Of a stretch of 37,693 nt of DNA, positions 1 through 37,693 are shown in pieces (positions within the stretch are counted from its first letter, which is position 1; the number at the start of each line of letters is the position of its first letter). Origin of the DNA: Granulosicoccus sp. (GTDB taxonomy: Bacteria; Pseudomonadota; Gammaproteobacteria; Granulosicoccales; Granulosicoccaceae); the NCBI GenBank assembly GCA_023300375.1, contig JALZWO010000108.1, positions 1 through 37,693 on the forward strand, given 5' to 3'. A program made the position numbers and the translations under genes. The notes under the pieces are model-generated. The model saw nothing but the letters and a program-made list of their open reading frames with translations, was not told the origin of the DNA and did no database searches.

Positions 1-1033
1 CGAGCATTTTACGCAGGGATTTATGGGCCTTGCTTGATCCAAACAATACGCCGTCAGGCACGATGATGGCGGCGCGGCCGCCGGTTTGCATGAGGCGTAG
101 GAAGAGGGCGAGAAACAGGAGTTCGGTCTTCTTTGTTTTTACGACTTGCTGCAGGTCTTTGGCCGTGGATTCGTAGTCGAGATTGCCGGCGAAGGGTGGG
201 TTGGCAAGGATTAGTGAGTATGTTTCGGCGTCGTTGTCAACGGCTTGTGCCAGTGAGTCTTTATATCGGATGTCTGGGCTTTCTATGCCGTGCAACATCA
301 TGTTCATGCTGCCTATACGGAGCATCGTGGTGTCGAAGTCGAAGCCGTGAAAGGTGCCGCTGTTGAATCGCTTGCGGGTCTTTGTGTCTTTATAGATGGC
401 GTCGCTATGGTGTTCGTTCATGTATGCCGCTGCAGCCACAAGGAAACCAGCGGTACCGCAGGCGGGGTCGCAGATAACATCTTTGGGTGTCGGGGCGGTC
501 ATGTCGACCATCAGTTCGATGATATGACGTGGGGTGCGGAACTGGCCGTTCCGCCCAGCGCTGGCAATCTTGCCTAGCATGTATTCGTACAGATCACCTT
601 TGGTATCGCTGGCGCTCATGTCGATGCTGTCCAGCTGATCAACCACGTTTTCCAGTACGCGTGGCGACGGCATCAGGAACATGGCGTCTTTCATATGCTG
701 TGAGTAGGTGGAGTCCTCTTTTTCGTCACTTGCACCCAAGGTTTTGATGAACGGGAAGACTTCGTCACGCACTGTCGCAAACATCTGTTCGGCGGCGGTG
801 TCTTTGAATAACGACCAGCGCAGCTTATTTTGTTTCTTGTTAAATATTGGTAATTCTATGGGCTTGCCGGAACGACTGGCTTTGCGTTCTGCCAGAGTCT
901 GCAATTCGTCCAAACGCTTGATGAACAAGAGGTAGGTGAGCTGTTCAATGACGGACAGGGGGTTGGCGATGCCGCCGGACGCCATGGTGTCCCAGATGCG
1001 GTCGACTTTGGATTTCAGTTCGCCTGTGATCAT
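1..1033 (-). CDS. hsdM: Type I restriction-modification DNA methyltransferase subunit HsdM, 3'-truncated by window edge
   Basis: The minus strand reads open from an ATG at 1033 to the left edge, giving the first 344 residues of an N6-adenine methyltransferase. The N-terminal helical HsdM domain (from MITGELKSKVDRIW) is followed by the GDLYEYML...GQFRTPRHI segment, the SAM-binding motif I DPACGTAGF near residues 189-197, and the catalytic motif IV NPPF near residues 278-281. Together with HsdS and HsdR this family modifies and restricts DNA in the cytoplasm. Full HsdM proteins are about 480-550 residues, so the C-terminal third lies beyond the window along with any hsdS or hsdR. The start matches the usual family N-terminus, but no good ribosome binding site precedes it; upstream sequence is AT-rich. 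Nothing right of it belongs to the system, so this is the 5' end of the operon. Family is secure; target specificity cannot be read. Confidence 0.93.
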   Translation of the reverse strand, partial: MITGELKSKVDRIWDTMASGGIANPLSVIEQLTYLLFIKRLDELQTLAERKASRSGKPIELPIFNKKQNKLRWSLFKDTAAEQMFATVRDEVFPFIKTLGASDEKEDSTYSQHMKDAMFLMPSPRVLENVVDQLDSIDMSASDTKGDLYEYMLGKIASAGRNGQFRTPRHIIELMVDMTAPTPKDVICDPACGTAGFLVAAAAYMNEHHSDAIYKDTKTRKRFNSGTFHGFDFDTTMLRIGSMNMMLHGIESPDIRYKDSLAQAVDNDAETYSLILANPPFAGNLDYESTAKDLQQVVKTKKTELLFLALFLRLMQTGGRAAIIVPDGVLFGSSKAHKSLRKML

Positions 1034-1539
1034 TTATTAAAAGTTTGTCTGTATTTGGCTAATAAGTAATTTCATTGTATATCGGTTGAGGCGTTTCGTT
1101 CTTGTTATGACAACTGAGTCAGGTAGGTGTGAGTCTCTTAACTCGCCTCAGGATTAGGGATTAGATGTGAAGCATCTGACTGGTGATGGGGAAGGGTTTT
1201 AGAGAACTTCGTCAGTGGTTAATATCTCAATCGATATTTCCAGAACACTGATGGTCGATCAATATCGTCCAAGGACATGCGTATAGAAGAACTCCAGCGT
1301 GGTGGAAATTGATCCTATGCCAAAATGTTATACGCAACGGTCTTAGTAGTTGCTCAGCAGGTGGGGGTGAGCAAGTACTTGGCAAAAACTTACTGGTGAT
1401 GTGGAAGCTCACCTCAACAACATGATGGTAGGTTTCTCGTACGTGGAAGTTAGTACGCCATGATGAGTGCGTGATGCTTCTCATAACCAAGCACTTGGTT
1501 AAAATGGTCTTTCGTAAACTATTAAGATAGATATTCAAC

Positions 1540-1559
1540 GAAAATTTACGCAAATTTTC
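1540..1559. repeat. Perfect 8-bp inverted repeat, 4-base loop
   Basis: GAAAATTT and AAATTTTC are separated by ACGC. It sits in the gene-poor region, in AT-rich sequence, with no T-tract typical of a terminator. It could be a protein binding site or chance. Confidence 0.35.
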
Positions 1560-1680
1560 ATGTATGTTCAGCCGCTATCAGATACGACGGCCTCTTGAGA
1601 ACAATATATTTTACAAAGTAGATCTCAGGTATCCCTAACCGTTCTAGGGGTTCCTTAGGGTAATTGTATTCATTAAATCA

Positions 1681-1708
1681 AAAAAGCCTCTGAAATCAGA
1701 GGCTTTTT
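1681..1708 (-). terminator. Rho-independent terminator (bidirectional) after the first DM13 gene
   Basis: A 13-bp perfect stem (AAAAAGCCTCTGA / TCAGAGGCTTTTT) closes on a very short loop, with a GC-rich core and T-runs on both strands. It lies about 70 bases past the stop of the DM13 gene at 1778-2233 and would end that transcript. Its symmetry means it could also stop plus-strand transcription. Confidence 0.88.
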
Positions 1709-1777
1709 TAATGGTGAACATAGAAGACGATGTACTAACTGGTAGCCCTCGCATGGGTACACAGTAGTTATCGCTTC

Positions 1778-2233
1778 CTACTTGCTCAACGCTGCCGTTA
1801 GATCACCACCACCCCAAAGCACACTGTACTGTTCACAATGCACTAGAACGCTTTTGAAATCTGTTAGAGAAAGACCGTCTGGAAGGATGTAGTCCTGACC
1901 ACCAGAGGTGGATTGCAACTCTCCCAACTGTACTGAGCCATCGGTGGCTGTTTTTCCAGTGACCTTATCGATGGACAATGGCGACAGGAATACTTTCAGA
2001 TCAGGGCCACCCTTGGTTTTAAAACTCTTATCAAACCGGATCAATGTTTGGCCGTTTTCTTCGACGAGTTGCCAGCCACCCTTTACGTCATATTTTTTGC
2101 TGACAAATGTTTGGCCATCTGCCGCCGCCACAGGTGTATTAATGGTTTGTACTGCAACCGCTGACAGCACAATTGCCGCTACTAAGCCGCGTGCAAGGTT
2201 GGATTTTAAAAGTGTAGTAAGTTGCATTTTCAT
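1778..2233 (-). CDS. Exported DM13-domain protein, first paralogue
   Basis: This 151-residue protein has a basic N-terminus and hydrophobic core (about residues 14-30) ending in PVAAADG, a likely Sec signal peptide. The mature part is one DM13 domain: GGPDLKVFLSP near the middle, LGELQSTSGGQDYILPDG, and the C-terminal SVLVHCEQYSVLWG segment with the family's conserved cysteine, the only cysteine in the protein. DM13 domains are proposed to take part in redox or electron-transfer processes outside the cytoplasm; the partner is unknown. A GGAAG Shine-Dalgarno lies only 2 bases before the first ATG but about 8 bases before the third codon (also ATG, at 2227), which may be the true start. A second DM13 gene follows upstream after 186 bases, with its own terminator between them. 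Domain call is good; function is inference. Confidence 0.82.
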   Translation of the reverse strand: MKMQLTTLLKSNLARGLVAAIVLSAVAVQTINTPVAAADGQTFVSKKYDVKGGWQLVEENGQTLIRFDKSFKTKGGPDLKVFLSPLSIDKVTGKTATDGSVQLGELQSTSGGQDYILPDGLSLTDFKSVLVHCEQYSVLWGGGDLTAALSK

Positions 2234-2251
2234 TGCTTCCGTTATCGACGA

Positions 2252-2277
2252 GATGTAAATATGTCCGATTTTACATC
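2252..2277. promoter_or_regulatory. Inverted repeat just upstream of the first DM13 gene
   Basis: GATGTAAA and TTTACATC form a perfect 8-bp dyad around a 10-base centre, 19-44 bases before the minus-strand ATG at 2233. The position suits an operator or a 5'-UTR hairpin controlling that gene. It does not resemble the TGAACGG sites beside the TetR gene, so a different regulator would be implied. No cognate protein can be named. Confidence 0.5.
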
Positions 2278-2365
2278 GTTAAGTTCGGTGTGAGGTATGC
2301 AGTGGGTTAGGTCGAGCACTTGTACTTGCAGAGGATAAATCGCAATTTGCAGTTTTTATTTTTAA

Positions 2366-2394
2366 ATGCAGAGCCAACAGTTTTGGCTCTGCAT
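2366..2394 (-). terminator. Hairpin terminator after the second DM13 gene
   Basis: A 12-bp perfect stem (ATGCAGAGCCAA / TTGGCTCTGCAT) with a 5-base loop lies about 25 bases past the stop at 2420. On the minus strand it is followed by a T/A-rich tract that is weaker than a classic U-run. It likely separates the two DM13 transcripts. Confidence 0.72.
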
Positions 2395-2419
2395 GCACCA
2401 CGGTTGCGGCTTGGTCAAA

Positions 2420-2797
2420 TTACAACTTTGCCGAACCCAGCGACACATTAAACTCCCCACACCAGATGAATATCTCGTCAAAATCACTCAATTTCACTGA
2501 TGCAGGCAAGACGTAAGTTTGTTCCCCTGTAATTGACTCTAAAGGTGCGATGTCTAGCTGAAATTCCCCATTTTTACCGATTGCTACAGAGGGCTGTGGA
2601 GCTCCATCGAGTGAGAAATCGTCACCCAGTACGATGTTCCAACCAGCGTCTGTTTTCACCACTTCTACTTGGCCGGTGGTTATATGGTCATTTGCACCAG
2701 AGAACGTACCCGATGCGGCAACATCGTGTGCTTGAAGGTGCAGTGATGCAACCAGTAGTGGGAGGGCAATCAGGAAGGAGAAATAGTTACTTTTCAT
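2420..2797 (-). CDS. Exported DM13-domain protein, second paralogue
   Basis: This 125-residue protein has a signal peptide (about residues 1-23, ending LHLQAHD) followed by a complete, compact DM13 domain. The visible order is GTFSG near the N-terminus, HITTGQVEV, LGDDFSLDGAPQPSV, LPASVKLSDFDEIFIWC and a C-terminal GSAKL. It keeps the single conserved cysteine. It fits the family better than the neighbouring paralogue at 1778-2233, which is more diverged. It is transcribed away from the TetR gene, so its upstream region is shared with the operator-like dyads at 2850-2885; control by that TetR protein is likely but inferred. No strong Shine-Dalgarno is visible before the ATG. A redox role in the periplasm is a family-level proposal only. 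Confidence 0.85.
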   Translation of the reverse strand: MKSNYFSFLIALPLLVASLHLQAHDVAASGTFSGANDHITTGQVEVVKTDAGWNIVLGDDFSLDGAPQPSVAIGKNGEFQLDIAPLESITGEQTYVLPASVKLSDFDEIFIWCGEFNVSLGSAKL

Positions 2798-2849
2798 AGC
2801 AGGCTCACGTGTGTTGTGACATAGAATTGTCGTAGTGGAATGTACTAAC

Positions 2850-2885
2850 TGATCCGTTCAAAACTGCATATTGACTGAACGGTCA
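2850..2885. promoter_or_regulatory. Operator-like dyads in the DM13/TetR intergenic region
   Basis: Two nested symmetries are visible. TTGACTGAACGGTCAA (2871-2886) is a 16-base imperfect palindrome with perfect 5-bp arms, the size and style of TetR-family operators. CCGTTCA (2854-2860) and TGAACGG (2876-2882) form a perfect 7-bp inverted repeat 15 bases apart, which extends to TGATCCGTTCA against TGAACGGTCA with one bulged base. A further half-like site, GACT-GATT-AGTC, is at 2906-2917. All lie between divergent genes and overlap the predicted TetR promoter, so autoregulation plus control of the DM13 gene is the simplest reading. Confidence 0.65.
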
Positions 2886-2898
2886 AAAACAAGATAAT
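2871..2898 (+). promoter_or_regulatory. Predicted sigma-70 promoter of the TetR gene
   Basis: The -35 TTGACT (2871-2876) and -10 GATAAT (2893-2898) are 16 bases apart, each one mismatch from consensus. Start of transcription would fall near 2905, about 87 bases before the chosen ATG. The -35 lies inside the 16-base operator-like palindrome, so bound repressor would block polymerase directly. Confidence 0.62.
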
Positions 2899-2991
2899 AG
2901 TATTGGACTGATTAGTCAACAACTATTTTCGTTGTTTACACTCCAACTGACTCCAGTCTGTACAAATTTGCAACACAAGCACCCAAACATC

Positions 2992-3594
2992 ATGGCTAGA
3001 CCGCGTAAATTTGATCGAGAAGACGTCCTTAACAGGATGAAGCTAGCGTTTTGGGAAAATGGTTTTAATGACATTTCCATGGACGACGTTGGACGTATCA
3101 CCAACATGAATAGAGGAAGTATTTACAACGCGTTCGGTGATAAACGCGCTTTGTATCTGGAGGTCTTGGAGGTCTATGGAGACCAGCACTACGGTGCTGC
3201 AGTTAAATTGATCCAGCATTCGCAGAACACGTCGAGTGCGGTACGTGATCTTTACGATGCGGCCTTTAAAAGTATGGAAGAGGGCCGGACGCATTGGGGA
3301 TGTTTTATGTGCAATGCGGCAGTCGAAGTTGCCCCAGTGGACACGGAGGTGGCCAACTTGGTGACAAAATATTTAACTACGCTGTCAACTGCATTCCTGA
3401 ACTCGTTAGAAGAGAGCGACCAGCTTACGAGCCAAAACGACAGCCCAGCTATGAAATACAGTAAAAATCCCCAAAACCTTGCTGAGCAGTTAACCGCAAG
3501 TTATGTTGGATTCAACATTATGGCAAGAACAGGAGTAGCAACAGCATCGTTACAACGAATCTCCGATTCTGCAGTTGAAAGTGTTACTAGCTAA
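2992..3594 (+). CDS. TetR/AcrR-family transcriptional regulator with CxxC in the ligand domain
   Basis: This 200-residue protein starts MARPRKFDRE, the standard beginning for this branch of TetR regulators, so I chose the ATG at 2992 over an in-frame ATG at 2932 that would add 20 atypical residues. The DNA-binding helix-turn-helix covers about residues 28-50 (DISMDDVGRITNMNRGSIYNAF). The ligand-binding domain follows, with the family signature THWGCFMCNAAVEVAP at about 100-115. Cys104 is the usual GC position; Cys107 makes a CxxC pair and is not what I expect there. Known TetR members such as NemR sense electrophiles or hypochlorous acid through a cysteine in this domain, so thiol sensing is plausible but inferred. 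It is divergent from the DM13 genes and probably represses them and itself. Confidence 0.93.
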   Translation: MARPRKFDREDVLNRMKLAFWENGFNDISMDDVGRITNMNRGSIYNAFGDKRALYLEVLEVYGDQHYGAAVKLIQHSQNTSSAVRDLYDAAFKSMEEGRTHWGCFMCNAAVEVAPVDTEVANLVTKYLTTLSTAFLNSLEESDQLTSQNDSPAMKYSKNPQNLAEQLTASYVGFNIMARTGVATASLQRISDSAVESVTS

Positions 3595-3673
3595 GACCCA
3601 TCTCACCGATCTGTAGCGTCGATAACATCATGCGTTACCAACGCCTGGGTTAAATGAGTACTGTATTAACCGA

Positions 3674-4606
3674 CTATCGACCGCGAATCCGCGGGTCTAA
3701 CGCGTCGCGAAGGCCGTCACCTAAATAGTTTACTCCCAGTACGGTGAGAGAAATTGCCAGCCCTGGCCACAATACTCTGGACGGGTATTGCTGCATATAG
3801 TCAGTAGCATCAAAAAGAATGCGGCCCCAAGTAGGGAAGTCGGGTGGAAAACCTAGCCCAAGAAATGACAGAGCAGATTCTGTAATGATGGCGTTAGCAA
3901 TGCCTAAGGTTGCAGACACCATAATCGGTGACATGACATTGGGAATAATGTGGCGTCGTATAAGTGCATTGTTTGAGGTGCCAATAGAACGCGCTGCCAG
4001 AATAAATTCACGCTCTTTTAGCGCCAACACATCGCCCCGAACAATTCGGGCCGTTGGCATCCAGGAGGTTAATCCAATAGCGGTAACAATCAATATGAAT
4101 ATGCCAGTTTCAGGACCAAATGCATTACTCAATGGCTGACGGAACAACATAACCATAACCAGTAATAACGGCAGCAGCGGTAGCGATAGGAATAGGTCGG
4201 TTAGGCGCATCAGAATGCTGTCGAGTCGCTGGTAGAAGCCTGCAAGCACGCCAATCAACGTTCCCAATAGCAACGCCAATAACATCGCGGCAAAGCCAAC
4301 AGCCAATGAAACGCGTCCGCCTGCAATCATGCGTGCCAACATATCTCGCCCTAGTTGATCTGTACCAAAAGGGTGTGCCAGCGTCATGCCTTGATTACGT
4401 GAGCGTATATCAATGAACGTGGCTTCTATCGTCCATATCCACGGACCTAGTAGTACGCCAATAGTGATAAAGATGAAAAAACCACCACCGAACAGCGCCC
4501 CTTTATGTGATTTGAACTGATCCCACACATCCCACCGCTGACTACGGGGTTTGTGGTCGAGAGCGCTCTCCGTATCGGCCAGACTGCTGGGTGCTTTATC
4601 AGTCAT
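3674..4606 (-). CDS. Oligopeptide/dipeptide-type ABC importer permease, DppC/OppC family
   Basis: This 310-residue inner-membrane permease has a cytoplasmic N-terminal tail of about 35 residues, a first membrane segment near 37-58, then a periplasmic loop and five more segments. HPFGTDQLGRDMLARMI and RVSLAVGFAA mark the DppC family, and the cytoplasmic ATPase-coupling (EAA) loop is near RHIIPNVMSPIM...ITESALSFLGLG. It pairs with the DppB-type permease immediately upstream, whose stop it overlaps by 8 bases, so the two are translationally coupled. The matching ATPase is not in this transcript but in the divergent gene at 7639. Substrate cannot be read from a permease. It is the last gene of its operon, converging with the TetR gene 79 bases away. 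Confidence 0.93.
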   Translation of the reverse strand: MTDKAPSSLADTESALDHKPRSQRWDVWDQFKSHKGALFGGGFFIFITIGVLLGPWIWTIEATFIDIRSRNQGMTLAHPFGTDQLGRDMLARMIAGGRVSLAVGFAAMLLALLLGTLIGVLAGFYQRLDSILMRLTDLFLSLPLLPLLLVMVMLFRQPLSNAFGPETGIFILIVTAIGLTSWMPTARIVRGDVLALKEREFILAARSIGTSNNALIRRHIIPNVMSPIMVSATLGIANAIITESALSFLGLGFPPDFPTWGRILFDATDYMQQYPSRVLWPGLAISLTVLGVNYLGDGLRDALDPRIRGR

Positions 4607-5606
4607 AACGAATCCTCGGGTCGAGAATACCGTAGAGCAGGTCGGCTACCAGATTAAAGAAGACAATGAGAATGGCAAATATGAACGTCAGGGTTTGTAC
4701 CATGGGTAGGTCATTTGCCTGAATAGCGGTAATAAGCAATTGGCCGATACCGTTTACTTTAAACACTTGCTCTGTAATAATTGCGCCTCCAAAAATGGCA
4801 GGTACACCCAGCGCAATAACGGTCACAACGGGGATTAATGAATTGCGTAATACATGGCTGAGCACCACCACTGTCTCACTAAGACCCTTTGCACGTACTG
4901 TGCGAACGTAGTCTTGATTGAGGTTATCGAGCATGGATGCCCGCATGAAGCGACTGATTTGTGCAGTGGTCTGTAGTGCAAGCACCATGACGGGCATGAT
5001 CATTTGCTTTAGTTGCACTACAAAGCTGTCCCAGTCGGTGACTTGATGCGTGGTGTCGTAGATGGATGGAAACCACCCAAGGAATATTGAGAAAACAACG
5101 ATAACCAGCACACCAGAGAAAAACGGAGGAATCGAAAACCCCACCATAGTGACAAATGTACCGACTTGATCAAAAACTGAGTACTGACGGTAGGCTGAGT
5201 AAATACCAATTGGAATGGCTATGAGGATGCCAACAATGTATGACATCCCAACAACCCAAAGTGTTTGTGGCATGCGCTGAACCACAATATCCATGACCGG
5301 GGAGCGAGTCTGCCAAGAGATGACACGCTGCTTTTCAGCGGCGAAGCTAGTGTTAAATAGCCAGTCTATAAAGTTGAGTGGCTCTACCCAAAAAAACTGC
5401 ACTAACCATTTCCAGAATCGGATGTAGGCCGGCTCGCCTAAGCCAAGAGCCAAACGCATTTTCTCTTTTACTTCGGGTGGAACAGTCAGTGGCACTTGCG
5501 CCATTGGATCGCCTGGCGCAAGTTCAAGTAACAAAAATATTGTCAGGGCGATGAACAACAATGTCGGGATGGACGTTAAGAGTCTCCGCAGGGTGTAGGT
5601 TAGCAT
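4599..5606 (-). CDS. Oligopeptide/dipeptide-type ABC importer permease, DppB/OppB family
   Basis: This 335-residue inner-membrane permease opens with the DppB hallmark (LTYTLRRLLTSIPTLLFIALTIFLL, then LAPGDPM). A large periplasmic loop follows (about residues 35-115), then five further membrane segments and an EAA coupling loop near LSHVLRNSLIPVVT...FGGAIITEQVF. It would form the channel heterodimer with the DppC-type partner encoded next. No Shine-Dalgarno is visible before the ATG; instead a strong hairpin occupies 5622-5658 between it and the binding-protein gene, which may set permease expression below that of the binding protein. Family is secure, substrate unknown. Confidence 0.93.
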   Translation of the reverse strand: MLTYTLRRLLTSIPTLLFIALTIFLLLELAPGDPMAQVPLTVPPEVKEKMRLALGLGEPAYIRFWKWLVQFFWVEPLNFIDWLFNTSFAAEKQRVISWQTRSPVMDIVVQRMPQTLWVVGMSYIVGILIAIPIGIYSAYRQYSVFDQVGTFVTMVGFSIPPFFSGVLVIVVFSIFLGWFPSIYDTTHQVTDWDSFVVQLKQMIMPVMVLALQTTAQISRFMRASMLDNLNQDYVRTVRAKGLSETVVVLSHVLRNSLIPVVTVIALGVPAIFGGAIITEQVFKVNGIGQLLITAIQANDLPMVQTLTFIFAILIVFFNLVADLLYGILDPRIRYD

Positions 5607-5621
5607 TGAATTTTTATTGTC

Positions 5622-5658
5622 TGCAAAAGCTGACTCGGGTGTCGGGTCAGCTTTTGCA
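5622..5658 (-). terminator. Strong intercistronic hairpin between binding-protein and permease genes
   Basis: A 13-bp perfect stem (TGCAAAAGCTGAC / GTCAGCTTTTGCA) encloses an 11-base loop, 16 bases upstream of the permease ATG. No proper U-tract follows on the minus strand, so it is more likely a partial terminator or an RNA-stabilising and processing element than a full stop. Such elements between binding-protein and permease genes are known to raise the binding protein relative to the membrane subunits (malE-malF is the classic case). Confidence 0.7.
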
Positions 5659-5682
5659 TTATTGGCCTAGTGAATTATCGAA

Positions 5683-7380
5683 TTATTTTATTCGATACCA
5701 GTCAGCGGCATTCCATAGTTCACTGTCCCAGGTGCTAAGTATAACGCCACCCAGTGTGTTGGATTTACCCGATACTCGACCACGGTGTACTAACGGTATT
5801 AGAGCCCCATTGGAGACGATCATATCGTTCAATTCTTTGGAAATTTGATGCCTCTCGCTAGCCTCTGCGGTACGCTCTAGCTGTTTATAAAGTGTGTCGA
5901 AGTCATCACTACAAAAACGCGATATGTTTTCCCCTTGCCATTGTGTATCGGGTCTGGGCGCTTTGTCACACGTGTATTGGCCAAGGTAGCTTTGTGGGTC
6001 GGTACCATCGAATTCGTTAGCGTACATCTCTACATCTGCATAGAATTTCTGGAAAGTATCAGGTGAGCCTGGGTCACCACCAAAAAAGACAGAACCTGAG
6101 ATGTTTCGAAGCTCAGACTCAACACCGATTTCCGACCACCATTGTTTGATCAATGCTTGAAAGTCTTGGCGAACAGCGTTAGTCGAGCTCTGATATAAAT
6201 AGCTTAGTCGAACGCCGTCTTTGACACGAACACCATCAGCCCCCATTGCCCAACCGGCATCGTCGAGAAGCTTATTAGCGGCATCCATATCTTGCTTGTC
6301 GCAAGTAAACGAGGTTGATGCGTAGGCCTCTGGGGCCGGAACCAAATTACAGGTCACCTTACCTGCCTGACCGTAACCAATTTCAACGAGTAGAGGTCGA
6401 TCGATTGCCAAGCTCAATGCTTGATAAACGGCTGGGTCGCTCAGTGAAGGGTGTGGTCCAATCACAGAGCGTTCGTCGGCGCTAAGGCTTGGGTCTGGGT
6501 TAGTTTGATTTAGCATGATGCGCTCAACAAGCGTTCCAAAAGCTGCTATGGATGTGCCCTTGCCACCTTTTTCCATGTTGGCGATAACGTCTGGAGCCAG
6601 TTGTAAGTTCCAAGCGTAGTCGAATTCGCCAGTTTCCATTACCGCGCGACCAGCGGCTGCAGCATCGCCGCCACCTTTGAAATTAACTTTAGCAAAGGCC
6701 GGTTTACCGTCTTCACGGAAATTATCATTGGCAACCAAGGTGATGACATCGTTGGGTCGAAATTCTTCCACGACGAAAGGTCCGGTGCCGATAGGGCCAA
6801 AGTTTTCGGTTGTGCACTCTGGTGCTTTTGGCCCTAGGCATTCTTGAAATTGCGCTTTTTGGATCAGCGGGCTTTGCAAACCAACCAAAGGTCCGTAAGG
6901 GAAAGGTGTAGCGGCTTCAAAATTGATTTTTACGGTTCGTTCATCAACAGCTTCAACAGTGGAGACACCACCAAAGTTTTTGAGCTGGGCGCAACCGCCC
7001 TCAGGATTCATGCAGTATTGAGCTGTGAATACAGCATCTTCAGAAGTGACTGGAGTGCCATCAGACCACAATAGACCCTCTTTGATCACCCACGTGATTG
7101 ACGTCAAATCTTCAGCAACACCACCATTCTCAACCGTTGGTATTGATTCTGCCAGCCAGGGGGTGAGTTCACCATTTTCGTTATATCGAGCAAGCGGTTC
7201 AAGTATCAATGACGCCGCCTGAGTGTCTTTCGTGCCGCCAGACAGATAAGGATTAAGTATTGAAGGCGCTTGCCAGTAGATGATATTAACTTGGCCATCT
7301 CTACCGCGCTCTTCTTGAGCAAAAGCATGGCTGGTGGCGCAAAGGCCAATTGCCACACAAACTAAAGACGCTAATTTCAT
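5683..7380 (-). CDS. Periplasmic peptide-type ABC substrate-binding protein, SBP family 5
   Basis: This 565-residue protein starts with a Sec signal peptide (MKLASLVCVAIGLCATSHAFA-QEE). The mature part is a family 5 (DppA/OppA-like) binding protein: IIYWQAPSILNPYLSGG near the start, LLWSDGTPVTSEDAVF, GTGPFVVEEFRPND, and the VYQALSLAIDRPLLVEIGYG region. The mature protein has eight cysteines lying in four close pairs (CMNPEGGC, CLGPKAPEC, CNLV...FTC, YTC...RFC), suggesting four local disulfides. A good Shine-Dalgarno (GGAG, 9 bases upstream) and a candidate promoter at 7401-7429 precede it. As first gene of the transcript it feeds both permeases that follow. Ligands of this family include di- and oligopeptides, glutathione, opines and nickel chelates; the M20D hydrolase on the divergent arm favours a peptide-like or N-acyl amino acid ligand. 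Confidence 0.93.
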   Translation of the reverse strand: MKLASLVCVAIGLCATSHAFAQEERGRDGQVNIIYWQAPSILNPYLSGGTKDTQAASLILEPLARYNENGELTPWLAESIPTVENGGVAEDLTSITWVIKEGLLWSDGTPVTSEDAVFTAQYCMNPEGGCAQLKNFGGVSTVEAVDERTVKINFEAATPFPYGPLVGLQSPLIQKAQFQECLGPKAPECTTENFGPIGTGPFVVEEFRPNDVITLVANDNFREDGKPAFAKVNFKGGGDAAAAGRAVMETGEFDYAWNLQLAPDVIANMEKGGKGTSIAAFGTLVERIMLNQTNPDPSLSADERSVIGPHPSLSDPAVYQALSLAIDRPLLVEIGYGQAGKVTCNLVPAPEAYASTSFTCDKQDMDAANKLLDDAGWAMGADGVRVKDGVRLSYLYQSSTNAVRQDFQALIKQWWSEIGVESELRNISGSVFFGGDPGSPDTFQKFYADVEMYANEFDGTDPQSYLGQYTCDKAPRPDTQWQGENISRFCSDDFDTLYKQLERTAEASERHQISKELNDMIVSNGALIPLVHRGRVSGKSNTLGGVILSTWDSELWNAADWYRIK

Positions 7381-7400
7381 ACTATTTTACTCCGTCGTTG

Positions 7401-7429
7401 TTTATGAATTTAATGCGCCAGTAGGTCAA
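7401..7429 (-). promoter_or_regulatory. Predicted promoter of the binding-protein/permease operon
   Basis: Read on minus, TTGACC (7424-7429) and CATAAA (7401-7406) are 17 bases apart, 20 bases from the start codon. The -10 is weak (4 of 6), so an activator may be needed, or the real promoter lies further upstream in this 258-base divergent region. Confidence 0.4.
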
Positions 7430-7576
7430 GTGATTAAAGGCGCGTGTGACTCCCAACAAAGATTGACACCAATTATCTCACTCGTCAAACTAGGTTTACA
7501 GTCGGCCCGTTTGGAACTTGTCTTAATTCGCTTAAAACAGCCACGTTTTTGTACTGCTTTTGATTTGTGATTTTTC

Positions 7577-7606
7577 TTGCCAGTGTTGATGTATTCGACT
7601 TATAGT
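7577..7606 (+). promoter_or_regulatory. Predicted promoter of the ATPase/amidohydrolase operon
   Basis: TTGCCA (7577-7582) and TATAGT (7601-7606) are separated by 18 bases, 33 bases before the TTG start. With the candidate at 7401-7429 this makes a divergent arrangement in which one regulator could control the entire importer. Confidence 0.5.
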
Positions 7607-7638
7607 GGTGGAATGCGTGGCTAATTATTTGACATACT

Positions 7639-9543
7639 TTGAATACGCCGGTAATTGACGAACCGCTTGCGAAAATACAGAACCTGCGTGTTGAGTTTCA
7701 AACACGAGGGGGCAGTGTGGTCGGCGTAAAAGATATCAGCTTTGATATCCAACCGCGTCAAACGGTTGCCGTGGTTGGCGAAAGTGGGTCTGGCAAATCG
7801 GTATCTGCTCTCAGCCTTATGCGTCTTATCGAGTACGGCGGAGGGCAAATAGCCAACGGTGCTCTGTTATTTGATCGGCGTGACGGAAATGGCCCAATCG
7901 ATCTTGCGAACGCCACACAGCAAACCGTTCGATCGTTGCGTGGTAATGAAATCGGTATGATTTTTCAAGAACCAATGACCTCTCTCAATCCGGTGTTCAC
8001 CATTGGCAAGCAATTGACGGAAGGCATGCGGCTGCATCTTGGACTGAGTCGATCGGCTGCGAAAAGTAAGGCTATTGAATTACTCAGACAAGTGCGCATT
8101 CCAGAGCCTGAGCGACGCCTAAAGCAGTATCCACACGAGTTGTCAGGCGGTATGCGGCAGCGTGTTGTCATCGCTATGGCGTTAGCGTGTGAGCCACGGT
8201 TACTGATCGCAGATGAGCCCACAACTGCGTTGGATGTGACCATTCAAGCTGAAATTCTTTCACTAATGAATCGGCTTAAACTTGAGCACAACACTGCATT
8301 ATTGTTTATCACTCATGACATGGCCGTGGTTGCACAGATGGCCGATCGTGTAGTTGTTATGTTTCGTGGTGAAAAGGTAGAGGAAGGAACTGTGGAAGAG
8401 ATTTTTGAAAATCCACAACATGCCTACACGAAGTCTTTACTGGCAGCGGTCCCCAAGTTAGGTGAGATGCGAGGTAAGGCTGCGCCCGAACCATTGCAAC
8501 TTATTGGCGATACCACGCAAGCTCGTAAACCGATCGAGATTACCAACCAATCAGTGGTGCTTGATGTCAGCCATTTAGTCACGCGTTTTGCAGTCAAAGG
8601 CGGATTGCTACGCAATGTGGTTGCACGTGTGCATGCGGTAGAAGATGTGTCATTCCGTATTCGTGCGGGAGAAACGTTAAGTCTGGTCGGCGAATCAGGT
8701 TGCGGTAAGTCAACGTGCGGTCGTTCTATCCTAAGGCTGCTTGATCCGCTCGAGCAACAAGGTCAGATTTTTCTTGAAGGTCGTGATGTGATGGCGTTTG
8801 ACGATAACGAGTTGCGCGCCGCGCGTCGTGATATGCAGATGATCTTTCAGGATCCTTTTGCCTCGCTTAATCCTCAGATGCAGCTATTTGAACAAGTTGC
8901 GGAGCCGTTACGCAATTTTAAAATTGCCTCCAAGTCTGACTTGCGCGATCAGGTGGCGTCCTTGTTCGAACGCGTTGAACTGCCAGTCTCATTTATGCAA
9001 CGGTATCCGCATGAACTCTCCGGTGGCCAAAGACAACGAGTAGCGATTGCACGCGCCTTAGCCTTAAAGCCTAAGCTTATTATTGCTGATGAAGCGGTGA
9101 GTGCACTCGATGTTAGTGTGCAAGCGCAGGTGCTGAATTTGCTCATGGAATTGCAGAGCGATCTGGGAATTTCCATGCTGTTTATCAGTCATGACATGGC
9201 GGTTGTGGAGCGGGTTAGTCACCTAGTCGGTATTATGTATTTGGGGCGTATTGTAGAGATTGGCTCAAGGGCACAGGTGTTCGAAAACCCTCAACACCCC
9301 TACACACTTGCCCTGATGGAAGCGGTACCGATCGCCGACCCCAGACGACGCAAACTCGACAAGCAAATGAACTTTAAGCCGATTCCATCGCCGATACACT
9401 CGGTTAGCTATCAAGCCGAACCCTCCGTCTACAATGAAGTAGAAGCTGGGCACTTTGTATTGCAAGGTGTTTGGGATGGCGAAAGCTCGATGGGCACGGG
9501 CTTGGCCAGTGGCAGTTCGGTTGGCAATGCAGCACTGGCATAG
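7639..9543 (+). CDS. Fused dipeptide/oligopeptide ABC importer ATPase (DppD-DppF type double ATPase)
   Basis: This 634-residue protein joins two complete ATPase domains of the peptide/nickel importer class, as in GsiA or YejF. Domain 1 has Walker A GESGSGKS (47-54), signature LSGGMRQR (about 167) and Walker B LLIADEP (about 188). Domain 2 has Walker A GESGCGKS (351-358), signature LSGGQRQR (460-467) and LIIADEA. Each is followed by the oligopeptide-ATPase C-terminal extension (NPQHAYTKSLLAAVP; NPQHPYTLALMEAVP). It would power the permeases encoded divergently at 3674-5606. The start is a TTG: an in-frame stop lies at 7630-7632 and no ATG or good GTG precedes the first domain. No clear Shine-Dalgarno is visible, so expression may be low. 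The M20D hydrolase follows after 30 bases. Confidence 0.93.
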   Translation: MNTPVIDEPLAKIQNLRVEFQTRGGSVVGVKDISFDIQPRQTVAVVGESGSGKSVSALSLMRLIEYGGGQIANGALLFDRRDGNGPIDLANATQQTVRSLRGNEIGMIFQEPMTSLNPVFTIGKQLTEGMRLHLGLSRSAAKSKAIELLRQVRIPEPERRLKQYPHELSGGMRQRVVIAMALACEPRLLIADEPTTALDVTIQAEILSLMNRLKLEHNTALLFITHDMAVVAQMADRVVVMFRGEKVEEGTVEEIFENPQHAYTKSLLAAVPKLGEMRGKAAPEPLQLIGDTTQARKPIEITNQSVVLDVSHLVTRFAVKGGLLRNVVARVHAVEDVSFRIRAGETLSLVGESGCGKSTCGRSILRLLDPLEQQGQIFLEGRDVMAFDDNELRAARRDMQMIFQDPFASLNPQMQLFEQVAEPLRNFKIASKSDLRDQVASLFERVELPVSFMQRYPHELSGGQRQRVAIARALALKPKLIIADEAVSALDVSVQAQVLNLLMELQSDLGISMLFISHDMAVVERVSHLVGIMYLGRIVEIGSRAQVFENPQHPYTLALMEAVPIADPRRRKLDKQMNFKPIPSPIHSVSYQAEPSVYNEVEAGHFVLQGVWDGESSMGTGLASGSSVGNAALA

Positions 9544-9573
9544 CGCCAACGTTTTTAAATCTGGAGAAATTGT

Positions 9574-10740
9574 ATGCCTATAAAAAATCGTATTGCCGAA
9601 CTTGCGCCGGATATCACAGAATGGCGACAGGATATTCATGCTCATCCCGAGTTAATGTTTGACACGGAGCGCACGGGTAATTTCGTAGCAGATAAGCTGC
9701 GTGAATTCGGATGCGACGAAGTAGTCACAGGTATTGCCACCAATGGTGTCGTTGGCATTATCAAAGGTAACAGCGACACCGCATCACGAGTCATTGGCTT
9801 GCGTGCTGATATGGATGCATTACCCATTGTGGAAGAAACAGGCGTTGACTACGCGTCAACCAATCCTGGTGTTATGCACGCTTGTGGCCACGATGGTCAC
9901 ACAGCCATGCTGCTGGGTGCAGCGCGATATCTCGCTGAGACCCGTAATTTTGATGGCTCTGTAGCGGTTATTTTTCAACCTGCCGAAGAAGGCGGTGGCG
10001 GTGGTCGCGTTATGTGTGAGGAGGGCATAATGGATCGCTTCGGCATTCAGGAGGTCTACGGAATGCACAATTGGCCAGGCCAACCTGTCGGTAAATTTGC
10101 AATTCGTCCCGGTCCATTTTTTGCCGCAGCTGATCAGTTCGATATTGAAGTGCTTGGGCGTGGTGGGCATGCGGCCAAACCTGATGAAACGATCGATTCT
10201 GCTGTAGTGGCAGCGCAGCTTATTACAGCATTACAAACAGTGGCCTCACGTAATGCCGATCCAGTTGAGCAGATCGTCCTGTCGGTCACCTCTATTCAAT
10301 CGTCCAGTGATGCCTACAATGTGATCCCCGACAGAGTCATTCTCAAAGGCACAATAAGAACGTTGACTAGTGACATGCGTGCACTGGGTGAAAAACGCTT
10401 AAAAGAAATCTGTGCAGGCATTGCCAGTACATTCGGTGCAACGATCAACGTGAATTTTATGCTCGGTTATCCGCCAATGGTGAATCATGAGCAAGAAACG
10501 CAATTCGCCATTGATGCCGCAAAACGGGTATCAGGTGATTGTGATCACGCACCTTTAGTGATGGGTGGCGAAGACTTTGCCTACATGCTTGAGGCGCGCC
10601 CCGGTGCGTATGTTTTGGTCGGTAATGGTGATAGTGCAAGCGTGCATCACCCGAAATATAATTTTAATGACGAAGCAATTCCCGCAGGTTGCTCGTGGTA
10701 TATCGAAATGACTGAATCACGATTAGCTATGCCGGCTTAG
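9574..10740 (+). CDS. M20D-family amidohydrolase (hippurate hydrolase / N-acyl-L-amino acid amidohydrolase type)
   Basis: This 388-residue protein is a full-length cytoplasmic metallo-amidohydrolase that cleaves an amide bond in N-acyl amino acids or small peptide-like compounds. The metal-site motifs are RADMDALPI (about 77-85), MHACGHDGH with Cys104/His106 (101-109), QPAEEG with Glu138-Glu139, MHNWPG and the late VHHPKYNF. The dimerisation insert runs from about residue 185 to 295. A clear Shine-Dalgarno (GGAG) precedes the ATG. It is co-transcribed with the fused ATPase 30 bases upstream, so the natural reading is that it degrades what the importer brings in. Relatives act on hippurate, IAA-amino acid conjugates and N-acetyl-diaminopimelate; I cannot choose among these from sequence. 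Confidence 0.93.
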   Translation: MPIKNRIAELAPDITEWRQDIHAHPELMFDTERTGNFVADKLREFGCDEVVTGIATNGVVGIIKGNSDTASRVIGLRADMDALPIVEETGVDYASTNPGVMHACGHDGHTAMLLGAARYLAETRNFDGSVAVIFQPAEEGGGGGRVMCEEGIMDRFGIQEVYGMHNWPGQPVGKFAIRPGPFFAAADQFDIEVLGRGGHAAKPDETIDSAVVAAQLITALQTVASRNADPVEQIVLSVTSIQSSSDAYNVIPDRVILKGTIRTLTSDMRALGEKRLKEICAGIASTFGATINVNFMLGYPPMVNHEQETQFAIDAAKRVSGDCDHAPLVMGGEDFAYMLEARPGAYVLVGNGDSASVHHPKYNFNDEAIPAGCSWYIEMTESRLAMPA

Positions 10741-10747
10741 TGGGCTT

Positions 10748-10765
10748 GTATTGGGGCTTCAATAC
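10748..10765. terminator. Small hairpin between convergent genes
   Basis: GTATTG and CAATAC flank a 6-base loop in the 29-base gap between the amidohydrolase stop and the M23 peptidase stop. The stem is short and AT-rich with only a short T-run, so it is a weak candidate for a shared terminator. Confidence 0.35.
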
Positions 10766-10769
10766 TTCT

Positions 10770-12167
10770 TCAGGAGGCAGGTTCATCACTAGCTGGTTTA
10801 ACTGAATCAATGATCCAGCCTTGTAGGCCAGTGTCGGTTTCAACAAGGCGGGCGTTGCCGAACCTGCCTAGCTGTTCTACAACGGTGCCAGGCGCAAGCT
10901 CGATGAGCACAGGGCTGGACGGGCTGGGTGATATTTGTACTTGCTCGCTGTCTGGTAGGGGTGTAGATTTTATTGCAGGTGGGTGCGCCAGAGATTCGGC
11001 GAGAAAGCCTATAGTTCCATTGCCTGTTCTAATCCGAAGCCAATCGTTGGATGCCGCCTGAAGCGAGACGAGTTCACCCCGACTAATCGTTGTTTCAATC
11101 GCATGGTCGGTGCTCGGGCCCTTGCGCACGTTGACCAATTCTCGATCAACAGATACCCAGGCAGGCCAGCGATGACCGTTGGATAAGGCAATGGGTGTAT
11201 GTCTTGCCGAACCGGTGAAAGGTAGTGGATCTAGTGGGCCGATAGATCGTTGATAAAAACCGAAATGTAAGTGAGGGGGTGTGCTAATCGCGTTGCCTGA
11301 ATTGCCCACTGTGCCAATCTGTGTTCCACGATCGACCCATGTGCCCGCAGTGACATTCGTGTCTTCTAAGTGTGCGTAGTAGAGACTACCTATCGGGTTA
11401 CCATAGTCATCGCTACCGCGTTGCCAGATGTGCAGTCCACCTCGGGGGGACGTTGCTACTCGACTTATGTAGCCGTCGGTAGCTGCCACGATGGGCGTAT
11501 GGCGCTTTGCGAAGATATCGATGCCGTGGTGCTTGCGTTTGCCACCATCGCGTGCCACACCGAAGAGGCTTTTAACCGAGTTGGGTGAATCAGTTGCCAC
11601 TGGGAATTCAAAAGCAAATCGCTCGTCTAGTGACAGCGCAAATGCGCCGATCGAATCGGGTATGGACTGGGCTCGGATGTGATACCTGCCAGTGCGAGTG
11701 ATTGGCCATCGAAGCTGAGTGTCTACCGAGTTTGCAGATGCAACAATACGATGGCGTTCACCAACTAGCTCAAAGATTTCAATAACAATTCCACCTATTG
11801 CTGAGGGTTGACGCTGGTTAAACATCTCCAAAATACGACCTTTCGTTAAGGTGACATCGAATGTAATTACTTGTGTTTCAGGCTTGCTTAGGAGCCATTG
11901 CTCAGAATAGGGCAATTCCACAGGCAAGGACTCACTCAGCGACTGTCGTGCTTGCGATTCCCAGTCGTTGATACGAGACGGTGCAATCTGGCTATCGTTG
12001 GCAAGCACACGCGCTACTTGTTGTCGCTGTGGATAGTGATTGCGAAGGTCTGAAAGTGCTGTGACAGCTAAGGAATGAGGCGCATAGCGACTGAGTAGTT
12101 CAGTGGTTAGTCCGACAGGAAGAGTCAGCGACAAGGTCGTGGCAAGTAAAGCAAGCAGGCGTATCAC
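10770..12167 (-). CDS. Exported M23-family metallopeptidase with two C-terminal SH3-like domains
   Basis: This 465-residue protein begins with a hydrophobic signal sequence (about residues 1-20) from a GTG start; an in-frame stop lies 10-12 bases upstream, so no earlier start exists. A region of about 180 residues without motif (possibly beta-rich) precedes the LytM/M23 domain: His213 and Asp217 in RKHHGIDIFA, His266 in YYAHL, and His299/His301 in PPHLHFG, all four zinc or catalytic elements present. Two SH3b-like segments follow at about 338-395 (LVNVRKGPSTDHAIE) and 410-457. The family cuts peptidoglycan cross-links in the periplasm or acts as a divisome regulator; SH3b domains usually bind the wall. 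With intact ligands it should be active. The neighbours give no pathway clue. Confidence 0.9.
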   Translation of the reverse strand: MIRLLALLATTLSLTLPVGLTTELLSRYAPHSLAVTALSDLRNHYPQRQQVARVLANDSQIAPSRINDWESQARQSLSESLPVELPYSEQWLLSKPETQVITFDVTLTKGRILEMFNQRQPSAIGGIVIEIFELVGERHRIVASANSVDTQLRWPITRTGRYHIRAQSIPDSIGAFALSLDERFAFEFPVATDSPNSVKSLFGVARDGGKRKHHGIDIFAKRHTPIVAATDGYISRVATSPRGGLHIWQRGSDDYGNPIGSLYYAHLEDTNVTAGTWVDRGTQIGTVGNSGNAISTPPHLHFGFYQRSIGPLDPLPFTGSARHTPIALSNGHRWPAWVSVDRELVNVRKGPSTDHAIETTISRGELVSLQAASNDWLRIRTGNGTIGFLAESLAHPPAIKSTPLPDSEQVQISPSPSSPVLIELAPGTVVEQLGRFGNARLVETDTGLQGWIIDSVKPASDEPAS

Positions 12168-12533
12168 GCAGGGTTTCTAAGTCTGATTGAGGTATTCATT
12201 TGAATTCATGGCAGGTGTGTTAGTTCCTTGAATACTGCCAATAAACGAGTCATTTGACTGAGGGGCAACCCCAATAGAGTGAATGCTGAGCTCGACAGGT
12301 GGCGGAACCTTCAGAAAAGCTTTGCCACACTTAACTGGGGGCAGGCGCGCGAATACCATCGACGCCACGATGAAATTTAGCCGGAGTTGGTTAGCTTGCT
12401 TAAGAGCGCAGATCCAAAGGTAAAGTGTTTCAACAACACGGCCAACGATAAGTGGTTCGAGTAGTGGTATCGTCTAGCCGCTGGGGGATCGTTGTACCCT
12501 TAACTCACCATCGCATAGGCACAGAGACTAAAA
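12168..12533. other. 366-base intergenic region between divergent M23 and DUF4013-like genes
   Basis: It should carry promoters for both flanking genes, but I see no convincing -35/-10 pair. A 63-codon open frame on minus (12177-12368) is in the same frame as the M23 gene and separated from it by a single TAG. Its product has no recognisable domain and the M23 protein has its own signal peptide after the stop, so I do not call it a gene. Confidence 0.5.
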
Positions 12534-13229
12534 ATGGAAGAATGGTTCGATGGGCTTATCGAAAGTGTGGTTTACCCTCTAAAGGACTCTCGTTGGTTGT
12601 CCAAGTCATGGCCGTTACTGGTCATTGCGCTGATACCGATGATTTCATTCGTGGCGCCTATCTTATTCAAAGGGTGGCGATTGAGCGCAATTCGCACCCA
12701 GATTCGATCTGACGATCAGTTGCCAGAGTTAGAGATGGTAGCTTTTTTAAAACAGGGCTTAATACTCTGGGGTTTTACATTCGCCTACATGCTGGTGCCA
12801 CCGTTTATTCTTTGGTTGCTATCGTTAGTAACAACAGGGTGGCTGAATTTGTTCTTGTCGTTATTTGTTTTCGTTGCTTGGGTCTTGATTATCTTGCCCG
12901 CGTATCAGGCTGGGCTAGTTCGCTATGCTGTCAATGGATCGTGGAGGAGCCTGTTGAATCTGCCGGCAAACGTAGCCTTTTTTGTAAAGCATATTCCACA
13001 ATTCATCATGTTCTACATGAGTTGGATCGTTATCGTATTTCTCACCGGATTTTTCGGCCACGTCCTGTTTATGACATTCATTGGAATTCCATTGATTCCA
13101 ATTGTGGTTCTCACTATTTACCACGTATCGACAGCTCATCATTTGAGTGGCATGGCACGCAAGATTGTTGCAAAAACCCACAGCACGATAGAGTTCAATC
13201 AGTCGGATAAACTTCAACTTGAGCAATAA
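12534..13229 (+). CDS. Multi-pass membrane protein, DUF4013-like
   Basis: This 231-residue integral membrane protein has a short cytoplasmic N-terminus with the DUF4013-style opening (VVYPLKDSRWLSKSWPLLVIALIPMISF). Predicted membrane segments are near 26-45, 73-98, 102-122, 157-176 and 180-200. The loop after the first segment (GWRLSAIRTQIRSDDQLPELEM) fits the family pattern, a basic stretch then LPE. The C-terminal 30 residues are soluble. DUF4013 proteins have no assigned function. The ATG at 12534 has no strong Shine-Dalgarno. It converges with a small membrane-protein gene 15 bases downstream. Membrane topology is clear; the family assignment is by eye and moderate. Confidence 0.68.
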   Translation: MEEWFDGLIESVVYPLKDSRWLSKSWPLLVIALIPMISFVAPILFKGWRLSAIRTQIRSDDQLPELEMVAFLKQGLILWGFTFAYMLVPPFILWLLSLVTTGWLNLFLSLFVFVAWVLIILPAYQAGLVRYAVNGSWRSLLNLPANVAFFVKHIPQFIMFYMSWIVIVFLTGFFGHVLFMTFIGIPLIPIVVLTIYHVSTAHHLSGMARKIVAKTHSTIEFNQSDKLQLEQ

Positions 13230-13244
13230 AACAGCAGCAGTGTT

Positions 13245-13613
13245 TCAATAAAAATAGTCATCCACAAGATACGACAAGACAAACCCAAGAGCTGCTAGGC
13301 CGCCTATCCAGTAAACCATTTTATTCGCTGATTTCTCCGCACTAGTACGGCCTTGTATTAACAGGCCCATAGCAAGGCAGCAGTACAATAACGAAGTTCC
13401 CAATAGGCCAATGGATACACCAAACCAATAGGCATTTCTGGGTTCAGTGGATGTCTGTTGCAGGTTTTCCACAGGTTTTTCACCCTCTGCCACTGGGTGT
13501 GGGGCAATGCCATCAGGATTAATGCTTTCAGCCCAGTTGCCCAGCTGAGTGGCCACAGCCAACATAATCGTGACTAATACGACAAGCAGCAGTGTTTGTC
13601 TTTTTGTTGTCAT
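13245..13613 (-). CDS. Small membrane protein of unknown function
   Basis: This 122-residue protein has a hydrophobic N-terminal segment (about 7-21), an exposed acidic/proline-rich loop (about 26-60), and two further membrane segments (about 63-87 and 100-117). A pair of adjacent cysteines (LLYCCLAMG) lies in the second segment. I recognise no family. The composition, clean hydrophobic pattern and fit between neighbouring genes support it as a real gene. Nothing nearby indicates a role; it is convergent with the DUF4013-like gene, and both are membrane proteins. Confidence 0.62.
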   Translation of the reverse strand: MTTKRQTLLLVVLVTIMLAVATQLGNWAESINPDGIAPHPVAEGEKPVENLQQTSTEPRNAYWFGVSIGLLGTSLLYCCLAMGLLIQGRTSAEKSANKMVYWIGGLAALGFVLSYLVDDYFY

Positions 13614-13871
13614 ATTGATATAAGTCTCATTGTTGGTTCATAGCATTCATGAAGGCTTGGCACATCAATGAATATTTAATAGTATGAGTTGAGCGGGCAT
13701 AAAATGCAGCTGAGTATGGGTCGCTGAGTGATCTATTGCAACAATTCGCCATTGGCACATTCGCGTCGTGGCAGACCATGTGCAAGTGGAGAAGAAGGGC
13801 TAAACTACAACCGTGTGGCCAGAACGATTTGACCACTGACTATTTGATCAAACCCAAACAATGAAAAATAC

Positions 13872-15464
13872 ATGAGAACTATTCATCTAGCGACTAAGAC
13901 AATTTTGGCAGTATCGATCGCGCTTGCAAGCCATTCAAGCTTTGCACAAACATCGGTTAAAAACGTTATTTTGATGATCGGTGATGGCATGGGCCCCGGA
14001 CAAATGGGGTTGCTAGAAGAGTACGCCACTAAAGCGCCAAACTCTATCTACAAAGGCCGTAACACTGCGCTTAAAACAATTATCGATAATGGCGTGCTAG
14101 GTATGTCAATGCATAGCCCTGTTGATGCATTGACTGTTGATTCGGCTACTTCTGCTAGTCATTTGGCCACCGGAGTGTACGCACCCTCTGAAGCTCTTGG
14201 TGTAGATGTTGATGGTAATCCTGTAGACAGTGTTTTAGAAATTGCCAAAAAACTGGGAAAGGCAACAGGTTTAGTCTCTGATACTCGCTTAACACATGCC
14301 ACGCCTGCCGCATTCGCCTCGCATCAGCCGCATAGATCGTTCGAAAATGAAATAGCTGTAGAGATGCTAGCTACTGGTGTTGATGTCATGCTTTCGGGTG
14401 GGTTACGCAACTGGATTCCTGCCTCCGCCAATGAAACAGGAGGTCCCTATGGACTAATCCTTGAACAAACGGGCGGCGATATCAGAATAAAATCGTACCG
14501 CGAAGATCAAAGAAACTTGCTAGATGAAGCAACAAAGGCAGGATATAGCGTAGTTCATACACGTGACACCTTAGCTGATGCACAAGGTGATCAACTCTTG
14601 GGCTTGTTTGCCTATTCAGGAATGCAAGACGGCATCACATATAGCTTGAGCAAAGATTCTAAGGATCGCACTATTCCGAGTTTGAAAGAGATGACGCAAA
14701 AGGCGCTCGATACGTTATCAAAGGATTCAGATGGCTTCTTTTTGATGATTGAAGGTGGTCAGATTGATTGGGCTGCTGACAATAATGATGCGGCTACCAT
14801 GCTGCATGAAATGTTGAAATTCGATGAAGCTGTGCAATATGTCTACGACTGGGTAGAGGATCGTGAAGACACCTTAGTGGTTATTACTGCAGATCATGAA
14901 TCGGGCGGTTTTGGGTTTAGTTATACTCGAGCCAATACACCTAAGGCTGAAAAACGCTCGGGCAGTGCGTTTAAAGATCAAGATTATCAACCTAACTTTA
15001 ACTTTGGTAACTTAGCGATCTTAGACAGGCTTTATGACCAGAAAATGAGCTTCGAAAATATGATGGCTGAATTCGATTTCTCGGACAAAACTCCTGCATC
15101 TTTACAAGAAATTGTTAATGCGAATAGTGATTTCAAAATTACCCTGTCTCAGGCATCTGAGGTTTTGCTCAGAGAACGAAACACACACCAGGTTCCAGGT
15201 CATACGTACCTTGATTCTGAGACATTTCCAAAGGTAGACGATTTTGAAGCTTTCTATGTATTTGGTGAAGACATTCGTAATAACTTGATCGCACGTGCAC
15301 TCAGCGAAGAGCAGAACGTTGTGTGGGCGACAGGAACACATACAAGTACGCCTGTTGCTGTCATTGCTTATGGGCCTGATCAGGTGACTGCACCTTATTC
15401 ATCACTGTTGCACCATACCGATATTGGTAAGTTACTCATCAATACTGTTAAAACAGGAAACTAA
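13872..15464 (+). CDS. phoA: Periplasmic alkaline phosphatase, PhoA family
   Basis: This 530-residue protein has a signal peptide ending SHSSFA-QTS, then the PhoA fold: LMIGDGMGPGQ (first metal Asp), VDSATSASHLATG with catalytic Ser91, THATPAAFASH..R (substrate Arg), FLMIEGGQIDWAADNND, ITADHESGG, and late GTHTSTPVAVIAYGP. It hydrolyses phosphomonoesters to release phosphate in the periplasm. The residues matching E. coli Asp153 and Lys328 are His and Trp, as in most non-enteric enzymes. The position matching zinc ligand His331 appears to be Asp (DWAAD where relatives have DWAxH), which is unusual. No clear Pho box lies upstream; a 10-base palindrome TTTGATCAAA at 13843-13852 is the only obvious site. 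Family call is strong; the symbol is by similarity. Confidence 0.9.
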   Translation: MRTIHLATKTILAVSIALASHSSFAQTSVKNVILMIGDGMGPGQMGLLEEYATKAPNSIYKGRNTALKTIIDNGVLGMSMHSPVDALTVDSATSASHLATGVYAPSEALGVDVDGNPVDSVLEIAKKLGKATGLVSDTRLTHATPAAFASHQPHRSFENEIAVEMLATGVDVMLSGGLRNWIPASANETGGPYGLILEQTGGDIRIKSYREDQRNLLDEATKAGYSVVHTRDTLADAQGDQLLGLFAYSGMQDGITYSLSKDSKDRTIPSLKEMTQKALDTLSKDSDGFFLMIEGGQIDWAADNNDAATMLHEMLKFDEAVQYVYDWVEDREDTLVVITADHESGGFGFSYTRANTPKAEKRSGSAFKDQDYQPNFNFGNLAILDRLYDQKMSFENMMAEFDFSDKTPASLQEIVNANSDFKITLSQASEVLLRERNTHQVPGHTYLDSETFPKVDDFEAFYVFGEDIRNNLIARALSEEQNVVWATGTHTSTPVAVIAYGPDQVTAPYSSLLHHTDIGKLLINTVKTGN

Positions 15465-15488
15465 GTAACTTTTGATTAATGCCACGGT

Positions 15489-15514
15489 TACGGGCCTGTA
15501 TTATTAGGTCCGTA
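15489..15514. terminator. Hairpin between convergent phoA and LysR genes
   Basis: TACGGGCCT and AGGTCCGTA pair over 9 bases (one G-U) around an 8-base AT loop, in the 56-base gap between two convergent stops. There is no strong T-tract on either strand, so it may be a bidirectional barrier of moderate efficiency. Confidence 0.5.
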
Positions 15515-15520
15515 GCCTCA

Positions 15521-16396
15521 CTATTGAGAGAGTAGCAAGTCAATAAAAGCCAAAGCCCCACGCGACAAGGTTTTGCCTTTTAAATGCACATACCCTAGCT
15601 GGCGTTGCATGTTCACATTAGCCACTTTAATTTCAACAATGCCGTCGCCAAGCATGTTGGTTGGCAATGCACTCCAGCCTAAGCCAACCGATACCATCAT
15701 TCCAATGGTTTCCAGATAGTTAGTCTCTAAGCTGGTTTCAATGCTCACGTTATAAGGGGCGAGTGCGTCAAGCAAAATATCTCGGGTAACAGTACCGCGA
15801 GCGGGTAGTACCGCACTGTGTTCGCTCAGGGTAGCTGGGCTAATAAGGCCCTCATTAGCGCACTTGTGCAAAGGGTGATCGGTTGCGCACACAATGCCCA
15901 GTGGATCTGGCCAAACAATTTTCGATTCCAATCCGGCATCGATAACTCCGGGTATGGTGACCACTGCCAGTTCGATATCGCCGTTTGCTATCGCGTCGCA
16001 TGCCAGTTCGGAGTCCATGAACAACAAATCCAGCTCGACATGAGGGTAAGCCTGAATAAACGCCTTCAGGATAGGAGGCAGTCGATGTATTCCTACGTGG
16101 TGACTGGTTGCCAATCGCAGGCGTCCACTGACCGAAGCTGAAAAAGTACGCACCTCTTCACTACTGGCATAAATGTCGTTGAGAATGCGTCGTGCGCTGA
16201 TTAGAAATTGCGTGCCGGCTTCAGTGAGTTGGATCGAGCGCCCAAGGCGATCGAATAAATTCACGCCAAGATCCTGCTCCAACGACGCGATACGTTTGCT
16301 GATGGCGGGCTGTGTTATGAACAAGGATTCTGCTGCCACAGAGAAAGAGCGATGTTCGGCGACGGCGACGAAGGCTCTAAGTGAGGGAATGTCCAC
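15521..16396 (-). CDS. LysR-family transcriptional regulator, divergent from leuC
   Basis: This 291-residue regulator has the LysR winged HTH at about residues 3-62 (FVAVAEHRSFSVAAESLFITQPAISKRIASLE) and a substrate-binding domain from about 90 to 290. It starts with GTG; no in-frame ATG precedes it and the next internal Met is far into the protein. A LysR gene in this place, back-to-back with leuC, is what I recall in Pseudomonas. LysR proteins normally bind the divergent intergenic region and respond to a pathway metabolite; control of leuC is therefore likely, with an unknown co-inducer. It is not evidently LeuO, and the effector cannot be read. Confidence 0.9.
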   Translation of the reverse strand: MDIPSLRAFVAVAEHRSFSVAAESLFITQPAISKRIASLEQDLGVNLFDRLGRSIQLTEAGTQFLISARRILNDIYASSEEVRTFSASVSGRLRLATSHHVGIHRLPPILKAFIQAYPHVELDLLFMDSELACDAIANGDIELAVVTIPGVIDAGLESKIVWPDPLGIVCATDHPLHKCANEGLISPATLSEHSAVLPARGTVTRDILLDALAPYNVSIETSLETNYLETIGMMVSVGLGWSALPTNMLGDGIVEIKVANVNMQRQLGYVHLKGKTLSRGALAFIDLLLSQ

Positions 16397-16429
16397 TGGT
16401 AAGCTATTACTATATGGAATATGTTTAAT

Positions 16430-16471
16430 AATAATTATGAATTGGAGTTATTTCAAGTCTGTCGATATACT
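16430..16471 (+). promoter_or_regulatory. Candidate leuC promoter and LysR binding site
   Basis: AATAA (16430-16434) and TTATT (16448-16452) form an interrupted dyad of LysR type in a very AT-rich 102-base divergent gap. TTGGAG (16442-16447) and TATACT (16466-16471) could serve as -35 and -10 with an 18-base spacer. AT-richness makes chance dyads likely. Confidence 0.35.
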
Positions 16472-16498
16472 GGAGCTAGATAAATGGGAGTAAGTGGC

Positions 16499-17902
16499 AT
16501 GGCTGGAAAAACACTCTACGACAAGGTATGGGATGCGCATCTGGTGCATCAGCAGGAAGATGGCACTGTGCTCCTGTACATAGACAGACATTTGGTGCAC
16601 GAGGTAACGTCGCCACAAGCGTTTGAGGGATTGCAGCTTGCCGGAAGACAGCCTTGGCGCACATCATCCATGCTGGCCGTCGCTGATCATAATGTGCCTA
16701 CTACCGATCGGGCAAATGGAATTGAAGATCCCGTCTCGCGTCTGCAAATAGAGACACTAGATGCGAATTGCGAAAAATTTGGGGTTACCGAATTCAAAAT
16801 GAATGATTTGCGCCAAGGCATTGTGCATGTTATCGGTCCCGAGCAAGGAGCTACGTTGCCAGGTATGACGGTGGTATGTGGTGATTCCCACACATCGACA
16901 CACGGTGCTTTTGGGGCCTTGGCCTTCGGCATTGGCACCTCTGAGGTGGAGCACGTCATGGCCACGCAAACCTTATTGCAAAAAAAGTCACGAAACATGT
17001 TGATCAGTGTTGATGGCCAGGTAGGACCTGGAGTCACAGCCAAAGATATCGTGCTGGCCATTATCGGTAAGATCGGCACAGCTGGAGGTAATGGCTACAC
17101 GATAGAATTTGCTGGCGAGGCTATTCAAGCGCTGTCGATGGAAGGACGTATGAGTGTATGCAATATGTCTATTGAGGCGGGCGCTCGGGCAGGTATGGTC
17201 GCGGTTGATCGCACCACTATTGAATACCTTAAAAATCGTCCCTTCTCACCTTCCAAAGAACACTGGGAACAAGCTGAAGCAGCCTGGCTGGATCTGCAGT
17301 CTGACGACGATGCCGTGTTTGATGAAATTGTGCGTATTGATGCAGCCTCGATCGAACCACAGGTCTCTTGGGGTACATCACCGGAGATGGTAACGTCTGT
17401 GAATGGTTATGTGCCTGATCCGCAGGCTGATGAATTTGAAGCCAAGCGAGAGGGTTACTCACGCGCGCTTGAGTATATGGATTTAGCAGCTGCAACGCCT
17501 ATCACCGAGATCAAGCTCGATCGGGTCTTTATTGGTTCATGCACGAATTCACGTATTGAAGATTTGCGTGCTGCAGCAGCTGTTATCAAAGAGCGTAAGG
17601 TGGCAACTTCCATCAAGCAAGCACTGGTTGTTCCGGGGTCAGGCTTGGTAAAGCAACAAGCAGAGAAAGAAGGTTTAGATAAAGTGTTTCTGGATGCGGG
17701 TTTTGAATGGCGTGAACCTGGGTGTTCTATGTGTTTGGCTATGAACGCGGACCGTCTCGAGGCAGGGGAGCGTTGTGCGTCCACGTCCAATAGGAATTTT
17801 GAGGGACGTCAGGGACAAGGGGGGCGCACGCATTTGGTGAGTCCAGCCATGGCCGCTGCCGCTGCTATAGCCGGGCATTTTGTTGATGTGCGTAGTTTCT
17901 AA
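16499..17902 (+). CDS. leuC: 3-isopropylmalate dehydratase large subunit
   Basis: LeuC with LeuD isomerises 2-isopropylmalate to 3-isopropylmalate in leucine synthesis. The 467-residue protein is full length and closely follows known LeuC from [16 protein letters not shown] onward ([52 protein letters not shown]). The [4Fe-4S] ligands are Cys348 (GSCTN), Cys409 and Cys412 (GCSMC). I chose the ATG at 16499: a GGGAG Shine-Dalgarno sits 8 bases before it and homologues begin there, whereas the ATG at 16484 adds five residues and has that same GGGAG inside its own codons. It heads the leu genes, with leuD 24 bases downstream. Confidence 0.97.
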
Positions 17903-17926
17903 GCTCACTATTCCCGGAGAAATATC

Positions 17927-18574
17927 ATGAAAGAATTTACTAAATTGACGGGTTTGGCAGTACCTTTGTTGCGTGCCAACGTAGACACTGACGCTATCAT
18001 CCCCAAGCAATTTCTCAAGTCCATTAAGCGTTCGGGTTTTGGCGTCAATTTGTTTGATGAGTGGCGCTACAAGGATGCAGGCTTTCCTGGTCAGGACTCA
18101 GCGTCGCGCCAGCCCAATCCTGATTTCGTTTTAAATAAACCGCGTTACGCTGGTGCGCAGGTACTCATCGCAGGCGAAAATTTTGGCTGTGGTTCGTCCC
18201 GAGAGCATGCTGTGTGGGCGCTGGACGACTATGGTTTCCGAACAGTCATAGCCCCCGGTTTTGCTGATATCTTTAACAACAACTCATTCAAGAGTGGCTT
18301 GCTGCCTGTTGTACTCGATAAGCACATTGTTGAACAGTTAGGTGAAGAGTGTGAGGCTGTTGAAGGGTACTCGCTGGCTATTGACTTACAAGAGCAAACC
18401 GTCACTACGCCCAGCAATGAGGTGTTCAAGTTTGAGGTTGATGAGTTCCGCAAACATTGCCTGCTCAACGGTTTTGATGATATCGAGCTCACTCTACAAC
18501 AACGCTTTCGCATTGAAGAGTATGAGGTTAAGCGTCGCCAATCAGCGCCTTGGCTTTTTAATACCTCCTCATGA
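17927..18574 (+). CDS. leuD: 3-isopropylmalate dehydratase small subunit
   Basis: This 215-residue swivelling domain completes the LeuCD enzyme. The N-terminus carries the substrate-loop region [13 protein letters not shown] (about 19-31), followed by [17 protein letters not shown] (about 86-102) and [17 protein letters not shown]. Length is normal for the bacterial LeuD class. A good Shine-Dalgarno (GGAG) lies before the ATG. Its stop overlaps the start of the GST-family gene in an ATGA, so that unrelated-looking gene is coupled to leucine synthesis. Confidence 0.97.
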
Positions 18575-19221
18575 AGCTTGTCATTGGTAACAAGAATTAT
18601 TCGTCGTGGTCGTTACGCCCTTGGTTACTCATGCACCATGCGGGGTTTAGCTTCAAAGAAATTAATGTGTCTCTGTTTACCGATGAAGGCACAAAACTTT
18701 TAGAAGAGTGGTGTCCTGCCAAGCGGGTGCCAGTGTTGCATGATGGGCCTTTGGTACTTTGGGATTCTCTAGCGATTTGCGAATACATTGCGGACAAGGC
18801 TACAACCATGTCACTGTGGCCTGAGCGAGCAGACGAACGTGCGAGAGCGCGAGCTGTTAGCGCAGAAATGCATGCAGGCTTCGCTGATATGCGTAGTAGC
18901 ATGCCAATGAATTGTCGACGTATAGTTAAAGGTTTCAAGCCATCACTTGAAGCGCAAATCGACATCAACCGCATTGTGCAACTCTTTGAAGACGCGTTGC
19001 AAACCAGTGGTGGTCCATGGTTGTTTGGGCATTACACGGTAGCTGACGCTATGTATGCACCAGTTGCATCGCGTTTTCAAACCTATCAGATCAAATTACC
19101 GGTTTTATCTCAGGCTTATGTAGATCGAATGCTGAGCGATCAGCCCATGCAAGATTGGTATGTGGCCGCGCGAGAGGAAACTGCCGTTATCGAAAAATCA
19201 GAGATTGAAGATGTCAACTAG
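18571..19221 (+). CDS. Glutathione S-transferase family protein embedded in the leucine genes
   Basis: This 216-residue protein has an N-terminal thioredoxin-like GST domain ([20 protein letters not shown]; Ser11/Ser12 at the usual catalytic position) with the cis-Pro motif RVPVLHDG and the glutathione-binding [11 protein letters not shown] helical C-terminal domain follows (about 90-205). Cytoplasmic GSTs of this kind conjugate or reduce electrophiles with glutathione. It overlaps leuD by 4 bases and runs 11 bases into leuB, so it is translated with both. In Pseudomonas I recall a methyltransferase-type gene at this spot, so the slot varies. A role in protecting the pathway or its iron-sulfur enzyme is possible but purely inferred. 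Confidence 0.9.
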
Positions 19222-20305
19222 AAAAATAGTCGTTTTACCCGGTGACGGAATTGGCCCTGAGATCATTGCTCAGGCAAGCCGTGTACTAGATGAAATCAAT
19301 ACGACACATCAGTTAAATCTGACAACACAAACCTGTTTGTTTGGTGGGGCTGCCTACGATACAACAGGTACACCGTTGCCTGATGACACCTTGGCAGCCT
19401 GCCGCGATGCAGACGCCATTCTTCTAGGCGCTATTGGTGGGCCTCAGTATGATGCAGCCCCGCGTGAGTTAAGGCCTGAGCGTGGTTTGTTGGGTATTCG
19501 TTCTGAACTAAAGCTTTTCGCCAATTTGCGCCCAGCCATGCTTTACCCTGAACTCGCCTCTGCGTCATCGCTCAAGTCTGAGTTAGTGGCTGGGCTTGAT
19601 CTGATGATTGTTCGTGAGCTCACGGGTGGTATCTATTTTGGTCAGCCTCGTGGCATCGAAGAGCGCGATGGGGAGCGCGTCGGTTTCAATACCATGGTGT
19701 ACAAGGAATCGGAAATCCGCCGAATTGCTATCCGTGCGTTTGAAATTGCCCGTCAACGTGGGTCGCGTTTGTGTTCGGTAGATAAGGCTAACGTACTTGA
19801 AGTGTCGGAGCTGTGGCGTGAAATAGTCATTGATGTATCTAAAGACTACAGCGACGTGGAGCTGACCCACTTATATGTGGACAACGCCGCTATGCAGTTA
19901 ATAAAGGCGCCTAAACAGTTCGATGTCATGGTGACAAGTAACTTGTTTGGAGATGTTCTGTCTGATGCTGCAGCAATGCTAACTGGCTCTATTGGTATGT
20001 TGCCATCCGCATCGCTGGATAAGGATGGAAAAGGTATGTACGAGCCTATTCACGGTTCAGCACCTGATATCGCTGGCCAGAACGTTGCCAATCCGTTAGC
20101 CACTATCTTGTCGGTGGCTATGATGCTTCGCTACACGTTAAACGAGCCTGTTGCAGCCAGCGACATTGAGTCTGCAGTGTCTGCGGTGATACGTGAGGGT
20201 TATCGATGCGCGGATATAGCCACCGGCGCAACGTCTGAAAGAACCGTCAATACTACTGAAATGGGCGATGCTGTAATGGCTGCCCTTAACAAAGGAGAGC
20301 AGTGA
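19211..20305 (+). CDS. leuB: 3-isopropylmalate dehydrogenase
   Basis: LeuB oxidatively decarboxylates 3-isopropylmalate with NAD+ to give 2-oxoisocaproate after loss of CO2. The 364-residue protein starts [15 protein letters not shown], with substrate arginines in [25 protein letters not shown], the Lys/Asp metal site ([32 protein letters not shown]) and the NAD site [11 protein letters not shown] chose the ATG at 19211 inside the end of the GST gene; the longer in-frame start at 19160 adds 17 residues not seen in the family. The asd gene begins 4 bases after its stop. Confidence 0.97.
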
Positions 20306-20309
20306 GCTC

Positions 20310-21332
20310 ATGAGTAAGATATATGATATAGCAGTGGTTGGAGCTACGGGCGCCGTGGGTGAAACAATGTTAAATATTCTCGCCGAGCGAAAATTTCCAG
20401 TTGGCAATGTTTATCCACTGGCGAGTCAGCGCTCTGCGGGAAAGCGTGTTGCGTTTGGAGACAAGCAACTTGTTGTGCAGGATCTGAAGACGTTTGATTT
20501 TTCGCAAGTACAGATCGGTTTGTTTTCACCAGGCGCGTCAGTGTCAAAAGAATATGCGCCGAAAGCTGCGGCCGCGGGTTGTATTGTCATAGATAACACA
20601 TCGCAATTTCGTTATGACGATGACAAGCCATTGGTTATTCCTGAGGTCAATGCGCACGCGTTGGGTAAGTACAAGGACACCAATATTATTGCTAACCCAA
20701 ACTGTTCAACTATTCAAATGCTAGTGGCGCTAAAGCCTTTACACGATGCCTTCAAAATCACCAGGATTAACGTGTGTACCTACCAAGCGGTATCTGGAAC
20801 AGGTAAAGAGGCAATTGAAGAATTAGGCTCTCAAACAGCGCGTTTGTTGAATGGTTTGCCCGTTGAGCCATCGGTCTATCCTAAACAAATTGCGTTTAAT
20901 GCTATCCCGCATATCGACGATTTCCAAGACAACGGGTACACCAAAGAAGAGATGAAAATGGTGTGGGAAACTCATAAGATTATGGAGGATAGTTCTATTG
21001 CAGTTAACCCGACCTGCGTACGGATTCCTGTTTTCTTTGGTCACTCTGAAGCTGTACATATAGAAACAGAAAAACCGATAAGTGCAAAACAGGCCCGAGA
21101 ATTGCTCGAGCAAGCACCAGGCGTAGTAGTAATGGACAAGCGCGAAGACGGTGGCTACCCCACAGCGGTTTCTGAATCAACGGGTACCGATGCGGTTTTT
21201 GTAGGGCGTATTCGTGAAGATATAAGTACTGCTAACGGGTTAAATCTTTGGGTTGTCTCAGACAACGTTCGTAAAGGTGCAGCTCTTAATAGCGTGCAGA
21301 TAGCCGAAACTCTTGTTCAAAACTACTTGTAA
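20310..21332 (+). CDS. asd: Aspartate-semialdehyde dehydrogenase
   Basis: Asd reduces beta-aspartyl phosphate to aspartate semialdehyde with NADPH, feeding lysine/diaminopimelate, threonine and methionine synthesis. The 340-residue enzyme has the NADP motif VVGATGAVGETML at the N-terminus, the catalytic Cys132 in NPNCSTIQ, the active-site His245 in FGHSEAVH and a C-terminal DNVRKGAALNSVQIAE. This is the form found outside the enterics. It lies 4 bases after leuB; an AAGGAG Shine-Dalgarno lies inside the end of leuB, somewhat far upstream. Clustering with the leu genes is conserved in gammaproteobacteria. Confidence 0.97.
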   Translation: MSKIYDIAVVGATGAVGETMLNILAERKFPVGNVYPLASQRSAGKRVAFGDKQLVVQDLKTFDFSQVQIGLFSPGASVSKEYAPKAAAAGCIVIDNTSQFRYDDDKPLVIPEVNAHALGKYKDTNIIANPNCSTIQMLVALKPLHDAFKITRINVCTYQAVSGTGKEAIEELGSQTARLLNGLPVEPSVYPKQIAFNAIPHIDDFQDNGYTKEEMKMVWETHKIMEDSSIAVNPTCVRIPVFFGHSEAVHIETEKPISAKQARELLEQAPGVVVMDKREDGGYPTAVSESTGTDAVFVGRIREDISTANGLNLWVVSDNVRKGAALNSVQIAETLVQNYL

Positions 21333-21363
21333 GCGCTCATCTGTATGGTAATTGGTGCGATAA

Positions 21364-21392
21364 TTGTCTTTACAGGATAGCGTTGGTATAGT
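21364..21392 (+). promoter_or_regulatory. Predicted fimV promoter
   Basis: TTGTCT (21364-21369) and TATAGT (21387-21392) are 17 bases apart in the 133-base asd-fimV gap. Transcription would begin near 21399, about 67 bases before the GTG start. This is the one plausible internal promoter seen between leuC and truA. Confidence 0.55.
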
Positions 21393-21465
21393 TAATGGTG
21401 CTGTGTTTTGGGTGAGTTAATACCTAACGTACTCAGCATACAAGACATCAGATCGGGAAAAATAC

Positions 21466-24400
21466 GTGCGAAAACTTGCAACAGCAGCAGCGGTTAGCTT
21501 AGCTTTGGCCTCTAGCGGGGCGTTTGGTCTCGGTTTAGGCGATATCGAAATGACATCTGCGCTCAATCAGCCGATGAGTGCGGAGATACAGCTGACCTCA
21601 GTTCAGCCTGGCGAGCTTGACGAGCTAATAGTGCAGCTCGCATCTGCTGAGGCATTCGAAAGAGCGGGTATTGAGCGCACCCCGGTGCTAACCGATCTTC
21701 AATTTTCTGTGGTTCAGAGCTTTGGTGAACCAGTCATAAGAGTTGTGAGCTCGCAGCCCATCGTTGAGCCATTCTTGAACTTCCTGGTTGAAGTTGATTG
21801 GCCTCAAGGGCGTATGGTGCGTGAGTACACTGTGTTACTCGATCCGCCAGTCTTGTTATCTCCAAGCGCTAGCGAGCGAAATACTGCAGCCGATCAACCG
21901 GCACTTGTGGGTGGTGGCGATTCAGCCTTAATCGTTCCTACACCTATTCAGCGTGACGAAATTGCGCCTGAAGAAGGATTTGTAGTTGGGTTAGGCGATC
22001 TTGAAGACACGGCGAGCGAGTCTGTGTTGTCCCTCGACGAGGCAGCCAACGGTGAGCTCGTTTCGCTAGAGAGTCTAGGCGATGCACCAGCAATTGATTC
22101 GCCAGCTGATGGGTTTGGTGGTGGCGAAATTGTTTCCCTTTCAGATCTGGGTGCGCCAAACACAGATGCACGAGCCAACGGATTTCAGGTAGGTGGTACT
22201 GAAAACACACAAGAAATTAACGACGATTTTGAATTTAGTGATGGTTCTACCATCGTTTCGCTCGATGGGCTCGAAGCGTCAGCACCGTCATCGACATCAT
22301 CTGCATCAACTACATCATCTGCATTGACCGCCGGCGCAGGTGGCGCCTCGCAAGTTACTGTCGAACAGGGAGACACTTTGTTCGAAATTGCGCAGGACAA
22401 CTTATCGGGTGGTTCAACCGTTCAACAGATGATGCTCGCAATGCTTGCAGCGAATGAGTCCGCTTTCATCAATAACAACATTAACCTGGTTCGTGCAGGG
22501 GCTATTTTGCGTGTCCCTGATGCTAATGAAGTGAATACCCTGACTCAAGGCCAAGCGCTCGCCGCTATTGGAGAGCAAAACCAATTGTGGCAGGAATACC
22601 GCGATAACTTGCGTGCTCAGGCAGGTACTCAAGTGGCACAGAATATTGCACCTCAAGAAACGGCTGTTGTCGAAGAAGAGAGCGTCGCAGACCCAGCTAC
22701 GCTTGCAGGGTTATCGAACGAAGCTCGAGCCATACTTGACAGTGCTCGTGCAGAAGTTCTTGACCGAGAAGAGTTACGAATTATCGCTGACAGCGCACCG
22801 ACTAGCACATCCGCTAGTGCAACAGCTGATGAAACAACAGAAAGTAACGACGAAGCTCGCATTGGTGAGGTGAACCGTAAGCTTCAACTTGCTAGAGAAG
22901 ACTTGGCAGCCAGTCGCTTGCTGGCCACCGAGCTTGGCGATCAGGTCGGTGATCTGGAGAGCACCACCGAAAACCTTGATGCAATGGTTTCTTTGCGTCA
23001 AAACGAAGTTGCACGCTTAGAAGCGCAACTTGCACAGGCGGATGCTGCCGCTGAAGCGGGCGATGTTGCAGGGGCAGATATTGTTGCAGAGGCGGGTGAT
23101 GCTGCTGAGTCTGCTGCTTCTGATGTACTTGCCGACGCTTCAGACGCAATTTCTCAAGCACAAGAATCAGCAGAAGAGGCTGTCGGGGCAGTTGTTGATA
23201 CAGGTAACAATGCACTAACCGAAGCTGGCGAAACCTTAGGAGAGGTTGAGCTATTCGACGACGAGGGTGACACGCCAGCGCAAACCGCCGAAGCAGGAGC
23301 CGAAGCCGAAACCGAAGCCGAAGCCGAAGCCGAAGCAGTGGCAGCTGCATCAGGTGCAGAAAATACGCAAGCCTGGTACCAGACTATCCTTGAAGATCCA
23401 AAGCGATTGTCTATCATCGGGGTCGGTGCATTAGGCCTACTGGGTGTTGTTGGAACATTGCTGTTCCGTCGCAAAAGACGTGAGCCAGAAGAGTCAGATT
23501 TTGGCGGGTTTGATGAAGCAGAATTTCACGGTACCGAGCCGCAGGCTGCAGCAGCGGCTGGTGGAGCAAGTCGTTTAGATGCAACAGAGGAATTCAATGC
23601 AGCTGGAGCAGGTGCTGTAGGCGCAGCTGGCGTTGCAGGAGCTGCTGCGGTAGGTGGGGTTGCAGCCAGTTTTGGTGATCAAAGTGATGAGGCGCTGGAT
23701 GCGATGGACGACTCATTTGCCAATAGCATCGCATCCGACGGGGCAGATTTTAATTCGCCGGTGAACGGGCCAGCTCCCGTTGTACCTGAGTTCGAGGAAT
23801 CGATTGCTAACAAGGCCGATGCCTTGGACAAAGATGACACTATCTCTGAAGTTGACGTCTATCTTGCTTACGGATTGCATGGTCAAGCTGAAGAGTTGCT
23901 TACTAAGGCAGTTGAGCGCAAGCCAGACAACGAAGAGTATGCTCATAAATTGCTGCAGACCTATCATGCACAAGGAAATGCTGAGGCTTTCCATGGTTCG
24001 GCAACTGAATTTTATCAGCGGTTTGGTGGTGAGCAAAATCCCCAGTGGTCGGGTATTGCGGCTATGGGTGCGGAGCTAAAACCAGGTGACGCTTTGTATG
24101 CGGGTGGTATGGGCTCAGTGACGAATGTAGCCACTGGCGACTCGGGCGAGTTTATGCTCGACGACGATGATTTTTCGGCGGCTCTTAGCAGCGATGACGC
24201 CTCAGGTAGCGTCTCTCGAGAATTTGGTGGGGTGGCGCTCGGTGGTGCTGCAGGTGCATTGGGTATCACTGCAGCTGCAGCTGCAGCTGCCGCTGACGAT
24301 TCGGTTGATGAGACAGCCCTGATGGACGAAAGTCTTGATCCGGCATTCGCGTTTGATGAAGCCGATCTTGAAGCCACAGGCGACTTCTCGGCTATCACCG

Positions 24401-24906
24401 ATGAGCTGCTTAGTGAAAATTCAATCGGTGAAGCAACCGACTCTACGCTAGACAACGAGAGCTTGGAATTTCCAAGTTTTGACGACACAGGAGTATCAGC
24501 CGACGATACGCTAGATGAGCTGTCAGAAACATCTGCTCTAGACCCTTTCTCAGAAGAGGCTCTCTCTTTGGACGAGCTAGAGGGATTAAGCGAGTCAGTT
24601 GACGACCTGACTCTGGATATTGACCAGCTGTCAGGAGATATGGAACTTGATAGCTCGGAATTGCTCAGTTCAGATTTGATGGAGCTGGACATGCCTGATC
24701 TCACTTCTGAAAATGAACTCACACTGGATTCCTCGGGAGCTCTAGGCGACAGCCCTAACGATATGGGCACCATGCTAGATTTGGCAAAAGCCTATATCGA
24801 CATGGGCGATAAGGATTCAGCCAGCAGTGCATTGGGTGAAATTGTTAAAAGCGGCAGTCCAGAGCAGGTCACTGAAGCAGAAAGCCTGCTTCGCAATATT
24901 TCATAA
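21466..24906 (+). CDS. fimV: FimV-family inner-membrane/peptidoglycan-binding polar protein
   Basis: FimV organises cell-pole functions such as type IV pilus assembly and twitching. This 1146-residue homologue begins with GTG and a signal peptide, then the conserved periplasmic FimV N-terminal domain (GLGLGDIEMTSALNQPMSAEI through about residue 130). A serine/acid-rich linker with repeated VSL-x-x-L motifs covers about 172-272. A LysM domain is at about 295-348 (VEQGDTLFEIAQDN), then a coiled-coil region (about 465-525), a Glu-Ala hexapeptide-like tract (about 608-623) and one membrane helix (about 647-667, stopped by RRKRR). The cytoplasmic half is very acidic, with a TPR-like segment (about 794-850) and the conserved C-terminal FimV domain (about 1100-1146, DLAKAYIDMGDKDSA). 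The full domain order supports the name strongly. Confidence 0.95.
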   Translation: MRKLATAAAVSLALASSGAFGLGLGDIEMTSALNQPMSAEIQLTSVQPGELDELIVQLASAEAFERAGIERTPVLTDLQFSVVQSFGEPVIRVVSSQPIVEPFLNFLVEVDWPQGRMVREYTVLLDPPVLLSPSASERNTAADQPALVGGGDSALIVPTPIQRDEIAPEEGFVVGLGDLEDTASESVLSLDEAANGELVSLESLGDAPAIDSPADGFGGGEIVSLSDLGAPNTDARANGFQVGGTENTQEINDDFEFSDGSTIVSLDGLEASAPSSTSSASTTSSALTAGAGGASQVTVEQGDTLFEIAQDNLSGGSTVQQMMLAMLAANESAFINNNINLVRAGAILRVPDANEVNTLTQGQALAAIGEQNQLWQEYRDNLRAQAGTQVAQNIAPQETAVVEEESVADPATLAGLSNEARAILDSARAEVLDREELRIIADSAPTSTSASATADETTESNDEARIGEVNRKLQLAREDLAASRLLATELGDQVGDLESTTENLDAMVSLRQNEVARLEAQLAQADAAAEAGDVAGADIVAEAGDAAESAASDVLADASDAISQAQESAEEAVGAVVDTGNNALTEAGETLGEVELFDDEGDTPAQTAEAGAEAETEAEAEAEAVAAASGAENTQAWYQTILEDPKRLSIIGVGALGLLGVVGTLLFRRKRREPEESDFGGFDEAEFHGTEPQAAAAAGGASRLDATEEFNAAGAGAVGAAGVAGAAAVGGVAASFGDQSDEALDAMDDSFANSIASDGADFNSPVNGPAPVVPEFEESIANKADALDKDDTISEVDVYLAYGLHGQAEELLTKAVERKPDNEEYAHKLLQTYHAQGNAEAFHGSATEFYQRFGGEQNPQWSGIAAMGAELKPGDALYAGGMGSVTNVATGDSGEFMLDDDDFSAALSSDDASGSVSREFGGVALGGAAGALGITAAAAAAAADDSVDETALMDESLDPAFAFDEADLEATGDFSAITDELLSENSIGEATDSTLDNESLEFPSFDDTGVSADDTLDELSETSALDPFSEEALSLDELEGLSESVDDLTLDIDQLSGDMELDSSELLSSDLMELDMPDLTSENELTLDSSGALGDSPNDMGTMLDLAKAYIDMGDKDSASSALGEIVKSGSPEQVTEAESLLRNIS
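23287..23334 (+). repeat. GCCGAA hexanucleotide tandem repeat inside fimV
   Basis: Eight hexamer units, six exact GCCGAA and two one- or two-base variants, encode an Ala-Glu tract just outside the membrane helix. Because the unit is 6 bases, copy-number change would alter spacer length without frameshift. Confidence 0.8.
24271..24290 (+). repeat. GCAGCT tandem repeat encoding poly-alanine in fimV
   Basis: Three GCAGCT units plus a partial one encode part of a run of alanines in the cytoplasmic linker. It is also a PvuII/PstI-type palindromic run and could form slipped structures. Confidence 0.7.
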
Positions 24907-24932
24907 CCCGGATGACTTGATGTGCGGTTGAT

Positions 24933-25730
24933 GTGCAACTGAATAAGATCGCCCTCGCTGTCGAATACGATGGTGAGGGCTTTTGCGGTTGGCAGCGCCA
25001 ACCCCATTGTCACTCTGTGCAAGCCGAGCTTGAAAATGCGCTCAGCAAGATAGCGCAGCAACCTATAACCGTACATTGTTCTGGACGAACCGACACCGGC
25101 GTTCACGCGATGGCGCAGGTCGTTCATTTTGAAACTCCCGTACAACGCCCCCTTAGAGCGTGGAGTTTTGGCGTCAATTCTCAACTCGACCGACGAGTGT
25201 CTGTCCATTGGGCCCAAGTAATGCCCGACGACTTTCACGCCCGCTTCTCAGCGCTTAGTCGAAGTTATCAATACACGTTGCTGAATCGGGCAACACGCCC
25301 GGGTTTCCAGGCCAGCACGCTGGGTTGGGAGCGCCGCGCGTTAGACACTGATCGCATGCATGAAGCGGCACAGGTGTTAGTAGGAGAACACGATTTCAAC
25401 AGTTTCAGATCGACTGCCTGTCAGGCCGATCACGCGCGGCGTCGTTTGATGCAACTCAATGTGCAGCGAGTGGACGATCGTGTGCTGATTGAAGTGCAAG
25501 CTAACGGGTTTCTGCACAACATGGTACGTATTCTTACGGGTAGCCTTCTAGCTATTGGGCGTGGGGAAAAGCCTGTTAGCTGGTTGGAGGATGTACTCGG
25601 GGCGTGCGATCGAACAAAGGCTGGCGCCACTGCGCCGCCGCAAGGACTTCGATTTTTGCAGCCTGCCTACCCTGAGCAATTCGCAGTGCCAGATTTTAGA
25701 AAACCCAATCAGAATCCTTGGCACCCCTAG
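24933..25730 (+). CDS. truA: tRNA pseudouridine(38-40) synthase
   Basis: TruA makes pseudouridine at tRNA positions 38-40. The 265-residue protein has the YDGEGFCGWQRQ opening, the catalytic Asp54 in CSGRTDTGVHA, the DDFHARFSA segment and the C-terminal NGFLHNMVRILTG motif. The start is a GTG at 24933; an in-frame stop at 24918 leaves no earlier choice, and homologues begin a few residues before this motif. The gap to fimV is 26 bases, with a weak ribosome site. It sits between fimV and trpF as in Pseudomonas. Confidence 0.96.
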   Translation: MQLNKIALAVEYDGEGFCGWQRQPHCHSVQAELENALSKIAQQPITVHCSGRTDTGVHAMAQVVHFETPVQRPLRAWSFGVNSQLDRRVSVHWAQVMPDDFHARFSALSRSYQYTLLNRATRPGFQASTLGWERRALDTDRMHEAAQVLVGEHDFNSFRSTACQADHARRRLMQLNVQRVDDRVLIEVQANGFLHNMVRILTGSLLAIGRGEKPVSWLEDVLGACDRTKAGATAPPQGLRFLQPAYPEQFAVPDFRKPNQNPWHP

Positions 25731-25799
25731 GCGCGGGCCTCTCTAGTCGAGCACCCTATCTCTGGGCGGGCCCCTAGGCAGCTCTCCTGGGCGGGCACC
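25724..25799. repeat. GC-rich repeated spacer at the truA end, upstream of trpF
   Basis: This 76-base stretch is far richer in G and C than its surroundings. CTGGGCGGGC occurs twice (25762-25771 and 25787-25796, 25-base period; 12 of 13 bases match if extended). CCCCTAGG occurs twice (25724-25731, spanning the truA stop, and 25771-25778). No stable single hairpin with a T-tract is obvious, so it is not a normal terminator. It does not encode a tryptophan-rich leader. Confidence 0.6.
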
Positions 25800-25870
25800 A
25801 GCTAAGCCTAACTGATTAATTTGTGCTGCACCGCTTCCTAGTAACTGGGGCATCTGTTATTGTTTGTAGG

Positions 25871-26548
25871 ATGAGCGCGTTACGAACACGAATCAAGATT
25901 TGCGGGATCACGCGCCTTGAGGATGCCTTACTAGGTGAATCCTTGGGAGCGGATGCGCTCGGCTTCGTCTTTGTGCCGAAAAGCAAACGGTACATATCAT
26001 TTGCTGACGCGGCGGCCATAACATCCCATCTTGGCCCGTTTACCACCCCGGTGGGGTTGTTTCTAGATGCGCCAAAAGAAGAAGTCTTACAAGCTCTTGA
26101 AGCTATTCCCGATTTGTTCCTGCAGTTTCATGGTCAGGAGAGCGGTGAGTTTTGTGACAGCTTCAACAGGCCTTACATCAAGGCGTTAGGGGTGGGGCTG
26201 GATATGCCAGACGCCAGTGAGTTGGCCACTTTTGCGAACGCTTCGGCATTTTTGTTCGACAGTAACGAACCTGGTGCCTTGGGAGGTACCGGGCACACAT
26301 TTGACTGGACCCGCCTCGAAGACAATCTTCCAAAACCTCTGATACTTGCTGGCGGTCTCAACGTAAGCAATGTAGGGTCTGCAGCGATCAATGTTGCGCC
26401 TCATGCAGTTGATGTAAGCTCTGGCGTTGAATCTTCAAAAGGGATAAAAGACCTGGTGCTCATGCGAGAATTCATTGCAGCTGTAATGCAGGCGGATCAA
26501 CAGGCGGCCCGATCAGAACAGGCGAAAAAGTCAAGCCTGTCAGTTTGA
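25871..26548 (+). CDS. trpF: Phosphoribosylanthranilate isomerase
   Basis: TrpF carries out the third step of the tryptophan branch, an Amadori rearrangement of phosphoribosylanthranilate. The 225-residue single-domain barrel has the catalytic Cys11 in KICGITR, catalytic Asp130 in FLFDS, then GGTGHTFDW and the phosphate-binding ILAGGLNVSNV. I chose the ATG at 25871 because homologues start just before KICGIT; an in-frame GTG at 25823 would add 16 unusual residues. The protein is not fused to TrpC. It is followed after 44 bases by trpB; trpE, G, D and C are not in this window. Confidence 0.96.
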   Translation: MSALRTRIKICGITRLEDALLGESLGADALGFVFVPKSKRYISFADAAAITSHLGPFTTPVGLFLDAPKEEVLQALEAIPDLFLQFHGQESGEFCDSFNRPYIKALGVGLDMPDASELATFANASAFLFDSNEPGALGGTGHTFDWTRLEDNLPKPLILAGGLNVSNVGSAAINVAPHAVDVSSGVESSKGIKDLVLMREFIAAVMQADQQAARSEQAKKSSLSV

Positions 26549-26592
26549 GTAACACTCAGACAAACCACATTTGACGAACTATTGGATATCTA

Positions 26593-27834
26593 ATGAATAC
26601 AGCGACAAAGCCTGCAGATGCACCAGCTATTGGCAGCATGTCAGACAATTACCCGGACAAAAATGGGCATTTTGGTATTTATGGTGGCAGTTTCATAGCG
26701 GAGACGCTTATGGATCCCGTAAGTGAGTTGCAGGAGGCGTACGAGCACTACCGAAAAGACCCTGAGTTTATCGCTGAATTCGAGTGGGAACTTAAGAATT
26801 TTGTCGGTCGTCCCAACCCGCTATACCATGCACGTCGCTGGTCAGACGAGGGCGAGGGGGCGCAAATATGGTTGAAGCGTGAAGATCTTAACCATACTGG
26901 CGCGCACAAGATCAACAACACAGTGGGCCAGGCGTTACTTGCTCGCCGCATGGGGAAAAAACGAATTATTGCTGAGACCGGTGCGGGTCAGCACGGCGTG
27001 GCGACCGCTACTGTGTGCGCCCGGTGGGGTATGGAGTGCATTGTCTACATGGGTGAGGAAGACATCGTACGTCAAGCGCCGAACGTGTTCCGTATGAAAT
27101 TACTAGGTGCTGAAGTTGTGCCAGTAATATCGGGTTCGAAAACACTTAAGGATGCCCTAAACGAGGCAATGCGCGATTGGGTAGGTAATGTTGACGACAC
27201 GTTCTACATTATCGGCACAGCCGCGGGTCCGCACCCCTATCCAACGATGGTCCGAGACTTCAATAGCGTTATCGGTCGTGAAATAAAGATGCAATCGATG
27301 GAGCATATGGGCAAATTGCCTGACATGGTTGTGGCTTGTGTCGGTGGAGGTTCTAATGCGATTGGTGCTTTTCATCCATTTCTCGATGATAAAGATGTGC
27401 GTCTGGTCGGTGTTGAGGCAGGTGGCGATGGGCTAGAAACTGGACGACACGCCGCGCCTTTGAGTGCTGGCAAGCCAGGCGTACTACATGGCAATCGAAC
27501 CTACCTTATGGAAGATGATGATGGCCAGATCATAGAGACACACAGTGTGTCTGCTGGTCTTGACTACCCAGGTGTTGGGCCAGAGCATGCATGGCTTAAG
27601 GATATCGGGCGTTGTGAATATGTTGCGGCAACTGACACTGAAGCTCTAGATGCCACTCACAAGTTGTGCCGTATTGAAGGGATTATTCCGGCGCTAGAAT
27701 CAGCTCATGCACTCGCTTATGCTGCCAAGATTGCCCCCGACATGAGCCCTGATATCAATATCGTGGTTAATCTGTCTGGTAGAGGCGACAAAGACATCAA
27801 CACATTGGCCGACATTGCAGGTATCACTCTGTGA
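26593..27834 (+). CDS. trpB: Tryptophan synthase beta chain
   Basis: TrpB joins indole and serine to make tryptophan using pyridoxal phosphate. The 413-residue protein has the PLP lysine at Lys106 in HTGAHKINN, the GAGQHGVA motif, the phosphate-binding GGGSNAIG and the late ESAHALAYA and NLSGRGDKD motifs. It carries an N-terminal extension of roughly 15 residues before [13 protein letters not shown]. Its stop overlaps the trpA start (GTGA), as expected for subunits of one alpha2-beta2 complex. Confidence 0.97.
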
Positions 27835-28649
27835 GCCAACGTCGGATAGCAAAACGTTTTGCAGCCGCTGGTGAATCCAAGCTACTCATACCGTACATTA
27901 CTGCCGGTGATCCTGATCTTGAAACTACTCTGGCGCTCATGCACACGCTGGTTAAGGCGGGTGCTGATGTCATTGAATTAGGCATACCTTTTTCTGATCC
28001 TATGGCTGATGGCCCGGTCATTCAGGCGGCTTGTGAACGTGCTCTGAAAAACAAAGTATCGCTGGTGCAGGTTATGGAAACAGTGAAGCGTTTTCGTGAA
28101 ACTGATAACGATACGGCAGTTGTATTGATGGGCTACATGAACCCAGTTGAAAGACTGGGTTACGCAAAATTTGCAGAGCTTGCAGCACAGGCTGGAGTCG
28201 ACGGTGTGCTTACCGTTGACATGCCTCCGGAAGAGGCTGCTGAGTTGGTTGAAGAACTCAGTTCTCGCGAGCTTGATTGCGTGTTCTTACTCTCTCCAAC
28301 AACGCCAGATGCTCGCATGCAACAAGTCTTTAATATGGCTAGTGGCTACATCTACTATGTTTCACTCAAGGGTGTAACAGGCGCTGCTAACTTAGACACT
28401 GATGCGGTTGCTACCAAGGTGGAGCACATCAAATCGCAAACGTCTATTCCTGTTGCCGTTGGTTTTGGAATACGAGACGCTGCGTCTGCTGCTGCTATCT
28501 CGCAAGCTGCTGATGGTGTGGTTGTTGGAAGCGTGCTGGTGTCTATTGTCGGTGAGCATGGGCAAGATAAAGACACGATGCATAAAACGCTATTTGACAT
28601 GGTCAATGGCATGCGTTTAGCGATGGACGATATACAGGTAACAGCATGA
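27831..28649 (+). CDS. trpA: Tryptophan synthase alpha chain
   Basis: TrpA cleaves indole-3-glycerol phosphate and passes indole through a tunnel to TrpB. The 272-residue barrel has both catalytic acids in the usual places, Glu49 and Asp60 ([14 protein letters not shown]), plus [14 protein letters not shown] and the phosphate site GFGIRD. It starts with GTG overlapping the trpB stop by 4 bases. Its own stop overlaps accD in the same way, linking tryptophan and fatty-acid genes in one translationally coupled run. Confidence 0.97.
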
Positions 28650-29671
28650 ATGATGACGACCAGTCGGTGCCCGTTGACGGCGAAGATACAGGGCCTGTAA
28701 GTAAGGACAAGCCGGCTGAAAAAAAGGCTTTTGTGCAACCTGCCATACGTGCCATGAACTGGTTCGAGCGGTTTATTCCTGCGCGCATCAGTACGCGTAA
28801 CGAAGATAAAGGCAATGTGCCCGAGGGGCTGTGGGTAAAGTGTAGTAGCTGCTCCGACGTGCTCTACCATGCTGAACTAGACCGAGCACAAGATGTGTGT
28901 ATCAAATGTGGTCACCATATGTTGATTGCTGCTCGCAAGCGTATCGAGCGTTTGCTCGATAAGGATACCTTGGAAGAGATAGGCGCCTCCATCGAGCCTA
29001 TCGATATGCATAAGTTCAAGGATTCAAAGCGCTACAAGGATCGGCTGTCCCAAGCCACAAAAGACTCTGGCGAAAAAGACGCTCTAGTGGTCATGCAAGG
29101 AAAACTGAAAGATATGCCAGTTGTGGTGGGTGTCTTTGATTTCAACTTCATGGCGGGTTCTATGGGGTCGGTGGTGGGAGAGAAATTTTGCCGCGCATGC
29201 GACAGAAGCCTTGAGTTGGGAATACCGTTTATTTGCTTCAGTGCCAGTGGTGGTGCGCGAATGCAGGAGGCTCTGCTCTCATTGATGCAGATGGGTAAAA
29301 CCAGTGCTCAAATTCGTATGCTTGCTGATCGTGGCATACCTTATATTTCGGTGTTGACCGATCCAACTATGGGAGGGGTGTCCGCTTCACTCGCCATGTT
29401 GGGGGATATCAACATTGCCGAGCCTGGTGCTCGTATCGGTTTTGCCGGCCGGCGTGTTATTGAGCAAACGGTGAGAGAAAATCTGCCCGAGGGATTCCAA
29501 AGTAGTGAGTTTCTGCTGGAGCACGGAGCAATAGATCTCATCTGCGATCGGCGTGACATGCGCGATACTCTAGCGCGCTTATTGGCAAAGTTATCTGATA
29601 AGCCGGTCTTGAAATACGACGATGCTCTCGCTATAGCTCCTAAACAATTCGACAACAATAATCAGTTGTGA
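28646..29671 (+). CDS. accD: Acetyl-CoA carboxylase carboxyltransferase subunit beta
   Basis: AccD with AccA transfers CO2 from biotin to acetyl-CoA, the first committed step of fatty-acid synthesis. The 341-residue protein has a zinc ribbon with Cys66, Cys69, Cys85 and Cys88 (CSSC...CIKC) and the carboxyltransferase core ([51 protein letters not shown]). It carries an acidic N-terminal extension of about 35 residues ([15 protein letters not shown]...) before AMNWFERF that most AccD proteins lack. It overlaps trpA and folC by 4 bases each. Confidence 0.97.
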
Positions 29672-30927
29672 GTGTAGCCAGTGCAGTGCCCACTCTCGAG
29701 CATTCACTGAATGATTGGCTAGCGTGGCTGGAAACCATACACCCCGTTGCTATTGATATGGGGTTGGAGAGAGTGGCAGCGGTAGCTGATCAACTTGGCT
29801 TAAGGCCTGTCACCAAACCACTCATTCTGGTTGGTGGCACGAACGGGAAAGGCTCAACAGTTGCCATGTTGAGCGCTATCTACAGTGCAGCTGGCTACAA
29901 AGTCGGTGCTTATACGTCTCCCCATATTGAGCATTTCTGTGAGCGCATCTGTTACAACGGCGAACCGGTTGATTCACAGCTTGTTGTCGATGCTCTGGCT
30001 TTTGTAGAGCACGGTAGATCACCTTCTACACTCACGTATTTTGAATACACCACACTGGCTGCCATGCGCGTGTTTAATAAGCTCGAGTGTGATGTCTTGC
30101 TGTTTGAGGTGGGTTTAGGCGGACGATTGGACGCCACCAATATTTGGGATGCGGACTGTTCCATTATTACTAGTATTGCGTTAGATCACGAAGATTATCT
30201 AGGGTCTGATGTGTCAGTCATTGCCACCGAAAAGGCGGCAATTGGTCGGACTGGCAAGCCCTTTGTCCTTGGCGAGACGCAACCACCTGAATCTCTGGGG
30301 CGGTATGTGACCACCCATCAGCTCCACCTGATAGACGTAGGCTCGGTGCCGCTTGAATCATTGCCAGAAACCAGTATGAGAGGGGGTTTTCAGCGTCGCA
30401 ACGCAGCTTGTGCCGCAGCTGCAGTTGCCCATTTGCAGGAGCTTGTACCGGTGCTACCAAGCGTCATTGTCAAAGCACTCAAATCTGTCTCGGTTCCTGG
30501 TCGTTTTGAACGGCTGAAGGTTGGCGGTGCAGACTTCGTGTTCGATGTCGCCCACAACCCTGCTGGAGCCACTGCTTTGGTACAAGCCTGGCGATCGGTT
30601 TATGGTGAACAGCGTTGTCAGCTGCTTTTTGCCTCACTTTGTGACAAGGACATCGCTGGCGTGGTTGATTCCTTGGCTGCAATAGTGGATTCTTGGCACG
30701 TGCTGGCTCTGGAGACAGCTCGCGCCGCGCCGACTCAGGAATTATCTAGAGTCATTAAGACGTGTGACAACAATGCTATTGTTATCGAGCACCGCAATGT
30801 GAATCAGGCAGTACAACGGCTCCTTGCTGACGCTGTGCTTACTGGGAATCCGGTGCTGGTTGCGGGCTCGTTTTATACTATCGCCGCAGCGAAGTCAGAA
30901 TTAAGCGGTTCATCGTCATTAGGGTAA
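29668..30927 (+). CDS. folC: Bifunctional folylpolyglutamate / dihydrofolate synthase
   Basis: FolC adds glutamate to dihydropteroate and then to folates, using ATP, in the cytoplasm. The 419-residue Mur-ligase-type protein has the P-loop GGTNGKGST (56-64), [13 protein letters not shown], the [13 protein letters not shown] motif, [11 protein letters not shown], and the C-terminal PGRFE...DVAHNPAGA segment. It starts with GTG overlapping the accD stop (GTGA). The accD-folC pair followed by a SPOR protein is a conserved gammaproteobacterial arrangement. Confidence 0.96.
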
Positions 30928-30941
30928 TTTAAGCGAACGAA

Positions 30942-31586
30942 ATGCCAAGGGCTGAAACACAATCAGAGCTTCGACTAGAAGAATTGCGTCTGAAAAGAAA
31001 ACGACGTCAGCGCTTTTGGGGTGCTCTTGTGCTCATAGCGGTGGCTGTTATTGCGTTGCCTTTGCTGCTCGATGGCGCAGGTACCCAAAGTCAGTTCCGT
31101 CGAGTTGAAAGCCTGCAAGAGGAGCCAGAGTCTTCGAGAACTGAGGTCCGGGCCGAACGTACAGTTGCTCAGCCTGTAGAACCAGTTGATGAGAGACCAG
31201 CGGCTCTCGAGCAGACGAGTGAGGCTGGTCGATCACAGTCTCCAGAAGGCGCTCAGCCAGATCCTGCGGAAATTGAGGCCACAACAGAACAGGGTCAAAC
31301 AAAGGATACGCCTACAGAGAGTCGAGCATTATTGACGGCTTGGGTTGTTCAGGCGGCCGTTTTTTCGGGTGAGAGCGAGGCCTTGCAACTCAGAGATCGT
31401 CTCAGGCAATCTGGCTTTGCTTCGTTCGTGCGTGATCGTGAGGCCAATGCAGATCCATTTAGAGTGCTGGTTGGGCCTATGATTAAAGAGGCAACGGCAC
31501 AGAAGGTAAAAATACAGGTTGTCAGGATGCTAAATCTTGAATTTCCGAGCATAAATCCAGATCCAGAGATCATGGTTTATCCATGA
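30942..31586 (+). CDS. SPOR-domain membrane protein (DedD-like)
   Basis: This 214-residue protein has a very basic cytoplasmic N-terminus (RLEELRLKRKRRQRF), one membrane helix at about 26-43, a charged glutamate/glutamine-rich periplasmic linker (about 50-130) and a SPOR domain at about 132-210 (AWVVQAAVFSGESEALQLRDRL). SPOR domains bind denuded glycan strands at the division septum, so this is probably a septal protein like DedD. It follows folC after 14 bases, where dedD stands in many gammaproteobacteria. The topology and position are convincing; I leave the symbol blank because the linker and domain are diverged. Confidence 0.87.
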   Translation: MPRAETQSELRLEELRLKRKRRQRFWGALVLIAVAVIALPLLLDGAGTQSQFRRVESLQEEPESSRTEVRAERTVAQPVEPVDERPAALEQTSEAGRSQSPEGAQPDPAEIEATTEQGQTKDTPTESRALLTAWVVQAAVFSGESEALQLRDRLRQSGFASFVRDREANADPFRVLVGPMIKEATAQKVKIQVVRMLNLEFPSINPDPEIMVYP

Positions 31587-31641
31587 GCCTGTCTGCATTT
31601 GCTACCATCGACTTCCCGCAGCTTAGCAAGCATTAATTACT

Positions 31642-32139
31642 GTGTCTGACGTCGATTTTGTCATCCTAGCGTTTATCGGTCTTTCGGCTGTCATGAGCCT
31701 TTTTCGCGGCATGTTTCATGAAGCCTTGAACCTAGCTGTATGGCTGGGTGCCATTCTCATCACGCTGTATTATTCCAGCCGTTTTGCAGCTCTGCTACCT
31801 ATAGACGCTGTCCAGAGCCCAGTCGCCAGAGCCAGTATCAGTGGTGTCACTTTGTTTCTTGGCACCTTGTTCGTCGGCGGTATTTTGAAATGGCTGCTAG
31901 GCAGAATGCTTGCCAGCTCTACCCAAGGGTTTGTCGATAGAGTGAGTGGTTTGCTGTTTGGTGCAGCGAGGGGTGCGGTCATGGCATCGTTGCTTGTACT
32001 GGCTGCAAATTTAGCTCCAGAATTAAAAAACGAAACTTGGTGGCAGGAGTCAGTGCTTATACCTCGACTCCAATCCATCGCTTCATTTATCCATGCGCGA
32101 TTGCCTGAGAGTCTCAGCGAGCACTTCGACATCATCTAA
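31642..32139 (+). CDS. cvpA: CvpA family membrane protein
   Basis: CvpA is an inner-membrane protein first named for colicin V production; its direct function is unclear and it has been linked to envelope stress tolerance. The 165-residue protein has four hydrophobic segments (about 5-20, 27-45, 65-85 and 98-118), the family's [17 protein letters not shown] region and [16 protein letters not shown]. It begins with GTG. It lies 14 bases before purF, the standard partner, and 55 bases after the SPOR gene. Confidence 0.94.
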
Positions 32140-32153
32140 CGGGTACGAAATGT

Positions 32154-33653
32154 ATGTGCGGGATTATCGGCATAGTTGGTAAGGAATCGGTCAGTGCTCA
32201 GTTGTATGACGGATTAACGTTGTTGCAACATCGTGGACAGGATGCAGCTGGCATTGCAACATGCCATGAGGGCAGATTAGTTTTGCGTCGTGGTGCAGGG
32301 CTGGTCACCGATGTATTTAAAGCAGGCGATATGCAGGGCTTACTGGGGAATATGGGTATTGGCCATGTACGCTATCCAACAGCTGGCACCTCAGGGCAAG
32401 CCGAAGCGCAACCGTTTTACGTCAACTCGCCCTACGGTATCGTTATGGGGCATAACGGCAATTTGACCAACGCCGACGCACTGCAACGTGAGCTTTTCGA
32501 ATCTGACTTGCGCCATATCAACACTCGCTCAGACAGCGAAGTGCTGCTTAATGTATTTGCTCATGAACTCCAAGACTTGCGCCCCAGTACGGTACTGACG
32601 CCTGACATGATTTTCTCCACAGTCGCTGCGGTACATAGGCGCTGTAAGGGAGCCTATGCTGTCATAGGGTTGGTTGTGGGCCGTGGTGTTTTTGCTTTTC
32701 GTGATCCTTTGGGGATACGTCCTGCAGTTATCGGACATCGCGTGACTGATGCAGGCACCGAATACGCTATTGCCTCTGAAAGCGTTGCCTTGCAAGGCTT
32801 GGGTTTTGCGTTACTTCGCGATATTGAACCTGGCGAAGCAGTGTACATCGATGCGGACGGCAACCTCCACGCGCAGCAATGTGCAGAAAACCCTGCGCTC
32901 TCGCCTTGTATATTCGAGTTCGTCTATCTTGCCCGACCAGATAGCATTATTGATAAAATTTCGGTGTACAAGTCACGCTTACGCATGGGCGAAAAGCTGG
33001 CAAAACGTATAGTAGATTTGCGTCCTGATCATGACATTGATGTGGTTATTCCAATACCTGATACCAGCCGTACGGCAGCGCTTGAAGTTGCTTTCAATCT
33101 TGGTGTTAAGTATCGCGAAGGTTTTATCAAAAATCGTTATATCGGCCGCACGTTCATCATGCCAGGCCAACAGTTGCGAAAAAAGTCTGTACGGCAAAAG
33201 TTGAGCCCAATAGATCTTGAATTCAAAGGTAAAAATGTCTTACTAGTCGACGACTCCATTGTGCGTGGTACAACCTCCAACCAGATAGTACAAATGGCAC
33301 GCGACGCGGGTGCACGAAAAGTTTACATGGCATCTGCAGCCCCACCTGTCAAATTTCCTAACGTATACGGTATTGATATGCCAGCTGCAGAGGAGCTCAT
33401 TGCACACAATAGGTCAGATGAGCAAATACAAGAGCTTATTGGGGCTGACTGGCTTGTTTATCAGACCGTTGACGATCTGGTTGAGGCGGTCAGGTATGAA
33501 AAACACCCCATAGATCAATTTGAATCAGGCTGTTTTACGGGTGATTACATCACAGGTGATGTTGATAGCGATTATCTGGACTCTTTGCAAAAACAGCGAG
33601 CAGATAATGCCAAGCAGCTTAATGTAGGCGATGACGATCTGATGCTGCTTTGA
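32154..33653 (+). CDS. purF: Amidophosphoribosyltransferase
   Basis: PurF makes 5-phosphoribosylamine from PRPP and glutamine, the first step of purine synthesis. The 499-residue protein has the N-terminal glutamine amidotransferase domain with the nucleophile Cys2 directly after the start Met (MCGIIGIVG, so no propeptide), HRGQDAAG and GHVRYPTAG. The phosphoribosyltransferase domain has the PRPP loop [13 protein letters not shown] with Asp366-Asp367. No iron-sulfur cysteine set is evident, as expected for the proteobacterial type. It is last in the plus-strand run and converges with the HD-GYP gene. Confidence 0.97.
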
Positions 33654-33657
33654 CCGA

Positions 33658-33670
33658 AGAGCGAGGCTCT
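33658..33670. terminator. Small hairpin between convergent purF and HD-GYP genes
   Basis: AGAGC and GCTCT flank a GAG loop in the 42-base gap between two stops. The stem is short and no T-tract follows, so it is only a weak candidate for a terminator. Confidence 0.35.
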
Positions 33671-33695
33671 CGATCGGCGGTCAGCTATCCGCCTC

Positions 33696-34994
33696 TTAAC
33701 CCATGCGTAAGCCTGCGCGTTGAAAATCACCCACATTGATGCCATACGACCCATCACTATGGGTGGTCTTTATCTGATAAATATCGCCTTGCGAATCAAC
33801 GTCCAGTTGTGACAAGTTAACGATTCGCTGCTTCGTTGGCTCACCGAGAGCGTCAAGTATCATAATGACGCGCGGACGTAACTTGTCGCTGGTGTTCGAC
33901 AGCACGATGCCCACTTCATTATTAAGCATCTCCACAATACTACCTGGAGGAAATATGCCGATGGCGTCGATGAAACGTATGACCAAATCTTCGTCGAATT
34001 GAGTACCACGCTTAGCATAAAGCTCTTGCAGTGCGTCTGATGGTGAAACAGCTTCGCGATACGGCTGCGTGTTTGTCATCGTATCGTAGGCTTCGGCGAT
34101 AGACACAATTTTGGCAAACACAGGTATTTTATCGTCGGTTAGCCGTCGTGGGTAGCCTAGGCCGTCTACTCTCTCGTGATGAGAATGTGCCACGTCAGCA
34201 GCACCGGACATAACACTTTTGGTAGACATCAAGATATCTCGCCCATAGCGTGTGTGCTTTTGTACTTCGGCCATCTCTTCTTCACTTAACGGTCCTTTCT
34301 TGGCAAGGACCTCGGTAGAAACACTCATTTTGCCTACATCATGCAGCATGCCGCAAATACCAATATCTTCCATTTCTCGGTTTCTCATTCCCATGGATTT
34401 GGCCATGACAATGCTCAGCGCTGAAACGTTAAGGGAGTGTTGTGCAGTTTCGGCATGCTTTGCTTGTATTCGTGTTAGCCAGACAGATGCGTCAGGATTT
34501 CGCAAAATACTATCTACGCAACCGTTAACTGCCTGTTTGATTTTTCCACCATCAACTTCTGCGCCCAAACGAATCTCTTCAAATAGGTCAGTGATCGCTT
34601 GGCTGGCTAATTGGTGAACTTCGGATGCCTTATCTAACTCTTCTTCAACAGGCACGTCATCTAGGGTCGAGCCGCCTTTGCCTGGCAATCCATTTGCGTT
34701 GACTGGCTTCTGCATGCTGAATTCGTCGAAATCAACCCAAACGTGAACACATTCCTTTTGGATCGCTAAAACATCTGCAGCCGATTGTAATTCAAGGCCC
34801 TGAAACATGAAGCTGGATTCTTCCCATGGCTTATCCAGCTCTACAACAAACATCCCGACACGTAGATCTTGAACGCTGATTTTTTCGTGATGTTTGCGAG
34901 TTCTCTGCGTACGCTCCCGCTGCTCCGCCGGTTTTCGCGCATTGCGCTCAGGCAGTTTCTTTTCTTCGCTCTTGAAAAGTTTGTTAAACAGCAT
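33696..34994 (-). CDS. HD-GYP domain cyclic-di-GMP phosphodiesterase with DUF3391 domain
   Basis: HD-GYP proteins degrade cyclic-di-GMP and so influence motility and biofilm choice. From the ATG at 34994 the protein is 432 residues. A basic, Arg/Lys/Glu-rich head (about 1-38) is followed by a DUF3391 domain (about 39-95, ISVQDLRVGMFVVELDKPW) and an HD-GYP domain (about 160-350). It keeps the HD pair (about 218-219, LHDVGK), HHERVDGLGYP (about 272-282) and the metal-site histidines in between, so it should be active. A longer GTG start at 35066 adds 24 unusual residues; I prefer the ATG. No signal peptide or transmembrane helix is present, so it is cytoplasmic. It faces metZ across a 393-base region. 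Confidence 0.93.
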   Translation of the reverse strand: MLFNKLFKSEEKKLPERNARKPAEQRERTQRTRKHHEKISVQDLRVGMFVVELDKPWEESSFMFQGLELQSAADVLAIQKECVHVWVDFDEFSMQKPVNANGLPGKGGSTLDDVPVEEELDKASEVHQLASQAITDLFEEIRLGAEVDGGKIKQAVNGCVDSILRNPDASVWLTRIQAKHAETAQHSLNVSALSIVMAKSMGMRNREMEDIGICGMLHDVGKMSVSTEVLAKKGPLSEEEMAEVQKHTRYGRDILMSTKSVMSGAADVAHSHHERVDGLGYPRRLTDDKIPVFAKIVSIAEAYDTMTNTQPYREAVSPSDALQELYAKRGTQFDEDLVIRFIDAIGIFPPGSIVEMLNNEVGIVLSNTSDKLRPRVIMILDALGEPTKQRIVNLSQLDVDSQGDIYQIKTTHSDGSYGINVGDFQRAGLRMG

Positions 34995-35387
34995 AAAATT
35001 TGAGTACGTATCCGAGTGGTTTGATCTAAATGAGCCAACCGTAATCTGTGAGCGGCACACGCGCACAAGTCTTTAGTCGATAACGATGGCATTTCGAAAA
35101 GAGCTAACACATTGTATTATTAATCTTCAGATTGCTTCAGACGGTGTTTAACTCACTTGAGTACTCATTTTCCTGATCCTAAGCAGGCTTAGAGAAAATT
35201 ATCCATATGAATCAACGTTTTGCAATTTTTAGAGAATTTTGACGTTTCATGGCGGTGTGTGACACTGTAGCCATCATTCGGTTAATAGTCGTGCTCGTAA
35301 TTCAACGAAGCGGTTACGTAAAATATCGTAAGATGGTCAGCTACCGGCTATCAGGCACTGCACCCTTAAGGTGCGCGTGAGAAAATT
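34995..35387. promoter_or_regulatory. 393-base divergent region between HD-GYP gene and metZ
   Basis: No gene is evident. It holds three dyads: ATGGC/GCCAT (35249-35253 and 35270-35274) with an inner GTGT/ACAC pairing, TTACG/CGTAA around 35315-35332, and the hairpin at 35360-35374. TTGACG (35239-35244) could be a -35 for metZ, but the matching -10 is poor. I compared it by eye with SAM-I and SAM-II riboswitch cores and saw no match; no MetJ-type AGACGTCT repeats are present. Confidence 0.45.
35360..35374 (+). promoter_or_regulatory. Hairpin directly upstream of the metZ ribosome binding site
   Basis: GCACC and GGTGC flank a CTTAA loop, ending 13 bases before the GTG start and abutting the likely Shine-Dalgarno (GTGAG, 35377-35381). 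It could modulate translation initiation of metZ. Confidence 0.4.
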
Positions 35388-36602
35388 GTGACTTCCAAAG
35401 ACAACACACCTTTCACCGAGGATGAGTTATGCGCTATCTGGAGCGATGACACTCTAGCTATCAGAAGCGGTTTTGAACGCTCTCAGTATGGTGAGCACAG
35501 CGAACCCATCATGACCACGTCCAGCTACGTGTTCAAGAGCGCCTCCGAAGCTGCAAAACGCTTTGGCGGAGAAACAAAAGGCCCGATTTATTCTCGCTTT
35601 ACTAATCCAACTGTGCAGATATTCGAGAACCGGTTGGCGGCACTCGAAGGAGGGGAGGCTTGCATTGGGGCGGCATCGGGAATGGCAGCTACTGCCACAT
35701 TGTTGCTTGGCACCTTGCAGCAGGGCGATGAGGTCGTTGCTACAAGGAACATGTTCGGTAGCACTGTTAACCTGTTCAAGAATTTTCTACCACGCTACGG
35801 TATTACAGTGCACTGGGCTGACGGCCTCGATGTTGAAAACTGGGCGCCGCTTGTTAACAGCAAAACAAAAATCATTTATCTTGAAACTCCAACTAACCCG
35901 CTAACACAAATTGCCGACATCTCAGCCTTTGCTGAGCTTGCCCATGCGCACCATGCGCAGTTGGTTGTTGACAACTGTTTTTGCACGCCTGCATTACAAA
36001 AGCCTTTGCAATTTGGCGCTGATGTTGTTATTCATTCGGCGACAAAATACCTCGATGGACAAGGGCGCTGTGTGGGTGGTGCTGTTGTTGGATCTGCCGA
36101 ATTGATCGAAAAGCTCACTGCATTTATGCGAAGTGCGGGTCCTTGTATGAGCCCATTTAACGCCTGGGTATTTATCAAAGGCCTTGAAACGTTGAGTTTG
36201 CGTATGGAGAGGCATTCTCAAAGCGCAGCCACTCTGGCGCAATGGTTAGATTCGCACCCCGCAATCGCTCGCGTTCATTATCCCGGGCTCGATTCCCATC
36301 CTAATAAAGACTTGGCTGCGCGCCAACAGAAGACACCGGGTGGCATTCTCTCTTTTGAGGTTGTGGGTAATAAAGAGGCAGCTTGGCGCTGTATAGATGC
36401 CGTCAAATTGTGTTCCATAACAGGCAACTTAGGGGATGCGCGCACAACGATAACGCATCCTGCCACGACAACGCATGGTCGAATAAGTGCTGAGGATCGC
36501 CAGATTTCCGGCATAGGAGATGGACTGGTACGTTTGGCCGTAGGGCTTGAAGATGTAGTTGATATCCAGTCTGACCTTGAACAAGCCTTAGCGCAGGCTT
36601 AG
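35388..36602 (+). CDS. metZ: O-succinylhomoserine sulfhydrylase
   Basis: MetZ makes homocysteine directly from O-succinylhomoserine and sulfide, bypassing cystathionine. The 404-residue PLP enzyme of the Cys/Met family has SEPIMTTSSYVF, YSRFTNPTV, ASGMAATATLLL and the PLP lysine Lys220 in HSATKYLDGQGRCVGG, plus the C-terminal RLAVGLEDVVDI. The start is a GTG with GTGAG upstream. Length and residues favour MetZ over MetB or MetY, and its position after purF matches Pseudomonas. The enzyme depends on homoserine, downstream of the asd gene in this window. Confidence 0.94.
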   Translation: MTSKDNTPFTEDELCAIWSDDTLAIRSGFERSQYGEHSEPIMTTSSYVFKSASEAAKRFGGETKGPIYSRFTNPTVQIFENRLAALEGGEACIGAASGMAATATLLLGTLQQGDEVVATRNMFGSTVNLFKNFLPRYGITVHWADGLDVENWAPLVNSKTKIIYLETPTNPLTQIADISAFAELAHAHHAQLVVDNCFCTPALQKPLQFGADVVIHSATKYLDGQGRCVGGAVVGSAELIEKLTAFMRSAGPCMSPFNAWVFIKGLETLSLRMERHSQSAATLAQWLDSHPAIARVHYPGLDSHPNKDLAARQQKTPGGILSFEVVGNKEAAWRCIDAVKLCSITGNLGDARTTITHPATTTHGRISAEDRQISGIGDGLVRLAVGLEDVVDIQSDLEQALAQA

Positions 36603-36628
36603 GCAACACCAGTAGGGACTAGCAGGTA

Positions 36629-37693
36629 ATGCAGCCACAACAACGGGATCAACTAACGTTTGAGTTGTTCCAAGCAGGTGTGGATGCTGTTGGTGGCTGC
36701 CAAGCAACGGAGCGTGCATTAGCCTCAGTTGATTTTGATGCGCCAGTGCATGTTGTTGCAATTGGCAAGGCCAGTGATGCAATGGCTCGTGGCGCAAAAA
36801 AAATGCTTGGTGACAAGCTGGTATCTGCATTGGTCATCAGTAAGCATGGGCATATCAGCGATGAGCTAAAAGCTGACACGCGCTTTGAGTGTCTAGAGTC
36901 AGGTCACCCCGTGCCTGACCAACAGTCTCTTGTGGCTGGTGCGCGTCTTTTTGAATGTGTTAGTGCATTAGCGCCAACTGCTCGCTTATTGTTTTTGGTC
37001 TCTGGAGGCACTTCAGCTTTAGTTGAGTATCTTAATGACGGACTAACGCTTGAGAGCCTTCAGAGCTTAAACGATGATTTACTGGCTAGTGGTGCTGCTA
37101 TTGGCGAGATGAATCAGCAGCGTCGACGGCTTTCAAAAATCAAAGGTGGTCAACTGGCTCTGCGTGTTCGCTGTCCAGTGCTTCAGCTGCTGATCAGTGA
37201 TGTACCGGGAGATACACTCAGTGATATTGGATCAGGACTTCTGGTGCCCGATGATTCCACAGGTATGCATAAAGGTTTGCCAGTCTGGCAGCTGATTGAC
37301 AGCAGAATCATTGCCTCTTCAGCTATCGCTCAGGCTGCTGTTTCAGCTGCTGCTACAAACCGGTCGCTTGTGGTCAATCAGCACTCAGGAAGTTTGCATG
37401 GTGACGTTGAAGCAGTGGTGCAGAGTATCAGCCAGACGTTGGTACACGCGCCGAAAGGCGTGTACATCTGGGGTGGTGAGCCTACAGTGGTATTACCGTT
37501 GTCGCCTGGACGTGGTGGGCGTAACCAGCATCTTGCCTTGTCGTTGGCAAGAGTGGCGGCGCAACACTCATCTATGTCAATTCTGGTGTGCGGCACCGAT
37601 GGCAGTGATGGCCCTACTATTGATGCCGGCGGCCTGATTAATGAACACAGTACGTCTCTAGCCACAGATAAGGCTATAGATATAGACGATTAT
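36629..37693 (+). CDS. Glycerate 2-kinase (GckA/TtuD, MOFRL family), truncated by window edge
   Basis: The plus strand reads open for 355 codons from an ATG at 36629 to the right edge. The product has the glycerate kinase N-terminal domain (VVAIGKASDAMARGAKK, SGHPVPDQQS, LFLVSGGTSALVE, NQQRRRLSKIKGGQLA, LISDVPGDTLSDIGSG). The C-terminal MOFRL domain has started (GGEPTVVLP, GRGGRNQHLAL, GTDGSDGPTIDAGG). The family phosphorylates D-glycerate to 2-phosphoglycerate, feeding glycolate or tartrate breakdown into glycolysis. Only about 50-70 residues should be missing. It starts 26 bases after metZ and may share its transcript. Confidence 0.93.
   Translation, partial: MQPQQRDQLTFELFQAGVDAVGGCQATERALASVDFDAPVHVVAIGKASDAMARGAKKMLGDKLVSALVISKHGHISDELKADTRFECLESGHPVPDQQSLVAGARLFECVSALAPTARLLFLVSGGTSALVEYLNDGLTLESLQSLNDDLLASGAAIGEMNQQRRRLSKIKGGQLALRVRCPVLQLLISDVPGDTLSDIGSGLLVPDDSTGMHKGLPVWQLIDSRIIASSAIAQAAVSAAATNRSLVVNQHSGSLHGDVEAVVQSISQTLVHAPKGVYIWGGEPTVVLPLSPGRGGRNQHLALSLARVAAQHSSMSILVCGTDGSDGPTIDAGGLINEHSTSLATDKAIDIDDY

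Follow-up and report, generated by a model that had tools for sequence, protein, structure and literature searches.

In Granulosicoccus sp., a TetR-type regulator with a CxxC pair in its ligand domain is encoded divergently from a gene for a predicted exported DM13 protein, and comparison with related loci suggests that the two form a thiol-switch repressor unit in which the TetR protein governs one oxidant-defence gene, often that for DM13, a reading to which we assign a probability of about 0.55. The genome is a 4.58-Mb draft (G000), and the window, i.e., the whole stretch of 37,693 nucleotides that was analysed, is its contig C108; its nearest named relative is a Granulosicoccus MAG (metagenome-assembled genome).

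Gene Arrangement and Properties of the DM13 Proteins

The regulator (positions 2992–3594, plus strand) comprises 200 amino acids from the ATG at 2992 and has a CifR/NemR-like ligand domain of the TetR_C_13 type. Its start codon lies 194 bp from that of its divergent partner DM13-1 (2420–2797, minus strand; 125 amino acids, Cys113), and DM13-2, a further predicted exported DM13 protein of 151 amino acids (1778–2233, minus strand) whose membership of the unit is uncertain, follows DM13-1 186 bp on. The initial annotation had described a TetR protein with Cys104 and Cys107 that faces exported DM13 proteins, each with the family cysteine, and profile matches as well as the exact cysteine positions agree with this description; the positions that it gave (2420–3594) cover DM13-1 and the regulator but leave DM13-2 outside. 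Assignment to the TetR family is founded on a match to TetR_N (PF00440) above the cut-off (E 3e-8). The match to TetR_C_13 (PF16925; E 6.9e-5) stays below it with 23.6 bits versus a cut-off of 27, and by this profile score the protein is classed as a near relative of that family and not counted as a member. Its best NCBIfam match, far under the cut-off, is AcuR. Besides DM13, the neighbourhood of the regulator holds a peptide ABC transporter and neither nemA nor gloA; the oligopeptide-type transporter genes (3674–9543) adjoin the unit and are apparently unrelated to it.

Both DM13 proteins score above the Pfam cut-off (PF10517) and start with a signal-like stretch, and the family cysteine is invariant in all 42 distinct DM13 sequences compared. 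The genome contains a third DM13 gene on another contig (C130:14737–15039, L001), and the Pfam match of its product is stronger than those of DM13-1 and DM13-2. To our knowledge, the function of DM13 in bacteria is largely undescribed; Pfam names the domain 'electron transfer', and literature titles and the first lines of abstracts, many of which employ the term DM13 with a different meaning, contained nothing that links DM13 to TetR or to an oxidant in bacteria. Among solved structures, a sequence search yielded no DM13 relative (best E 0.55). A model of DM13-1 built from seven input sequences is all beta (pLDDT 82.7), and the 50 rows listed for it by VIA-align were all Cu,Zn-superoxide dismutases (SOD), SOD-like proteins or SOD copper chaperones (Z 8.2–9.3 over about 96 residues at about 2.5–3.5 Å; best Z 9.3 at 2.7 Å); Foldseek alone gave a best E of 0.1, which is not significant. 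Tentatively, then, the modelled DM13 fold resembles that of Cu,Zn-SOD. The metal site of the latter consists of six histidines and an aspartate; past the signal-like stretch, DM13-1 contains only His24 and His38, and the SOD metal ligands are absent.

Conservation of the TetR–DM13 Pair

Relatives were gathered by a one-genome-per-species scan (best 80 of 174 confirmed stretches) and by searches of 143, 369, 398, 248 and 289 genomes, samples that overlap and of which only the best matches became loci; 193 distinct TetR proteins were left after duplicates and fragments of less than 120 amino acids had been dropped. Among the 143 relatives searched, an orthologue of the window TetR (72–73% identity) occurs in G023 and G026, in both cases divergent from a DM13-1 orthologue (70–76%), so that the pair is found in all three Granulosicoccus genomes that have the regulator. 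In neither of the two does DM13-2 adjoin the pair; its orthologue sits elsewhere in the genome of G023, and G026 was outside the sample searched for it. A TetR paralogue in G026 (61–62%, L030/L054) keeps the operator described below and is not accompanied by DM13, and nine more Granulosicoccus genomes carry a DM13-1-like gene (40–50%) without this TetR. In six of nine such TetR-less Granulosicoccus loci (L056, L057, L059, L061, L062, L063), DM13 is followed by a gene for a hydrophobic protein of about 175–220 amino acids; the only one of these proteins that was scanned (L057:978–1499) has no Pfam match.

Among the matches listed, 16 of the 193 distinct TetR loci have a divergent DM13 gene, and all 16 regulators contain the CxxC motif (16/42 CxxC versus 0/151 non-CxxC proteins). 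The pairs stem from Granulosicoccus and from Alphaproteobacteria, the latter at about 30% TetR identity; those at 27–32% include Loktanella salsilacus (L083) and metagenome-assembled genomes (MAGs) of Rhodobacteraceae (L115), Hellea (L066) and Caulobacterales (L073). The partners in L066 and L073 are of the DM13-2 type, so that each of the two DM13 types in the window is found facing a regulator of this kind. A plasmid search with the Loktanella TetR returned 17 records, all below 60% identity. A conserved TetR–DM13 neighbourhood, which had been named beforehand as a check of the initial reading, thus exists at no fewer than 16 loci in Gamma- and Alphaproteobacteria.

In the reverse direction, DM13 was found in 31 of 240 alphaproteobacterial genomes (42 matches), and among 30 DM13 loci examined a CxxC-TetR is present at just one, L278, which coincides with L171; a second case (G449:C2) came from outside these 30. 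DM13 in general is no predictor of a TetR neighbour. Most DM13 proteins retrieved in this search look like another, membrane-anchored subtype. Widespread in Alphaproteobacteria is a subtype that apparently has a membrane anchor at its N-terminus and whose genes have no TetR gene beside them (L250–L277).

A FastTree phylogeny of 192 rows, calculated with the motif columns left out, places the 16 DM13-paired regulators within one clade of 35 rows with a local (SH-like) support of 97. This clade reaches down to 24–32% identity to the window TetR, and the CxxC motif is present in 35 of 35 members, hence also in all 16 paired regulators, which answers the initial annotation's call for an alignment of both cysteines. 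Seven CxxC-TetRs fall outside the clade, none of them with DM13 beside it, and DM13 presence changes six times on the tree. Because all 16 pairs fall into a single all-CxxC clade, CxxC and DM13 are linked by descent, and the tree indicates that their association is a lineage trait and not 16 independent events; the contrast with the 151 other proteins is therefore not independent evidence for each locus, and Fisher's test (16/42 versus 0/151, p about 2e-12) gives a value inflated by shared descent. For a phylogenetic test on independent pairs, the pairs were too few to decide.

Partner Genes of Other Clade Members

Elsewhere in the clade, the place facing or adjoining the regulator is taken by genes for cytochrome P460 (L067, L173), a CMD/AhpD-like protein (L103, L170, L205), a YHS protein (L192, L207, L228; in L209 and L210 the gene precedes that of the regulator in the same orientation), a Prx5-like peroxiredoxin (L226, L229; same strand), a fusion of glutaredoxin and thioredoxin reductase (L225) or a DUF417/RclC-like protein (L208). 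These families were assigned by Pfam or NCBIfam on at least one representative each, and for L207, L210 and L229 by likeness or a local profile only. Seeded redox families lie within 600 nt of 29/35 clade members, 1/7 other CxxC-TetRs and 21/151 non-CxxC proteins, the seeds having been chosen after the clade had been seen; p is about 6e-15 for 29/35 versus 21/151 (Fisher), a figure inflated both by this choice and by shared descent. Non-CxxC TetRs with peroxiredoxin-like and CMD neighbours exist too, so the wider group likewise has redox neighbours; in five cases (L007, L008, L009, L177, L179) a gene for a peroxiredoxin-like protein lies directly downstream of that for a non-CxxC TetR with a single cysteine. 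Within 600 nt of six clade members (L030, L145, L146, L206, L225, L227) no seeded redox family was found; in L225 the partner is the glutaredoxin fusion named above, and the regulator of L227 faces an enoyl-ACP-reductase-type protein. A small membrane protein with an SPW repeat is encoded beside DM13 in L115 (5063–5425) and faces a CxxC-TetR without DM13 in L206 (2183–2542), as if it belonged to the same regulon as DM13.

Candidate Operators and Promoters

Two palindromes in the intergenic region, 33 bp apart, are candidate operators: O1 (TTGACTGAACGGTCAA, 2871–2886), which holds the predicted −35 box of tetR, and O2 (TGGACTGATTAGTCAA, 2904–2919), which holds that of DM13-1; in the window, each box is formed by a half-site of its palindrome. 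Both have kept their positions in G023 and G026. The TetR–DM13 region holds the only copy of the pattern TTGACYGNNYRGTCAA in G000; G023 has, besides the one at its pair, a single copy elsewhere, and in G026 the paralogue of the regulator carries the pattern as well as the pair. By consensus match, a tetR promoter is predicted at 2871–2898 (plus strand; TTGACT-16-GATAAT, 10/12) and a DM13-1 promoter at 2891–2919 (minus strand; TTGACT-17-TATCTT, 9/12). Since the promoter scan gave no excess over shuffled sequence (three sites versus a shuffle mean of 3.0), these predictions rest on conserved placement: the geometry of the DM13-1 promoter (TTGACT, 17 bp) and the position of its −35 box inside O2 are kept in all three orthologous regions, that of the tetR promoter in two, as it was not found in G026 at the same thresholds.

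Palindrome scans covered the upstream regions of 30 of the 35 clade members (all save L145, L146, L209, L210 and L227), with approximate distances for L208 and L225, whose start codons are tentative. A strict scan, run earlier, detected palindromes in 13/30 regions (12.6% of shuffles) and pairs in three. With a looser core pattern, which was shaped after inspection of the regions, the core appeared upstream of 17 members (6.0% of shuffles) and was absent from 13 of the 30, and spaced pairs were seen in 7/30 regions versus 0.03% of shuffles, among them loci with YHS, RclC-like, SPW and glutaredoxin partners.

No operator-like site was found upstream of DM13-2. In addition, a 12-bp perfect stem lies 3′ of DM13-1 (2366–2394, minus strand; MFE z −4.3 for a 71-nt stretch), which the terminator scan did not call as a T-tailed terminator and which is a probable transcript end or attenuator ahead of DM13-2. 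DM13-2 is thus probably outside the reach of the operator in the window. The initial annotation had both DM13 proteins released by the regulator; this fits DM13-1, which has the candidate operator, and is doubtful for DM13-2, placed behind the hairpin, devoid of an operator and located elsewhere in G023, although its type is the divergent partner in L066 and L073. Just upstream of DM13-1, a further block, GTGACATA(G/T)AATTGTCG (2817–2832), is near-identical in all three orthologous regions; it is palindromic (GACA-N6-TGTC) and could be the site of a second regulator.

The CxxC Motif and Known Thiol and Ligand Regulators

Cys104 and Cys107 (codons 3301–3303 and 3310–3312 on the plus strand; motif 3301–3312) are the only cysteines of the window TetR. 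An AlphaFold2 model of the protein has nine helices (pLDDT 92) and matches TetR folds; helix 104–113 (alpha6) begins at Cys104, and Cys107 follows one turn on, a placement that is known from the model of this one clade member. The geometry resembles that of the CxxC motif of thioredoxin. With Cys104 at the helix start and Cys107 one turn further, the model would favour a low pKa for Cys104 and a resolving function for Cys107. An equivalent of Cys104 is present in 193/193 distinct TetR relatives among the matches listed (112/113 in an earlier set), of which 42 also have an equivalent of Cys107. Owing to this universality, the role of Cys104 may be structural or lie in the binding of a ligand or electrophile.

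By sequence, the best relative among solved structures is CifR from Pseudomonas aeruginosa (profile E 1e-47), which is also among the best by structure. Its aligned cysteine is C107 (chain 6nsm is the C107S form), and it has valine instead of cysteine at position +3. CifR responds to epoxides, its partner Cif is an epoxide hydrolase, and AcuR responds to acrylate; on a cysteine mechanism of CifR, literature titles and the first lines of abstracts contained nothing. NemR ranked second among all chains in a Foldseek search with the window TetR model (E 8e-6, TM 0.77). This TetR repressor from Escherichia coli is inactivated by HOCl via Cys106 of its ligand domain (PMC7464077). Cys106 aligns with Cys104 of the window TetR at 18% overall identity. 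Unlike the window TetR, NemR carries valine at +3, and its targets are nemA-gloA instead of DM13. Moreover, Lys175, the sulfenamide partner in NemR, is replaced by Arg179, so that the sulfenamide chemistry would be unavailable as such in the window TetR.

RcrR from uropathogenic E. coli is a TetR repressor that leaves the DNA on exposure to HOCl through reversible, intermolecular disulfides that link it into oligomers, has cysteines 54, 88, 95 and 153, of which Cys54 and Cys95 are essential, and controls a DUF417/RclC-like protein (PMC9600549). Judged by this published description and not by sequence, RcrR lacks a CxxC motif, whereas the window TetR has Cys104 and Cys107 only; a likeness is seen in clade member L208, which is divergent from a DUF417 gene. 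A link to RclR, the AraC-type HOCl regulator, is offered by other Granulosicoccus genomes: of the nine DM13 loci without the TetR, L058 and L061 have DM13 adjoining an AraC/Cupin_6 regulator with RclR as its best NCBIfam match, and in L060 a regulator of this type and, beside it, a DUF417/RclC-like gene are found about 3–4 kb from DM13, the regulator at about 3 kb; all these RclR and RclC matches are far under the equivalog cut-offs and come from outside the window. Together, the RcrR–DUF417 connection and the RclR-like regulators near DM13 suggest, by analogy, hypohalous oxidants as the first candidate stimulus. The best reading of these comparisons is that the unit would be akin to NemR and RcrR, with the addition of a CxxC motif. 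The initial statement that no such system is known needs qualifying, since thiol-based regulation by HOCl has been described for NemR, RcrR and RclR.

Proposed Mechanism and Alternative Explanations

Conserved operators, promoters and synteny lead us to propose that the reduced TetR dimer would occupy O1 and O2 and repress both tetR and DM13-1. Cys104 at the N-terminus of alpha6 would be attacked by a thiol oxidant, for which the hypohalous or reactive chlorine type is the likeliest candidate, Cys107 would then resolve it to an intra-subunit or a mixed disulfide, and the ensuing helix shift would release the DNA and allow the exported DM13-1 to be made; position and conservation of the cysteines are consistent with these steps. 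As the weakest step, DM13, once in the periplasm, might function in oxidant defence or electron transfer. Other clade members, to go by their neighbours, may use the same switch on other redox genes. More ambitiously, and at clearly less than even odds, the thioredoxin-like CxxC at a helix N-terminus of the TetR ligand domain might define a family of disulfide switches, each with one oxidant-defence gene (DM13, cytochrome P460, AhpD-like peroxidase, YHS, RclC-like protein, glutaredoxin-thioredoxin reductase), of which DM13, with a SOD fold devoid of the SOD metal ligands, would be the commonest target and would protect the periplasm from hypohalous or comparable thiol oxidants. The mechanism put forward initially, an oxidant sensed by the regulator and DM13 released to act in the periplasm, is better grounded now; it is plausible and unproven.

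Were the regulator instead to sense a ligand or an electrophile in the classical manner of CifR or AcuR, a small organic molecule would bind non-covalently or alkylate Cys104, DM13 would handle or respond to the compound, and no disulfide would be formed. Such a sensor would agree with CifR and its C107 as the closest solved relative, with AcuR as the best, though distant, NCBIfam match and with the occurrence of Cys104 throughout a wider group that mostly lacks Cys107; we nevertheless consider it rather unlikely, as it leaves unexplained why the second cysteine is kept in every clade member and why the partners of the clade are mostly thiol, peroxide or heme redox proteins. CxxC is also a common metal-binding motif, and the cysteines could bind a metal (Zn, Cu or Fe) inside one subunit or across two and so make the unit metal-responsive, with DM13, YHS and P460 as periplasmic metal or heme proteins. 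P460 is indeed heme-bearing by family and the DM13 model resembles the Cu,Zn-SOD barrel, but a metal site would have only two cysteines, at a helix start, and the columns listed as fully or almost fully conserved in 18 aligned CxxC-TetRs include no histidine or extra cysteine, and we regard it as improbable. Finally, the regulator might control itself alone, with DM13 as a neighbour by descent. Autoregulation from divergent promoters is common among TetRs, and the paralogue in G026 has its operator and no DM13; against this, several sub-branches whose TetRs share about 30% identity have DM13 in the divergent position amid different flanking genes, and the predicted −35 box of DM13-1 lies within O2 in three of three regions, and we attach very little probability to such hitchhiking.

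Implications

If the reading of a thiol-switch repressor paired with an oxidant-defence gene holds, DM13 would have a conserved regulator that is probably switched by an oxidant, and this would suggest a stimulus and a regulon for it as well as a phenotype to look for first. DM13 would thereby acquire a testable role in oxidant defence of the envelope, for which culturable marine carriers such as Loktanella salsilacus are available. NemR and RcrR, which belong to the few thiol switches described in the TetR family, would be joined by a CxxC variant, and the genes that neighbour the regulators of its clade may reveal more oxidant-defence proteins.
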